Assembly (NCBI GenBank): GCA_018883105.1
Contig: VEQS01000002.1
Location: 1-59,271, forward strand
Length of the DNA stretch: 59,271 nt
Origin: Phycisphaerales bacterium
Lineage (GTDB): Bacteria > Planctomycetota > Phycisphaerae > Phycisphaerales > SM1A02
Direction of reading: 5' to 3'
This document shows positions 1 to 59,271 of the stretch, piece by piece. Position 1 is the stretch's first letter; each line of letters starts with the position of its first letter. The notes below the pieces were generated by a model, which saw only the letters and a list, made by a program, of their open reading frames with translations, was not told the DNA's origin and made no database searches. The translations under genes and the position numbers were made by a program.

Positions 1-598
1 TCTCGACGACGCCGATCACCAGGAACCGTCGCCCGCCGAGCAGCACGTGCTCGCCGACGCCGCCGTTCCCGTCGCGGTCGAGCTTCAGCTCCTCGACCGC
101 CGCCTCGTTCACCAGGGCCACCTGCCGCGCGGTCTCGGTGTCGATCTGGCTGAAGGGGCGCCCGCGCAGCACCTTGCGGCCGACGGCGTCGTGCCAGGCG
201 GGCCAGATGCCGCTCACGGTCATCGCCTCGATGAGCGCAGTGTCGCTCTCGACGCTCATCGAGACGTCGACGATCGGCGACACGCCCTTGAGCGACGGGC
301 ACTGCTCCATGATCGCCCGCGCCTCCTCGATGCTGAGGCGGCACTTCTCCCACGGGATCTTCGAGCGCGGCACGTTGTCCGGGCGGTTCGGGAACACGTA
401 GAGCCGCGCGGCGCCGACGCTCTCGAACTCCGCCAGCACCTTGGCCTTGAGGCCGGTGAGCGCGGCGATCACCGCGGTGACGCTCGCGACGCCGACGATG
501 ATGCCGAGCGCGGTGAGGAAGGACCGCGTCTTGTTGGCCCAGATCTGGCTGAGGGCCATGAGCACGGTCTTGAGGACGAAGAACACGCCGAACTTCAT
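1..598 (-). CDS. ABC transporter permease, MacB family (3' end cut by window edge)
   Basis: This is the inner-membrane permease of a MacB/LolCDE-type exporter. The N-terminus is complete and starts [18 protein letters not shown]; the first membrane helix ([14 protein letters not shown]) is followed by the start of a MacB-type periplasmic core domain. The C-terminal half, with the remaining membrane helices, lies beyond base 1. The start ATG overlaps the stop of the ATPase gene as ATGA (595-598), so the two are probably translationally coupled. The family moves substrates from the periplasm rather than across the inner membrane by mechanotransmission; the substrate here cannot be read from sequence. 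Confidence 0.88.
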
Positions 599-1347
599 GC
601 CGCGGCCCCCATCGCGCGCGCGGCCGGGACGTGGGGCGCGACCTCGTCGTCCTGCTCGGCGGGCAGGTCGCTCAGGATTCGGCCGTCGAAGAGACGCACC
701 ACGCGCTGGCAGTGTGCGGCCACGTCGTTCTCGTGCGTCACCAGGATCACGGTCTGCCCGGCGCGGTGAAGCGCGGAGAACAGGCCCAGGATCTCGGCAG
801 TGGTCGCGCTGTCGAGGTTCCCCGTCGGCTCGTCGGCCATCAGGATCCGCGGGTTGTTGAGGATGGCGCGCGCGATCGCGACGCGCTGCTTCTGGCCGCC
901 GGAGAGCTGGTTCGGGCGGTGGTCGACGCGGCCGCCGAGGCCGACGCGCTCCAGCGCCTCCAACGCGCGCTTGCGGCGCGCGGAGGCGCCGCCGCCGGTG
1001 GCGCTGTAGAGGAGCGGCAGCTCGACGTTTTCCAGGGCCGTCTGGCGCGCCAGCAGCTCGAAGGTCTGGAAGACGAAGCCGATCTCCTCGTTGCGCACCA
1101 GCGCCAGCTCGTCCGCCTTCATGGCGCTCACCAGCCGGCCGCCGAGCCAGTACTCGCCCGAGGTCGGGCGGTCGAGGCAGCCGAGCGTGTTCATCAGCGT
1201 GCTCTTGCCCGAGCCCGACTTGCCCATGATCGCGACCATCTCGTTGCGGCCGATCGACAGGTCGACGCCGCGCAGCGCATGGATGGTCTCCACGCCGACG
1301 CGGTAGACCTTCGCGATCGCTTGGAGCTGGATGATCGGCTCTTCCAT
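595..1347 (-). CDS. ABC transporter ATP-binding protein, MacB/LolD type
   Basis: This 250-residue ATPase energises the adjacent permease. It has Walker [10 protein letters not shown] (about residues 42-50), the ABC signature LSGGQKQ (148-154), Walker B with ILMADEP (168-174) followed by the D-loop, and the H-loop in LVTHEND. I chose the start at [10 protein letters not shown] because the upstream in-frame extension is low-complexity Arg/Trp. In E. coli MacB the ATPase and permease are one polypeptide; here they are two coupled genes. The preceding adaptor gene ends 14 bp upstream, so the three form one operon. Confidence 0.93.
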
Positions 1348-1361
1348 GGTCGGGGCGCGCG

Positions 1362-2708
1362 TCAGAAGCGCATCCGCATGCCGCCGCCGCGGCCGCCACC
1401 ACCACCGCTTCCTCCGCCGCCGCCCCACTCGCCGCCGCCGCCGCCGCGTCCCGTGTCCTTGGTGACGACTTCGCCGTCCTTCAGGCGCTCGAGGGACTTG
1501 TAGGGGCCGGTGACGACGACCTCGCCTTCCTTCAGGCCGTCGACGATGATGGTGTCGGTCAGGTTGGAGGCGCCGGTGACCACGGGCGTGGCGACGGCCT
1601 TGCCGTCGATCACGCGGAAGACCACGTTGGTGAGCTGCGCCTTCGGCGGGATGAGCGCGCTGGAGCGCACGGACTCCGGCAGTTCCTCGACCTTGCGCTC
1701 GACGATCGCCTGGCTGGGCAGCGCGAGGCCCGCGTGCTGCGCGATCTGGACGTCGACGTTGCCGCCGAGTCCGCTGAAGACCTGCTCGCCGTCGAGCTCG
1801 AGCACGATGGCCGCCTCGAAGTAGCCGGTGCCGTCGCGCGCCTCGACGGTCCTGCTCAGGGCGACCTCCTCGACGGCGCCCTTGAACACGCGGTTCTTGT
1901 AGCCGTTGATGCGGACGTCGGCGGGCTGGCCCTTCGCGACGCGCGGGATGTCGGCCTCGCTCACCTTGGCGGTGAGCTTCATGCGGCTCAGGTCGGCGAC
2001 CGTGAGGATCCTGGTGCCGGCCATGTTCATGGTGCCGACCACCACGAGCTCGCCGACCTCGGCGTTGAGCTCGGTGATGATCCCGTCGATCGGCGCGATC
2101 ACGACCGTCCGACGCAGCGCCTCGCGCTGCTGCTCGATCTGCGCCTCGGCGGCGGCGAGCGACTTCTCGAGCTGGACGATGACGTTCTTCTGCGCCTGGA
2201 ACTGCGCCTCCAGGTCGAGGGCACGGGCCGTCGCGTCCTCGAACGCCTGGCGGCTGATGTCGCCGGTCAGCAGGAGGCCCTCCTGCCGCTGTGCCGTGAT
2301 GCGCGCGAACTCCAGGTTGTTCTGGGTGCCGATGATGCGGGAACGCTCTGCCTCCAGGCGGTACCGCTCTCCGTCGCGGCGCGCCTCGGCGCTCTGCAGC
2401 GCGGCCTTCAGGTCGCGGTCGTCGAGCCGCATGATGAGCTCGCCCGCCCGTACGCGCTCGCCGGCGCGCTTGGGGAGTTCCATGATGCGGGCGGACACCT
2501 CGGCCGAGATGTCGACCTTCTGCACCGGCTCCACGATGCCGGGGGCCGACACCACCTCCACGAGGGTCGACCGCACCGCCGGCTCCATTCGGACCGGGAC
2601 GCCGTCGTCGCCCATCTGGACCATCTTGTACAGGTCACGCCCGAAGAACAGCCCGACCAAGGCCAGCACGGCAAGGACGGCGGCGGAAATGGCCCAGGGC
2701 CGCTTCAT
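1362..2708 (-). CDS. Periplasmic adaptor subunit, MacA/HlyD family
   Basis: This 448-residue membrane-anchored adaptor would link the ABC permease to an outer-membrane channel. It has an N-terminal membrane helix (about residues 5-22), a barrel-sandwich lipoyl-like half ([11 protein letters not shown]), a long alpha-helical hairpin (about 90-190), the second lipoyl half ([11 protein letters not shown]), and beta-barrel and membrane-proximal domains. The last 25 or so residues are almost pure Gly with a terminal MRMRF, which is unusual. Start: ATG at 2708 lies directly before the membrane helix; a GTG at 2732 is an alternative. A TATCAT -10 box sits 11 nt upstream of the ATG. First gene of the exporter operon. 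Confidence 0.9.
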
Positions 2709-2719
2709 GAGGAAGGGAA

Positions 2720-2725
2720 ATGATA
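2720..2725 (-). promoter_or_regulatory. Candidate -10 box of the exporter operon
   Basis: TATCAT on the minus strand matches the sigma70 -10 consensus at five of six bases and ends 11 nt before the adaptor ATG. No good -35 was found. If real, the 5' leader is only a few nucleotides long. Confidence 0.4.
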
Positions 2726-2787
2726 CGCCCACCCCCTGGGGCGGGACCCCGCCCGGGATGCATGGCCGGAAATGCCGCGCCGGGCGA

Positions 2788-3126
2788 TCAGCGCGCGGGT
2801 TCGATGGTGACGGTCAGCCCACGGGTCTGGAACTGGTCCTGGATCAGCTCGGCGCGCTCGCGATGCGTGACGAGCAGCATCGACACGCCGGACTGGTGGG
2901 CCTCGATCGTGCGCGCCACCGCGTCCGGATGCGGCAGGCGCGCGAACTCGATGACCGAGCGCGTGACGAACGCAAAGTCGTTGACGTCGTCATTGTGCAG
3001 GAGCACGGCCCAGCCGGGCATCGGCTTGCGCACGGGCGGCGCCGGCAACTCGACGGTCGCGGTGCTCCCCTCGGACTGGCTGGCTTGGACGGATGAACGA
3101 ATGGGGGGAACGGCAGGAAACTGCAT
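2788..3126 (-). CDS. clpS: ATP-dependent Clp protease adaptor ClpS
   Basis: This 112-residue protein would deliver N-degron substrates to the ClpA or ClpC unfoldase. The ClpS core is clear: V-L-L-H-N-D-D-V-N-D-F-A-F-V forms the N-degron binding turn, followed by the A-x3-I-E-A-H-Q-S-G helix. The first 35 or so residues are a Pro/Ser-rich extension, as usual for the flexible tail. The typical C-terminal A-E-x-K and P-L-R-A signatures are diverged to R-A-E-L-I and T-I-E-P-A-R. No clpA is in the window. It stands alone, with about 65-80 bp on each side. Confidence 0.87.
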   Translation of the reverse strand: MQFPAVPPIRSSVQASQSEGSTATVELPAPPVRKPMPGWAVLLHNDDVNDFAFVTRSVIEFARLPHPDAVARTIEAHQSGVSMLLVTHRERAELIQDQFQTRGLTVTIEPAR

Positions 3127-3192
3127 GAAGACCCCATTTCACCGAGGTCGGGCCCGGGAATCAATGGTCCACCCGCCGTTATCGCGTGCCTG

Positions 3193-4221
3193 CTACCACC
3201 GGAACACGATCTTGCCGAACTGCTCCCCGGCCTCGAGCCGGGCGTAGGCGGCGGCGGCGTCCTCGGGACGGAAGACCTCGTCCACCACGGGTTTGAGCGC
3301 GCCGGCGCGGAACAGCGCCATGACCGACCGGAACTCGTCCATCGACCCCATCGTGGACCCGACGATCGACAGCTGGTTCCAGAAGACGCGGGTGAGGTCC
3401 GTGGCGGGGTCCGGCCCGGTGGTGCAGCCGCAGGTCACCAGCACCGCGCCGCGGGCCATGCTCTTGACGCAGGCCATGTGCACGGCCTTGCCGACGCTCT
3501 CGGCGACGACGTCGACGCCCCGCCCGCCGGTGGCGGCGCGCACCTCGCGCGACCAGTCCTTGCCGGAATCCAGGACGGCATGGTCGGCGCCAAGCTGCCG
3601 TGCGCGCTCGAGCTTCGCCGCGTGGCGGCTGGTGACGATCGTGGTGCAGCCGAAGTGGCGTGCGATGCCGAGCGCGGCCAGCGCCACGCCGCCGCCGATG
3701 CCCGGGATGAGGACGGTCATGCCCGCCTGCAGGCGCGCGCGGGTGACCAGCATGCGCCACGCGGTCAGGTGCGTGAGGGCGAACGCCGCCGCCTGCACCG
3801 GGTCGGCGTCGCCGATCGCGACCACGTTCGCGGCGGGCGCGACGAAGTGCTCGGCGTGCGTGCCGGGGCCGTGCTCGCCGATCATGACGATGTCCTCGCC
3901 CGCGGGCGCGCGCCCGGGCCGCGCCGGTTCAGGGCGCATGACCGCGGCGTTGAGCGCCACGCGCTGGCCGACCCACGCAGGGTCCACGCCCTCGCCCACC
4001 GCGTCGACGGTGCCGGCACCGTCCGAACCGCCGACCGTCGGCCACGCGACCTCGATTCCCGGCAGGCCGCGGCCCACCCAGAGGTCGAGGTGGTTGAGCG
4101 CGCTCGCCTCGGTGCGCACGCGCAGCTCGCCCGCGCCCGGCGCGCACGCGGCGCGGCCGGCGGTGAAGCGGACGTTCGGGGCGACGGGGGTTCCCTGGCG
4201 GATGACCTCGATGGCGCGCAT
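3193..4221 (-). CDS. Zinc-independent MDR dehydrogenase / quinone oxidoreductase family
   Basis: This 342-residue medium-chain dehydrogenase/reductase has an N-terminal GroES-like domain (V-G-G-S-D-G-A-G-T-V) and a Rossmann fold with the nucleotide-binding G-I-G-G-G-V-A-L-A-A-L at about 174-184. The dinucleotide-proximal R-Q-L-G-A-D-H-A-V is also typical. The catalytic zinc ligands of true alcohol dehydrogenases are not present (S-A-L-N-H-L-D where Cys is expected) and there is no structural-zinc Cys cluster, so a zinc-free NADPH:quinone or enoyl reductase is more likely. Substrate unknown. A TACACT -10 box ends 7 nt before the ATG, suggesting a leaderless mRNA. Confidence 0.85.
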   Translation of the reverse strand: MRAIEVIRQGTPVAPNVRFTAGRAACAPGAGELRVRTEASALNHLDLWVGRGLPGIEVAWPTVGGSDGAGTVDAVGEGVDPAWVGQRVALNAAVMRPEPARPGRAPAGEDIVMIGEHGPGTHAEHFVAPAANVVAIGDADPVQAAAFALTHLTAWRMLVTRARLQAGMTVLIPGIGGGVALAALGIARHFGCTTIVTSRHAAKLERARQLGADHAVLDSGKDWSREVRAATGGRGVDVVAESVGKAVHMACVKSMARGAVLVTCGCTTGPDPATDLTRVFWNQLSIVGSTMGSMDEFRSVMALFRAGALKPVVDEVFRPEDAAAAYARLEAGEQFGKIVFRW

Positions 4222-4228
4222 GGCGACG

Positions 4229-4255
4229 AGTGTAGGAGCGGGCGAGACCTACGAT
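4229..4255. promoter_or_regulatory. Divergent -10 boxes, both predicted leaderless
   Basis: In the 40-bp space between two divergent genes, the minus strand has TACACT (4229-4234) ending 7 nt before the dehydrogenase ATG. The plus strand has TACGAT (4250-4255) ending 6 nt before the ATG at 4262. Both fit TAnnnT, and the spacing puts transcription starts at or next to the start codons. No clear -35 elements. Confidence 0.45.
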
Positions 4256-4261
4256 GGATGC

Positions 4262-6625
4262 ATGGCCATGCTCCGACCGCTCGCGCTCGCCGCCGCCGCC
4301 CTCCTCGCCGCCGTCCCCGCCGCGTCCGCGCAGGTGAACGACGTGGCGACCCGCGAACGGGAGCTCGCCCGGCAGATGGCGCTCTGCCCGGTGAAGGCAG
4401 AGCCGGCATCGGTGGATGCGGGGTTCGTGCAGCCCCGCACCGAGGTGAGGTTCACCGCCACGCTCCGCAACACGACGAACCAGCCGGTGACCTGCGTGCG
4501 GAGCGCGCCCAGCTGCACCTGCACCACGCTCGACATGGTGGGCAAGACGATCCCCGCCGGCGGCACGATCGAGGTGCCGATCTCGATGAAGACGAGCGGC
4601 GCCACCGGCGAGAAGACCGCCGAGGTGGTGCTCACCTTCGGCGGCGTGCCCGGCGCGGTGCAGCTGAAGCTGAAGGCCACCGTGGCCTACCCGGTGCACG
4701 GGTGGCAGCTGAACCCCGCCCCGGGCGGCGGCACGAAGCGCGACCCGTTCGTGAACGCCTTCGACCTGCCGCAGAACGTGCGCGGCGAGGTCACGGTCGA
4801 GAGCCTCGACGGCAAGCCGTTCCGCGTGCTCACCGTGAACGGCGCGCCCGCGGTGCTCGTCGACCCCGCGCGGGCCGCGATGGGCCCGCAGGAGAGCTGG
4901 CAGCTCCGCTACGACCTGTCGGCGATCCCCTGCGAGCGCATGCCGCCCTACCTGGTCATCGAGACCGACCGGCCCGACGCGCGGCTCGTCGACATGCGCA
5001 TCCGCCACCAATGCACGCGCATCAGCCCGAACTTCGCGTTCGACCAGTTCCGCGAGAACCTGGGCGTGATGGCACCGGGCGAGGCGAAGGTGTTCGAGCT
5101 GGTCATCAAGCGCGCCAACGGCGTGCGGATCGACCGCGTGGACAGCCTCGACCCTCGGCTCGAGGCCCGCTTCCTGGACCAGAAGGCCGGCACCGACGAC
5201 GAGATCCTGGTGCGCACGGCCGTGACGGCAAAGCCCGACGCCTCGGGCATGGTGATCGGCGCGCTGCGCTTCACGGGCGTCGGGCCCGACCCGAAGCAGC
5301 CGGTGCCGCCCGGGCAGCCGGCAGCGTCGGCACCGCGGCAATCGGACTTCGTCGTGTACGGCAAGATCGAGCAGGCGGCGCCCGCGCCGGCCGCACCTGC
5401 CGCGGGGGCCGCTCCCGCCGCGCCGGCCGCCGCCATCCAGCCGCTGCCGGTCGTGCTACGGATCGCCGAGCGCGCCTCGGAGGTGCCGATGGATGCGGCG
5501 CGCTTCGAACGGGCGCGCGCGTCGGTCGAGCGTGGGCTGGCATATCTCCGCACCGCGCAGGGACCCGGGGGCGGCTGGCTCGAGGGCTCGGCCACCAAGG
5601 CCACCGACCAGAAGAAGGCGTCGTACGCGGTGCCGAGCGCCGTGACCGCGCTGGCCGTGAAGGCGTTCGCGCAGGCGGGGCACGTCGCCGGCGACGACCG
5701 CACCGCGGCACGCGCGATGGCGTTCCTGCGCACGCACACGGGGCTTGGCGGCGCGTTCGAGCCCGATCCGTCGTCGGGGCTGGGCACGTACGTCGCCAGC
5801 ACGCTGCTGATGGCGCTTGCCGCGCAGCAGGACGACGCGCTCTCCGAGCAGGTCGCCCAGGTGCGCGGCTGGCTGCGCGAGGTGCAGTGGGACCAGGCCG
5901 AGGGGCACGCGCCCGACTCCGACTGGTTCGGCGGCTATGGCTACGGCAACCGCGGCCGGCCCGACCTGTCGAACACGCAGCTCGTCCTGGACGCGCTGCA
6001 CGACGCGGGCGTGTCCACGGATGACCCGGCCGTGCAGCGGGCGCTCGCCTTCGTGGCGCGCACGCAGAACATCGCGACGAACCAGGAACCCTGGGCGCAG
6101 AGGGGCACGAAGGACGGCGGATTCGTCTACACGCCGGCGGGCGGCGGCGAGAGCTTCTCGAGCGAGGCCGCGGGCGAGGGCCGCAAGGGCGAGAACCTGC
6201 CCGAGGGGACGCGCAGCCTGCGCAGCTACGGCAGCATGACCTACGCGGGACTGAAGAGCATGCTCTATGCGGGCCTCGCGCCCACGGACCCGCGCGTGCG
6301 CGCCGCCTTCGAGTGGATCCGGACGCACTACGGGTTCGCGGAGAACCCGGGCCTGGGCGCGCAGGGCCACTACTACTACCTGCACACCGCGGCGCGCTCG
6401 CTGCTGGCGACCAACGAGGTGACGGTCACGCCCGCCTCGGGCGAGTCGCCGGCGCCCCGCAACTGGCGTGACGACCTGGCCGACGCGGTATGCGGCATGC
6501 AGCAGGCCGACGGCAGCTGGAAGAACCCCGTGGAGCGCTGGATGGAGGGAAACCCCGAGCTCGCGACCATCTACGCGGTGCTCGCGCTCGAGGAGGCCAT
6601 CAAGCCGGTCACGCGCTCGCGCTGA
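4262..6625 (+). CDS. Secreted DUF1573 protein fused to a prenyltransferase-like alpha/alpha toroid
   Basis: This 787-residue exported protein has a signal peptide ending about A-S-A-Q (residue 24). A DUF1573/Ig-like domain (about 30-135) carries the S-C-T-C-T-T motif, and a second beta-rich region (about 140-350) precedes an Ala/Pro linker. From about residue 415 come terpene-cyclase/squalene-oxidase-like repeats: G-L-A-Y-L-R-T-A-Q-G-P-G-G-G-W, G-G-Y-G-Y-G-N-R-G-R-P-D-L-S-N-T, and D-G-S-W-K-N-P. Planctomycetes have many secreted toroid proteins of unknown role; cyclase acidic motifs (D-x-D-D) are absent, so enzymatic terpene chemistry is unlikely. The C-terminus overlaps the convergent ctaA by 17 bp. 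A TACGAT -10 lies 6 nt before the ATG. Confidence 0.82.
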   Translation: MAMLRPLALAAAALLAAVPAASAQVNDVATRERELARQMALCPVKAEPASVDAGFVQPRTEVRFTATLRNTTNQPVTCVRSAPSCTCTTLDMVGKTIPAGGTIEVPISMKTSGATGEKTAEVVLTFGGVPGAVQLKLKATVAYPVHGWQLNPAPGGGTKRDPFVNAFDLPQNVRGEVTVESLDGKPFRVLTVNGAPAVLVDPARAAMGPQESWQLRYDLSAIPCERMPPYLVIETDRPDARLVDMRIRHQCTRISPNFAFDQFRENLGVMAPGEAKVFELVIKRANGVRIDRVDSLDPRLEARFLDQKAGTDDEILVRTAVTAKPDASGMVIGALRFTGVGPDPKQPVPPGQPAASAPRQSDFVVYGKIEQAAPAPAAPAAGAAPAAPAAAIQPLPVVLRIAERASEVPMDAARFERARASVERGLAYLRTAQGPGGGWLEGSATKATDQKKASYAVPSAVTALAVKAFAQAGHVAGDDRTAARAMAFLRTHTGLGGAFEPDPSSGLGTYVASTLLMALAAQQDDALSEQVAQVRGWLREVQWDQAEGHAPDSDWFGGYGYGNRGRPDLSNTQLVLDALHDAGVSTDDPAVQRALAFVARTQNIATNQEPWAQRGTKDGGFVYTPAGGGESFSSEAAGEGRKGENLPEGTRSLRSYGSMTYAGLKSMLYAGLAPTDPRVRAAFEWIRTHYGFAENPGLGAQGHYYYLHTAARSLLATNEVTVTPASGESPAPRNWRDDLADAVCGMQQADGSWKNPVERWMEGNPELATIYAVLALEEAIKPVTRSR

Positions 6626-8069
6626 CGCGCGCGGCGGGCGCCGCGGAATCGAGGACCGGCCGGACCTGCCGGGAGAGCACCGCGAGCGTGGCGACGATCG
6701 CAAGCAGCAGCGCCCCGAGCGCCTGGTGCGCGGTGGTCGAGACCGCCTCCCACCAGGGCACGTCCGCGCCGCGGCGCAGCAGCACGGCCACCAAGGCCCC
6801 GATCCCGAGCAGGAGCTGGAGGGACACGGTGTGCATCGCGGCCTTGCCGGTCATGCGCAGGACCGGCACGTCGGTCGCCTTGGCGCAGCGGCTTCCGGCG
6901 AGGAACACCAGGATGAAGGCGATCAGGGCCATCGTCACGTGGCCGTGCAGCGCCCACGCGGGGATCTTCGCGCCCGCCTCGGCGGTCGGCGGCACCTGCA
7001 GGTGGCGCATCGAGGCGCCGAGGAAGAGCTGCGTGACGAGCGCGCCGAGCGCCGCGGCCGGCAGCATGTGGATCGAAGATGCGCCCGACACCGCGACCCG
7101 CGCGCGCTCGAGCGCGCCGCCGCAGGCGAAGGTGGCGATCATGGCGATGGCGAAGACGCACTGGCCCAGCATGCCGTGCACCACGGCCAGGCGCGTGTCG
7201 GGCGCGAGGTCGGCGGCCGACATGCTCGCGGTGACGTTGCCCGTCACGCGCAGTCCGCCCAGGATCCCCTGGACCACGACGAGCGCCACCAGCACCGCCG
7301 CCAGCACGCGCGCCGCGGTCGGCACGGCCGACCGGAACGCGAGCGTCGCGAACGAGAGCACCGTCGCGCCGACCAGCATCCCGAAGAGCCGGTGGGCATG
7401 CTCGTAGAAGATGCCGCCCTTCATCTCGCTCACGGGGTAGAGCAGCATGTTGTGGCCGAAGCTGTTCGGCCAGTCCGGGACGGCGAGGCCGGCCTCATAG
7501 CTCGTCACCAGGCCGCCGAGCACGATCATCACCAGGATGTTCGCGGTGGCAACGATGCCCATCAGGGTCACGGGCGACGGCAGCGTGCCGGACGGCGCCG
7601 AGCGCCGGCCGAGGCGGTCGCCGAGCGAGCCGAGCACGGCGCTCGCCGCGTAGAGGCCGGCGACGTACGCGACGGGGCGGACCAGCGACCCGCCCTGCTC
7701 GTCGCGGAGGAACGCGCCGATCACCATGAGGTTGATGGTTGCCGAAACGATGCCGACGGACATGCCGCTGGCCTCGCCCGGTGCGCGGCGGCCGGCGACC
7801 CACCCGGCGGCGAACACGCAGGCGAGCGCGCCGGCGAAGAGCGCCTCTCCGGCCACGATGCCCGGCTGCAGCATGGCCACGTAGCTCAGCGCCCACATCG
7901 CCACGGTGGCCGCGTAGCCGAGCGCCAGGTTCATCGGCCGCACCCAGCGCGACCAGAAGACGACGACGATCGAGCCCACGACGAAGAGCGCAAGCAGCGC
8001 CCCCAGCCCGAGCGGGGCGGGCGCGGGGGCGGCGGCAGCGGCATCCTGGAGCGCGGCGATGGGAAGCAT
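6609..8069 (-). CDS. ctaA: Heme A synthase, CtaA/COX15 family, with N-terminal membrane extension
   Basis: This enzyme oxidises heme O to heme A for the cytochrome oxidase encoded nearby. The CtaA domain runs from about residue 170: G-G-L-V-T-S-Y-E-A-G-L, then V-P-D-W-P-N-S-F-G, the heme-ligand motif E-H-A-H-R (223-227), and later conserved histidines in V-H-G-M-L-G, L-H-G-H-V and T-A-H-Q-A-L-G. At 486 residues it is longer than the usual 300-360 because the first 160 residues add about five extra membrane helices of unknown role. A Shine-Dalgarno-like AAGGA lies about 7 nt before the ATG. Divergent from ctaB. Confidence 0.93.
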   Translation of the reverse strand: MLPIAALQDAAAAAPAPAPLGLGALLALFVVGSIVVVFWSRWVRPMNLALGYAATVAMWALSYVAMLQPGIVAGEALFAGALACVFAAGWVAGRRAPGEASGMSVGIVSATINLMVIGAFLRDEQGGSLVRPVAYVAGLYAASAVLGSLGDRLGRRSAPSGTLPSPVTLMGIVATANILVMIVLGGLVTSYEAGLAVPDWPNSFGHNMLLYPVSEMKGGIFYEHAHRLFGMLVGATVLSFATLAFRSAVPTAARVLAAVLVALVVVQGILGGLRVTGNVTASMSAADLAPDTRLAVVHGMLGQCVFAIAMIATFACGGALERARVAVSGASSIHMLPAAALGALVTQLFLGASMRHLQVPPTAEAGAKIPAWALHGHVTMALIAFILVFLAGSRCAKATDVPVLRMTGKAAMHTVSLQLLLGIGALVAVLLRRGADVPWWEAVSTTAHQALGALLLAIVATLAVLSRQVRPVLDSAAPAARVSASA

Positions 8070-8135
8070 GCGGATCCTTGGGGAGGAAGGGGGAGACCTA
8101 TGCTATTCAGCCTGCCTTCACGGGAACCTGACCCG

Positions 8136-9119
8136 ATGAGCACCGTTCCCGCCGCCGCCCCGACCGAAGGCGCCGCCCCGACGCCGGGCGCGGCCGTGGT
8201 GTGGTCGAGGCTGGCGAAGGCCCGCCTGAGCGCGCTGGTGCTGCTGACCGCGGCGGTCGGCTTCCTGGTGGCGCCGGCGCCGGCGGTCGACTGGGCCCGC
8301 CTGGGATGGGCGTGCCTCGGCACGGGCCTGGCCGCGACGAGCGCGGCGATGCTCAACCAGGTCGCCGAGGTCCGTCGCGACGCGCGCATGCGGCGCACCG
8401 CGGGACGGCCGCTGCCCGCGGGCCACGCGCATCCGCGCACGGTGTTCATCGTGGCGGTGCTTGCCGGCTACGCGGGGTGCGCGGCGCTCGCCTTCGGCAC
8501 CACGATGCTCGCAAGCGCGCTGGCCGCGGCGAACATCCTGCTCTACGTCCTGCTCTACACGCCGCTCAAGCCGCGCACCACGTTCAACACGCTGGTGGGT
8601 GCGGTGACGGGCGCCATCCCGCCGGTGATCGGATGGACCGCGGTGACCGGGACGATGGCCCCCGGCGCATGGGCGCTCTTCGCCCTGCTCTTTGCGTGGC
8701 AGATCCCGCACTTCCTGGCGCTTGCCTGGCTCTACCGCGCCGACTACGCGGCGGGCGGCTTCGTGATGCTGCCGGTGCGCGACCCGTCGGGCACCGCCAC
8801 CGCGCAGGCGGCGCTCCTGTCGAGCCTGGCGCTCGTGCCGGTCGGGCTGCTCGCCGTGCTCACGGGCGTGGCGGGCGTGCGCTGGTACGCGCCGGTGGCA
8901 CTGGTGGCGGGGCTCTGGATGTCATGGCTGGCGCTTGGGTTCCTGCGCGAGCGATCCGACGCGCGGGCGCGGCGGCTGTTCCTCGCGAGCCTGGCGTACC
9001 TCCCCATCGTCCTCGGCGCGATGGTGGCCGACCGCACGCGTGCGGTCACCGTGGCGACACCCGCCGACGGCGCCGTCATCCTCGAGGTGCCGCCCTCGGC
9101 GTTCGAGGAGCCGCAGTGA
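8136..9119 (+). CDS. ctaB: Protoheme IX farnesyltransferase (heme O synthase)
   Basis: This 327-residue UbiA-family membrane enzyme adds a farnesyl group to heme B to make heme O, the substrate of CtaA. The first prenyl-diphosphate site reads N-Q-V-A-E-V-R-R-D-A-R-M-R-R-T-x2-R-P-L-P, with Glu in place of the first Asp as in mitochondrial COX10. The second conserved loop is Y-T-P-L-K-P-R-T-T-F-N-T. Eight or nine hydrophobic helices are visible. The start at MSTVPAAAP is the only reasonable ATG before the first helix. The stop overlaps the next gene as GTGA (9116-9119). Confidence 0.94.
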   Translation: MSTVPAAAPTEGAAPTPGAAVVWSRLAKARLSALVLLTAAVGFLVAPAPAVDWARLGWACLGTGLAATSAAMLNQVAEVRRDARMRRTAGRPLPAGHAHPRTVFIVAVLAGYAGCAALAFGTTMLASALAAANILLYVLLYTPLKPRTTFNTLVGAVTGAIPPVIGWTAVTGTMAPGAWALFALLFAWQIPHFLALAWLYRADYAAGGFVMLPVRDPSGTATAQAALLSSLALVPVGLLAVLTGVAGVRWYAPVALVAGLWMSWLALGFLRERSDARARRLFLASLAYLPIVLGAMVADRTRAVTVATPADGAVILEVPPSAFEEPQ

Positions 9120-10258
9120 ACGCCCGCCCGGACGGCCACCCCACGCTCACCCTGCGCGGCGGCGGATGGGTGCTGGTGGCGATGGCAGTCGTGATCGGCG
9201 CGTTCCTCCTCTGGGCGACGAGCGGCGTCTTCATGGCCGAGCGCCCCGTGGGGCGCGGCAGCGACCCGTCGACCTACGGCTTCGTGCTCGAGCCGATGCT
9301 CGCCGACCGCGCGTACCTCGTGGGAAGCGGCAACCCGCGCGACTTCCTGGTCTCGCTTGACCGGCCGGACACCATCCGCGGCGCCGAGGTGCTGCGCTGG
9401 AACGCAGAGCACCGCCGCAAGCTGGTGGTCCCGACCGACCGCGTGGCCGGCATCGTCGTCAACGGCGAGGCGCGCGCGTACCCGCTCTCGATCCTCAACG
9501 CGCACGAGGTGGTGAACGACGTGGTCGGCGGCGTGCCCGTCGTGATCACCTTCTCGCCGCTCACCGACAGCCTGGTGGCCTTCGACCGGCGGATCGACGG
9601 CACCGAGCGCACGTTCCACGTGAGCGGGCTGCTCCTCAACAGCAACCTCGTGATGTACGACCGGCCCGCGGGCGCGTCCGGTGGCGTGCCGGGCGGCGCG
9701 GCCGAGGGTGCCGGCGCCGCCACCAGCCTCTGGAGCCAGCTCGGCATGCGCGCGATCGCGGGCGCAGAGGCAGCGCGCGGCACGCGCCTCGAGCCGCTGC
9801 CCGACGTCAACATCGCCTCGTGGCAGATGTGGCTTGCCGCATGGCCGGACACCACCGTCGCCCTGGGAACGCCCGCGATGGCCAGCCGCTACAAGGAGCT
9901 GAGCTACGCGCGCTACTGCCTGACGCCGCGCGTCGACTTCCCGGTCGATGGCCTGGTGGACACCGCGCCCGAGCCGCAGACCGCGGCCGCCGCGCTCGAG
10001 GCCGCGGCGGCGGGCGCGCCGCGCACGCGCAAGACGGCGGTGATCGAGATCCGCGAGGGCGGCGAGCGCGCGGCATTCTCGCTCGCGGAACTGGCGGCGC
10101 GGGCCGCCGGGACGGACCGGGTCACCGTCACGGTCGGCGGGCGCGACATCGAGCTGCGCGTGCAGGCCGTGCCGCTTGCCGCGATGGCACGCGGCGCCGA
10201 TGGACGCCCGGTGGTGGCGGTGCCGATGCTCTGGTTCGCGAACGCCGCGCGCTGGTGA
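9116..10258 (+). CDS. DUF3179-domain membrane-anchored protein
   Basis: This 380-residue protein starts with GTG in a GTGA overlap with ctaB, so it is probably translated by coupling. It has one N-terminal membrane helix (W-V-L-V-A-M-A-V-V-I-G-A-F-L-L-W), then the DUF3179 domain on the outer side: V-N-G-E-A-R-A-Y-P-L-S-I-L, H-E-V-V-N-D-V-V-G-G-V-P-V, V-T-F-S-P-L-type residues, and Y-x-E-L-S-Y-A-R-Y-C near the end. DUF3179 has no established biochemical function that I know of. Its position directly behind heme O synthase and facing the oxidase operon suggests a role connected with respiration, but this is inference only. Confidence 0.85.
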   Translation: MNARPDGHPTLTLRGGGWVLVAMAVVIGAFLLWATSGVFMAERPVGRGSDPSTYGFVLEPMLADRAYLVGSGNPRDFLVSLDRPDTIRGAEVLRWNAEHRRKLVVPTDRVAGIVVNGEARAYPLSILNAHEVVNDVVGGVPVVITFSPLTDSLVAFDRRIDGTERTFHVSGLLLNSNLVMYDRPAGASGGVPGGAAEGAGAATSLWSQLGMRAIAGAEAARGTRLEPLPDVNIASWQMWLAAWPDTTVALGTPAMASRYKELSYARYCLTPRVDFPVDGLVDTAPEPQTAAAALEAAAAGAPRTRKTAVIEIREGGERAAFSLAELAARAAGTDRVTVTVGGRDIELRVQAVPLAAMARGADGRPVVAVPMLWFANAARW

Positions 10259-10273
10259 CGGGCGGCGGCGCGC

Positions 10274-10882
10274 TCAGGACCCCAGGAGCAGCGTCGCGTA
10301 GAGAAGCAGCCAGATCGCGTCCAGCGCGTGCCAGTACATGGCGCAGAGGACGATCCCCGCGTGGTCCTCGGGCGTGTACCGCCCCGCGCGCGCGTGCCTC
10401 AGCGCGATCACCATGGGGGGCAGGCCGCCCAGGACGTGCACCGCGTGCAGTCCCGTGAGCACGTAGAAGGTCCACGCGTAGAGCCCGCTCCCGATCGTGG
10501 CCTGCGCGCGCCACAGCTCGGCCCACGCCAGCACCTGGATCCCCAGGAACAGGATGGCGAGCGCGAGCGTCGTGCCGATCGACGCCACCACCCGCGCCGG
10601 CCGTCCCGTGCGCGCGGCGCCGACGGCCGACTGCATCGTCCAGCTCGACACCAGCAGGATCGCCGTCGACAGGAGCAGCGCCGGCGGCAGCCCGGGCGTG
10701 CCCGGGGGCATCCACTCGCTGCCCGGCGGGCGGTCGACGCGCACCACCACGTAGCCCAGGATCGTGGCCAGGAAGACCATCGCCACCACGGCGATGAACA
10801 CCCACATGCCGAACACCCCGGCGCCGCCGCGTTCGCGGGCGCTGTCGAAGGGATCCACGACCGTGGCGGTCTTGATGGCCAT
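10274..10882 (-). CDS. Heme-copper oxidase subunit III homolog (second copy)
   Basis: This 202-residue membrane protein has five or six helices and belongs to the COX3 family: F-G-M-W-V-F-I near helix 1, G-L-H-A-V-H-V-L-G-G in a central helix, and A-M-Y-W-H-A-L-D-A-I-W-L-L-L-Y at the end match subunit III landmarks. It lies last in the act-cox operon, 36 bp after the subunit IV gene. The operon already contains a full subunit III (11362-12336), so this may be an extra structural subunit or a paralog with a changed role. Its end faces the DUF3179 gene 15 bp away. Confidence 0.85.
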   Translation of the reverse strand: MAIKTATVVDPFDSARERGGAGVFGMWVFIAVVAMVFLATILGYVVVRVDRPPGSEWMPPGTPGLPPALLLSTAILLVSSWTMQSAVGAARTGRPARVVASIGTTLALAILFLGIQVLAWAELWRAQATIGSGLYAWTFYVLTGLHAVHVLGGLPPMVIALRHARAGRYTPEDHAGIVLCAMYWHALDAIWLLLYATLLLGS

Positions 10883-10919
10883 CGTGGGACGGCCCGCGGA
10901 CCGCGCGGCCGACGCAGGT

Positions 10920-11339
10920 TCACATGTCCGGGGACTTCATCTGCGCCACGGGGGCACCCGGGGCATTCGCATCGAGCGTCGCCTGGGCCTCGGGGGCGTT
11001 GCCGCCGAAGATCGTCGCCTCGTACTGGTGCACGTCCATCGACGCGAAGGCGATCAGGAGCAGCACGAACACGATCGAGCCGACCAGCACCAGCAGGTTG
11101 AACGGACGGTCCCAGCGCAGGTGCATGAAGATCAGCGCGACGATCGTCGCCTTGACGAGCGCGATGCCGAGCGCCACGGGCATGTTCGCCTCGCCGAGGT
11201 CGACGTAGCGCACGGCCACGGTGACGACGGTCAGGACGAGCAGCGCGAGGCCGGCGGCGTACAGGTAGCGGACGGGGACGACGTGCCCCACCTCGGGGTG
11301 GGCCTCGTCTCCGTGGGCGTGGTCGGCGTGGTGGGCCAT
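10920..11339 (-). CDS. Cytochrome c oxidase subunit IV family protein
   Basis: This small membrane protein (139 residues) has three helices (about 24-44, 55-72, 80-99) with the family landmark A-L-I-F-M-H-L-R-W-D-R. It would be the small subunit IV of the caa3 oxidase. The start at MAHHADHAHG is chosen by alignment to the helices; the upstream in-frame extension is antisense-like. The first 20 residues are rich in His and Asp/Glu, and the last 40 are an Ala/Pro-rich tail. It lies between coxC and the second subunit III. Confidence 0.88.
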   Translation of the reverse strand: MAHHADHAHGDEAHPEVGHVVPVRYLYAAGLALLVLTVVTVAVRYVDLGEANMPVALGIALVKATIVALIFMHLRWDRPFNLLVLVGSIVFVLLLIAFASMDVHQYEATIFGGNAPEAQATLDANAPGAPVAQMKSPDM

Positions 11340-11361
11340 GGTCGTGGTCCTCGGGGGTCGC

Positions 11362-12336
11362 TCAGTGGATGAGGTAGAAGAGCGGGAAGAGGAAGATCCA
11401 GATGAGGTCGACGATGTGCCAGTAGAGGCCGCCGGTGTCGACCGCGGTGAAGTTCCTGCTCGAGAAGTCGCCGCGCACGGCGCGCCAGGTGAGCCACGCC
11501 AGGATGCCCATGCCGGCAACGACGTGGATGCCGTGCAGGCCGGTCATCGCGTAGTAGATGGCGAAGAAGAGGTGGGTGTTCGGCGGCATCGCCGGGTCCT
11601 CGAGGTGGAGGGCCGGGTGGGCCTGCTCGGCCGAGCCGGGCGCGGGCTCGGCGGCCGGCGCCGGGGCGGGCTCGCCCGAGGCGCGCGCGATGCCGGTCGG
11701 GCCGCGCGAGGCCTGCTTGACCGCCGACGCGTCGACGGCAGGCTTCTTCGCCAGGTCCGGCACCACGAACGGCGCCGGGTCCTGCACCACGAGCGTGGTG
11801 GACACGGTGGGCGCGGTCTTCAGCGCCTCGCGCTCCGCGTCGCCTTCCTTGCCCTCGGGCGGCACGTAGAAGGTGCTGCCCCAGACGAGGTTGTCGTGGA
11901 TCTTGTGCGAGTACTCGAAGTACTTGATCACCAGGAAGCCGACCGCGCCCAGGAACGTGAGCACCAGGCCGAGGATCAGTCCCTTGCGGTTGTTGGTCTG
12001 GGCGCAGCGCACCGCGAGCGCCATGGTGAGGCTCGAGGCGATCAGCACGCAGGTGTTGATCCCGCCCATGATCGTGTCGAGGTAGTGGCTCGCGTAGCTG
12101 AACACCTCGGGGTGGCGCATCCGCAGGATGGCGTAGGCCGCGAAGAGGCCGCCGAAGAACAGCACCTCGGTGGCGAGGAACAGCCAGATCCCCAGCTTGG
12201 CGCTGTCGAACTGCTGCGCCATGCTGTCGAAGTGGTGCGCCAGGTGCGGGTCGTGCCCGTGGCCATGGCCGTCGTGGCCGTGTCCGTGGCCGTCGTGGCC
12301 GTGGCTGTCCTGGGCGTGGGCGATGGTCTGGGTCAC
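11362..12336 (-). CDS. coxC: Cytochrome c oxidase subunit III with His-rich N-terminus and loop insertion
   Basis: Subunit III of the terminal oxidase, with A-K-L-G-I-W-L-F-L-A-T-E-V-L-F-F-G in helix 1, Y-Y-A-M-T-G-L-H-G-I-H-V near helix 5 and the C-terminal Y-W-H-I-V-D-L-I-W-I-F-L-F. It has 324 residues against the usual 190-210, for two reasons. The first 35 residues repeat H-G-H and D-G-H units. About 95 residues (158-252), rich in Pro, Ala and charged amino acids, are inserted in a loop between helices. It follows coxA by 22 bp. Confidence 0.92.
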   Translation of the reverse strand: MTQTIAHAQDSHGHDGHGHGHDGHGHGHDPHLAHHFDSMAQQFDSAKLGIWLFLATEVLFFGGLFAAYAILRMRHPEVFSYASHYLDTIMGGINTCVLIASSLTMALAVRCAQTNNRKGLILGLVLTFLGAVGFLVIKYFEYSHKIHDNLVWGSTFYVPPEGKEGDAEREALKTAPTVSTTLVVQDPAPFVVPDLAKKPAVDASAVKQASRGPTGIARASGEPAPAPAAEPAPGSAEQAHPALHLEDPAMPPNTHLFFAIYYAMTGLHGIHVVAGMGILAWLTWRAVRGDFSSRNFTAVDTGGLYWHIVDLIWIFLFPLFYLIH

Positions 12337-12358
12337 GTGTGGCTCCCTGGTCGTTCGG

Positions 12359-14086
12359 TCAGTGCGCGGCCTTCGGCGCCGCGGAGGGGTTCACCTCGGG
12401 GTCGGCGGACTCGTCGACCCAGTAGCCGCCGGTCTTCTCGTCCCAGTGGACGACGCTGAAGTCGTAGCAGTCGCCGACGCGCGGCGCCTTCGCGAAGTTG
12501 TCGAAGGGCGGCGGGCTGGCGCACTGCCACTCCAGGCTGCGGCCGCCCCACGGGTTCGCCGGCGCCTTGCGGCCGGAGAAGAAGCTGCCGAACAGGCTCA
12601 CGGCCGTCAGCACGAAGCCGAACGCCATGATGTAGCTGCCGACCGTCGAGATGACGTGGTAGACCTGGAACTCGGGCTGGTAGTCGTAGTACCGGCGCGG
12701 CATGCCGTGCGAGCCCAGCATGAACTGGGTGAAGAACGTCACGTTGAAGCCGATGAAGATGATCCAGCAGGCGATCGTGCCCAGGCGCTCGTCGTACATG
12801 CGCCCGAACATCTTCGGCCACCAGTGGTGCACGCCGCCGATCATGGCGATCAGCGCGCTGCCCATCATCACGTAGTGGAAGTGGGCGACCACGAAGTACG
12901 TGTCGTGCAGGTGCACGTCGGTGCTGAGCGTGGCCAGGTGCAGGCCGGTGAGGCCGCCGATGGTGAAGAGGAACAGGAAGGCCAGCGCGTACCACATGGG
13001 AGTGGTCAGCGACACCGAGCCCTTGTACAGGGTGGCCACCCAGTTGAACACCTTCACGGCGCTGGGGATGGCGACGCTGAAGCTGATCGCCGAGAACAGC
13101 GTGTTCATCAGGGCCGACTGGCCCGAGGTGAACATGTGGTGTCCCCAGACGATGAAGCTGAACATCGCGATGGCGATCGAGCTGAACGCGATGAAGCGGT
13201 AGCCGAAGATCGACCGGTGGCTGTTGATCGCGATGATCTCGCTGATGATGCCCATCGCGGGCAGGATCATGATGTAGACGGCCGGGTGGCTGTAGAACCA
13301 GAAGAAGTGCTGGTAGAGCACCGGGTCGCCGCCCATCGCCGGGTTGAAGATGCCGACGTTCACCGTCTTCTCGACGATGAGCAGCAGCAGCGTGATGCCC
13401 AGCACCGGGGTCGCCAGCACCTGGATGATGGCGGTGGCGTAGAGCGCCCACATGAAGAGCGGCATCCGGAACCAGGTCATGCCCGGGGGACGCAGCTTGT
13501 GGACGGTGACCACGAAGTTCAGGCCGGTGAAGATCGAGCTGAAGCCCAGGATGAACACGGCCGTCAGCACCGGGATCACGCCGCCCGCGGCGGTGGTGGT
13601 GGAGTACGGCGTGTAGAAGGTCCAGCCGGTGTCGAAGCCGCCCATGGCCAGGGACAGGATGCAGAGCACCGCGCCGGTCACCCACAGGTAGTAGCTGAAG
13701 AGGTTCAGCCTCGGGAAGGCGACGTCCTTGGCGCCCAGCATGATCGGCAGGATGACGTTCCCCAGCGCCGCCGGGATGCTGGGGATGATCACCAGGAACA
13801 CCATGATCGCCCCGTGCAGGGTGAACCACTGGTTGTAGGTGTCGGCGCTCTCGGTGATGGTCGGGCCGGGGGTGAGCAGCTCGGTGCGCACCAGCAGGGC
13901 GAAGATGCCGCCGAGCAGGAACGAGCCGAGCACCGACCACAGGTACATGACGCCGATGCGCTTGTGGTCGAGGGTGAAGACCCACGACAGCACGCCGCGC
14001 GTGTGCGTCAGGTAGTTGTCGCGCTCGGGGCGGGCCTCGATCGTGTCGCGGACGGGGCCGGCGGATGGAAGCGGGATGGTGGTCAT
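12359..14086 (-). CDS. coxA: Cytochrome c oxidase subunit I, type A2
   Basis: The catalytic 12-helix subunit (575 residues), binding heme a, heme a3 and CuB. Ligands are visible: H91 (L-H-G-A-I-M-V-F), H267 and the cross-link tyrosine Y271 in Y-S-H-P-A-V-Y (265-271), the H316-H317 pair (W-G-H-H-M-F-T), and H402/H404 (A-H-F-H-Y-V-M-M). The Glu of H-P-E-V-Y is replaced; the Tyr-Ser pair before H-P is the known hallmark of the A2 subfamily, so this is a normal A2 oxidase and not a broken one. It lies between coxB and coxC. O2 reduction is coupled to proton pumping. Confidence 0.97.
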
Positions 14087-14126
14087 GGCGTCGGGGTCCT
14101 GTGCGTGGTCGTCGGGTTCGGGTGCG

Positions 14127-15239
14127 TCACTTCGTCGCGCCCGCCGCGCGCGGCTGGGCCGTCTCGGGATCCAGGGTGGGGAGCAGCTTGCCCGTCTTCG
14201 GGTCGAGCTGGTCGAGGTGCTGCATGTAGCCGATCAGCGCGTCGATGGCGACGTCGTTGAGCTGGCCCTTGAAGGTCGGCATGGCGTTGGCGTAGGGCGG
14301 CACGACGTAGTCGCCGGGCACCAGGATCGAGGTGCGCACGTAGTCCTCCCACGTGCCGTACTTCTTGCCCTCGCCCACGAAGGGATAGGCCTTCGCGCGC
14401 TCGACGATGCCCTTCCAGCTCGGGCCGATGCCGTCGGTGCCGTCGAGGGAGTGGCACTGGCTGCAGCGGGCGAAGAGCTTCGGGCCGGCCTTGAACCAGA
14501 GCTGGTCCTCGGGGATGTCCTCGATCCAGCGGCTCTGCTTCTGCATCCACTCGCCGAAGGACGCCTCGTCCAGCACGTAGACGTAGCGGTTCATCTTGGA
14601 GTGGCCGGTGCCGCAGTACTCGGTGCAGAACAGCGCGTGCCGCTGTGCCTCGTCCAGGGCGCCCTCGACGCGCGCGGCGTTCGGGTTGCGCGGCTCCTTG
14701 CCCGGCTGGCCGGTGGGGAAGTCGCACTGGAACCACGCGTACGTGTAGCGGCCCGGCACGATGTCGCGCTTGACGCGGAAGTCCGGGATGTAGAGCGAGT
14801 GCAGCACGTCGCTCGAGCGCAGCACCAGGCGCACGGGCTGGCCGGCGGGGACGTAGAGGTCGTCCGACTGCGCGCCGTTGGGGTACTGGAAGGTCCATCC
14901 CCACTTCTGCGCGGTCACCTTGACGTCGAAGGCATTCTTCGGCGCGGTGTAGATGTCGAGGTAGCTGCGGAAGCCGACGACGAAGATCCCGATCACGATG
15001 ATCGTGGGCAGGATCGACCAGCCGATCTCCAGCGGCGTGTTGTGGTGCGGGTAGTCGGTGCGGAACCGCTCGCCCTTGCGGTGGCGGTACTTCACGACGA
15101 AGTACACCATCAGCGCCAGGATGACCGCGAAGAAGAAGTAGCAGATCCAGTTGATGACGTCGAGGGTGTGGTCGACGCCGGGGGCGATGGTCGACGCGCC
15201 CGTGGGCATCCAGAAGGTGGGTGGCGTGGGGGTGTCCAT
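14127..15239 (-). CDS. coxB: Cytochrome c oxidase subunit II fused to cytochrome c (caa3 type)
   Basis: This 370-residue subunit takes electrons from ACIII or cytochrome c. Two membrane helices (about 28-50 and 72-92) precede a cupredoxin domain with the CuA ligands H147 and C205-x3-C209-x3-H213-x2-M216 ([12 protein letters not shown]). The C-terminal cytochrome c domain carries C-S-Q-C-H (259-263) and a likely Met ligand in N-A-M-P-T-F. The covalent heme c makes this a caa3-type enzyme. About 30 extra residues lie between the aromatic strand and the CuA loop (about 172-203). Start ATG at 15239, 19 bp after the SCO gene. Confidence 0.96.
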
Positions 15240-15258
15240 GGGGATCGTCTCGTCGGGT

Positions 15259-16137
15259 CTATTCGGCGTGGGGCGCGGGGACGGCCTGCGGTGCGAGCCG
15301 GCGCGACTGGGCCTCGCGCCACCAGAACCAGCCCAGGCCTCCGGCGAGCACGGCGAGCGTCAGCGCGCCGCCGAGCTGCATCACGCGCATGGCGAGCACC
15401 ACGTAGCCGCCGGCCTGCGCGTCGTAGATGTGGCACCAGAGGATGATGCGGTCGAGCGTGGTGCCGATGCGGCCCTCGGAGGCCTCGAGCAGCGCCATGC
15501 GAACGTTCGCGGGCTCGTACTTCACGCCGTAGAGCACGCGGCTGAGGCGGCCCTGCGGGGTCAGCACGAACACCGCCGCCGCGTGCGAGTACTCGCCGTT
15601 CTCCTGCAGGCGGTACTCGAAGCCGACGGCGTCGGTCACCCTGCGGATCTCGGCCTCCTGCCCGGTGAGGAAGTGCCAGCCCTTGGCGCTGCCGGCGCGG
15701 CCGTACTCGGCCACGTAGCCCGCCTTCTTCGCGTCGGCGAGCTCGGGTCCCTCGGCCGGGTTGACCGAGAGCGAGATCACGTCGTACTGGTCGCCGACCG
15801 TCCAGTCCACGCCCTGGATGCCGCGCACCAACGCGTTCATCACCAGGCTGCAGAGCATGGGGCAGCGCAGGTAGCCGATCTGCAGGATCGCCGGGCGGTC
15901 CTTCGGAAGCACGTCGCGGAACGCCACGCGGTTGCCGCGCTCGTCCAGGAACGTCGCGTCGAGGGGCAGCTGCGCGTCGAGGCGGTCGATGATGTCGACG
16001 CCGACGAGCTCGGGCGCGGCGTCGACGGTCGGCGCCGGCGCCTCGTAGCCGCCGCCGACCTTCACCTGCGCCGACGCCGCGGCCGACAGCCCGAGGGCGG
16101 CGGCGAGCGAGGCGAGGATGGTTCGGGCGGGGCCCAT
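15259..16137 (-). CDS. SCO1/SenC/PrrC family copper chaperone with C-terminal anchor
   Basis: This 292-residue exported protein helps to load copper into the CuA site of CoxB. The thioredoxin-like fold carries the copper-binding C92-P-M-L-C96 motif and the downstream histidine in G-E-Y-S-H-A-A-A-V-F-V-L. A signal peptide ends near A-S-A-Q (24). Unlike many SCO proteins it also has a hydrophobic helix near the C-terminus (L-G-G-A-L-T-L-A-V-L-A-G-G-L-G-W-F-W-W), so it is probably anchored at that end. It sits directly upstream of coxB, which supports the assignment. Confidence 0.92.
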   Translation of the reverse strand: MGPARTILASLAAALGLSAAASAQVKVGGGYEAPAPTVDAAPELVGVDIIDRLDAQLPLDATFLDERGNRVAFRDVLPKDRPAILQIGYLRCPMLCSLVMNALVRGIQGVDWTVGDQYDVISLSVNPAEGPELADAKKAGYVAEYGRAGSAKGWHFLTGQEAEIRRVTDAVGFEYRLQENGEYSHAAAVFVLTPQGRLSRVLYGVKYEPANVRMALLEASEGRIGTTLDRIILWCHIYDAQAGGYVVLAMRVMQLGGALTLAVLAGGLGWFWWREAQSRRLAPQAVPAPHAE

Positions 16138-16156
16138 CGGGAAACGGTAGGCGCGG

Positions 16157-16570
16157 TCAGTTGGCGGGGGCGGGCGCCGCGGCCGCCGGGGCGGCAGGGG
16201 CGGGCGTCGATGCCGCCGGGGGCACGGCAAGGCCGGGATTCGCGGCCATCAGGCGCATCGCCTCCGTGACCGGGATGCGGCGGCGCTCGACGGCGGTGCC
16301 GCCGATCTCGACCGTGTAGGTGCCGGTCGAGGCAAGCAGCGACTCCTGCGCCGCGCGCAGGTCCTTGAGCGCGAGGTACTCCGGCTCGATGACCTTGGCG
16401 TTCACCTCGGCCTGCTCGGTGCGGAAGTAGATGACGCTGATGGCGATGATCAGCGCGGCGAGGATGGTGATGCCGATGAGCGAGACGGTCCACGTCTGCC
16501 CGGGCTCCGGGTCGTCCCAGAGGACCCCGGCGGGCGTCACGAACTCGTTGTCTGGCGTTGCGGTGCTCAT
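16157..16570 (-). CDS. Unknown single-helix membrane protein in the act-cox operon
   Basis: This 137-residue protein is not one I recognise. The visible parts are an N-terminal segment with W-D-D-P-E-P-G-Q-T-W, one membrane helix (about 29-46, S-L-I-G-I-T-I-L-A-A-L-I-I-A-I-S-V-I), then an outer-side domain of about 65 residues (V-E-I-G-G-T-A-V-E-R-R-R-I-P-V-T-E-A-M-R), and a Pro/Ala tail of about 25 residues. It lies between actF and the SCO gene with 20-bp spacers, so it is co-transcribed with the complex. It may be an extra subunit or assembly factor; this is inference from position. Confidence 0.8.
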   Translation of the reverse strand: MSTATPDNEFVTPAGVLWDDPEPGQTWTVSLIGITILAALIIAISVIYFRTEQAEVNAKVIEPEYLALKDLRAAQESLLASTGTYTVEIGGTAVERRRIPVTEAMRLMAANPGLAVPPAASTPAPAAPAAAAPAPAN

Positions 16571-16590
16571 GGGTGCTCCGTGCGGAGGGA

Positions 16591-17892
16591 TCACATGTTC
16601 TCGAAGGCGAGGCTCTCGGCGAGCGACGGGTCGCGCGCCGGCACCAGCGCGTGCGAGCGGAGCGCGTTGAGCGCGCCGCCCGCCACCAGCGCCAGGACGC
16701 CGAGCGCCATGCACAGGAAGGACGGGTCGAGGAGGTGCGGCGCGGAGTCGGCGTGCTTGGCCGCGAACTCCGCGTAGGTGCCGAAGTTCCCCATGTCATG
16801 GGGGATGTGCGGCACGATCAGGTAGTACAGGTCGACGGTGCCGAAGACGAGCATCCAGCCGCAGCCGAAGGCGAGCGTCGCGTTCCAGCGCTTGGTCCAG
16901 CGCGAGATCAGGAACACGAACGGCACGATGAAGTGGCCGACCAGGAGCGCCCAGCTCAAGGGCAGCCAGCCGCCGACCTGGCGCGCCAGGTACCACGTGG
17001 TCTCCTCGGGCAGGTTGCCGTACCAGATCAGCATGAACTGGCTGAAGGCGATGTACGCCCAGAACACGATGCCGAAGGCGAAGAGCATCTTGCCCAGGTC
17101 CTGGTAGTGCTCGGCCGTCACGATGCCCTGCAGGCGGCCCCAGCCCTGGAGCCGCTTGGTGAGGAGCACGATGGCCGACAGCCCGCAGGTGGCGCAGGCG
17201 GCGAAGAAGTACACGCCGAACATGGTGCTGAACCACGCGGGCGAGAGGCTCATCATCCAGTCGACGGCGGCGAAGGTGATGGTCAGGCCGAAGACGATCA
17301 TCGCCGGGCCCGACCACTTGCGGCACGAGGCGCTGATCGCCGGGTCGCCCGAGCGGTCCTGGCGCACGCTCGCGCCCCAGAAGAACGAGGCGATCGCGGC
17401 CCACGCGACGAAGTAGATGGCGGCGCGGACGAAGAAGAAGCGCTCGCCCAGGTAGCCGGCCTTCTTGCCGACGAGCTCCGCCTCGGCGGGCGCCACCTTC
17501 GCCAGCTCCTCCAGGTTCGCCCACGGGTAGAGGACGTCGAGCGAGCCGTTCCAGCCCATCCAGGCGATCGGCAGGAACAGCACCCACGCCCAGCGCAGGT
17601 TCTGCATCAGCGCCTCGGCGGGCCGGCGCACCGCGACGCTCCAGCCGGCGCGCGTCAGGTGCTGCACGACGACGAAGAACGTGGCGCCCAGGCAGATCGC
17701 CAGGCCCAGCATCATCGCCACCAGCCAGTGGCGCGCGAAGTGGGAGGGATCGCCGGAGCGGTAGCCGAGCCAGGCGCCGGCGGCGACGAGCGCGGCACCG
17801 ATGCCGAGCATGGCGCGGGCGGGACCCGCGGCCACCGATCCGCCGAGGTTGGCGTCGGTGAGGTCGTGGGCGTGGTGGTCGTGGTGGGCCAT
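16591..17892 (-). CDS. actF: Alternative Complex III subunit ActF (quinone-side membrane subunit)
   Basis: This 433-residue polytopic membrane protein has about ten helices and is the ActF-type relative of NrfD. Landmarks include W-M-G-W-N-G, R-K-W-S-G-P-A-M-I-V-F-G-L-T, and F-S-Q-F-M-L-I-W-Y-G-N-L-P-E-E-T in the characteristic central loop. In ACIII, ActC and ActF form two homologous membrane halves around which quinol is oxidised. The first ten residues, MAHHDHHAHD, are His-rich. It follows actE by 22 bp and precedes the unknown membrane protein. Confidence 0.93.
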   Translation of the reverse strand: MAHHDHHAHDLTDANLGGSVAAGPARAMLGIGAALVAAGAWLGYRSGDPSHFARHWLVAMMLGLAICLGATFFVVVQHLTRAGWSVAVRRPAEALMQNLRWAWVLFLPIAWMGWNGSLDVLYPWANLEELAKVAPAEAELVGKKAGYLGERFFFVRAAIYFVAWAAIASFFWGASVRQDRSGDPAISASCRKWSGPAMIVFGLTITFAAVDWMMSLSPAWFSTMFGVYFFAACATCGLSAIVLLTKRLQGWGRLQGIVTAEHYQDLGKMLFAFGIVFWAYIAFSQFMLIWYGNLPEETTWYLARQVGGWLPLSWALLVGHFIVPFVFLISRWTKRWNATLAFGCGWMLVFGTVDLYYLIVPHIPHDMGNFGTYAEFAAKHADSAPHLLDPSFLCMALGVLALVAGGALNALRSHALVPARDPSLAESLAFENM

Positions 17893-17914
17893 TGGGAGGG
17901 AAGGTCCTTCGGGG

Positions 17915-18565
17915 TCAGTCGGCGGCGGCGGCGTCCTGGCTCAGCTGCAGGGCCTTCACGTAGGCGGCGATCGCCCAGCGGTCCTCGACCGGGATCTGCG
18001 AGGCGTAGCCGGCCATGTTGCGGATGCCGTGCGTGATGGTGTTGAAGAGCTGGCCCATCGGCTGGTTCCGCGTCGTCTCGTCATGCAGGCTCTTGGCGGC
18101 CACCCACTGGGTGCCGTTCACGGGGCCATTGGCGTTGGTGACCAGCTCCATCGCGCGCCGGTTGACGGCGCCGTCGCCGAAGCCCGCGTAGCCGTGGCAG
18201 GCCGAGCAGTAGATGTCGAAGCGCTGGCGGCCGCGCGCGAGCGTCGCGGCGTCGAGCTTCATCGGCGCCGGGAGCGTGGCCGCCCACTGGCCGCCGGAGA
18301 CGCCCTCGTACATGTGCACGTCGACATAGGACTCGCCGCGGGCCACGGTGCCCGCGACGGGCGGGCGCATGGCGCGGCCGTCGGCGAAGAGCGGGTTGCC
18401 CACCTGGGTCTTGAACTTCGGCTGGAAGTCCATGTCGTAGAAGATGTGGATCGGGCGGTTCGGGCTCGGCACCGCGCGCATGCGCGCGAAGACGAGCGGC
18501 GGGATGAGCGCCAGGCAGCCGGCGATCATCAGCGAGTAGACGAGGATGCGCGGGAGCTTGGGCAC
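17915..18565 (-). CDS. actE: Alternative Complex III subunit ActE (mono-heme cytochrome c)
   Basis: This 216-residue cytochrome c carries heme on C-S-A-C-H-G-Y and has a likely Met ligand in N-M-A-G-Y or Q-P-M-G-Q. An N-terminal hydrophobic stretch (I-L-V-Y-S-L-M-I-A-G-C-L-A-L-I) holds a cysteine suited to lipid attachment (L-M-I-A-G-C). ActE is the likely exit point that passes electrons to the oxidase. The gene starts with GTG one nucleotide after the actD stop, so the two are probably coupled. Confidence 0.93.
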   Translation of the reverse strand: MPKLPRILVYSLMIAGCLALIPPLVFARMRAVPSPNRPIHIFYDMDFQPKFKTQVGNPLFADGRAMRPPVAGTVARGESYVDVHMYEGVSGGQWAATLPAPMKLDAATLARGRQRFDIYCSACHGYAGFGDGAVNRRAMELVTNANGPVNGTQWVAAKSLHDETTRNQPMGQLFNTITHGIRNMAGYASQIPVEDRWAIAAYVKALQLSQDAAAAD

Positions 18566-18566
18566 G

Positions 18567-19181
18567 TCAGTCCTCCACCGCCTCGACGGCGGATGCGCCG
18601 AGCGACTTCAGGAAGTGCTCGGTCTTGGAGCGGTAGAAGCGCGGGTCGCGCGCGTCGATCGAGATGAAGAAGCGGTCGTCGGAGGCGCGGCGGAAGCGCT
18701 CGCTGCCGAACAGCGGGTTGTGCAGCCGCGGCAGGCCGTTCATCAGGAGCATCAGCCCGACGGTGCTGAGCGCCGAGAACAGGATGGTGAGCTCGAAGAT
18801 GACCGGGATGAACGCCGGGATGCTGAGCGCCGGCTTGCCGCTGATCAGGAACGGGTAGCCGGTGACCCACACCAGCGCCCACAGCGTGAAGCCGAAGGAG
18901 TTGGTGAAGAGCTGCAGCAGCAGGCCCGTCGTGCAGCCGGCGGCACCGGCGCAGAAGACGAGGACCGGCAGGATGGTGCGCTGGATGCCCATGGCACGGT
19001 CAAGGCCGTGCACCGGGAACGGCGTGTGGCAGTCCCAGTACCGGTAGCCGGCGTCGCGGACCTTCTCGGCGGCCTCGAGCAGCTGCGCGGGGTTCTCGAA
19101 CTCCGCGAGCATGCACGCGAGGCGGCGCGGCGCGGCGGCCGGTGCCTGGTGGGCGTGGGTGGTGGGCTGGAGCGTGGTCAC
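18567..19181 (-). CDS. actD: Alternative Complex III subunit ActD (DUF3341)
   Basis: This 204-residue protein has two membrane helices (about 70-95 and 105-150 region) and the DUF3341 landmarks: A-E-F-E-N-P-A-Q-L-L-E-A-A near the N-terminus, Y-W-D-C-H-T-P-F-P-V-H-G-L-D, and R-F-R-R-A-S-D-D-R-F-F-I near the C-terminus. ActD packs on the membrane part of ACIII and lacks cofactors. It lies between actC (31 bp) and actE (1 bp). Confidence 0.95.
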   Translation of the reverse strand: MTTLQPTTHAHQAPAAAPRRLACMLAEFENPAQLLEAAEKVRDAGYRYWDCHTPFPVHGLDRAMGIQRTILPVLVFCAGAAGCTTGLLLQLFTNSFGFTLWALVWVTGYPFLISGKPALSIPAFIPVIFELTILFSALSTVGLMLLMNGLPRLHNPLFGSERFRRASDDRFFISIDARDPRFYRSKTEHFLKSLGASAVEAVED

Positions 19182-19212
19182 GGGTCGTGTCTCCGGTTGG
19201 CGGGTCGCGTGG

Positions 19213-20705
<1,493 letters not shown>

Positions 20706-20709
<4 letters not shown>

Positions 20710-23700
20710 GCCTTGGCTCCGTTGGCGGCGGCGGCGTTGCCGTGCCCGCCATGGCCGTGGTCATGGCCATGGTCGTGCCCGTGGTCGTGCGCGCCGTGGT
20801 CGATGGCGGGGTTGTCCACGCGCGCGAGGTACTTCAGGCGCGGCTTCGTGTTCAGCTCCTCGAGCAGGTCGTAGCTGCGCTTGGAGCGCTGCAGCGCCAG
20901 CACGTCGCTTCCCTCGACGTTCAGGTCGCCGAAGACGATCGCGCCGGTCGGGCAGGCCTGCATGCAGGCCGTCTGCACCGCCCAGTCGGGCATCGCCTGC
21001 TCGCCGCCGCCGGCGTTGCCGCCCTGGCGCACCCAGCGGTTCTTGGCGGAGATCTTCGCCTCCTGGATGCGCTGCGTGCAGAAGGAGCACTTCTCCATCA
21101 CGCCGCGCATGCGCACCGTGACGTCCGGGTTGAACTGCATGCGCAGCCAGTCGTTCGGGCCGTCCTTGACGTAGTACTCGGGCTTCGTCATCAGGACGTC
21201 GCCCTCGCGCACCGGGTCGCGCCGGTTGTAGTCGAAGAAGTTGAAGCGCCGCACCTTGTACGGGCAGTTGTTGCTGCAGTAGCGGGTGCCGATGCAGCGG
21301 TTGTAGACCATGTTGTTCAGGCCGTCCTTGTCGTGGACGGTCGCGGCCACCGGGCACACCTGCTCGCACGGCGCGTTCTCGCAGTGCACGCAGGTCACCG
21401 GCTGCACGCGGTAGGCGTCCGGCCGCTGCGCGTCGCCGCCCTTGAAGTAGCGGTCGATGCGGATCCAGTGCATCTCGCGCCCGCGGGCCACCTGGTCCTT
21501 GCCCACGATCGGGATGTTGTTCTCCGCCTGGCATGCCACCACGCACGCGCTGCATCCGGTGCAGCTGGAGAGGTCGATGGTCATCGCCCAGCGGTGCTTG
21601 GCGCCCTCGAGGTTGGTCTCCTCCCACATCGAGAGGCGGTGCGCCACGTGGGTGGCGTGCTTGGCGAAGTCGGGGTGCTCGCGGTAGTGGGCGAGCGAGG
21701 CCTCGCGCACCAGGGTCGGCAGGCGCTCCTGGATCGAGTCGAGCGGGATGGACGGCACCGCCGCATCGGCCGTGCCGTGGTCCTGCGTGTGCGCGAAGGC
21801 ATACGTGCCCTGCCCCTTCGCCGCCTTGGTGCCGGTGGCGATCCACGCGGCCTTCAGGGTGCGCAGCGGCGCGGCGGCGAAGCCGGCGCCCGCGCCGATC
21901 GAGCCCGCCGCCTCGCCGCGGCCGTAGCCGACGGCCAGGCCCAGCGTGTCGTCGGCCATGCCGGGAAGCACCCACGCGGCCGCGTCGACGGATGCGGCAC
22001 CGCCGGGCACGGAGACGCCCACCAGGTCGCCGCTCTTGACGCCAAGCTTGCCGGCGGTCGCGGCGGACATCAGGAGCGCGTTGTCCCAGGTGATCTTGGT
22101 GACGGGGTCGGGCAGCTCCTGCAGCCAGCCGACGTTCGCGAAGCGGCCGTCGAACACCTTGCCGTCGGAGAAGAACTCAAGGTCCATCCCGTCGGCCTCG
22201 GTGCGCGAGGCCACCCAGTCCGACATCGCGCGCTCGGCACCCGAGGGGGCCGGCGTGCGCTGCGCGGCGGACGCGGTGCCCTCGCAGGCGCCGCGGTCGA
22301 GGCAGCCGCGGAAGTGCGCCTCGAAGTCGTTGCCCGAGCGGCCCGAGAGCTGCATGTGCCGGCGGCGCACCAGCTCGCGGCCGTCGCGCACCGCGTCGCC
22401 GGAAAGCGCCGCGACCAGCTCGATCGCGCTGCGCCCGCCCTCGGCGGGGTCAAGGAGCGGCGCCACCAGGGGCTGCGCGATCGCGATCGTGCCGTCGGCG
22501 GCGCGCGTGTCGCCCCAGCTCTCCAGGAAGTGGGTCATCGGCACGTGCCACGTGACGCCGGCGGCACGCGACGTCTCGTCGACGTGGTAGGACAGGTGCA
22601 CGACGTGCTTGGCCTTGGCCATCGCGGAGGCGAAGCCGAGGTCGGCGGGCGCGTCGAAGGCCGGGTTGCAGCCCACGACCACCAGCGTGTCGACGTTGCC
22701 GGCGTTCAGCATGGCGACGGCCTTCTCGAGCGCCGGGCCGCACTGCTCGGAATCGGTCGACATCGTCTCGACCGTGGTGCCGTAGGCGCCGAGGTGCGCG
22801 TTGATCGCCGCGGCGATCGCGTGCACGACGGGCGGCTGGCGGTAGCCGGCGACGACGAGGCCCGCGCTGCCGGCGGACTTCAGGTCCTCCACCAGCGCAT
22901 CGAGGATCTCCTGGTCATGGTCACCGAGCTTCGGCGCGAACGCGGCCATCTGGCGCGCGCCCCCGACGCCGAGCCGGTCGGCGACCGCGGCGGCGAGTGC
23001 CGCGACCTGCGAGGGCCGCACGGCGATTCGCTGGTCGGCGCTCATGCCGGTGACGGTGAGCAGTCCCTCCACCTGGTAGACGCGGCTCATCTCCGCCTTC
23101 GCGGCGTCCTTGGCGACGAGGCGTCCGTTCTCGCGGCGCATGAGCGTCCGTCCCGCGGCCCACGCGCGCGCGTTCTCGACCGAGGAGCGGCACTCATGCA
23201 GGAAGTCGCTGTCGAGGCTCAGGATGACCTTCGCGCGGTCGAATCGCGGGCGCACGGCGCGCGGCGCGCCGAAGGCGAGCTTCGTGCCGGCGAGCGCGTT
23301 GTCGTCGTTCACCGAGCACCACGACGCCCACGTGGCCTTGGGGAAGGCCGAGAGCAGGCGTGCACGCACGTCGGCCATGGTGGGCGACGCGGACGGATCG
23401 GCGACGACCACGAGGCCGGCGCCGCCCGTGCGCTTCCACTCGGCGCGGCGCGGCTCGAGCCACGCGTCGAACGCGGCGGCCGTGGAGGGCTTGCCCCCCT
23501 CGAGCGCGATGCGGCTGCGCTCGGGGTCGTAGAGCTCGAGCACGCGCGCCTGGGCGATGGCCGTCGACGGCCCGACCTGCGCGACGCCGCGCGCGGCGAG
23601 CGCCGCGGGGTCGACCGACGCCGCGCCGCCGGCGAGCGGGGCGCTCGGGTGCGCGGGGTTGCCGTCGAGCTTGATCGGGCGGCCGTCGAAGCTGGTGGCG

Positions 23701-24074
23701 AGCACGCCGAAGCCGGTGCCGGCGAGCTCGTAGGTGCTGGCGTAGGTGACGGGGATGCCGGGCGAGCGGTTCGCGGGACGCGACGCGTACTCGGCGAACT
23801 TGGCCTCGGGGTAGCGGCGGCAGCCGGCGGCGGCCAGGCCCGCGAGCGCGAAGGACGCGCCCATCACCTTGATGAACGAGCGGCGGTCGTCGTCGCTCGC
23901 CTCGGCCGCGCCGGGCTGGAACTCCCGGTGCATGAACGACTGGAACTCGGGGGTTGCGGCGAGCTGCTCGACCGAGCGCCAGTAGGCGCTGCGGCGCGCG
24001 GGGCCTCCGGCCTGCGTGGCGGGAGCCGGCGCGGGGGCGGGCTCGGCGTGTCCGTGGGTGCAACCGTCGTGCAT
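20706..24074 (-). CDS. actB: Alternative Complex III subunit ActB (molybdopterin-oxidoreductase-like plus iron-sulfur domain)
   Basis: This 1122-residue subunit faces the periplasm. It begins with a twin-arginine-like export signal ([19 protein letters not shown] at 64-65). The first part is the cofactor-free relative of molybdopterin oxidoreductases. The second is a ferredoxin-like domain with cysteine clusters [38 protein letters not shown], and C-S-F-C ... C-M-Q-A-C-P-T-G. These would carry electrons from quinol to the heme subunits. The C-terminus is a repeat of H-D-H-G-H units. The start [10 protein letters not shown] is the last ATG before the Tat-like signal. Confidence 0.95.
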
Positions 24075-24127
24075 GGTTCGGGTCCGTGTCTGGCGTGTCG
24101 GTGGTCGCGGTGCCGCGGGGGCGGCGC

Positions 24128-24781
24128 TCAGCGGTGGCAGGTCGTGCAGTACTCGTTCGGGTGGATGTCGTAGCGGTCGATCAGCGCGAGCCGCTCGTCC
24201 TTGGTCCACGTCTCGGTGGTGGGCTTCCAGAGGGCGAAGACCTCCTCCGGCGGGCGGACATGGTCGACGGGGTTGCGGTGGCAGCCGAGGCACCAGCCCA
24301 TCGAGAGCGGCTGCGCGCGGTGCACCACTTCCATCTGGTCGACGCGGCCATGGCACTCCACGCAGCTGACGCCGCGCGTGACGTGCGCGGAGTGGTCGAA
24401 GTACGCGTAGTCACCCAGCTTGTGCACCTTGATCCACTCGATGGGCATGCCGGTCTCGTAGCTCGAGCGGACCTCCGCGAGCTTCGGGCTCTCCTTGTGG
24501 ATCTGCGTGTGGCAGTTCATGCAGGTCTGCGTCGGCGGCACGGCGGCGTGCGCGGCGTTCTCGACCGTGTTGTGGCAGTAGCGGCAGTCCATGCCCAGCT
24601 TGCCCGCGTGCAGCGCGTGGCTGAAGGGCACGGGCTGGGCCGGCTGGTACTGGCCGTCGAGCGTCTTCGGGCTGAACCCGTAGGCGACGAGCAGCGTCAC
24701 GTAGAGCGGGGCGACGGCGCCGACCACCAGCACGAAGGGCAGCAGCGCGTTCGACCAACGGGGGAACAGGAATCGGCTCAT
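24128..24781 (-). CDS. actA: Alternative Complex III subunit ActA (pentaheme cytochrome c)
   Basis: This 217-residue protein has one N-terminal membrane helix (about 12-33) and five C-x2-C-H heme sites: C-R-Y-C-H, C-M-N-C-H, C-V-E-C-H, C-L-G-C-H and C-T-T-C-H, the last at the extreme C-terminus. Five hemes is the usual number for ActA. It is the first gene of the 13-gene respiratory operon. I chose MSRFLFPRW as start because it directly precedes the helix; an upstream ATG would place coding sequence over the promoter and operator described separately. Confidence 0.95.
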   Translation of the reverse strand: MSRFLFPRWSNALLPFVLVVGAVAPLYVTLLVAYGFSPKTLDGQYQPAQPVPFSHALHAGKLGMDCRYCHNTVENAAHAAVPPTQTCMNCHTQIHKESPKLAEVRSSYETGMPIEWIKVHKLGDYAYFDHSAHVTRGVSCVECHGRVDQMEVVHRAQPLSMGWCLGCHRNPVDHVRPPEEVFALWKPTTETWTKDERLALIDRYDIHPNEYCTTCHR

Positions 24782-24813
24782 CGTCTGCTCTGTGAAGTCG
24801 GAGAAATGGACCA

Positions 24814-24832
24814 GCGGGCGCGAAACGCCCGC
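24814..24832 (-). promoter_or_regulatory. Leader hairpin of the act-cox operon
   Basis: GCGGGCG (24814-24820) and CGCCCGC (24826-24832) form a perfect 7-bp stem with a 5-nt loop. It lies in the predicted 5' leader, between the operator-like palindrome and the actA ATG. No U-tract follows, so it is not a plain terminator; it may stabilise the mRNA. Confidence 0.5.
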
Positions 24833-24837
24833 AGACT

Positions 24838-24855
24838 TTGTGAAAAGTTTCACGA
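24838..24855. promoter_or_regulatory. Rex-like operator in front of the act-cox operon
   Basis: The site reads TTGTGAA-AAGT-TTCACGA. It fits the published Rex consensus TTGTGAA-N4-TTCACAA with one mismatch. The palindrome extends to 24 bp (24835-24858), arms ACTTTGTGAAA and TTTCACGAAGT, with a single mismatch. The core also fits the CRP pattern TGTGA-N6-TCACA with one mismatch. It lies just downstream of the predicted actA transcription start, a position that fits a repressor better than an activator. No rex or crp gene is in the window. Confidence 0.55.
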
Positions 24856-24867
24856 AGTCCGCTGCCA

Positions 24868-24897
24868 ATGTTACGGCCCGTGCCAAGAGGCGGTCAA
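24868..24897 (-). promoter_or_regulatory. Sigma70-like promoter of actABCDEF-cox
   Basis: On the minus strand TTGACC (24892-24897) and TAACAT (24868-24873) are separated by 18 bp. The expected transcription start is near 24861, giving a leader of about 80 nt before the actA ATG. This is the best-formed -35/-10 pair seen for a protein gene in the window. Confidence 0.6.
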
Positions 24898-24963
24898 GGA
24901 ACGGGAAGGCGGGTGCTAGCCTCCGACGCCCGCTGCCACGGGTGATTTAGCGTCTGATAACTT

Positions 24964-25755
24964 TTGATCGATACTCACTGCCATCTCCTGAACGACGCCC
25001 TCGCGGACCACGTCCCGAGCGTGATTTCGCAGGCCCGCGCGGCCGGGGTGGGTGCGTTGATCACCGTGGGAACCACGACCGCCGACTCGCTGGCGAGCGC
25101 CCAACTCGCCGGCCGCCACCCCGAGGTCTGGTCGACCGCCGGCGTCCACCCGCTCCATGCCCTCGACCCGCGCGACTGGGACCAGATGCGCCGCGCCGGC
25201 GCGCACCCGCGCTGCGTCGCCTGGGGCGAACTGGGCCTCGACCGCCACTACCCCTCCCCCACGCAGGAGGAGCAGCGGCCGGTGCTCGAGGAGCAGCTGG
25301 CACTCGTGGCGCGGTGGAACGACGAGCTGGGGGCGAAGCCGGTCGTCGTGCACTGCAGGCGCGCGGTGGCGGACCTGCTGCCGGTCCTCGCCTCGAGCGG
25401 CCTGCCCCGCGACCGATTCGTCTTCCACTGCTTCACCGAGGGGCCGGACGAGGCGCGCGCCGTGCTCGACTTCGGCGCGTGGATCAGCTTCACCGGCGTG
25501 GTGACCTTCCGCAGCGCACCCGAGGTGCAGCGCGCGGCGATGCTGGTGCCGATGGACCGGCTGATGTGCGAGACCGACGCGCCCTACCTCGCGCCGGAAC
25601 CCGTGCGCGGCACGCGCCCGTGCACGCCGGCGATGGTGATGCACGTCGCACGGCACCTGGCGGTGCTGCGCAACGTGCCGTGGGAGGACTTCGAGCGCAC
25701 GGTGGACGCCAACGCCTGCCGCTTCTTCGGGCTTCCCGAGGGGTGCGGGCGATAG
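24964..25755 (+). CDS. tatD: TatD family metal-dependent DNase
   Basis: This 263-residue TIM-barrel hydrolase has the family metal ligands in D-T-H-C-H-L (residues 3-8), G-E-L-G-L-D, V-V-H-C-R, F-H-C-F-T-E and C-E-T-D-A-P-Y. Known TatD proteins act as 3'-5' exonucleases or D-aminoacyl-like hydrolases; the exact role here is open. The start is TTG at 24964, as there is no ATG or GTG before the D-T-H-C-H motif. It is followed 15 bp later by tatC, a common neighbour, although TatD is not part of the translocase. Confidence 0.92.
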   Translation: MIDTHCHLLNDALADHVPSVISQARAAGVGALITVGTTTADSLASAQLAGRHPEVWSTAGVHPLHALDPRDWDQMRRAGAHPRCVAWGELGLDRHYPSPTQEEQRPVLEEQLALVARWNDELGAKPVVVHCRRAVADLLPVLASSGLPRDRFVFHCFTEGPDEARAVLDFGAWISFTGVVTFRSAPEVQRAAMLVPMDRLMCETDAPYLAPEPVRGTRPCTPAMVMHVARHLAVLRNVPWEDFERTVDANACRFFGLPEGCGR

Positions 25756-25770
25756 CCTGACCGCCCACGC

Positions 25771-26826
25771 ATGCCGCGCGACCAGGACCATCTCCAGGAC
25801 GAGGGCGGCGGGGGCATGATGAGCTTCGGGGACCACCTCGACGAGCTGCGCACGCGCCTGGTGAAGGCGCTGGTGGTGCCGTTCGTGCTGGCGATCGCGG
25901 TGTTCTCCGGCGCCTCGCACGTGCGCGGGTTCCTGGTGCGGCCGCTGGTGACGGCGCTCGCGGCCGAGGGCCAGCCCACCAACCTGCAGGTCCTCAGCCC
26001 CACCGAGAGCCTGATGGTGGACCTGCAGATCTCCATCTGGACCGCGGTGGTGGCGTCGCTGCCCTGGATCATGTGGCAGCTCTGGCTCTTCGTGTCGCCG
26101 GGGCTCTTCGCGCACGAGCGCCGCTATGCACGCTTCCTCGTGCCGCTGTCCACCATCCTCGCGGCGGCCGGGCTCACGGGGCTCTACCTCGTGATGCCCT
26201 ACATGCTGCGGATGCTGATCTCCTTCGGCGCCGAGCCGCCGCGCGCGGTGGCCGCCGCGGTCGCGCCCGATGCCGCGGTGCCCGCGATCCCGGTGCTCGA
26301 GGCCGACCCGCCCGATGCGCGGCCCGGGCAGCTGTGGATGCTCAAGTCCGACGGGCAGCTGTACGTCGCGGTGGATGCGGGCCGGAAGGACGGCGCGCTC
26401 GAGGTGCGCACGGTGGCCACGCGCACCACCGGCGACCTCTCGCAGCAGTACCGGCTGCAGGAGTACGTCGACTTCCTGCTCTTCTTCGCCGTGGCGGTGG
26501 CGGTCGCGTTCCAGATGCCGGTGGCGGTGCTGCTCCTGGGGTGGGTGGGCATCCTGGACACGCGCATGCTGCGCAAGCACTGGCGCCATGCGCTCTTCGC
26601 CTGCGCGATCATCGCGGCGGTCATCTCGCCGACGATCGACGCCTTCAGCATGGTCGCGCTCACCATCCCGCTCTACATGCTGTACGAGCTGGGGATCGTG
26701 CTGCTGACCATCGCGCCCTCGCGCGCGGTGGCCGAGGGCGGCGTGGTGCGCAACGCGCTGGGCACGCTGGTCGGGCGGCCGAAGTACCGCCGCACGCGGA
26801 CCGACGGCAACGAGGGCGACGAGTGA
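25771..26826 (+). CDS. tatC: Twin-arginine translocase subunit TatC with large periplasmic insertion
   Basis: This 351-residue receptor of the Tat export pathway has six membrane helices. The N-terminal signal-binding segment F-G-D-H-L-D-E-L-R-T-R-L matches the conserved H-L-x-E-L-R. Between helices 3 and 4 about 75 residues (153-225) are inserted, Pro/Ala-rich first, then a small beta-like part (Q-L-W-M-L-K-S-D-G-Q-L-Y-V-A-V). Typical TatC has about 250 residues and only a short loop there. No tatA is in the window. The stop overlaps tadA as GTGA. Confidence 0.93.
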   Translation: MPRDQDHLQDEGGGGMMSFGDHLDELRTRLVKALVVPFVLAIAVFSGASHVRGFLVRPLVTALAAEGQPTNLQVLSPTESLMVDLQISIWTAVVASLPWIMWQLWLFVSPGLFAHERRYARFLVPLSTILAAAGLTGLYLVMPYMLRMLISFGAEPPRAVAAAVAPDAAVPAIPVLEADPPDARPGQLWMLKSDGQLYVAVDAGRKDGALEVRTVATRTTGDLSQQYRLQEYVDFLLFFAVAVAVAFQMPVAVLLLGWVGILDTRMLRKHWRHALFACAIIAAVISPTIDAFSMVALTIPLYMLYELGIVLLTIAPSRAVAEGGVVRNALGTLVGRPKYRRTRTDGNEGDE

Positions 26827-27413
26827 GGCCGCGCCGGCGGCGGGGCCTGGCGGTGCGGCTTGCAGGTGCGCGGGCGGCGAGGGGAGGCGCGCGCGCCAAC
26901 GACGTCGCGATGATGCTGCGGGCGATGGGCCTGGCGCGCCATGCCGCGGCGCGCGGCGAGGTGCCGGTCGGCGCGGTCGTCTACCGCGGACGCACGGTGG
27001 TGTCCGAGCAGGCCAACGACCGCGAGGCGACCGGCGACCCCACCGGCCACGCCGAGCTCGCCGCGATGCGCGAGGCCGGCAAGGCGCGCGGCGCGTGGCG
27101 GCTCTCCGACTGCTCGCTCGCGGTGACGCTCGAGCCCTGCGCGATGTGCGCGGGCGCGATCGTCAACGCGCGGATCGGCCGCGTCTTCTTCGGCGCGCAC
27201 GACCCGAAGGCCGGCGCATGCGGCAGCCTGTGGGCGATCCCCGCCGACGGGCGCCTGAACCACCGTCCGCCGATCGTCGCGGGCATCCTGGCGCGGCCGT
27301 GCGGCCGGCAGCTGACGCGCTTCTTCGCCCGGCGGCGTCAGGAACGCGCCGCCTCGCGCGACGCGTCGACCAGGCCGTCGCCGAGCGCCTCGCGCAGCAC
27401 CACCGTCGCGTAG
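26823..27413 (+). CDS. tadA: tRNA(adenine34) deaminase TadA
   Basis: This enzyme converts A34 to inosine in tRNA-Arg. The zinc-deaminase motifs H-A-E-L-A-A-M and P-C-A-M-C-A-G-A-I-V are intact, as is E-V-P-V-G-A-V-V. I chose the GTG at 26823 because it forms a GTGA overlap with tatC and has GAGGG about 8 nt upstream; this adds a 29-residue Arg/Ala-rich lead. An ATG at 26910 would give a more conventional N-terminus. The 3' end overlaps the opposite-strand truD by 76 bp, all after the catalytic domain. Confidence 0.87.
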   Translation: MRPRRRRGLAVRLAGARAARGGARANDVAMMLRAMGLARHAAARGEVPVGAVVYRGRTVVSEQANDREATGDPTGHAELAAMREAGKARGAWRLSDCSLAVTLEPCAMCAGAIVNARIGRVFFGAHDPKAGACGSLWAIPADGRLNHRPPIVAGILARPCGRQLTRFFARRRQERAASRDASTRPSPSASRSTTVA

Positions 27414-28531
27414 GCCCCGGGCGGCAGGTCGAACGCCACGCGCACGTAGGGGCCGTGCTCGTCAAAACCCGACTCGAGCTCCGGGTTCGACAGCCGTACC
27501 CGCAGCGGACGCCGGTCGCCCGAGGGGCGCGTGCCGGCGCGCTCGAGCCGCGCAGGATCGACGCCGGTCGCGGCGATCGCCGCGCGCTCGGCCTCGGCGA
27601 CGGCGCCCGAGGCACGCATCGCGTCGGGGCCCGGCAGCGGCCCGGTGGCGGAGATCTCGAACCGCGCCGCCCGCGCGTCGGGCGCGCGGTCGCCCTCCTC
27701 GGCCATCGCCGCGTCATCGACGAGGAACATCGCGCCGTTCGGATGCTTCACCGCCACGTCCCCGGGCAGCACGCGGTCGAGCGTGCCGTCCGCGATGCGC
27801 GCATCGAGCACGCGGTTGAAGACGGCCGACTGCCACGCGTCGAGCCACAGTTCGCGCGTGGGCGGCGGCACGGCGCGCACGGCGGCGGCCGCGTCGGCCC
27901 CGCGTGCGCGCGCGGCCGAAGCGCGCCGGCCCTCGACGGTGCCGGCCATCGCCTCGCCGCACAGCAGGTCGGCCAGCTCGCCGAGCCGGTCCTGGAGGAG
28001 CATCGCCCCGAGCAGGTGGTTGTCGCTGCGCATGCCGAAGCGCTGCGGGCCGAAGCCGTTCGGCACTCCGTGCGCCTCCAGCGCGCGGATGCCGCGCCAC
28101 ACCGCGGGCGCGCGGAAGGGCTCGAGCCCGCGCACGCGGATCGAGAAGCGGTTCCCCGCAAGGTGCCCGCGTCGCAGCTTGTTCACGTGCCACGTGGCCC
28201 ACAGCACCTGGATGCGGTCATCCTGGATCGAGCGCAGCTCCGGCCGGCGCGGCAGGTGCACGCTCACGGTCTGGCTGGTCACCGCGCAGCGGTCCTTCAT
28301 GCCTGCGGTGCCGATCGCCTGCGGCCCGACGCCGAAGTGCGCGCACAGCACCGACACCAGGTCCTGGTGCGCGAGGTCCTGCTTCACGACGCGCAGGTAG
28401 AGGTGCTCGCCCTCGCCGGAGGGCTCGTAGAGCGGCAGCTCCTCCACCAGGAAGTCGCCGGCACGCTCCTTGATGCGGGCGCCGTCGACGGGCGGCAGGT
28501 CGGCGAGGCGCCGCGCGAGCGGGGCGCTCAC
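27338..28531 (-). CDS. truD: tRNA pseudouridine(13) synthase TruD
   Basis: This 397-residue enzyme makes pseudouridine at position 13 of tRNA. The catalytic aspartate lies in G-T-A-G-M-K-D-R-C-A-V-T. Other TruD landmarks are N-R-F-S-I-R-V-R-G, P-N-G-F-G-P-Q-R-F-G and E-L-W-L-D-A-W-Q-S-A-V-F-N-R. The start overlaps the stop of the DUF151 gene as ATGA (28528-28531). It ends inside the tail of tadA on the other strand, so two tRNA-modifying enzymes converge here. Confidence 0.94.
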   Translation of the reverse strand: MSAPLARRLADLPPVDGARIKERAGDFLVEELPLYEPSGEGEHLYLRVVKQDLAHQDLVSVLCAHFGVGPQAIGTAGMKDRCAVTSQTVSVHLPRRPELRSIQDDRIQVLWATWHVNKLRRGHLAGNRFSIRVRGLEPFRAPAVWRGIRALEAHGVPNGFGPQRFGMRSDNHLLGAMLLQDRLGELADLLCGEAMAGTVEGRRASAARARGADAAAAVRAVPPPTRELWLDAWQSAVFNRVLDARIADGTLDRVLPGDVAVKHPNGAMFLVDDAAMAEEGDRAPDARAARFEISATGPLPGPDAMRASGAVAEAERAAIAATGVDPARLERAGTRPSGDRRPLRVRLSNPELESGFDEHGPYVRVAFDLPPGAYATVVLREALGDGLVDASREAARS

Positions 28532-29007
28532 GCCTCGTCCTCTTCCCCGCCGTCCTCGTCGCCGTCGGGTGCGGAGGTGCCGCCGGCGGACGGCGGCGGC
28601 TCGACGCCCGCGTCGCTCGCGGCCTCGGCGAGCACGGATTCGTCGACGAGGATCGGCACCCCATCGGCCACGCCGAGCGCGATTGCGTCCGAGGGCCGCG
28701 AATCGACCTCGATCACCTCGCCGTCGCGGTCGATCACCAGCTGCGCGAAGAAGGTCCCGGCATCGAGGTGCGTGATGCGGATCTCGCGCAGGCGCCCGCC
28801 GAGGGCGCGGATCGTCTCGGCGAGCAGGTCGTGCGTCTGCGGGCGCGGGATCTGCGTGCCCTTGATGCGGCGGTCGATCGCGAACGCCTCCGGCAGGCCG
28901 ATCACGATGGGGAACGTCCGCGTGCCGCCCGTCTCGGTCAGCTCGATGACCTGCATGTCGGCCATCTCCCGGATCAGGATGCGCGAGAGGTGCATGGGGA
29001 CCAGCAT
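28528..29007 (-). CDS. DUF151 / bifunctional nuclease (BFN) domain protein
   Basis: This 159-residue protein has the BFN domain pattern: R-T-F-P-I-V-I-G near the N-terminus, H-D-L-L-A-E-T-I-R-A-L-G-G, then F-F-A-Q-L-V-I-D-R-D-G-E and the signature D-S-R-P-S-D-A-I-A-L-G. Plant members have reported RNase/DNase activity; bacterial members are less well studied. The C-terminal 35 residues are acidic and Pro/Gly-rich. A second possible start is the ATG at 28995. Coupled to truD by ATGA. Confidence 0.88.
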   Translation of the reverse strand: MLVPMHLSRILIREMADMQVIELTETGGTRTFPIVIGLPEAFAIDRRIKGTQIPRPQTHDLLAETIRALGGRLREIRITHLDAGTFFAQLVIDRDGEVIEVDSRPSDAIALGVADGVPILVDESVLAEAASDAGVEPPPSAGGTSAPDGDEDGGEEDEA

Positions 29008-29080
29008 GTGGGCGCCTTCCCGCGGCCGGCAGGCCGCAGGACGGATTCTAGGCAGCGCCAGGAACGGCCCCGTGCGGGAA

Positions 29081-29551
29081 TCAGCCGCGCTCGGCGGTGC
29101 GGAAGAGCTCGAGGAGCTCGGCCGGGCCCGCGGCGGAATACACCTGCTCGCGGAACGACGGGTTGGTCATCAGTCGCGAGATGCGCCCGAGCGCCTGGAT
29201 GTGGTCGCTCGTCCGCTCGGGCGGGGAGACCAGGAGCACCACCAGCCGCACCGGCTTGCGGTCGATCGAGTCGTACTCGATGGGCTGCGCCAGGCGGCCG
29301 ACCGCCATGCACAGGCCGTGCGCCGAGGGCGTCTTGCCGTGCGGGATGGCCAGGCCCTCGCCGATTCCCGTCGAGCGCTGCTGCTCTCGGTCCCACACCG
29401 CCTTCTTCACCGCGGCGGCGTCGGAGACGCGCCCGGTCGAGGCGAGCGCATCGACGAGCGCGTCGATCGCCTCGCGCTTGGTGCCGGCCACGAGTGGCAC
29501 GAGCACGCACTGCGGGTCGAGGATCTCGGTGACGGTCATCGGCACGGGCAT
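29081..29551 (-). CDS. PTS EIIA type-2 domain protein (PtsN/FruA-like)
   Basis: This 156-residue protein is a stand-alone EIIA domain. The phosphorylatable histidine lies in I-G-E-G-L-A-I-P-H-G-K, and R-L-V-V-L-L-V-S-P-P and H-I-Q-A-L-G-R-I-S-R-L are typical. No EI, HPr or transporter EIIB/EIIC is nearby, so a regulatory role like PtsN is more likely than sugar uptake. GGAGG about 6 nt before the ATG at 29551 decides this start over the Met four codons later. It lies between rsmB and the DUF151 gene in a probable operon. Confidence 0.88.
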   Translation of the reverse strand: MPVPMTVTEILDPQCVLVPLVAGTKREAIDALVDALASTGRVSDAAAVKKAVWDREQQRSTGIGEGLAIPHGKTPSAHGLCMAVGRLAQPIEYDSIDRKPVRLVVLLVSPPERTSDHIQALGRISRLMTNPSFREQVYSAAGPAELLELFRTAERG

Positions 29552-29588
29552 GCGGGCCTCCGAGGCGGAAAACGGCGGATCCACAATC

Positions 29589-30986
29589 CTACCGCGCCGC
29601 CAGCAGCGCCCCAAAGCCGCCGTCGGAATAGGCCATATCCGGCCCGCCCGGAAGGCCTTCCGGCTCGGCGCGCTCCTGCCGCGCCACGCTCCGGCCGGTG
29701 CGCCCGGCGGCCCAGGCGACCTGCTGCTCGTTCTCGGTGGGCTCCAGGCTGCACGTCGCGTAGAGGATCGCGCCCTCGGGCGAGAGCATCAGGCGGTGCT
29801 CCTCGACGATCTGCCGCTGCAGGCGCACCAGCGAGTCGAGCCGCGCCCGCGTGAAGCGGTACTTGGCCTCGGGCCGGCGCGGCAGCACCCCGGTGTTCGA
29901 GCACGGCACGTCGAGCACGAGGAGGTCGACGCGGCCGACGACGCGACGCAGTCCCTCGGGCGTGGTCACCTTGACGCGCGGGTGCCCCTCGAACGCCTTG
30001 GCGAGGGCCCGCAGCCGTGCGCCGTCGACGTCGGTGGCGACCACCTCTGCCTGCGGATGGAGCTCCGCGAGCTGGCCCGTCTTCGTGCCGCGGCCCGCGC
30101 AGGCGTCGAGGATCACCGCCGGCCGCAGCGTGTCGGAGAGGTGCACGGGGCGCGCGCTCGCGGCGTCCTGCACGCGCGCACCGGGATGAGCGGCGAGCGC
30201 CGCCACCAGCGACTCGTGGCCGTCGGTCCAGACGTGGTAGCCAGGCCGCGAGTGGGGAACGGCGCGGCCCTCGAGCGTGCCGCCGGCGACGAAGGCCGCC
30301 TCCGGAAGCCCCGCGACCACGAGCGGCGCGGGCCGCAGGCAGTGCAGCGCGCGCGCGAAGGCGCGCTCGCGCCCGACCGCGTTGATCCAGTGCAGGAAGA
30401 GCTCCTCGCCGACGCTCAGCTGCTCGCAGGTGCGCTGCACCTCGTCGCGGCCGAAGACGCCGCGCGTGAGCCGCAGCACCCGGCCGTCGGCCAGCGGCAG
30501 CACGTCGTCGCGCCCGCGCCAGCGCGCGGGGTCCGCGGCATCGCCGTCCTCGATCCCGCCGCGCAGCGACACCATGCGCCGCAGCACCGCGTTCACGAAG
30601 CCGGGCGCGCCGCGGTGGCCCTTGGCCTTGGTCCACTCCACCGTGTCGTCGACCACGGCGTGGTCGGCCTGGTTTCCGAAGAGGAAGAGCTGCGCGGCCG
30701 CGCCCAGCACGGCCGCCTTGATCCGGTGGTCGACGTTCTCCCACCGCCGGTCGATGCACGCCCGCGCGAGCGCGACGAGCGTCAGCCAGCGCTGCGCCGC
30801 GGCGTGCTCGATGGCGCGCGCCAGCGCCGCGTCGCGCGCGTCGAGCCCGGGCGTGCCGTGCTCGCCGAACTCGAGGTCGGGAAAGCGGCTCGCCTGCCGC
30901 TCCAGCCGGTCGAGCGCGGCGGCGCGTGCAGGCGAGACGGATCCCGTCGGCGAGGTTGGTGCGGTGCGGGCCAGGGGCGATCTCAG
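29589..30986 (-). CDS. rsmB: 16S rRNA (cytosine-5) methyltransferase, RsmB/Sun family; CTG start proposed
   Basis: About 465 residues: an N-terminal NusB-like RNA-binding domain (A-R-A-A-A-L-D-R-L onward, about 20-150) and a SAM methyltransferase with motif [11 protein letters not shown], catalytic motif [12 protein letters not shown] and motif [14 protein letters not shown]. The frame has no ATG, GTG or TTG near the start of the NusB domain. The best candidate is CTG at 30986, which overlaps the metK stop as CTGA, copying the NTGA overlaps used elsewhere here. A second CTG lies four codons later. A sequencing error is the alternative. Confidence 0.88.
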
Positions 30987-32242
30987 GCCATCGCCATGCG
31001 GCGCGCGGGCTTCTTCGCGCCGGCGGGCTTGCCCGCGGACGCCTTGCCCGCGCCGAGCTGGCCGGCCTTCTCGGCCGCCTTGCGCAGCGCGGCGGCCTTG
31101 TCGGTCCGCTCCCACGCGAAGGTGCCGGGGCCGCCCTCGCCGGGCGCGCGGCCGAAGTGGCCGTGCGTGGCGGTGGCGCTGTAGATGGGCTTTCGCAGGC
31201 CGAGCGAGCGGATGATGCCGCGAGGCGTGAGCTCGAAGTGCTTGCGCACCTCGCGGGCGAGCCACTCGTCGCTCACCGCGCCGGTGCCCTGCGTGTCGAC
31301 GAGGACGCTCGTCGGCTCGGCCACGCCGATCGCGTAGCTCAGCTGCACCTCGCACACCTCGGCGAGGCGCGCGGCGACGATGTTCTTGGCGATGTAGCGC
31401 GCCATGTACGCGGCGCTGCGGTCGACCTTCGACGGGTCCTTGCCGCTGAACGCGCCGCCGCCGTGGCGGCCGCGGCCGCCGTAGGTGTCGACGATGATCT
31501 TGCGGCCGGTGAGGCCGCAGTCGCCGTGCGGGCCGCCGATCTCGAACTGGCCGGTCGGGTTGACGTGCACGGTGATGCGGTCGTGCCACCACTTGCCGAG
31601 GACCGGCTTGATGATGTGCTTGATGACCTCGGCCTTCAGCTTCTTCTGGCCGGCGGGGCCGTTCCACACCGGGTCATGCTGCGTGGAGAGGACGACGGTG
31701 TCGATCCGCTCCGGCGTGAGGCCGTGGTACTCGACGGTGACCTGGCTCTTGGCATCCGGGCGCAGGCCCTTGACGATGCCCTTCTCGCGCACGTGCGCCT
31801 GGCGCTTCACGAGCTCGTGCGAGATCGCGATGGGGAGCGGCATGAGCTCCGGCGTCTCGCGGCAGGCGAAGCCGAACATCATGCCCTGGTCGCCCGCACC
31901 CTCGCGGTCGACGCCCATGGCGATGTCCGGGCTCTGGCGGCCGAGCACCACGCTCACGCCGCAGCTCTTCCAGTCGAAGCCCTTGAGCGCGTCGTCGTAG
32001 CCGGCCTTGCGCACCGCGGCGCGCACGATGTCGGCGACGTTCACGGTGGCCTTGGTGGTCACCTCGCCGGCGACGACCGCGAGGCCCGTGGTCACCAGCG
32101 TCTCGCACGCCACGCGGCTCATCGGGTCCTGCGCGAGGATCGCGTCGAGGACCGCGTCGCTGATCTGGTCGGCGAGCTTGTCGGGGTGGCCCATCGAGAC
32201 GGACTCGCTGGTGAACAGGTAGCGCTTGTCGTGCATGGACAT
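30983..32242 (-). CDS. metK: S-adenosylmethionine synthetase MetK with basic C-terminal tail
   Basis: MetK makes SAM from methionine and ATP. The 419-residue protein has [11 protein letters not shown] near the N-terminus, the ATP motif [11 protein letters not shown], and the [16 protein letters not shown] phosphate loop. The normal fold ends near F-A-W-E-R-T-D; about 40 further residues follow, ending in [17 protein letters not shown]. Start [10 protein letters not shown] at 32242 (MHDKR two codons later is possible). It heads a likely operon with rsmB, which uses its product SAM. Confidence 0.95.
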
Positions 32243-32472
32243 TGGGGAAGGTGCTCCGGAGCCTGGGGTTCGGCCCGGCTGGAATCCGGGCAAGGCAGAC
32301 GATGCTATCGGTCCCGGGCGGGCGCCCGCAAACGCGTGGAGCGCGGGATGGAGCGGGCCGGCCGGGCAACCTGCCGGGGAATGCCCGGCTCGTCATGGAC
32401 AGGGCCCCGGAAACCGCTAGGTTCTCGAACACCGACGCGGCACCCAACCCGGGCGCCGCGGGCGGCGTATCA
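32243..32472. other. Intergenic region between metK and the subtilase gene
   Basis: This is one of the longer gaps (230 bp) and separates divergent genes. On the minus strand TAGCAT (32302-32307) could be the metK -10, giving a leader of about 55 nt. It contains several GC-rich inverted repeats, for example around GGGCGGGCGCCCG. I looked for a SAM riboswitch core and did not find a convincing one. On the plus strand TAGGTT near 32418 is a possible -10 for the subtilase. Confidence 0.4.
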
Positions 32473-33996
32473 ATGGTCGTGATCGCCTCCGTGCCCCTCG
32501 CCTGCATGCTTGCGCTGGCCGCCCCGGGCGGGGTGGCGGCGCCGTTCCAGGGCGCCGTGCCGGCTGCGGCGCCGGCGGCCGACGCGGTGGTGCCGGGACG
32601 CGTGCTCGTCAAGCTTGTGCCGGGGGCGTCGATCGCGGTCGGCGCCGACGGCGCACCCTCCGCACGGCGCGCCGACGGACGGATCGACGCGGGGCTCTCG
32701 CGTGCGCTGGCGCGCACGGGCGTGCGCGGGGTGCACCCTGCCCTCGCGGTGGTTCCGCGCGACACGGCTCGTGCGCGCGCCGCAGGTCTCGACCGCTGGA
32801 CGGAACTCTCGATCACGGACGGCGCCGACCCGCGCGCGGCGGCCGCGGCGCTCGCGGCGGCGGGCGGGCTCGTCGAGCGCGCCGAGCCGATCGGGATCGG
32901 CGGCATCGCCTCGGACGCGCCCGCGCCCAGTGACCCGCTCTACCCGCAGCAGCACGCGCTCGAGAACACCGGCCAGCTCGTCGGCGGCGTCGCCGGCGAG
33001 TCGGGCTCCGACATCCGCGCCCGCGGCGCGTGGCACCTCACGGTCGGCCGCGCAGACACGGTCGTCGCCATCCTCGACAGCGGCGTCGACCCGCACGAGG
33101 CATTCGCCGACCGCATGGTGCCGGGCTGGAACGTGCCCGCCGGCAACGACGACACCCTCAGCCAGTGCTCGCAGCACGGCACGCACGTGGCCGGCATCGT
33201 CGCCGCGCGCGGCAACGACGGCCAGGGCACGGCGGGCGTGGCGTGGAACGTCAGGATCATGCCGGTCACCGTGCTGAGCGGCTGCAGCGGCACCACCGCC
33301 GCGCTCGCCGCCGGCATCGTGTGGGCCGTCGACCACGGCGCCACCGTGCTCAACGCGAGCCTCCAGTACTCGGTCGAGAACCAGGTGCTGCGCGACGCCA
33401 TCGCCTACGCGATGTCGGATGGCGCGGTCCTGGTGGCCGCGGCCGGCAACACCGGGGCGAACGGCGTGGCGGTCCCCGCGCGCTGGCCCGAGGTCATCGC
33501 GGTCGCGTCGATCGACTCGATGGGCACGCCGGCGTCGAACTCCGCGATCGGCCCGCAGCTCGACCTCGCCGCGCCGGGAGTGTCGATCCTGTCGACCATC
33601 GAGCCGGGCGCCCACGGGCTGAAGACCGGCACCAGCATGGCGGCGCCCTTCGTCACGGGCACCATCGCGCTCATGCGCGCGGCGGCGCCGTCGATCGCGC
33701 CGCGCGACCTGGCGCCCATCGTCAACGCGACCGCGGTCGACATCACGGTGCCCGGCTTCGACACGCGCACGGGCTTCGGCCGGCTCGATGCCGCCGCCGC
33801 GGTGCGCGAGGCGCGCCGGCGCGCGGGGCTCGGGGACCTGGACGGCGACCTCGCCGTCGACGGCAACGACCTCGGACGGCTGCTGGCGGCATGGGGCCCG
33901 TGCACGTACGCGTGCGCCGCCGACCTCACCGACGACGGCGCGGTGAACGGCGATGACCTCGGCCAGCTGCTGGCCAACTGGGGCGCGGCGAACTGA
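32473..33996 (+). CDS. Secreted subtilisin-like serine protease (S8) with two dockerin-like repeats
   Basis: This 507-residue exported protease has a signal peptide (about 1-30), a propeptide-like region (about 40-140) and the S8 catalytic domain. The triad is visible: Asp202 (A-I-L-D-S-G-V-D), His235 (S-Q-H-G-T-H-V-A-G) and Ser388 (T-G-T-S-M-A-A-P-F), with oxyanion Asn326 (A-A-A-G-N-T-G). The C-terminus holds two 21-residue dockerin-like repeats (33835-33897 and 33922-33984) with D-x-D-G-D and D-G-N-D-L-G patterns that should bind calcium. I chose the ATG at 32473 because the signal peptide begins there; an ATG at 32395 is in frame. Confidence 0.9.
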   Translation: MVVIASVPLACMLALAAPGGVAAPFQGAVPAAAPAADAVVPGRVLVKLVPGASIAVGADGAPSARRADGRIDAGLSRALARTGVRGVHPALAVVPRDTARARAAGLDRWTELSITDGADPRAAAAALAAAGGLVERAEPIGIGGIASDAPAPSDPLYPQQHALENTGQLVGGVAGESGSDIRARGAWHLTVGRADTVVAILDSGVDPHEAFADRMVPGWNVPAGNDDTLSQCSQHGTHVAGIVAARGNDGQGTAGVAWNVRIMPVTVLSGCSGTTAALAAGIVWAVDHGATVLNASLQYSVENQVLRDAIAYAMSDGAVLVAAAGNTGANGVAVPARWPEVIAVASIDSMGTPASNSAIGPQLDLAAPGVSILSTIEPGAHGLKTGTSMAAPFVTGTIALMRAAAPSIAPRDLAPIVNATAVDITVPGFDTRTGFGRLDAAAAVREARRRAGLGDLDGDLAVDGNDLGRLLAAWGPCTYACAADLTDDGAVNGDDLGQLLANWGAAN

Positions 33997-34021
33997 GCCT
34001 GCCGGGCCTCCGAAGGCTCAG
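33993..34021. terminator. Bidirectional hairpin spanning two convergent stop codons
   Basis: CTGAGCCT (33993-34000) and AGGCTCAG (34014-34021) form a perfect 8-bp stem with a 13-nt loop. The stem contains the TGA of the subtilase gene and, on the other strand, the TGA of the polyferredoxin gene. No U-tract is present, so efficiency as an intrinsic terminator is uncertain. Confidence 0.5.
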
Positions 34022-35985
34022 GGCGCCACGGGGCGGCCGAGCTGCACCGCGGCCTCGTCGGCCATCGAGCGGATCACCGGCGACTGCGGGTCAAGTTCCA
34101 TCGCGCGGCGGAACTCGGCGACCGCGCCGTCGGCATCGCCGAGCTTCACCAGCCCGCGGGCAAGCGCCACGTGCGCGAAGGCGTTGCCCGGGGCCATCTC
34201 GAGCGTCCGCCGCACGAGCGCCACGCCCTCGCGGACATCGTCGTCGCCGGCACCGCGCTCGATGAGCGCAAGCGACAGGCGCCGCAGCGACTCCAGGTCG
34301 TCGGGCATGGCGGCCGCGCCCGCGCGCGCACTCGCGAGCATGCGCGCGTGCTCGCCCTCGAGGTCGAGCCACGTCACCTGCTCCTCGCGCAGCTCGCGCC
34401 AGGCGGGATGCACGGCGAGCACGTCGTCGTACCAGCGGATCGCCTCGTCACGGCGCGACGGCGCCATGCGCACCAGGCGACCGAGCACGATCGCCACGCC
34501 CTCGTCGGGGCCGTCGCGCCCCCACGAGCGCCGCAGCATCGCCTCGGCCTCGTCGCCGCGGCGGAGCGCCGCCAGCAGGTAGGCGCGTTCCATGTCGGTG
34601 CGCCGCCAGGCGACCGGGAACGGCGACCAGCCCTCGGGCCACGCCGCCGCCACGCCGTAGAGGGCGAGCGCGCGCTCGGCGGCCTGCCGGCCGGCCGCGT
34701 CGGGCTCCATCCCGTGCTCGGAGAACACCACCTCGGCGGGGATCGAGACGCGCGCGTCCAGCAGGCGCGCTGCCCACACGCTGGCATTGAGCGCGCCCGC
34801 CCACAGCGTGCCGACGAGCGCCACCGCGGTCACGCCGATCCACGCCACCCCCGCGCGCGACAGCCGGCCGCGCAGGCGCAGGCGCGCGCCGTGGAAGGAG
34901 GAATTCGCGTCGCGCAGCACGCGCCAGGACTTCCACGCCAGGAACGTGACGCACACGGCGATGCCGGAGGCGAACAGGAGCGGCACGCCGACGTACGCGC
35001 CGCGCACGGCCAGCAGCGTTCCCACCGCGACAGCGGCAAGCGCCGCCTCCTCGGGCCACGAGAGGTCATGGCGCCGTTCGGCCGCGGCGGCGGCACGCGT
35101 GCCCGCGCGCTCCACCGAGATCGCCGGCCCGCCGTGGCCGAAGCGGAGCGCCTCGTTCGGGCACGTCGACACGCAGTCCATGCACTTCATGCAGCCGGTG
35201 TCGACCACCATGCCGTAATCGCGGACCTCCTCGTGGACGCGCACGTTGCTCGTGCACACCGCGGTGCAGTGGCCGCACTGCTCGCAGCGGTCGTGGTCGA
35301 CCACGATGCGCATCGGCGCCACCTCGTCGAGCGGCGCGAAGAACCCGCCGTAGGGGCACGCGTACGTGCAGTAGCCCTTGGTGCCCAGGAGCCACACCAC
35401 CAGCACGCCGCTCACCAGGACGAACGGGATGCCCATCGCCCATCCGGGGAACGACGCCCAGAAGTCCTGCGTCACCAGGTGCGTCGACCAGCCCGGCCAG
35501 CGCAGGTCCGGCTGCGTCCACGGCGCCACGGCGAAGCGGTAGAAGAGCGGCCAAACGAACATGTAGAGCGCCAGGCAGAGCGGCAGCCACACGAGGAGCC
35601 GCGAGCGGAACGGCCTCGGCCGGATCCCCGCGCGCGCCAGCAGCCACGCCGTCCCGTCCTGGATGGCCACCCAGTGGCAGCCCCATCCGCAGAACCAGCG
35701 CCCAAGCAGCGCGGTGGAGAGGAGCGCGACGCCGAAGAAGATCGCCCCGACCGTCACGATGCCGTTCTTCACGGTCTCCATCGACTCGCTCGGCTCGATC
35801 GGCGCCAGCGTCGCGCCCATCGCCAGCCACTGCACCACGTGGCCGATCATGAAGATCCAAACGCCCGCCAGCACGGCCGCGCGCTTCCAGCCACGGCGCG
35901 AGCCGAACGCCGCGCGCCGGGGCGCACCGGAGGCGCCGAGCACCGGCAGCTTCACGGTGGTGGGCCGCGGGGAGCACGTCGACAT
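34018..35985 (-). CDS. NapH/CcoG-like membrane polyferredoxin fused to TPR repeats
   Basis: This 655-residue protein begins with membrane helices carrying the family cysteine pairs G-R-W-F-C-G-W-G-C-H and G-Y-C-T-Y-A-C-P-Y-G-G. Two [4Fe-4S] clusters follow (C-E-Q-C-G-H-C-T-A-V-C and C-M-K-C-M-D-C-V-S-T-C-P-N-E-A-L). After further helices (about 300-400) comes a soluble half of about 220 residues with TPR-like helix pairs, for example A-F-A-H-V-A-L-A-R-G-L-V-K-L-G-D-A-D-G-A. NapH, NosR and CcoG move electrons in nitrate, nitrous oxide or copper handling, but none of these pathways is in the window. Role unknown. TACGAT ends 7 nt before the ATG. Confidence 0.85.
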   Translation of the reverse strand: MSTCSPRPTTVKLPVLGASGAPRRAAFGSRRGWKRAAVLAGVWIFMIGHVVQWLAMGATLAPIEPSESMETVKNGIVTVGAIFFGVALLSTALLGRWFCGWGCHWVAIQDGTAWLLARAGIRPRPFRSRLLVWLPLCLALYMFVWPLFYRFAVAPWTQPDLRWPGWSTHLVTQDFWASFPGWAMGIPFVLVSGVLVVWLLGTKGYCTYACPYGGFFAPLDEVAPMRIVVDHDRCEQCGHCTAVCTSNVRVHEEVRDYGMVVDTGCMKCMDCVSTCPNEALRFGHGGPAISVERAGTRAAAAAERRHDLSWPEEAALAAVAVGTLLAVRGAYVGVPLLFASGIAVCVTFLAWKSWRVLRDANSSFHGARLRLRGRLSRAGVAWIGVTAVALVGTLWAGALNASVWAARLLDARVSIPAEVVFSEHGMEPDAAGRQAAERALALYGVAAAWPEGWSPFPVAWRRTDMERAYLLAALRRGDEAEAMLRRSWGRDGPDEGVAIVLGRLVRMAPSRRDEAIRWYDDVLAVHPAWRELREEQVTWLDLEGEHARMLASARAGAAAMPDDLESLRRLSLALIERGAGDDDVREGVALVRRTLEMAPGNAFAHVALARGLVKLGDADGAVAEFRRAMELDPQSPVIRSMADEAAVQLGRPVAP

Positions 35986-35992
35986 GGCGACG

Positions 35993-35998
35993 ATCGTA
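35993..35998 (-). promoter_or_regulatory. Candidate leaderless -10 box of the polyferredoxin gene
   Basis: TACGAT on the minus strand ends exactly 7 nt before the ATG at 35985. This puts the transcription start at the A of the start codon. There is no canonical -35 and no Shine-Dalgarno. Confidence 0.45.
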
Positions 35999-36043
35999 GG
36001 GTGCGCGGGGAACGCTGCCCGCCGTGGGCCGCCGGGCCAGTCC

Positions 36044-36049
36044 TATACT
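36044..36049 (+). promoter_or_regulatory. Candidate -10 box of the DnaJ-like gene
   Basis: TATACT, five of six matches to the sigma70 -10, lies 19 nt before the ATG at 36069, so the leader would be about 12 nt. No CIRCE heat-shock operator is visible. Confidence 0.45.
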
Positions 36050-36068
36050 CGCGCCCCCGAAGGCGCCC

Positions 36069-37043
36069 ATGGACCGTGACCTGTACGAGATCCTCGGCGT
36101 GCCCCGCACCGCCAGCGCCGACGACCTGAAGAAGGCGCACCGCACGCTGGTGCGGAAGTTCCACCCCGACGTCAACAAGGAGCCCGGGGCGGCCGCACGC
36201 TTCAAGGAGATCCAGGAGGCCTACGACGTCCTGGCCGACGACGAGAAGCGAAAGCGCTACGACCAGTTCGGCATGGCCGGCGTGCGCGCAGGGCCGACCG
36301 GCGGCGCGAACGGCGGCGGCGCACCGGGCGCGGACCCCTTCGGCGGCGCCAGTCCGTTCGGCGGCGGCGGCCAGGGCTGGCAGAACGTCGATCCGTCGAC
36401 CTTCGAGGAGGTGTTCGGCTCGATGTTCGGCGGCGGGCGGGCGCGCGGCGGGCGTGGGCGCGGCGCCGGAGGGTTCGGCGGCTTCGAGGAGGCCGAGGCG
36501 GGCCCGCAGAAGGGCCGCGACCTCGCCATGGAGGAGACCGTCGACTTCACGACCGCGGCCCTCGGCGGCAAGCGCTCCATCACGGTGAACGGCCAGGGCA
36601 TCCAGCTGTCGATCCCCGCGGGCACGCTCGACGGCGCACGCCTTGCGGTGCGCGGCAAGGGCTCGGCGGGCGCGTCCGGCGGACCGGCGGGCGACCTGAT
36701 CGTCACCGTCCGCGTCGCGCCGCACCCGTGGCTGCGGCGCGAGGGCGACGACCTGGTGATGGACGTGCCGCTCACCATCGCCGAGGCCGCGCTCGGCACC
36801 TCCATCAAGGTGCCGCTCCTCTCGGGCTCGGTGCAGATGCGCATCCCGCCCGGCGTGAAGAGCGGCCAGCGGCTGCGCGTCAAGGGCAAGGGCATCCAGC
36901 CGGCGAAGGGGCAGCCCGGCGACTTCCATGCGGTGATCGCCATCGAGGCGCCGAAGGACCTCGACGCGCGCGGCAGGGAACTCGTCGAGGAGCTCGCGCC
37001 GCGGCTCGCCAGCCCGCGCTCCGGCCCGCAGTGGCGGGAGTGA
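36069..37043 (+). CDS. DnaJ-like co-chaperone, type II (CbpA-like, no zinc finger)
   Basis: This 324-residue J-protein stimulates DnaK. The J domain (1-70) has the H-P-D motif in K-F-H-P-D-V-N-K and D-L-Y-E-I-L-G-V-P-R at the start. A long Gly/Phe/Ala-rich linker follows (about 75-150). The two C-terminal substrate-binding beta domains (about 155-310) contain V-R-V-A-P-H-P-W-L-R-R-E-G-D-D-L. The four C-x2-C-x-G-x-G zinc repeats of true DnaJ are absent. Start chosen at MDRDLYEIL, where the J domain begins. Confidence 0.92.
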   Translation: MDRDLYEILGVPRTASADDLKKAHRTLVRKFHPDVNKEPGAAARFKEIQEAYDVLADDEKRKRYDQFGMAGVRAGPTGGANGGGAPGADPFGGASPFGGGGQGWQNVDPSTFEEVFGSMFGGGRARGGRGRGAGGFGGFEEAEAGPQKGRDLAMEETVDFTTAALGGKRSITVNGQGIQLSIPAGTLDGARLAVRGKGSAGASGGPAGDLIVTVRVAPHPWLRREGDDLVMDVPLTIAEAALGTSIKVPLLSGSVQMRIPPGVKSGQRLRVKGKGIQPAKGQPGDFHAVIAIEAPKDLDARGRELVEELAPRLASPRSGPQWRE

Positions 37044-37071
37044 CGGCGCGCGGCGGGGCGCGCGGCGACGG

Positions 37072-37635
37072 TCAGCGCCCGTAGCGCCGGCGCGTCGACT
37101 CGACGAGCGACAGCACCTCGGCCGGGCGCGCGAGCATGATCCACGCGGCGTCGTACCCCGGGCCGGGGCCTGCGGAGAAGGTGATCGAGCCGGTGCCGAG
37201 CGCGCGGTCGGTGCGCGTGCGCACGAGCTCGATGCGCCGCAGGGCGTTGAGGTTCGCCGAGTAGACGGTCGGCGACACCAGCCCGCGCCGGCGCAGCACG
37301 CGCCGGTCGGTGAGGACGTACACGCGGCTTGCCCACTCGGCCACGGCGACGGCCAGGCGCACGAGCACCGCGCCAACCGCCGCCTGGCCGATCGGGATCG
37401 CCCACGACAGCCCCGAGGCTCCGCTCGCCGCCGCGGCGATCGCCGCCACCAGCATGGCGAACGCGCTCCAGCGCGCCGAGCGCAGCGCGATCCACGGCGG
37501 GCTCGGCCGCCACGTGCCGATGATGACCTCCCCCGGCTCGAGCATCGTGGCCGCGAAGAGCGGGATGCCCGCCTCGTCGAGCGCCGTCGTCGCGAACGCG
37601 GCGCGGCCGTCGCGCGCGTGGGGACCGGCGCTCAC
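37072..37635 (-). CDS. Membrane protein with bacterial PH-like domain
   Basis: This 187-residue protein starts with GTG in a GTGA overlap with hpt (37632-37635). Two hydrophobic helices (about 60-80 and 85-105) are followed by Y-V-L-T-D-R-R-V-L-R-R-R-G and A-N-L-N-A-L-R-R-I-E-L, which match the bPH2 (YdbT-type) pattern of membrane-associated PH-like domains. The N-terminal part ends in L-E-P-G-E-V-I-I-G-T-W-R-P, also typical. Function unknown; a Met at residue 31 could be a later start. It faces the DnaJ-like gene. Confidence 0.72.
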   Translation of the reverse strand: MSAGPHARDGRAAFATTALDEAGIPLFAATMLEPGEVIIGTWRPSPPWIALRSARWSAFAMLVAAIAAAASGASGLSWAIPIGQAAVGAVLVRLAVAVAEWASRVYVLTDRRVLRRRGLVSPTVYSANLNALRRIELVRTRTDRALGTGSITFSAGPGPGYDAAWIMLARPAEVLSLVESTRRRYGR

Positions 37636-38198
37636 CGCGGCGGGCCCTCCGGGTGCAGCACGCGTACGTCGGGCAGGTTGCGGAAGCAGCCGTCGTAGTC
37701 GAGGCCGAAGCCGACCACGAACTCGTCCGGGATGTCGAAGCCCACGAACTCGCAGGGCGTGGAAAGCGCCGCGGGGACCGTCTTCCTCAGGAGCACGGCC
37801 GTGGCGAGCTTCGCCGGCCGATCCGCCCCGAAGCGCTCGCGGATCCAGCGCAGGGTGCGGCCGGAGTCCAGGATGTCGTCGACCACCAGGACGCGCCGGC
37901 CCGAGAGGTCGCCGGGCATGTCGCCCACGGCGCGCACGCCCTGGCTCGTGGTCGCGGTGCCGGGATAGCTCGAGAGCGTGGCCAGCGTGATGCGCATGCG
38001 CACGGGCATGTGCCGCACCAGGTCGGCGGCGAAGATGAACGCGCCGGTCATCACCGGCACCAGCACCAGGTCGTCCTCGCCCTCGCCCATCCACGACACG
38101 ATGTCGCGCGCGAGCTCGGGCATGCGCGCGGCGATGCGGTCGGCGGAGACCAGCACCCGGCCGAGCGAGGCGCGCGCCGCGGGCGAGGCCGGGTCCAT
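37632..38198 (-). CDS. hpt: Hypoxanthine phosphoribosyltransferase
   Basis: This 188-residue purine-salvage enzyme makes IMP or GMP from the base and PRPP. The PRPP-binding loop V-L-V-V-D-D-I-L-D-S-G-R-T-L is clear, and the phosphoribosyltransferase core contains V-P-V-M-T-G-A-F-I-F-A-A-D-L. The C-terminal V-V-G-F-G-L-D-Y-D-G-C-F-R-N-L-P matches the base-binding end of the family. Its ATG shares one base with the gatB stop (TGATG, 38196-38200), and its own stop overlaps the next gene as GTGA, so three genes are chained. Confidence 0.93.
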   Translation of the reverse strand: MDPASPAARASLGRVLVSADRIAARMPELARDIVSWMGEGEDDLVLVPVMTGAFIFAADLVRHMPVRMRITLATLSSYPGTATTSQGVRAVGDMPGDLSGRRVLVVDDILDSGRTLRWIRERFGADRPAKLATAVLLRKTVPAALSTPCEFVGFDIPDEFVVGFGLDYDGCFRNLPDVRVLHPEGPPR

Positions 38199-39724
38199 CA
38201 CCCGCCCCCCGGGAGCCGCTGCATGATGCGGGCGTTCACGGTCTTGGCGTCGGCCTTTCCGCCGGCGAGCTTCATCACCGCGCCCACGATGCGGCCGATC
38301 GCCGCGCCCTTCCCCGCGCGCACGTCGGCGGCGGCCTGCGGGTTGGCGGCGATCGCCTGGTCCACCCACGCGTCGAGCGAGGCGTCGTCCTGCACCACGA
38401 GCAGGCCCAGCCGATCGGCGGCGTCCTTCGCCGCATCCGCGGTGCCGGCGAGCGCGGCGACCAGCGCATCCGCGTTCTGCGCGCCGAGCGTGCCCGCCTC
38501 GCGCAGCGCGACGATGCCCGCCACCTGGCCAGCGGAGAGCCCCGCGCGATCGAGCGGGCAGCCGAGCTCGTTGGCGCGCTTGGACAGCTGGTTCAGCAGG
38601 AACTTCCCGCAGGCGTAGCCGGCCTTCGCGCCGCCGCCGGCCGCCGCCACGCACGCCTCGAAGAAGAGGCACGCGGCGCGTTCCTCGACCAGGGCGTCGG
38701 CATCCTTGCGCTCGAGCCCGTACTCGCCCACGTATCGCGCGCGGCGCGCCGCGGGAAGCTCCGGGATCTCCGCACGGACGCGCGCGAGCCACGCGTCGTC
38801 CACCACCACCGGCACCAGGTCCGGGTCGGGGAAGTAACGGTAGTCGTGCGCATCCTCCTTCTCGCGCTGCAGCACGGTGACGCCGCGTTCGTCGTCCCAG
38901 CCGCGCGTGCTCTTGGTGCCGGGGCCCATGGTGCGGCCGTCCGCGCGCCAGCGCGCGGCCTGCACCGACGCCTCGTGCTCGATCGCCCCGCGCAGCGCCT
39001 TGAAGGAGTTGAGGTTCTTCACCTCGACCACCGGCGTGCGCACCTCGGAGCCGTCGGCGAGCGACAGCACCAGGTTGACGTTCGGCTCGAAGCGCATGTG
39101 CCCCTTCTGCATGATCCCCTCGGTGACGCCGAGGAAGCGGCAGATCGAGCGCAGCTCCTGCGCGAAGGCCACCACCTCGGCGGCGGAGCCGAAGTCGGGG
39201 GCAGTCACCACCTCCAGGAGCGGCGTGCCCGCGCGGTTGAGGTCCACGAGCGATCCCTCGTAGCGGAACCCGCCGGGCAGCTCGTGGCCGAGCTTGCCGG
39301 TGTCCTCCTCGAGGTGCGCGCGGACGATGCCGATCGTGCGCGTGCCGCCCTCCGGCAGCGCCAGCCCGAACGAGCCGCCGTGGCAGAGCGGCAGGTCGTA
39401 CTGGCTGATCTGGTAGCCCTTCGGCAGGTCGGGGTACGTGTAGTTCTTGCGGTCCCACTTCGACCGCCGCGCCACCGAGCAGCCGAGCGCCATCCCCACC
39501 ATCATCGACATCTCGACCGCGCGGCGGTTCATCACCGGCAGCGTCCCCGGCAGCGCGGCCACCAGCGGCGTGACGAGCGCGTTCGGCTCCTGGTCGTAGA
39601 ACTCGGGGCTGCCCGGGCTTCCCGCGCGCGTGAACATCTTCGTGCGCGTGGCGAGCTCGACGTGGATCTCGAGCCCCACCATCAGTCGGGACGAGACGAT
39701 GTCCGCGGTGGCGGCGGCAGGCAT
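38198..39724 (-). CDS. gatB: Aspartyl/glutamyl-tRNA amidotransferase subunit B
   Basis: This 508-residue subunit binds the misacylated tRNA and the kinase site of GatCAB, which makes Gln-tRNA or Asn-tRNA. It has V-G-L-E-I-H-V-E-L near the N-terminus, the metal and nucleotide region F-Y-D-Q-E-P-N-A-L, and D-R-K-N-Y-T-Y-P-D-L-P-K-G-Y-Q-I-S-Q. The C-terminal YqeY-like tail domain ends in A-K-T-V-N-A-R-I-M-Q-R-L. GatA and GatC are not in the window. TATCAT ends 7 nt before the ATG. Confidence 0.96.
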   Translation of the reverse strand: MPAAATADIVSSRLMVGLEIHVELATRTKMFTRAGSPGSPEFYDQEPNALVTPLVAALPGTLPVMNRRAVEMSMMVGMALGCSVARRSKWDRKNYTYPDLPKGYQISQYDLPLCHGGSFGLALPEGGTRTIGIVRAHLEEDTGKLGHELPGGFRYEGSLVDLNRAGTPLLEVVTAPDFGSAAEVVAFAQELRSICRFLGVTEGIMQKGHMRFEPNVNLVLSLADGSEVRTPVVEVKNLNSFKALRGAIEHEASVQAARWRADGRTMGPGTKSTRGWDDERGVTVLQREKEDAHDYRYFPDPDLVPVVVDDAWLARVRAEIPELPAARRARYVGEYGLERKDADALVEERAACLFFEACVAAAGGGAKAGYACGKFLLNQLSKRANELGCPLDRAGLSAGQVAGIVALREAGTLGAQNADALVAALAGTADAAKDAADRLGLLVVQDDASLDAWVDQAIAANPQAAADVRAGKGAAIGRIVGAVMKLAGGKADAKTVNARIMQRLPGGG

Positions 39725-39731
39725 CGGGCGG

Positions 39732-39737
39732 ATGATA
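39732..39737 (-). promoter_or_regulatory. Candidate leaderless -10 box of gatB
   Basis: TATCAT on the minus strand, five of six matches to TATAAT, ends 7 nt before the gatB ATG. The expected transcription start is the A of the ATG. No Shine-Dalgarno is present. Confidence 0.5.
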
Positions 39738-39755
39738 CGCCGCGGGCCGCGCCGA

Positions 39756-40823
39756 TCAGCCGCCGCCGGGGCGCCGGACCGACGGCGGCGCGACGACGAC
39801 GCGGTCGCGGCCGTCGCTCTTGGCGTCGTAGAGCGCGATGTCCGCGCGCGTGAGCATGACGTCGGACGTCTCGTCGGCCTGCAGCGTGGCCACGCCCACC
39901 GAGCACGTCACCGGGATGCGCGCGGCCTGCCCCACGACGATCGGCGAGTCGCCGACGCGCCGGCGCAGGCGCTCGGCCACGGCACGCGCGTCGGCCTCGT
40001 TGCAGTCGGGCAGCACGACGACGAATTCCTCGCCGCCGAAGCGCGCCACGGAGTCCACCGGGCGGGCCGCGACCCGCAGCCGGCGCGCCACCTCGGCGAG
40101 CACGATGTCGCCGACGCCGTGGCCGAAGCGGTCGTTCACGCCCTTGAAGTGGTCGAGGTCGATCATCGCCACCGAGAGCGGCAGCCCGTGCGTGCGCGCG
40201 GCGCCGCCCTCCCGCGCGAGGATCGCGTCGAGCCCGGCACGGTTCCACACGCGCGTCAGCGGGTCGACCATCGAGCGCCGGCGTGCCTCGCCGAGCTCGC
40301 GGATCATGTCGCCCTGCCGGAAGGTCAGCTGCCGGCGGTGCAGCTCGCCCTCTGCGACGGCCACCAGGTCGCGCAGCAGCGACAGGTCCTCGGGCGACGC
40401 CTCGCGCGGCTCGCCGTCGACGGCGCACAGGACGCCGATGCGTGCGCCGTCGGGGGCGCGCACCGCGAGCGACGCGAAGAACCGCGCGTAGGGCGCGTTC
40501 ACCACCAGGCTCGAGCGCGCCAGCCCGCCGTCGGCGAGCGCGTCGCGCACCACGAAGGGCCCCGCGCTGCCCAGCGCGCCCGAGACCAGCGCATCGTCGC
40601 GCGGAACCTCGTTGACCTGCAGCCCGTGGCGCGACTTGAACCACAGGCGGTCCTCGCCGAGCACGGCCAGGGCCGCCACGGGCGTGCGCATGACGCGCGC
40701 GGCCAGGCGCGTGATCCGGTCGAACGACTCCTCGGCGGGGGTGTACAGGAGCGCCAGGCGCTCGAGCGTGTCGAGCCGCGTGCGTTCCTGGACAGAATCT
40801 GTGCGCCGACCGACCTGCGCCAT
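39756..40823 (-). CDS. GAF-GGDEF diguanylate cyclase
   Basis: This 355-residue signalling enzyme makes cyclic di-GMP. The N-terminal GAF domain (about 10-165) contains V-A-A-L-A-V-L-G-E-D-R-L-W-F-K-S and a C-A-V-D-G-E-P end. The GGDEF domain (about 185-345) has D-P-L-T-R-V-W-N-R-A-G-L and the active site G-G-E-E-F. An R-x-x-D inhibitory site (R-P-V-D) lies five residues before it, so product inhibition is likely. No membrane segment is present, so it is cytosolic. Start at MAQVGRRTD; a GTG 18 bp upstream is possible. Confidence 0.93.
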   Translation of the reverse strand: MAQVGRRTDSVQERTRLDTLERLALLYTPAEESFDRITRLAARVMRTPVAALAVLGEDRLWFKSRHGLQVNEVPRDDALVSGALGSAGPFVVRDALADGGLARSSLVVNAPYARFFASLAVRAPDGARIGVLCAVDGEPREASPEDLSLLRDLVAVAEGELHRRQLTFRQGDMIRELGEARRRSMVDPLTRVWNRAGLDAILAREGGAARTHGLPLSVAMIDLDHFKGVNDRFGHGVGDIVLAEVARRLRVAARPVDSVARFGGEEFVVVLPDCNEADARAVAERLRRRVGDSPIVVGQAARIPVTCSVGVATLQADETSDVMLTRADIALYDAKSDGRDRVVVAPPSVRRPGGG

Positions 40824-40938
40824 GGCGGGGGACCCCTGCACCGTAGGGTGTCACATGCGGGCCCGGCCGACAACCCCGATTGACCCCGATTCGCCGGAAG
40901 TCGGGCGCGCACCGGGGCACGCGCCGGGCCGGAAACGA

Positions 40939-40967
40939 CCGACGCGGCGCACGGGGCGCCGCGTCGG
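40939..40967 (-). terminator. Hairpin terminator downstream of tRNA-Cys
   Basis: CCGACGCGGCGC (40939-40950) and GCGCCGCGTCGG (40956-40967) form a perfect 12-bp stem with a 5-nt loop. It lies 13 nt after the 3' end of tRNA-Cys on the minus strand. Only a weak U-rich stretch (GUCGUUUCC) follows. Confidence 0.6.
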
Positions 40968-40979
40968 GGGGGTTCGCAA

Positions 40980-41053
40980 AGGCCGCGGTGGGATTTGAAC
41001 CCACGAATAACGGATTTGCAATCCGTCCCCTTAGGCCACTTGGGTACGCGGCC
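40980..41053 (-). tRNA. tRNA-Cys (anticodon GCA)
   Basis: The 74-nt gene folds fully. The acceptor stem is GGCCGCG with CGCGGCC (7 bp, perfect). The D arm is built on CCC/GGG. The anticodon stem is ACGGA/TCCGT with loop TTGCAAA (anticodon GCA). The T arm is GTGGG/CCCAC with loop TTCAAAT. The discriminator base is U, an identity element for cysteine. CCA is not encoded; the next bases are TTG, so CCA must be added enzymatically. Confidence 0.96.
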
Positions 41054-41064
41054 GGCCAGACCCG

Positions 41065-41094
41065 TATAGTGGCACAGCCGACCTCCCGCGTCAA
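41065..41094. promoter_or_regulatory. Overlapping divergent promoters of tRNA-Cys and the secreted-protein gene
   Basis: On the minus strand TTGACG (41089-41094) and CACTAT (41066-41071) are 17 bp apart and lie just upstream of tRNA-Cys. On the plus strand TATAGT (41065-41070) is a -10 box 31 nt before the ATG at 41102. The two -10 boxes share five base pairs, so the promoters should compete. Confidence 0.5.
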
Positions 41095-41101
41095 CGCGCG
41101 C

Positions 41102-42127
41102 ATGGATCGACCCCGCACCAGAACGGCCGCCCTGCTTATCGCCCTCGCCATGGGGGCCGAGGCGTCATCGCAGGCACCCGCGGCACCGAAGCCCGTCGCG
41201 GGCCCGCCGCCCGAGGCACCGAAGCCGGCGTCGACGCTTCCGGTCCTGCGCGAGGGCGTGATGCTCACGTCGACGCGCGGCTACTTCGCGCGCTCGCTGC
41301 GCGAGCCGGGGCTCCTGGTGTTCCGGCTCGAGGAGCGGCTCGCCTCGAGCGGGCGCCGCCCGATCCTCGTGATGCCGTGCGACCCCGCCGAGGACATCAA
41401 GGCGATCCTCGCCGACCCGCGCGAGGACTCGCCGGTGCGCTTCGAGGTGACCGGCGAGATCTTCGACGGCGGCGACCGCGCGTTCCTGCTTCCCATGGCG
41501 ATCGTCGCGCTGCGCCCTCCGGCGGCGCCGGGCATGCTCGCGCGCACCGCGCCGAAGGAGCTCGAGCGCCCGGATCCCGCGCGTCCCTCGCCGCGCGCCC
41601 CGCGCATCGATGCCTATGCCGACGAGGGCGGCGCTGCCGCCGCGGCGACGCCCGCCCGCGAGGTGCCGCCCGACCGGCTCGCGCACGAGCCCGACACCAC
41701 GCTGTTCCCCGGATTCGACGACGGGCTCGCCGACGAGCTCGAGCGCCGGCTCGACCAGGGCATCGCGCGGAGCGGCCTGGGCACGGCGGCGAAGCGCGCC
41801 GTCGAGGCGCACGACCGCTCCACGCTGGTGCCGACCGCGACGCGCATCCTCAGCCGGCGCGCGACGGTGCTGCGCGACCCGCTCACCGGCGCATGGCGCG
41901 CGCGCTTCGCCACCGGCCGCGAGGACACGGGCACCGGCGTCGCGCCCGAGGCGTCGATGGAGATCCTGCCGAGCCGAACGATGACCGAGCTCGAGCGACG
42001 GGTGCGCGAGCGTCCCGTGGGCACGACGTGGCTCCTGAGCGGCGAGGTGGTCAACGCGCGCGACCGCAGCTACCTGGTGCTGACGCGCGCGGTGGAGCCG
42101 CCGGCCTCCCGCTTCGAGTCGCCCTGA
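41102..42127 (+). CDS. Secreted protein of unknown function
   Basis: I do not recognise this 341-residue protein. It has an Ala-rich signal peptide (about 1-24, A-A-L-L-I-A-L-A-M-G-A-E-A), a Pro/Ala linker, then two related-looking segments. The first (about 50-140) contains L-V-F-R-L-E-E-R-L and F-E-V-T-G-E-I-F-D-G-G-D-R-A-F-L-L-P. The second (about 240-335) contains A-T-R-I-L-S-R-R-A-T-V and L-S-G-E-V-V-N-A-R-D-R-S-Y-L-V-L. The two V-T-G-E-I and L-S-G-E-V stretches look like an internal repeat. The middle is Pro/Arg-rich and probably disordered. Confidence 0.75.
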   Translation: MDRPRTRTAALLIALAMGAEASSQAPAAPKPVAGPPPEAPKPASTLPVLREGVMLTSTRGYFARSLREPGLLVFRLEERLASSGRRPILVMPCDPAEDIKAILADPREDSPVRFEVTGEIFDGGDRAFLLPMAIVALRPPAAPGMLARTAPKELERPDPARPSPRAPRIDAYADEGGAAAAATPAREVPPDRLAHEPDTTLFPGFDDGLADELERRLDQGIARSGLGTAAKRAVEAHDRSTLVPTATRILSRRATVLRDPLTGAWRARFATGREDTGTGVAPEASMEILPSRTMTELERRVRERPVGTTWLLSGEVVNARDRSYLVLTRAVEPPASRFESP

Positions 42128-42139
42128 CCCGGCGGACGC

Positions 42140-43999
42140 TCAGCCCCACGCCGCGAGCAGCATGCCGAGGTCGTTGCCGTCGACGGTGCCGTCGCCGTTC
42201 AGGTCGGCGGGGCCGCGCAGGCCCCAGGCGGCGAGCATGATGCCGAGGTCGTTGCCGTCCACCGCGCCGTCGCCATTGAGGTCGGCGGGGTTCGGCGGCG
42301 CGCCCGTCACGGTGCCGTTCAGCACCAGCGTGAGCGACGCGCTCGACGCACCCGGCACCGATTCGTCGCGCGTGGTGACGGTGACGGAGCGCGTGTAGGT
42401 CCCGGGCGGCAGCCCCGCGGGATCGAAGCGGAACGAGGCGCTCCCGGGCACCGCGCCGATCTCGCCCGTGGTGGACCCGACGAGCGCGAACGGCCCCGGC
42501 GGCACCGCGATCGACTGGATCGAGAGCCGCGCCTGGTCCGTGCCGAAGCCGAAGTTGGCGACCACGGCGTCCACCGCCATCGGCTGCCCGCCCTGCGTGA
42601 CCGTGACGTCGAGCGAGGCGCTGTCGGCGTCCGCAGTCGCCGAGAGCGACGGGTTCGACCGCCGCAGCACCTGGATGGCGACGGGCAGCGACGTCGACGG
42701 GTTCTGCACGCCCTGGTTGGCGCTCGTGACGGTGGCGGTGCCCGTGCGCACGCCGACCGTGGCGGTCGAGACGGGCAGGTTCACCGTGACCGACGACGGC
42801 GAGAGCGGCGCGGTGCCCGACTGGCTTCCCGAGAGCACGCCGCCGCCGGTCGCCGCGTACTGCAGCGCATCGATGCCGACGGCGAAGTCGCCGGGGGCGT
42901 CGTTGGACACCAGCACCGGCACCACGACGCCCGTCGCGCCCTGGATGACGCGCGCGGGGTAGGCGCCGAGCGTCGCCACGCACCAGGCCGGCACCTTGAG
43001 GTCGACGATCACGGGGATGTGGTCGGATGCCGCCCACAGCGCGTTGGCCAGCGCGTTGGACCGCGGGATGTTCCCGGGGAAGTACGTGTTGTTCCCCAGG
43101 TTGATGTCGGTGTTGTAGTGGTTGCCGTCGTTGCCGAAGGCGCGCGTCGTTCCCGGGATCACCGCGAGGCCCGCGCCGTCGGCAAGCGCCGCGGTCGGCA
43201 GGATGAAGTCGAAGCGGTCGTCCATGCCGCCGCCGACCAATCCACCCGACGCGAGGCGTGGGCTCTGCGTGTGCAGCACCGCGTTCGCCGCACCCGTCCA
43301 GTTCGCCGTGCCGAGCGGGTCGACCGCGCGGCCGTTGCCGGCGGCGACGAACGCCTGGTACCCGGGCTCGGCGTTCGAGTAGAGGTTCATGTCACCGGCG
43401 TAGATCGCCTGCACGCCCGCACCCATGGCGTCGGCATTCGTGCGGATCGCCTGCGCGCCGAAGAGGCGCTCGTCCTCGTTGGCGCTGCCGGTGCTCGCCT
43501 TGAGGTGCGCGCCGTAGACCACGAAGCGCGCGCCGGCGGACGCGTAGTCGCGCAGCTGGAGCGTCCAGCGGTCGGTGTTGCGGCTGGCGCCGGTCGGGAT
43601 GTTGGCGTGCGTGCCGGGCACCTCCGTCAGCAGGTCGCTCCGGAAGAAGAGCGCCCGCGCCCCCGACGCGCTGTCCTCCGTCGGAGTGGTCGTGTAGGTC
43701 GCGCGCACGTACGCCACGCCCGCGGGCGCGGCGGCGTTCACGATCGACGTGAGGGTGGCGAGGTCGACGTTTCGCACCTCGACGAACACGAACGCGCCGA
43801 CCGGCACCGCGAAGCCCGGCTTGTCGTCGGCGTGCATGGCGGCGATCACCGCCTGCAGCGACGACAGGTTCCCCTCCAGGCCGGCGATGTTGTAGGTGGC
43901 CACGCGCAGCTGCGCCGACGCCGGCGCCGCCAGCGACAGGGCAGCCGCGGCGACGGCCCAGCGAGCGCGTCCGAGAACGTATCTCGCGGCGATGGCCAT
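42140..43999 (-). CDS. Secreted endonuclease/exonuclease/phosphatase-fold protein with dockerin-like repeats
   Basis: This 619-residue exported protein has a signal peptide ending A-P-A-S-A-Q (about 30). The EEP-type domain follows: L-R-V-A-T-Y-N-I-A-G-L at the start, F-V-V-Y-G-A-H-L-K-A-S, I-Y-A-G-D-M-N-L-Y (catalytic D-x-N) and A-A-S-D-H-I-P-V-I-V-D-L (S-D-H). These residues are the metal and acid-base set of the family. A beta-rich Ig-like region (about 350-560) comes next, then two dockerin-like repeats at the C-terminus (42221-42283 and 42143-42205). Its substrate, nucleic acid or phosphoester, is open. TATCGT ends 7 nt before the ATG. Confidence 0.87.
   Translation of the reverse strand: MAIAARYVLGRARWAVAAAALSLAAPASAQLRVATYNIAGLEGNLSSLQAVIAAMHADDKPGFAVPVGAFVFVEVRNVDLATLTSIVNAAAPAGVAYVRATYTTTPTEDSASGARALFFRSDLLTEVPGTHANIPTGASRNTDRWTLQLRDYASAGARFVVYGAHLKASTGSANEDERLFGAQAIRTNADAMGAGVQAIYAGDMNLYSNAEPGYQAFVAAGNGRAVDPLGTANWTGAANAVLHTQSPRLASGGLVGGGMDDRFDFILPTAALADGAGLAVIPGTTRAFGNDGNHYNTDINLGNNTYFPGNIPRSNALANALWAASDHIPVIVDLKVPAWCVATLGAYPARVIQGATGVVVPVLVSNDAPGDFAVGIDALQYAATGGGVLSGSQSGTAPLSPSSVTVNLPVSTATVGVRTGTATVTSANQGVQNPSTSLPVAIQVLRRSNPSLSATADADSASLDVTVTQGGQPMAVDAVVANFGFGTDQARLSIQSIAVPPGPFALVGSTTGEIGAVPGSASFRFDPAGLPPGTYTRSVTVTTRDESVPGASSASLTLVLNGTVTGAPPNPADLNGDGAVDGNDLGIMLAAWGLRGPADLNGDGTVDGNDLGMLLAAWG
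42143..42283 (-). repeat. Two tandem dockerin-like coding repeats
   Basis: Two 63-bp units, 78 bp apart in phase (42221-42283 then 42143-42205), encode 21-residue repeats that differ at three residues: D-L-N-G-D-G-(A/T)-V-D-G-N-D-L-G-(I/M)-(M/L)-L-A-A-W-G. The Asp/Asn pattern is that of a calcium-binding loop. The subtilase gene at 32473-33996 has a related but more diverged pair. Confidence 0.8.
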
Positions 44000-44006
44000 C
44001 AAGGTG

Positions 44007-44036
44007 ACGATACGCCCCCCTCTTCGCTCGACCCAA
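44007..44036 (-). promoter_or_regulatory. Candidate leaderless promoter of the EEP-fold protein
   Basis: On the minus strand TTGGGT (44031-44036) and TATCGT (44007-44012) are 18 bp apart, and the -10 ends 7 nt before the ATG at 43999. This is one of the few leaderless candidates here with a recognisable -35. Confidence 0.5.
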
Positions 44037-44062
44037 GCCAATTGTTCGCACATCTGCGCAAG

Positions 44063-44068
44063 TAGTCT
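44063..44068 (+). promoter_or_regulatory. Candidate leaderless -10 box of the M16 peptidase genes
   Basis: TAGTCT ends 9 nt before the ATG at 44078. TTGTTC at 44042-44047 is a possible -35 but the 15-bp spacing is short. Confidence 0.35.
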
Positions 44069-44077
44069 TCCCCGTCC

Positions 44078-45961
44078 ATGCGATTCCACACCGCCATCCT
44101 GGCCGCCGCCGTCGCCGTCGTCGCCTCGCCCGCCCTGGCCCAGCAGGTGGAGCCCGAGATCTTCACGCTGCCCAACGGCATGAAGTTCCTGCTGGTGGAG
44201 CGCCACGACCAGCCCAACACCATCGCCGCCGGCTGGCTGGCGAAGGTCGGTTCGGTGAACGAGCGCCCCGGCATCACCGGCATCAGCCACTTCTTCGAGC
44301 ACATGATGTTCAAGGGGACCGACACCATCGGCACCCGTGACCCGCAGCGCGACGCCGGCTACCGCGCGCGCCAGAAGCTGCTGCGCGACCGCATCAACGA
44401 GCTCACCTGGACGGTGCAGTACGAGCGCTTCAAGCAGGGCGAGATCGCCGACCCGTGGGACCCGAAGAACGACACCACCGAGCTGGCCGCCCTGCGCACC
44501 GACCTGCGCCGCCTGATGGACGAGCAGCAGGGCAAGGCGGGCGAGGACGTGATCAAGCGGCTCGAGGCCGACCTCGCCAAGGTCGATGCGTCGACCCCCG
44601 AGGGCAAGCAGCGCGCGGACGCGGTGCGCCAGGAGCTGGCGGCGGTCAAGGCGGGACAGGCGAAGATGGCCACCATCGTCAAGGACGAGTTCGACCAGGT
44701 CTACAGCAAGGCGGGCGGCACGGGCATGAACGCCTTCACCAGCTACGACCTGACCTTCTACTTCATCAACGTCCCGAGCAACAAGTTCGAGCTGTGGGCG
44801 TGGATGGAGAGCGACCGGCTCGACGGCAGCGTGTTCCGCGAGTTCTACAGCGAGCGCGACGTGGTCCACGAGGAGCGCCGCCTGCGCACCGAGAGCACGC
44901 CGACCGGCGTGTTCCAGGAGCAGTTCGAGAGCATGTTCTGGATGGCCAGCCCGTACTCCTGGCCCGTCATCGGCTGGCCGAGCGACCTGAACAGCTACTC
45001 GATGGAGGAGGCGATGAAGTACTGGAACACGTACTACCGCCCCAACAACCTCGTGGGCATCATCGTCGGCGACTTCAACCCCGCCGAGGTGAAGCCGGTC
45101 ATCGCGAAGTACTTCAGCCGGCTCGAGCCGGGCACGCAGGCCCCGCCGCCGGTGGTGACCCTGGAGACCGAGCAGCGCGCCGAGATGCGCATGCAGGCCG
45201 AGGCCGAGGCGCAGCCGCAGGTCGAGGTGCGCTACCACACCGTGCCCTTCCAGCACAAGGACTCGTACGCGCTCGACGTGATGTCGTCGGTCCTGAACGG
45301 CCGCACCGGCCGGCTCTACAAGAGCATGGTGGAGGGCAGCCAGGTGGCGAGCACCGCCAGCGCGCGCCAGGACTCGCGCAAGTACGCGGGCGCGTTCAGC
45401 TTCTCGGCCGAGACCAAGGGCGAGGCCACGCCGGAGCAGCTCGAGAAGGCGTGGTACGCCGAGCTCGAGAAGCTGCAGAAGGAGGCCGTCCCGGAGCAGG
45501 AGCTGCAGAAGGTGAAGAACCAGGCGATGGCCGACAGCTACCGCCGCCTGCAGAACAACTTCTTCCTGATGATCCAGCTTGCCTATGCCGAGGCGCTCGG
45601 CGACTGGAGCGAGATCAACAAGGAGAGCGCCAAGATCCAGGCCGTGACGGCCGAGGACGTGAAGCGCGTGGCCAACGCGTACTTCGGGAAGAACAACCGC
45701 TCCGTGGCCACCTACGTCCGCAAGGCGGGCGAGCAGGCCGAGGTCGACGCCGACCTCGCGGCGCTGCCGGCGCCGATGCAGGGCATGGCGCGGCAGGCGG
45801 CGAAGAAGATCGGCGCCGAGACCGACCTCGCGAAGCTCAAGGAGGGCCTCGCCGAGATGGACGCGCAGGCCGCACAGGTGCCGCCGGCGATGGCGCCGGT
45901 CCTGGGCTACCTGAAGAAGAAGATGACCGACCGCATCGCGGAGATCGAGGCCGGCAAGTGA
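44078..45961 (+). CDS. M16 family zinc peptidase (active subunit)
   Basis: This 627-residue exported peptidase has a signal peptide ending about A-L-A-Q-Q (22). The inverted zinc motif H-F-F-E-H lies in G-I-S-H-F-F-E-H-M-M-F-K-G-T, and the downstream glutamate ligand lies in E-R-D-V-V-H-E-E-R-R. A charged helical insertion of about 90 residues (about 90-185) separates the motif from the next conserved F-T-S-Y-D-L-T-F-Y-F. The second M16 half contains D-V-M-S-S-V-L-N-G-R-T-G-R-L-Y. It is followed 38 bp later by a partner subunit without the zinc motif, the usual arrangement of two-subunit M16 peptidases. Confidence 0.93.
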   Translation: MRFHTAILAAAVAVVASPALAQQVEPEIFTLPNGMKFLLVERHDQPNTIAAGWLAKVGSVNERPGITGISHFFEHMMFKGTDTIGTRDPQRDAGYRARQKLLRDRINELTWTVQYERFKQGEIADPWDPKNDTTELAALRTDLRRLMDEQQGKAGEDVIKRLEADLAKVDASTPEGKQRADAVRQELAAVKAGQAKMATIVKDEFDQVYSKAGGTGMNAFTSYDLTFYFINVPSNKFELWAWMESDRLDGSVFREFYSERDVVHEERRLRTESTPTGVFQEQFESMFWMASPYSWPVIGWPSDLNSYSMEEAMKYWNTYYRPNNLVGIIVGDFNPAEVKPVIAKYFSRLEPGTQAPPPVVTLETEQRAEMRMQAEAEAQPQVEVRYHTVPFQHKDSYALDVMSSVLNGRTGRLYKSMVEGSQVASTASARQDSRKYAGAFSFSAETKGEATPEQLEKAWYAELEKLQKEAVPEQELQKVKNQAMADSYRRLQNNFFLMIQLAYAEALGDWSEINKESAKIQAVTAEDVKRVANAYFGKNNRSVATYVRKAGEQAEVDADLAALPAPMQGMARQAAKKIGAETDLAKLKEGLAEMDAQAAQVPPAMAPVLGYLKKKMTDRIAEIEAGK

Positions 45962-45999
45962 GCCGCCAGACCGCACCCGCCAACCACCGAGCACACCCC

Positions 46000-47670
46000 A
46001 TGAAGACCTCCATGAACGCCGCCCTCCTGGCCTCGCTCGCGCTCGTCGCCGCGTGCGAGTCCGCGCCCAAGGCCGCCGACCCGATGCCGACCGCCGCCGT
46101 GCCCGCGAAGCCTGCCGCCCAGGCCGCGGCGCAGGCACCCGCCGCGCGCCCCGCCCCCGCCAAGCCCGCGGCCGCGAAGCCCGCGGCGAAGGACGGGGCC
46201 TGGGCCGCCGACCGCAGCGCGCAGCTGCCGGGCCGTCCCGAGGACCTGTCGTTCAAGGCGCTCGACTTCACGCCGCCGAGCGCGAAGGACTTCCGCCGCA
46301 CGCTGCCCGACGGCACGCCCGTCTACATGGCCCCGAGCAAGGAGTTCCCGCTCGTCACGCTGACGCTCACCTTCAAGGGCGGCGCGTACATGGATCCGTC
46401 GGAGATTCCCGGCCTCACCGAGGCGATGGCCGCGATGGTGCGCACCGGCGGCACCGCCACGGTCAAGCCCGCCGACCTCGACGAGCGCCTCGACTTCCTG
46501 GCCACCCAGGCCACGGTCGGCGCGCGCGGCAACGCGATCAGCGCGACCATGAACTGCCTGTCGTCGAACCTCGACGAGAGCATGAGGCTCTTCTTCGACA
46601 TGCTGCGCAACCCCGGCTTCGACCAGGCGCGCCTGGACATCCTGCGCGGGCAGGCGATCGAGGGGATGAAGCAGCGCAACGACGATGCCGGCGCCATCAT
46701 CGGGCGCGAGTGGCAGTACGTGATGTACGGCGAGGACAGCTTCGAGAGCCGCCAGCCCACCAAGGACGGCTGGGACCAGGTCACCCCGGACCGCCTGCGC
46801 GCGCAGCACGCGCGCCTGGTGCACCCCGGCAACGTGATCATCTCGGTCACCGGCGACTTCGACCCCGACGACATGGCCAAGCGCCTGGCGGCGGCGATGG
46901 ACGGCTGGAAGCGCGGCGAGATGGCCCCCAACCCGCCGGCCCCGACGCACGTCTTCAAGCCGGGCGTCTACCACGTGGCGAAGGACATCCCGCAGGGCAA
47001 GGTCCGCGTCGGCCGCCGCAGCCTGCAGCGCGACGACCCGGACTACTTCGCGGCCGAGGTGATGAACGACATCCTCGGCGGCGGCGGATTCACCAGCCGC
47101 CTGATGAAGCAGATCCGCTCCAACGAGGGCCTGGCCTACAGCGTGGGCTCGCGGATGGGCGCGGGCGTCTACTACCCCTCCACCTTCGCGGGCGCCTTCG
47201 AGTCGAAGAACCCGACGGTGGCGCTGGCGATCAAGATCATGCGCGACGAGTTCAAGCGCATGCAGGACCAGCCGGTGACCGCCGAGGAGCTCGACGTCGC
47301 CAAGAAGGGCTTCATCGAGGCGTTCCCGGGCCAGTTCTCGAGCAAGGACGCCACCCTGGGCATCCTGGTGGCCGACGAGTGGACCGGGCGCGACCCGGAC
47401 TACTGGAAGGCGTACCGCGAGAACATCCAGAAGGTCACCGCCGACGACGTGCAGCGCGTCGCCCGCAAGTACCTGAACTTCGACGACATGGCCATCATGG
47501 TCGTCGGGCGCTGGGACGAGATCTCCCAGGGCGACCAGGGCGGGCGCGCGAGCATGAAGGACTTCTGGTCCGGCGGCCGCACGGAGCTGCCGCTGCGCGA
47601 CCCGATGACCATGAAGCCGATGGACGCCCCCGCGCCGACGGACGCACCGGCCCCCGCCGGCGCGCGCTGA
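46000..47670 (+). CDS. M16 family peptidase-like lipoprotein (non-catalytic partner)
   Basis: This 556-residue protein has a lipobox (A-L-V-A-A-C, Cys19) followed by an Ala/Pro/Lys linker of about 60 residues. The M16 fold is clear (L-P-D-G-T-P-V-Y-M-A; I-L-G-G-G-G-F-T-S-R-L-M-K-Q-I-R), but the zinc motif is lost: the expected H-x2-E-H region reads G-L-T-E-A-M. The Arg/Tyr substrate-carboxylate pair of the C-terminal half is kept in R-S-N-E-G-L-A-Y-S-V. It is therefore probably the structural partner of the upstream active subunit. The C-terminus is a Pro/Ala/Asp-rich tail. Confidence 0.92.
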   Translation: MKTSMNAALLASLALVAACESAPKAADPMPTAAVPAKPAAQAAAQAPAARPAPAKPAAAKPAAKDGAWAADRSAQLPGRPEDLSFKALDFTPPSAKDFRRTLPDGTPVYMAPSKEFPLVTLTLTFKGGAYMDPSEIPGLTEAMAAMVRTGGTATVKPADLDERLDFLATQATVGARGNAISATMNCLSSNLDESMRLFFDMLRNPGFDQARLDILRGQAIEGMKQRNDDAGAIIGREWQYVMYGEDSFESRQPTKDGWDQVTPDRLRAQHARLVHPGNVIISVTGDFDPDDMAKRLAAAMDGWKRGEMAPNPPAPTHVFKPGVYHVAKDIPQGKVRVGRRSLQRDDPDYFAAEVMNDILGGGGFTSRLMKQIRSNEGLAYSVGSRMGAGVYYPSTFAGAFESKNPTVALAIKIMRDEFKRMQDQPVTAEELDVAKKGFIEAFPGQFSSKDATLGILVADEWTGRDPDYWKAYRENIQKVTADDVQRVARKYLNFDDMAIMVVGRWDEISQGDQGGRASMKDFWSGGRTELPLRDPMTMKPMDAPAPTDAPAPAGAR

Positions 47671-47692
47671 CGGCGGGCGGCGCGCTCAGCGC
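47664..47692. terminator. Hairpin spanning the convergent stops of the M16 partner and murJ
   Basis: GCGCTGA (47664-47670) and TCAGCGC (47686-47692) form a perfect 7-bp stem with a 15-nt loop. As at 33993-34021, the stem includes the stop codon of each convergent gene. No U-tract. Confidence 0.45.
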
Positions 47693-49263
47693 CGCAGCGT
47701 CCATCCGAGCTCGGGCATGCGCAGCAGGCGCGACGCCGCGACATAGGCGATCGCGCCGACGCCGGCGAGCACCAGGAGCGACGCCACCGACCACGCCCAG
47801 CCCGCGCCCGAATCGAGGCCGAGCGACGCGAGGACGGTGACCGCCGCCATGGCCGCGGTGGCCATCACCGTTCGCCCGAAGCCCGAGACCGTCTCGCGGT
47901 CCATGATGGGGCCCGTGCGCCGGCGCAGCAGCCGGGACATCGCGATCACCTGGATCGTGGCGCAGGTGGCGGTCGAGAGCGCCAGACCGCCGACCTTGAG
48001 CGGCGTCCAGATGAGCGCCAGGTTGAGCGCGAAGTTGAGCCCGACCATCCACAGGCTGAGCTTGACGGGCGTCCACGTGTCGCCCAGCGCGTAGAAGGCG
48101 CGCGTGCCGATCTGCTGCAGCGCGTAGGCCCACACGGCGGGCGCATAGAGCGCCAGCACGTAGGCCACCATGGAGACGTCCTCGGCGGTGAAGCGGCCGC
48201 CGCGGTAGACGGCGGCGGCCAGCGGCTCGCGCACGATGACCAGCCCGACGCTTGCCGGGAACGCGACGTAGAAGGACATGCGCAGGCCGCGGCGCAGCGT
48301 CTCGACGAACTGCTCGGGACGGTCCGCCTCGCGCGCGAGCGCGGGGAAGATCGCCGTCGCGGTGGCGACGCCGAACACCCCGAGCGGGAACTCGTAGAGC
48401 CGCTGCGCGTACGAGAGGAAGGTCAGGCTGCCCTCGCGAAGCGGGAAGGGAACGCCGAGGATCGTGGGGCCGACCATCGTCTGCCAGCTGGCCACCAGGC
48501 TGTCGACGAAGGTGTTCAGCTGGAAGACGCCGAGGCCCAGCAGCATGGGCAGGGTCCGCAGCACCACGCCGCGCACGTGGTCGCGGTCCTGCGCCAGGCG
48601 AAGGTGCGCGCGCACGCGGTGGTGGCGCAGCGCCCAGAGGTGGACGGCCAGCTGCAGCAGGCCCGCGACCATCACGCTCCACGCCACGCGCTCGACGTGG
48701 CCGCGGTCGCCGGCCGCCGGCCCCAGGCCGAGCGATTCCCACCACTCGCTGCCCACGAACGCGGCGGCCATGATGCAGAGGTTCAGGATGATGGGGGACG
48801 CGGCCGTCGCGCCCACGCGGCCGTGCACCTGGAGCATCGCGCCGACGAGTGCCACCAGGCACACGAGCGGCATGTACGGCAGCATGATCATCACCAGACG
48901 CAGCGCGAACGCCGAGGGCGGGTCCGATCCGACCAGCCAGTACAGCACCAGCTCGCCGACGATCGTGAGCGCCGAGAGGAACACCGAGAGCATCGCGAGC
49001 ATCAGGCCCGCGAAGCGGCGCGCGGCGTCCGGATCGTCGCGGTCGAGCCGCGCGTAGACGGGCAGGAACGACGCCGACAGCGCCCCCTCGCCGAAAAGGC
49101 GGCGGAAGAGGTTGGGCACCTGGAAGGCGAAGTTGAACGCGTCGAGGAGCGGGCCGGCGCCGAACGCGCGCGCGAGCAGCGCGTCGCGGCCGAGGCCCGT
49201 CACGCGGCTCAGCAGCGTGAGCGCGGCGAAGGTGCGGGCTTGGCGTTCGAATCCTCGGCCCAT
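47686..49263 (-). CDS. murJ: Lipid II flippase MurJ (MviN family)
   Basis: This 525-residue membrane protein with about 14 helices moves lipid II across the inner membrane for peptidoglycan synthesis. Family landmarks include T-L-L-S-R-V-T-G-L-G-R-D, F-N-F-A-F-Q-V-P-N-L-F-R-R-L-F-G-E-G-A-L at the N-terminus, Y-E-F-P-L-G-V-F-G-V-A-T-A-T-A-I-F-P and Q-I-G-T-R-A-F-Y-A-L-G-D-T. Start at MGRGFERQART, directly before the first helix. Its presence fits a peptidoglycan-containing organism. Divergent from the small lipoprotein. Confidence 0.95.
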   Translation of the reverse strand: MGRGFERQARTFAALTLLSRVTGLGRDALLARAFGAGPLLDAFNFAFQVPNLFRRLFGEGALSASFLPVYARLDRDDPDAARRFAGLMLAMLSVFLSALTIVGELVLYWLVGSDPPSAFALRLVMIMLPYMPLVCLVALVGAMLQVHGRVGATAASPIILNLCIMAAAFVGSEWWESLGLGPAAGDRGHVERVAWSVMVAGLLQLAVHLWALRHHRVRAHLRLAQDRDHVRGVVLRTLPMLLGLGVFQLNTFVDSLVASWQTMVGPTILGVPFPLREGSLTFLSYAQRLYEFPLGVFGVATATAIFPALAREADRPEQFVETLRRGLRMSFYVAFPASVGLVIVREPLAAAVYRGGRFTAEDVSMVAYVLALYAPAVWAYALQQIGTRAFYALGDTWTPVKLSLWMVGLNFALNLALIWTPLKVGGLALSTATCATIQVIAMSRLLRRRTGPIMDRETVSGFGRTVMATAAMAAVTVLASLGLDSGAGWAWSVASLLVLAGVGAIAYVAASRLLRMPELGWTLRR

Positions 49264-49312
49264 GGCGCGTCCCTGCGCGGGCGATCTGCCGCGGCTACCT
49301 TGTATCGGACAG

Positions 49313-49711
49313 ATGAGACGCGCGGCGACAACTCTGGCGGTCCTGGCCGCGGCGGCCCTCGCCTCGTGCGCGTCGGAGCCCGAGTCCGTGCTGCGCACGG
49401 ACCTGCCGCAGGTGCCGGGGCTGGTGCCGCGCGAGTCATCGGGGATCGTCCAGCGCGGCGACCAGGTGACCGGCGGGCAGTTCGCCTACAAGGGGGACGT
49501 CCCGAACCTCGCCGCGCGCGTGCAGGAGACGCGGGGGCGCTTCGACGCAGCCGGGTGGAAGCTCTACGCCGAGACGCTCGCACCCTCGATGGCGGTGCTC
49601 GAGTTCCGCAAGGGCGACCGCAGCGCCCGCGTCGAGATCATCCGCAACGAGATCCAGCCGAAGATGTCGACGGCCGTGATGACCGTGCGCACGCGCGAGA
49701 TCAGCGGCTGA
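49313..49711 (+). CDS. Small lipoprotein of unknown function
   Basis: This 132-residue protein has a lipoprotein signal (A-A-A-A-L-A-S-C, Cys19) and a compact domain that I do not recognise. It contains G-G-Q-F-A-Y-K-G-D-V, A-A-G-W-K-L-Y-A-E-T, and E-F-R-K-G-D-R-S-A-R-V-E-I. The pattern of a Trp-centred helix between strands resembles small lipoproteins of DUF-type families from Planctomycetes, but I cannot name one. The 3' end overlaps the convergent FAD gene by 11 bp. Confidence 0.78.
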   Translation: MRRAATTLAVLAAAALASCASEPESVLRTDLPQVPGLVPRESSGIVQRGDQVTGGQFAYKGDVPNLAARVQETRGRFDAAGWKLYAETLAPSMAVLEFRKGDRSARVEIIRNEIQPKMSTAVMTVRTREISG

Positions 49712-50972
49712 CCATCCGCAGCGCGGCGGCCGCGGCGTCGCTGCCGCTGCGCCACGCGCCGTCGATCGATCCGTCGGCGACGTGGTCGCCGGCCACCACG
49801 GTGCATTCGTCGACGACGGGCGCGGGACGTGCCGCCAGGTCCGGCGCATGCTGCCGGGGCAGCGCACGCAGGATGCGGTCGGTGCGCAGGAGCCGCCAGC
49901 CTGCCATCGCGCCACGGCCGAACCAGCGGTCCATCTGCGCGGAGGTGCGCGCCACCAGCGCGGCCAGGCCGCCGTCCTCGGGTCCGGCGTCGACGCAGCT
50001 GAGCGACACGAGCGCCATCCCCTCGGGCGCGTAGTCCGCCGAGACGCTCGACATGCACGCGGCGTGGTTGACCGGGCCCTCGCCGATGCCGTCGAGGAAG
50101 AGGATCGGCTCGCGCATCGGCGACGGCAGCGCGCGCGCCTCGCACGCCCAGTGCATGGTGGTGGTGGGGCACCAGCGCCGCGCGGGGATGCGGGGGTCGA
50201 GCGCGTGCGCCGCGTCCATGTCGGCGGCGATCACCACGGCGTCCGCGGAAAGCCCGTCTCCCCCGGCGGTGCGCACGGTCGCGCCGTGGGCGTGGTGGGC
50301 CACCGCCGCAACGCGGGTGTTCAGGCGGATCCGGTGCGCCGGCAGCGGTGCCGCGAGGTGCCGCGGCAGCTCGCCCATGCCGCGCGCCGGCACCGAGGCA
50401 TCGCCCCGCGCGAAGTTCGAGAACGTGAAGCGGAACTGGCTTGCATCGGTGTCGAGCGACCGGTCCAGGAACACGCCGCCGAAGAAGCTGCGCAGGAAGC
50501 CGTCGACCGTGGCCTCGCCGATGTCCATGCGCCCAAGCAGCGCGCGCGTGCTGCCTTCCGGTGCCCCGGGGCGCTCAACGGGCGTTCGCATGGCGGCCAG
50601 GGCCATGGGCGCCAGGCGCGCGAGGTCGAGCGCCGTCGACGGCCGCGACAGCACGCCGCGCACCGCACCGACCGGGTCGCGCAGCGGGTGCACGATGCGC
50701 GCGAAGCCGCCGCCGTCGAAGACCATCGCGCCGGAGGTGAAGTGGCGCAGGCCGAGCGACCGCTCGTCGACGAACTCGCCAACCGCTCGGTAGGCGGTGA
50801 GGTAGACCTGGAAGCCGCGGTCGAGCCGGAACCCGCCGACCACGTCGGTCCGCACCCGTCCGCCGAGGGCATCGGAACACTCCAGGAGCTGCCAGTCGGC
50901 GCCCGCCGTCTCCAGGGCGCGCGCGCAGGAAATGCCGGCGATCCCGCCGCCGATGATCACGATCCGGGCCAT
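49701..50972 (-). CDS. FAD-dependent amine oxidase / protoporphyrinogen-oxidase-like oxidoreductase
   Basis: This 423-residue flavoprotein starts with the dinucleotide-binding I-V-I-I-G-G-G-I-A-G-I-S-C-A-R-A-L-E and the downstream G-G-R-V-R-T motif of the amine-oxidase superfamily. The middle part contains R-G-F-Q-V-Y-L-T-A-Y, and a C-terminal FAD segment reads V-V-A-G-D-H-V-A-D-G-S-I-D-G-A. The S-I-D-G-A ending is typical of carotenoid-desaturase and protoporphyrinogen-oxidase-like proteins. The substrate is not evident; no carotenoid or heme genes are adjacent. TAGCAT ends 10 nt before the ATG. Confidence 0.87.
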   Translation of the reverse strand: MARIVIIGGGIAGISCARALETAGADWQLLECSDALGGRVRTDVVGGFRLDRGFQVYLTAYRAVGEFVDERSLGLRHFTSGAMVFDGGGFARIVHPLRDPVGAVRGVLSRPSTALDLARLAPMALAAMRTPVERPGAPEGSTRALLGRMDIGEATVDGFLRSFFGGVFLDRSLDTDASQFRFTFSNFARGDASVPARGMGELPRHLAAPLPAHRIRLNTRVAAVAHHAHGATVRTAGGDGLSADAVVIAADMDAAHALDPRIPARRWCPTTTMHWACEARALPSPMREPILFLDGIGEGPVNHAACMSSVSADYAPEGMALVSLSCVDAGPEDGGLAALVARTSAQMDRWFGRGAMAGWRLLRTDRILRALPRQHAPDLAARPAPVVDECTVVAGDHVADGSIDGAWRSGSDAAAAALRMVSR

Positions 50973-50985
50973 GGGACGCGGGATG

Positions 50986-52134
50986 CTAGCCCGGGCCGAT
51001 GCGCACGAATTGCTCGCCGCACTCCGGGCAGGTGCCCGTGCCCGCGCCGGCCGCGGTGGCACGCAGGTCGAACCCGCACGCCAGGCAACGCTCGCCGCCG
51101 CGGTCCACCTCGGCGGCGATGCGCACCCGACAGCGCGACAGGGTCCACGCGCCGATCAGCGCGACGCCCGTCGCATCGGCCACGATGCGCGCGTCCGGCG
51201 GCAGCGTCGTGAACCACGTGTCGAAGCGCAGGATGAGTTCGGAGCGCAGCCGCATGGTGGTGAGGATCGCGATCGCCGAGAAGTTGAAGACGATCACCGC
51301 CGCCATGCCCAGGAGCACCGGCATCATGCAGAGGCGGAGCTCCTCCGACCCGGGAAGCCCGATCGGGCGGAACCAGTCCCGCGCATGGCGCGCGGCACCG
51401 CAGGTGCGGCACGGGGCGTCGGGGGCCGCATCGGGGGCGACGGCCGCGCAGGCCAGGCACGGGCGATCGTCGTGCGAACGGCGCAGGCGCGAGCGGATCC
51501 CGGCCTCGAGCACCGCATGCGCCACCACGGACGCACCCAGCACCGCGCCCACGAACCCGTACTGCCAGGGCTGCGGTCCCTTGCGCACGAACCATGAATC
51601 GAGCAGCACGCCGAGCGGCGCACCCACCGCCGCACCGAGCGCCGCCGCGGTGGCGATGTTGAGCCACGCAGTCCAGTGCGCCAGCAGCGAGTCGAGCGCA
51701 CACCGCCGGCGCGTCGCCGCAAGCGCCGCGATCCCCTGCCCCGCCGGGCGCAGCGCGGCGATGAAGGCGAGCGAGCCGGCGATTCCCGCCAGGTTCGCGA
51801 GCCAATCGTCGAGATCCACGGTCCGTCGAAGGCCCGGAATGCCCTGCGAGAGCTCGTCGAGGGAGCACCATGCCACCATCACCGCCGGCAGGATGGCGAG
51901 CCGGCGCACCCACCCGGTCTGCCAGAGGAGTGCGGTCAGCACCGCGAAGTTGAGCGCGTGCGCGAGCTTGTCGAGCGGAGCGCCGCCGGTCCCCGCCAGC
52001 TCGAGCTTCGGCCAGTGCGTGGCCGCAAAGGCCAGGATCGCGACGACGACGAACACCACGCGCCGGTTGCGCAATGCCCGGCCGGCCGGTGAATCCCGGG
52101 GAACCTGCAGGGTCGGGAGCGGCACCGCCGTCAC
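50986..52134 (-). CDS. VanZ-like membrane protein with two C-terminal zinc ribbons
   Basis: This 382-residue protein starts with GTG overlapping the parA stop as GTGA (52131-52134). The first part (about 20-130) has VanZ-like helices with D-K-L-A-H-A-L-N-F and D-E-L-S-Q-G-I-P-G-L-R-R-T-V-D-L. Two further helices follow. A first ribbon C-L-A-C ... C-R-T-C (about 225-245) and a second C-L-A-C-G-F-D-L-R ... C-P-E-C-G at the C-terminus look like zinc sites; the latter is common in Planctomycete proteins. Function unknown; co-expression with ParA is expected. Confidence 0.78.
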   Translation of the reverse strand: MTAVPLPTLQVPRDSPAGRALRNRRVVFVVVAILAFAATHWPKLELAGTGGAPLDKLAHALNFAVLTALLWQTGWVRRLAILPAVMVAWCSLDELSQGIPGLRRTVDLDDWLANLAGIAGSLAFIAALRPAGQGIAALAATRRRCALDSLLAHWTAWLNIATAAALGAAVGAPLGVLLDSWFVRKGPQPWQYGFVGAVLGASVVAHAVLEAGIRSRLRRSHDDRPCLACAAVAPDAAPDAPCRTCGAARHARDWFRPIGLPGSEELRLCMMPVLLGMAAVIVFNFSAIAILTTMRLRSELILRFDTWFTTLPPDARIVADATGVALIGAWTLSRCRVRIAAEVDRGGERCLACGFDLRATAAGAGTGTCPECGEQFVRIGPG

Positions 52135-53300
52135 AGGCTCAGCCCGCCGGAGCGGATTCGGCCGCGTCCGGTGCGCGCCCGGCGCGGTGCCTTCGCTGCA
52201 CGCGCGGGCTTTGCCACCGGCTTCGGCTTCGGCTTCGGCTTCGTCGCCCGCTTCGTCGCCCGCTTCGGCACCGGCTTTGGCTTCGGTGCCGGCCTTGCCG
52301 CCGACCGTGACTTCGGCTTCGGCACCGACTTCAAGGTCCGCGTCGACTTCCGCCTCGGTGCCGACGTGGGTTTCGACTCCGACGTCGGCGCGGCTCGCCG
52401 CGCCGCACGCGCGCGCCGCACCGGCCCGCCGTCGAATGCGTCGGTCGACAGGCTCCAGCGCTCGAGCAGCCCGCGGGCAAGCTCGCGGTAGTCGCGCGCA
52501 CCGGGGCATGCCGGCGCGTAGTCGAAGATGGTCTTGCCGAAGGACGGCGCCTCGGCGAGCTTGATGTTCCGGCGGATCGGCGGCTGCAGGACGCACGCGC
52601 CGGACCACGGCACGTCGGCCGCGCGGAACTGCTCGAACTGCGCCTCCATCTCGCCGATCACCGCACGCGCGTGGCTCGACGATCCGTCGTGCATGCAGAG
52701 CAGGATGCCGGTCACCCGGATCGACGGGTTCAGCCCCTGCGCCACCAGGTGCACGGTCTGCAGCAGCTTCTCCAGCCCGCGCAGCGGCAGGTAGTGCGCC
52801 TGCATGGGAACGAACACCTCGTCCGCCGCGGTGAGCGCGTTCACGCTCAGGACGCCGAGGCTCGGCGGGCAGTCGAGCAGCACCACGTCGTAGCGGCCGC
52901 GCGCGGACTCGAGCTTCCCGCGCAGCACGCCCTGCATGCCGTCCATCGCCGCCAGCTCGCCCTCGACGAGCGCCAGTTCCGTCACCGCCGGCACGAAGTC
53001 GAGTCCGGGACGTGCCTGCTGCACCACGTCATCGATGCCGCAGGAGGGGTCGAGCAGCAGGTCGCGCACCGTCCGCTGCTCGGGCGAGCCCTCGACCCCG
53101 AAGTGGAGCGAGAGGTTCGACTGCGGGTCGAGGTCGATGAGCAGAACGCGGTGGCCGAAGCGCGCGAGCGCCGCACCGAGGTTCACGGTGCTCGTGGTCT
53201 TCCCCACGCCGCCCTTCTGGTTGAGGAGCGCCACGACACGCGGACGGGGCGCCGGCGCATCGGTCGCCAGCGATTCCAGCGGCGCCTCCTCGTGCTGCAT
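52131..53300 (-). CDS. parA: ParA family ATPase with basic Pro/Lys-rich tail
   Basis: The ATPase part (about 20-285) has the deviant Walker A K-G-G-V-G-K-T-T (29-36), D-L-D-P-Q-S-N-L-S-L (Walker A') and L-L-D-C-P-P-S-L-G (Walker B). The last 98 residues (292-389) are almost only Lys, Arg, Pro, Ala, Ser and Thr, with repeats such as K-P-K-P-K-P-K-P, like a histone H1 tail. ParA normally acts with ParB on a parS site to move chromosomes; no ParB follows, and the coupled gene is VanZ-like. It may be an orphan ParA with another cargo. TATACT ends 7 nt before the ATG. Confidence 0.92.
   Translation of the reverse strand: MQHEEAPLESLATDAPAPRPRVVALLNQKGGVGKTTSTVNLGAALARFGHRVLLIDLDPQSNLSLHFGVEGSPEQRTVRDLLLDPSCGIDDVVQQARPGLDFVPAVTELALVEGELAAMDGMQGVLRGKLESARGRYDVVLLDCPPSLGVLSVNALTAADEVFVPMQAHYLPLRGLEKLLQTVHLVAQGLNPSIRVTGILLCMHDGSSSHARAVIGEMEAQFEQFRAADVPWSGACVLQPPIRRNIKLAEAPSFGKTIFDYAPACPGARDYRELARGLLERWSLSTDAFDGGPVRRARAARRAAPTSESKPTSAPRRKSTRTLKSVPKPKSRSAARPAPKPKPVPKRATKRATKPKPKPKPVAKPARAAKAPRRARTGRGRIRSGGLSL
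52195..52400. repeat. Low-complexity repeat region encoding the ParA tail
   Basis: On the plus strand the motif CTTCGG and near relatives repeat many times. This is the coding sequence for Lys-Pro and related pairs of the ParA tail, read on the minus strand. Such repeats could expand or contract by slippage. Confidence 0.7.
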
Positions 53301-53307
53301 CGGTGCG

Positions 53308-53313
53308 AGTATA
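53308..53313 (-). promoter_or_regulatory. Candidate leaderless -10 box of parA
   Basis: TATACT on the minus strand, five of six matches to TATAAT, ends 7 nt before the parA ATG. The -35 region (GC-rich) shows no match. Confidence 0.5.
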
Positions 53314-53336
53314 GGGTTCGGGCCGCCGGATCCCGC

Positions 53337-54995
53337 TCAGCGAACCTCGCCGCCCCACGCGGAGAGGTCGACGATCACCGGCGGCGCCGCCGCACGCCAA
53401 GGCGGCACCGCGAGCGCAGCGGTCTGCCGCGGTGCGGCGGCGCCGGGCACGCGCTCGATCGAGATCATCATCGGCCGCGCGCCCACGGCGCCGACCGGAA
53501 GCCATGCCTCCGGCAGCTCGATGCGCGCGCGCCAGCGGTCGTTCCAGCGCATGAAGCCCGCGCCGACGCCGTCGTCGCTGCCGGCGCGCATCTCAAGCGC
53601 ACCTGCCGCGGACACCGCGAAGGCATGCGACGGCGAAGACGGGTCCCCGAGCCGCACGATGACCTCGTCGAGCTCGGGTTCGGCCGCATCGGCCGGGCGC
53701 AGTGCGTCGATGAACAGCTCCCACCTGCCCGCACGGCGGCGCAGCGCGGCGGACGTTGCCCATGCGCCGGGCACCGGCTCGATCGACCCCACCTGCGCAT
53801 CCGCGAGCGACAGCGGCGGCAGGAAAGTGCCGAAGGAACGCTCCGGCGGACGCACCGGGTACTCGCGGGCGCCGGCGGCCAGCCGCGTGCGCATCGTGCC
53901 GTCCGAGAGTTCGAGCACCTCCGGCCGCTCGCGGGCGGAGACCAGGCGCTCGGGGTCGGCCGGGAGCGCCGGGCGGTCGATCCATGCACGGGTCACGCGG
54001 CGCGGCTTCGCCAGGACCGACGAGCGCGGGGACTGGCCGTCGCTCGCCACCCACTCGGCCGCCAGCACGCGCTCGCCCGCGGATGGGTTGGCGACCGCAA
54101 GCAGCACCCGGTCGCCGGCGTCCTCCTCGATCCACGCGGTGACGATCCAGCGGGTCCGCGACCACGTGAGCGCCGCCTGCGCGGCGTCGGCATCGGTGCG
54201 CTCGATGTCCACCAGGATCCCAAGCAGCGTTCGCAGTTCGCGCGGCCGCGCCACCCACGCCGCCACGGAGCGCCGGCCCTCAAGGTCCTCGGCGAGCCCG
54301 ACCAGCGCATCGACCACCTCGGCGTGCATGCCGCGGCTCTGCGCACGGACGCGCTCGAGGCCCGCCGCCCACAGGCTCTCGACGTGCCGCGCCCACAGGC
54401 GGTCCGCCGCGTCGCCGCGTGGGTCGCCGATCCGTGCGCCGCTCCGTTCGGCAAGCAGCGACCACCGCCAGTACTCGACCGGCGTGGTCGGGTCGGGTCG
54501 GTCCTCGGACGGCGTCGCAGCCACGGAGAGGAGCGGCGCATCGCTGCGCAGGCGCTGCGGCGACGGCAGCCAGCGCGCGCGCACCGGCCGGCCTGCCACC
54601 TCCAGGTCGCCCTCGCCGACCGCCGGCAGCTCGACCATCGCGAAGAGCTGCCCGGTCGATTCCGGACGCGGGTCCGCCGGAAGGTCGCAGGCCATCGCGG
54701 CCTCCACCTGCTCCGGGCTGCGCGTCCAGAAGCGGGCACCGTCATCCGGGCGTGCACCGACCCACACCACCGGCGCCTGGCTGCGAAGCGCGCCCACCAC
54801 CACCGCGACGCGCGCCGGCACGGCCGCGTCCCCGCGGCGCTCGAGCGGCACGGCGGCCACGCCACCCGGGACGCAGGTCACGACGTCGACGCTCGGTGCC
54901 ACGCCGGGCGCCGGCGGCTCGGACCGCGACACGGCCCCGGGCACCAGGAATGCCACGGCGGCCACGCAGGCCGCGATGCGACGGGCGCATCGCAC
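53337..54995 (-). CDS. Large secreted protein of unknown function
   Basis: I do not recognise this protein. With the GTG start at 54995 it has 552 residues and a signal peptide (M-R-C-A-R-R-I-A-A-C-V-A-A-V-A-F-L, about 1-24). A GTG at 55040 would extend it by 15 residues and overlap the upstream gene. The rest is rich in Trp, Arg and Ala with V-V-V-G-A-L-R-S-Q, E-Y-W-R-W-S-L-L-A-E, and a C-terminal beta-like part with W-R-A-R-I-E-L-P-E-A-W-L-P, which resembles carbohydrate-binding or beta-sandwich proteins only vaguely. Together with the preceding gene it forms a pair of exported proteins. Confidence 0.72.
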   Translation of the reverse strand: MRCARRIAACVAAVAFLVPGAVSRSEPPAPGVAPSVDVVTCVPGGVAAVPLERRGDAAVPARVAVVVGALRSQAPVVWVGARPDDGARFWTRSPEQVEAAMACDLPADPRPESTGQLFAMVELPAVGEGDLEVAGRPVRARWLPSPQRLRSDAPLLSVAATPSEDRPDPTTPVEYWRWSLLAERSGARIGDPRGDAADRLWARHVESLWAAGLERVRAQSRGMHAEVVDALVGLAEDLEGRRSVAAWVARPRELRTLLGILVDIERTDADAAQAALTWSRTRWIVTAWIEEDAGDRVLLAVANPSAGERVLAAEWVASDGQSPRSSVLAKPRRVTRAWIDRPALPADPERLVSARERPEVLELSDGTMRTRLAAGAREYPVRPPERSFGTFLPPLSLADAQVGSIEPVPGAWATSAALRRRAGRWELFIDALRPADAAEPELDEVIVRLGDPSSPSHAFAVSAAGALEMRAGSDDGVGAGFMRWNDRWRARIELPEAWLPVGAVGARPMMISIERVPGAAAPRQTAALAVPPWRAAAPPVIVDLSAWGGEVR

Positions 54996-55011
54996 GCGCC
55001 GCGCGCGCGCG

Positions 55012-55833
55012 TCACTTCTGTGAGGAGGGCTTCGCCGCACGGCGCATCAGTTCGTCGATCCGCTCGCGGAAGCCGGGCTGCTCCTGGCGGACGGGCGCCG
55101 GCGGCATTTCGGCCGCGGCATGTTCCTCGGGCGCAACATCGGCAGGCGGGCGCACGGGCACGCTGCGGTCGGCATGACGTGGCTCGGCCTCGGACGCGGG
55201 TGCGGCGCGGTCGGCGCCGCCCAGGGCGCCGGGCGCGGTGCGGCCATCCGTGCGAGCATCGACCCGGACGTCCGCCGCACGTCCGTCCACCGGGTCCGAC
55301 GGGAACCGCGACACGCCGGGCATCGACTGGAGCGGCTTGGCGACCGGCGGTGGCGGCGCATCGTTCTGCACGAAGCTCAGGTCGCGGATGCCGGCGCTGC
55401 GGATCACGCTGAAGTCCGGGCGGCCGATGTAGAAGACGGTGGCGGCGGGCACCACGGCCTTCATCGCGCCCTTCTTCTTCGGGTCGCGCGTGTAGGCGGA
55501 CTGCTCGAAGACCGCGTAGAGCGCGCCGTTGGTGCGCATCATCAGGTCGTCGCGTCCGGGCACCTGGTAGACGCGCTCGAAGTTGTGCGGCGAGAGGTCG
55601 ACGGGCATCACGCGCAGCGACTGCGAGAGCGAGTGGCGGTCGGCGGACGCCTGGTCGACCTGCTGCAGCGGCCCGCCGGCGGACCCGGCCGGCGCAGGAG
55701 ACGTCCCCGGAGCAGGTGCCGGGGCGACAGACGGCGCCGGTGCCTGCGCGAACGCGGGGCCCGCCACGCACGCGGCGACCACGAGCACAGGCAACCGAAG
55801 GCGTTGGTCAGGCCGGGACATCGACATCACCAT
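55012..55833 (-). CDS. Secreted Pro/Ala-rich protein of unknown function
   Basis: This 273-residue protein has a signal peptide (R-L-P-V-L-V-V-A-A-C-V-A-G-P-A-F-A-Q, ending about 32) and then a Pro/Ala-rich linker. A compact middle part (about 75-160) reads L-S-P-H-N-F-E-R-V-Y-Q-V-P-G-R-D-D, then M-M-R-T-N-G-A-L-Y-A-V-F and T-V-F-Y-I-G-R-P-D-F-S. The C-terminal third is Pro/Ala/Arg/Asp-rich and ends in R-I-D-E-L-M-R-R. Function unknown. Its start overlaps the birA end by about 25 bp; Mets at 55833, 55827 and 55821 are all possible starts. Confidence 0.75.
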   Translation of the reverse strand: MVMSMSRPDQRLRLPVLVVAACVAGPAFAQAPAPSVAPAPAPGTSPAPAGSAGGPLQQVDQASADRHSLSQSLRVMPVDLSPHNFERVYQVPGRDDLMMRTNGALYAVFEQSAYTRDPKKKGAMKAVVPAATVFYIGRPDFSVIRSAGIRDLSFVQNDAPPPPVAKPLQSMPGVSRFPSDPVDGRAADVRVDARTDGRTAPGALGGADRAAPASEAEPRHADRSVPVRPPADVAPEEHAAAEMPPAPVRQEQPGFRERIDELMRRAAKPSSQK

Positions 55834-56587
55834 ATCGGCGCGCACCGTCCGGGGGCACCACCGAGGTCGTCGCGGCAGGCAGGAATCGCGGCCCTGACGC
55901 GGTCGCAACCTCGATTCCGCGCTCCGGGTCGACCGTGACGACACGGCCTTCCACGATGCCGCCCGGCGTGCGGAAGCGGCAGGTTCGCCCGGACAGGCGG
56001 TCAAGCGACCGATACGCCGCGGCCAGCGGCCCGGGGCCGAGCGCCCACGCGTCCTCCACCGCGCGCACCAGGGCGAGCGCCACGTCCAGGCGCCCGGCCG
56101 TCGCGCCCGCACGTGCCAGGCTCGTTGCATGCCCCTCGAGCTCCGGCGCAAACGCGTGCTGCGCCACGTTGATCCCGATCCCGACGAACGACCGTCCGTC
56201 GGCGCACTCGACCAGCACGCCCGCCGCCTTGCGTCCGTCGATCACGACGTCGTTCGGCCACTTGATGCCGGCCGCCGGCACGAAGCCGCCGACTGCACGC
56301 GCCGCCGCCACGGCCGAACGCATGGCAAGCACCTCGGGCGCGGCCACGGGCAGCACGAACGTCACCGCGATGCCGTCGTCCCGCGTGTCGGCCCACGCCC
56401 GGCCCAGCCGGCCGCGGCCCGCGGTCTGCCGCAGCGCGAAGCACGCGGTGCCCGCCTCGCGATGGGCGGTGCGCGCCAGGTCCTGAGTGCTCGGCGATTC
56501 CTCGACGACGACGATCGAGCGCACCGCGCCGCCCGGCACGAGGCCGGCGGCAAGCGCCTGCTGCCAGCGCAACGCCTCCGGACTCAT
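55808..56587 (-). CDS. birA: Biotin-protein ligase BirA, catalytic part only
   Basis: This 259-residue enzyme attaches biotin to acetyl-CoA carboxylase. The biotin-binding loop G-R-G-R-L-G-R-A-W, the K-W-P-N-D-V motif and G-I-G-I-N-V are present. The N-terminal DNA-binding domain of E. coli BirA is missing, so this form should not act as a repressor. The ATG overlaps the nadC stop as ATGA (56584-56587). The C-terminal SH3-like domain (G-I-V-E-G-R-V-V-T-V-D) is complete. Confidence 0.94.
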   Translation of the reverse strand: MSPEALRWQQALAAGLVPGGAVRSIVVVEESPSTQDLARTAHREAGTACFALRQTAGRGRLGRAWADTRDDGIAVTFVLPVAAPEVLAMRSAVAAARAVGGFVPAAGIKWPNDVVIDGRKAAGVLVECADGRSFVGIGINVAQHAFAPELEGHATSLARAGATAGRLDVALALVRAVEDAWALGPGPLAAAYRSLDRLSGRTCRFRTPGGIVEGRVVTVDPERGIEVATASGPRFLPAATTSVVPPDGARRYGDVDVPA

Positions 56588-57528
56588 GCAGCCTCGATGT
56601 CGAGCCCGACGTCCAGGCAAGGGGCGGAGTGGGTGAGCGCGCCCACCGAGATGCGGTCGATCCCGGTCTCGGCGATGGCGCGCACGGTCTCCAGGCGCAC
56701 GCCGCCCGACGCCTCGAGCTTGAGCGCCGGCGCCGACGCATCGCGAAGCGCCACGCAGGCGCGCAGCGCATCGAGCCCCATGTTGTCGAGGAGCGCGATG
56801 TCCACCGTGCCTGCCGGCAGCGCCACGATCGCGCGGAACTGCTCGAGATCGTCGCACTCCGCCTCGACGAAGGCGAGCGCATGCCGCGCACGCGCGCGGC
56901 GCGCCGCGTCGGCGACGCGTGCCGCCATCGCGGCAGGCGCCAGGCCCGCCACGTGGTTGTCCTTGACCAGCATGGCGTCGAAGAGCCCGATGCGGTGGTT
57001 GGCCCCGCCGCCGCAGCGGACCGCATGCTTCTCGAGGGCGCGCAGCCCGGGCGTGGTCTTGCGGGTGTCCAGCACCGTGGCGCGCGTGCCCGCGACCGCC
57101 GCCACGAACTCGGCCGTGCGCGTGGCGATGCCGGACATCCGCCCGACGAAGTTGAGCATCGTGCGCTCGGCCGCCAGGATCCCGCGCAGCGGTCCCTCGA
57201 CCGAGAGCATCGCGGCGCCGCGATCCACGCGCTCGCCGTCACGGACGTGGGCGGAGCAATGCGCCCCCGGCGCCGCCTGCGCCAGGACCTCGGCGGCGAG
57301 GCGCATCCCGCAGGCGATGCCGGCCGTGCGCGGACGCAGCACGGCGCGCGCATGCGCCTGCGCATCGATCATCGCCTCGCTGGTCACGTCACCAGCCTCG
57401 CCGAGGTCCTCGGCGAGCACGCGCGCCACCAGCGCCGCGCGCGCGGGCGCAGGAAGCAAGGCGTCGAGCAGCGCGTCGGGCGCCAGCGCGGCAAGGTCCA
57501 CGGTCGGCGATGCGGCGGATCCGGCCAT
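56584..57528 (-). CDS. nadC: Nicotinate-nucleotide pyrophosphorylase (carboxylating)
   Basis: This 314-residue enzyme makes nicotinate mononucleotide from quinolinate and PRPP in NAD synthesis. Conserved segments are E-D-L-G-E-A-G-D-V-T-S, the substrate-binding D-T-R-K-T-T-P-G-L-R and H-R-I-G-L-F-D-A-M-L-V-K-D-N-H, and the C-terminal E-A-S-G-G-V. I chose MAGSAASPT at 57528; earlier Mets overlap the divergent HIT gene. A TATACC -10 ends 9 nt before this ATG. Confidence 0.95.
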   Translation of the reverse strand: MAGSAASPTVDLAALAPDALLDALLPAPARAALVARVLAEDLGEAGDVTSEAMIDAQAHARAVLRPRTAGIACGMRLAAEVLAQAAPGAHCSAHVRDGERVDRGAAMLSVEGPLRGILAAERTMLNFVGRMSGIATRTAEFVAAVAGTRATVLDTRKTTPGLRALEKHAVRCGGGANHRIGLFDAMLVKDNHVAGLAPAAMAARVADAARRARARHALAFVEAECDDLEQFRAIVALPAGTVDIALLDNMGLDALRACVALRDASAPALKLEASGGVRLETVRAIAETGIDRISVGALTHSAPCLDVGLDIEAA

Positions 57529-57537
57529 CCGCGCGAT

Positions 57538-57545
57538 GGTATAGA
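57538..57545. promoter_or_regulatory. Shared TATA of divergent nadC and HIT-protein promoters
   Basis: In a 25-bp divergent gap the plus strand has TATAGA (57540-57545), 8 nt before the HIT ATG. The minus strand has TATACC (57538-57543), 9 nt before the nadC ATG. The same four bases TATA (57540-57543) serve both boxes. Both genes would have leaderless or nearly leaderless mRNAs. Confidence 0.5.
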
Positions 57546-57553
57546 ACCCGGCC

Positions 57554-57967
57554 ATGCCCAGCATCTTCAGCCGCATCGCCGCCGGGGAGATTCCCTGCCA
57601 CCGCGTCTACGAGGACGAGCACGTGATCGCGTTCCTGGACATCGCGCCGGTCTCGCGCGGCCACGTGCTGGTGGTGCCCAAGGAGGAGCGCGAGCGGCTG
57701 CACGAGCTCTCGCCCGACTCCGCCGCGGCGCTCGGCCGCGCATTGCAGCGCGTGGCGGCGGCCGTGGTGCGCGCCACCGGCGCCGCGGACTACAACGTGC
57801 TCCAGAACAACGGCGCCGCCGCGCACCAGGCGGTGATGCACGTCCACTTCCACGTCATCCCGAAGCACGCCGACGGCACGGGGCTCGGCGTCGGCTGGCG
57901 CGCGGGCACGCTCGACCAGGCGCATGCACCGGCGCTCGCGGCGTCGATCCGCGACGCGATGCACTGA
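57554..57967 (+). CDS. HIT family nucleotide hydrolase (HinT-like)
   Basis: This 137-residue protein has the histidine triad H-V-H-F-H-V-I-P, where the middle His attacks the phosphate of AMP-linked substrates. The N-terminal S-I-F-S-R-I-A-A-G-E-I-P-C-H-R-V-Y-E-D is typical for the HinT branch. It hydrolyses purine nucleoside phosphoramidates; the physiological substrate is not known. Monocistronic and ending 10 bp before the convergent CBM9-like gene. Confidence 0.94.
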   Translation: MPSIFSRIAAGEIPCHRVYEDEHVIAFLDIAPVSRGHVLVVPKEERERLHELSPDSAAALGRALQRVAAAVVRATGAADYNVLQNNGAAAHQAVMHVHFHVIPKHADGTGLGVGWRAGTLDQAHAPALAASIRDAMH

Positions 57968-57977
57968 GGGCGCACCG

Positions 57978-58901
57978 TCACCGTGCGAACGTCACGCGCC
58001 CCCAGAACCGCGGCAGGTGCATGTCGATCGCCCACTGCGGCGTCCACACCCAGTTGTCCTCGGGAAGCCCCGGGCGCTTCGCGTAGGGCTCCGCCCCCTC
58101 GGACGTCTGCCCGGTGCGCATGCCGTCGGCGGCCAGCATCTCGTGGTTGTGGCGCCACTGGACGCGCGAGAAGTTGATCCGCCACGTCTCGCCCGGGCGC
58201 GGGGCCGCGCCGCCGCGCGCACGGTCGCCGAAGTCGCGCTGGCCCTCCGGGAGCGCGTCGATGCGCGCCTCGCGCGGCGGCACCAGCGACGACCACGGGA
58301 TCGCCAGGCGCACCGTCCAGCGCCGGTCGCGGTCGCGCGGGTCGTCCGGCGTGCCGTCCACGGTCACCGAGCGCGCAAACCCGTCGCCCACGTCCCACTC
58401 GTGGATCGCGGGCGCGCCCTCGCGGTAGGACCGGTGCAGGAAGAGGTCGAACACCGTCGTGTACGCGTTGATCTCCACCTCGTAGTACTCGCGGCCGTCG
58501 CCGTCCGGATCGATGAACACCTCGAAGTCGTTGTCCTGGAAGACGACCTGGTCGCGCACGCGCAGCGTCGACCAGACGTGCGGCTCCTCGAGCTCCGCCC
58601 CCACGTACAGGAAGCGCTCGTCCCACAGCATCTTGGCGCGCGTGCGGTACGCCGGGCGCGGCTTGCGCGGGCCCTCGATGTCGACGAAGTCCTCGGTCCA
58701 CGGCGCGGCGGCCCATGCGCCCGACTCGAGGTCGCCGTCGATCGCCGGCGCCGACGCCGCGAAGGGCGCGCGGTACGACAGCGGCTGGGCAAGCGGCTCG
58801 GCCACCTTCGGCGGTGACCACGCCGCGCAGCCCGCGCACGCCAGCCCAAGCGCAGGCGCCGCCGCCATCGCCACCGCCGCCCGCAGGCGGGCGAGGCTCA
58901 T
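57978..58901 (-). CDS. CBM9-like carbohydrate-binding lipoprotein
   Basis: This 307-residue protein has a lipobox (C-A-G-C, Cys25) and a beta-sandwich of the CBM9 type: [37 protein letters not shown] and [12 protein letters not shown]. The family binds reducing ends of glycans in xylanases, but many stand-alone bacterial members are of unknown role. Its ATG overlaps the stop of the pyruvate phosphate dikinase gene as ATGA (58898-58901). Confidence 0.88.
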
Positions 58902-59271
58902 CGCCGCGCGCCGCCCGTGGCCTTCTTGCCCTTGGAGGGCTTGGCCTTCTTGCCCGACTTCGCCGGCTTCGCGGCCTTCGCCGCCTTGCGGCCGCCCTTC
59001 GGCACGGTGCCCAGCTCGACCGCGGCCTTCGCCGCCGCCAGGCGCGCCACCGGCACGCGGAACGGCGAGCAGCTCACGTACGCCAGGCCCACCTTCTCGA
59101 AGAACTTGATGCTCGACGGGTCGCCGCCGTGCTCGCCGCAGATCCCCAGCTTGATGTCCGGCCGCGTGGCGCGGCCGCGCTGGCAGGCCATGTCGACCAG
59201 CTGGCCGACGCCGCCCACGTCGATCGACGCGAACGGGTTGTCCTTGGCGATCTCCATCTCCTGGTAGCGCG
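58898..59271 (-). CDS. ppdK: Pyruvate, phosphate dikinase, C-terminal end (5' part outside window)
   Basis: Only the last 124 or so codons are in the window. The TIM-barrel end of the PEP/pyruvate domain is recognised by [17 protein letters not shown] and [20 protein letters not shown]; the Cys in S-C-S-P-F is the catalytic acid/base of the family. The enzyme interconverts pyruvate and PEP. After the normal end a tail of about 35 residues, nearly all Lys, Ala, Gly, Pro and Arg, is added. Coupled to the CBM9-like gene by ATGA. Confidence 0.92.

Follow-up and report, generated by a model that had tools for sequence, protein, structure and literature searches.

The palindrome upstream of the act-caa3 operon

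Alternative complex III (ACIII) is the substitute for the bc1 complex in many uncultured bacteria, and no paper on the regulation of act operons was found in the open-access literature searched. The window analyzed here, a stretch of 59,271 nucleotides of contig VEQS01000002.1 from a Phycisphaerales bacterium, raises the question of how such an operon might be controlled, as a palindrome lies within it between a predicted promoter and actA, the first gene of a cluster encoding ACIII and a caa3 oxidase. We consider it very probable that this palindrome is the operator of the genome's own Rex protein, at which Rex would repress the act-caa3 operon and from which it would be released when NADH rises.

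A previous, sequence-only reading had described a near-perfect palindrome of 24 bp at 24835–24858 with a single mismatch to the Rex consensus. The bases at these positions and the mismatch proved to be as described, and the palindrome was present, although its extent is slightly longer, at 26 bp (GACTTTGTGAAAAGTTTCACGAAGTC; Table 1). Of its 13 base pairs 11 are complementary, and a repeat finder assigned it 15-nt arms that are 87% complementary and 2 nt apart. The 18-bp core, TTGTGAAAAGTTTCACGA, differs at one position from the consensus TTGTGAA-N4-TTCACAA and is the best match to that consensus in the 2.76-Mb MAG. Scanning the whole genome with the 18-bp pattern identified one further place, on contig C129, with two or fewer mismatches, whereas at this threshold the reversed control pattern matched nowhere. 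In addition, a scoring matrix that was trained solely on 47 sites from other genera gave the window site a score of 29.4, compared to 11.2 for the second-best position in the window, and simulated sequence of matched composition (4 Mb) did not score above 16.7. The palindrome by itself is unremarkable; it is the fit to the motif and the conservation of the site that are remarkable.

The gene identities confirmed that the unit downstream of the site encodes ACIII, the caa3 oxidase and a copper chaperone. Twelve of the 13 genes that had been counted in this operon were verified, namely actA to actF, sco, coxB, coxA, coxC, coxD and a second cox3 gene (Table 1). This one oxidase cluster therein has two COX3-family genes. 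The ctaA gene lies further downstream on the same strand, and tatD followed by tatC are divergent from position 24964.

Table 1. Features of the act-caa3 region in the window.
Feature	Position	Strand	Evidence or remark
Rex operator (predicted), 26-bp palindrome	24834–24859	.	Motif and repeat searches, matrix score
18-bp Rex core	24838–24855		Within the palindrome; plus-strand reading
-35 box TTGACC, act promoter (predicted)	24892–24897	-	TTGAC kept at equal spacing in relatives
-10 box TAACAT, act promoter (predicted)	24868–24873	-	TACCAT/TAGCAT/TACGAT at equal spacing in relatives
actA, multihaem cytochrome c subunit of ACIII	24128–24781	-	First operon gene
actB, molybdopterin-like/Fe-S subunit	20706–24113	-	PDB ACIII subunit B chains; start approximate
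actC, NrfD-like	19213–20709	-	
actD	18567–19181	-	PF11821
actE, monohaem cytochrome c	17915–18565	-	
actF	16591–17892	-	6f0k_F ActF, E 2.8e-71
sco, SCO1/SenC copper chaperone	15259–16230	-	
coxB, caa3 oxidase subunit II with fused cytochrome c	14127–15239	-	
coxA, oxidase subunit I	12359–14086	-	
coxC, oxidase subunit III	11362–12336	-	COX3 family
coxD, prokaryotic oxidase subunit IV	10920–11519	-	As listed ORF; true start probably ~11360 or lower
Second COX3-family gene	10274–10882	-	
ctaA	6609–8069	-	Further downstream of the cluster

The promoter that had been proposed upstream of the site, TTGACC-N18-TAACAT, is present on the minus strand, where it is followed after 7 nt by GGACTTCGTGAAACTTTTCACAAAGTCT. 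Transcription is predicted to start at about 24860–24862, and the palindrome, which abuts or overlaps this predicted start, is located at +1 to +28 by that prediction. The site is thus placed at, or directly next to, the predicted promoter of the unit it would regulate. The description of the site as overlapping the start of the operon needs a small correction, in that it does not overlap the gene start, 52 nt separating it from the actA ATG (24781).

The Rex protein of the genome

A search for rex homologs in the MAG (87% complete, 6% contamination) found that it encodes one genuine Rex, of about 216 aa, on contig C67, adjoining a metF-like gene; this is a different contig from that of the act-caa3 operon. 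Contamination is unlikely to be the source of the gene because 12 of the 14 genomes of the genus carry rex, including 11 of the 13 members other than this MAG. The protein matched PF06971 (E 5.9e-17) and NCBIfam NF003995 (240 bits, cut-off 126), and consists of an N-terminal winged helix (PF06971) and a Rossmann NAD-binding domain (CoA_binding, PF02629) with the GxGxxG motif. Among the Rex chains in the PDB, the closest solved protein was that of Thermotoga maritima (5ZZ5, 7WB3; PMC8836258), at E 3e-46.

The recognition helix of this Rex has the sequence QVRKD, and Q[VI]RKD was invariant in all parsed relatives. When aligned to T. maritima Rex, whose DNA-contact residues were taken from PMC8836258, it was found to keep the base-reading pair Arg48/Lys49, as well as Arg12, Ser33, Gln46, Gly58, Gly61 and Tyr64. 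It differs from known Rex proteins in two DNA-contact residues, Lys43 being replaced by Thr and the minor-groove Arg60 by Pro. The Arg60 position is Pro or Ala in every parsed member of the family (family f1 Rex, e.g., L003), and in the act sites the base that Arg60 of T. maritima contacts is less strict, being either T or C.

The bases of the palindrome also fit the consensus of the CRP/FNR family (TGTGA-N6-TCACA) with one mismatch, and the sequence-only reading had pointed out both this fit and a position unsuitable for an activator. We confirmed both points. Even so, we consider it very unlikely that the site serves a CRP/FNR-family regulator, as activator or repressor, based on the distribution of HTH_Crp_2 proteins and the position of the site. 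A scan for crp homologs showed that CRP-type regulators do not track the site: HTH_Crp_2 was identified at E <= 1e-5 in just one of the 14 genomes of the genus, whereas all 12 members with upstream DNA have the site, and the CRP-type matches in the genome studied here were all below the cut-off. Conversely, a relative with a clear CRP-type protein (G044, E 5e-17) has neither rex nor the site. In addition, +1 to +28 is the wrong place for an activator.

Conservation of the site and its co-occurrence with rex

Matches in named genomes were to planctomycete MAGs carrying the labels Planctomycetaceae, Phycisphaerales and Phycisphaera, in line with the name Phycisphaerales used for the group. Of 121 relatives, 110 have an identifiable actA gene. 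Comparison of the regions upstream of the act operons showed that the palindrome is conserved, with the motif present in 60 of the 88 relatives scored and the sites having the act-strand consensus GACTTTGTGAAAAAAGGCACAAA. Among the relatives, the half nearer the promoter, TTGTGAA, hardly varies, and the distal half is variable. The motif of the family, TTGTGAAAAAAGGCACAA, is asymmetric: its second half reads TTGTGCC, so that the far half is not the canonical TTCACAA. Unlike the family motif, the window copy has a canonical far half.

The site is kept upstream of orthologous operons in genomes with rex and is absent in those at least 90% complete without it, with seven exceptions among rex-positive genomes (G031, G032, G033, G034, G067, G088 and G102). 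The site was present in 56 of the 63 genomes with rex; of those without rex, four had the site and 21 did not. All four of the rex-negative genomes with the site are MAGs, with a completeness of 64–88%. When rex-negative genomes less than 90% complete were dropped, the counts with and without the site were 56 and 7 for rex-positive genomes versus 0 and 18 for rex-negative genomes (Fisher p 1e-12, a value that ignores shared ancestry). The joint loss of site and rex is a pattern that repeats in separate groups. In family f1 the members lacking rex (G021, G035/G068 and G044) are without the site, and the site is also absent from the scored rex-less members of f2 and f6 and, together with rex, from some members of f5.

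Co-occurrence figures that ignore phylogeny would also be expected if a regulator other than Rex reads the site and has been co-inherited with rex through shared ancestry, and the asymmetric half-site of the family motif might likewise suit such a protein. However, it is the Rex motif that the site carries, the recognition helix of Rex does not vary in the parsed relatives, loss of the site accompanies loss of rex in each of the separate groups named above, and the candidate targets include a classical one for Rex, ATP synthase. A co-inherited regulator of another kind is needless as an explanation, and we regard its involvement as highly improbable.

Position of the site relative to the promoter

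A sequence of the form TTGA[CT]-N15-20-TANNNT was present 5–18 nt upstream of the site in 44 of the 60 site regions, compared to 0.2% of shuffles. The distance from the -10 box of the predicted TTGAC/TANNAT promoter to the site was nearly constant across relatives, with a median of 13 nt, while the distance from the site to the ATG spanned about 23 to 242 nt. Because the former is nearly constant while the latter varies, the site is tied to the promoter and not to the gene or leader. Based on the predicted promoters, its position is the one at which a bound protein would block initiation, as is typical of a repressor, and site and promoter together represent one putative promoter-operator module conserved over about 40 genera.

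It is most improbable that the palindrome acts as an RNA hairpin controlling stability or translation in the act 5' leader, although transcription from the predicted start would include it and its arms are able to pair. Its distance to the ATG is variable compared to the near-fixed -10 spacing, its inner four positions are A-rich and unpaired in most genomes, and on the mRNA strand of the window a C faces an A. Covariation is also lacking: column pairing clearly exceeds independence at a single T/C position, where GC content alone could account for it, and otherwise does so weakly in the outer arm.

A separate GC-rich stem-loop, GCGGGCG-TTTCG-CGCCCGC, is found 3' of the operator in the act leader (24814–24832, minus strand). 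A stem beginning GGCGTT or GGGCG recurs at the equivalent place in most members of the genus, its paired bases differing, and there is no T-run after the stem-loop of the window. This is possibly a conserved leader hairpin.

Proposed repression by Rex and comparison with known Rex systems

The assignment of the palindrome to Rex, which had been made from the letters of the site, is supported at the level of sequence by a Rex encoded in the genome, by a site that is conserved and tracks rex, and by its fixed, repressor-type position at the promoter. It also withstood the refutation tests named at the outset, as far as these are feasible in silico. In known systems, Rex with NAD+ binds DNA and represses, and NADH releases it (PMC8836258, PMC2883068). 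By analogy to the Rex family, from which we infer binding, the direction of repression and release by NADH, a Rex dimer that is NAD+-bound or apo would occupy approximately +1 to +28 relative to the predicted act transcription start. There it would obstruct RNA polymerase, such that the act-caa3 operon (ACIII, SCO chaperone and caa3 oxidase) would be repressed. An increase in NADH relative to NAD+ would cause Rex to leave the DNA, upon which the quinol-to-oxygen branch would be induced and the pool re-oxidized. The operon would thus be held down at low NADH/NAD+ and induced when electrons back up, either through oxygen shortage or donor excess. The occurrence of a Rex-type site at a fixed place in the promoter across dozens of genera suggests that the quinol-to-oxygen branch is directly linked to NADH/NAD+. 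If so, a redox sensor common to about 40 genera would allow this ratio to set the level of the whole branch.

Rex operators are already well known as a kind of element. In Streptomyces avermitilis, Rex represses atp, cyd and nuo via TTGTGAAN4TTCACAA, ATP synthase is a demonstrated target, and operators with one or two mismatches are bound (PMC5355995). The sites of that species (atp, cydA1, nuoA1 and rex-hem) share with those studied here the 18-bp motif with one to two mismatches, respiratory targets that include ATP synthase, and an operator placed within the promoter or immediately after it. The terminal oxidase target differs, being cytochrome bd in S. avermitilis versus ACIII plus caa3 here. 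A further difference is that the S. avermitilis rex is autoregulated, whereas no site above a score of 9.2 was detected by rex in the 31 rex loci that we scanned. The Staphylococcus aureus operators (TTGTGAAW4TTCACAA, PMC2883068) have the same core motif, an A/T-rich spacer and co-localization with the promoter, but the S. aureus Rex regulon comprises fermentation and anaerobic respiration, in contrast to the aerobic ACIII-oxidase chain here. What would be new is the act-caa3 operon as the core Rex target in Planctomycetota, the lineage itself, and the predicted promoter-operator module over about 40 genera. Within the open-access literature searched, this appears to be the first Rex regulon for Planctomycetota.

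Other candidate Rex targets

The regulon of the genome was sought by pattern matching, and pattern scans covered 81 genomes of the family, in which matches to the Rex pattern outnumbered those to the control patterns. In addition to the act operons, sites were identified upstream of atpZ, the start gene of ATP synthase (L261), adk (L265), ctaA (L256), a gene for a NapC/NirT-type multihaem cytochrome (L209) and, by eye, narK (L210). Sites were also present upstream of a gene for a sigma-70-family factor with regions 2 and 4 (L208, L242, L263, L268 and L296); these were in five genera (G016, G025, G041, G069 and G129) and absent from most others. Together, the non-act sites of the family make up a predicted Rex-like target set.

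Only two strong Rex-type sites were found in the genome studied here. The second (L002:1501–1518, contig C129) had a score of 19.6 and is located ~150 bp before a gene for a protein of 416 residues. The equivalent place in G004 scored 15.0, as did a similar site in the shorter locus of G005, and in the remaining genomes the site before this gene was weak or missing. We tentatively suggest that in this high-GC genus Rex may have shrunk to a nearly dedicated switch, which would control the act-caa3 operon and the one gene on C129 and would not be autoregulated, and that the Rex of sister genera may also control the sigma-70-family factor. If this suggestion is correct, a wider part of the transcriptional program of those sister genera could be reset by redox state. 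The 416-residue protein is conserved but had no match in Pfam. By eye, its N-terminus resembles an XRE-type HTH, and it is perhaps a DNA-binding regulator.
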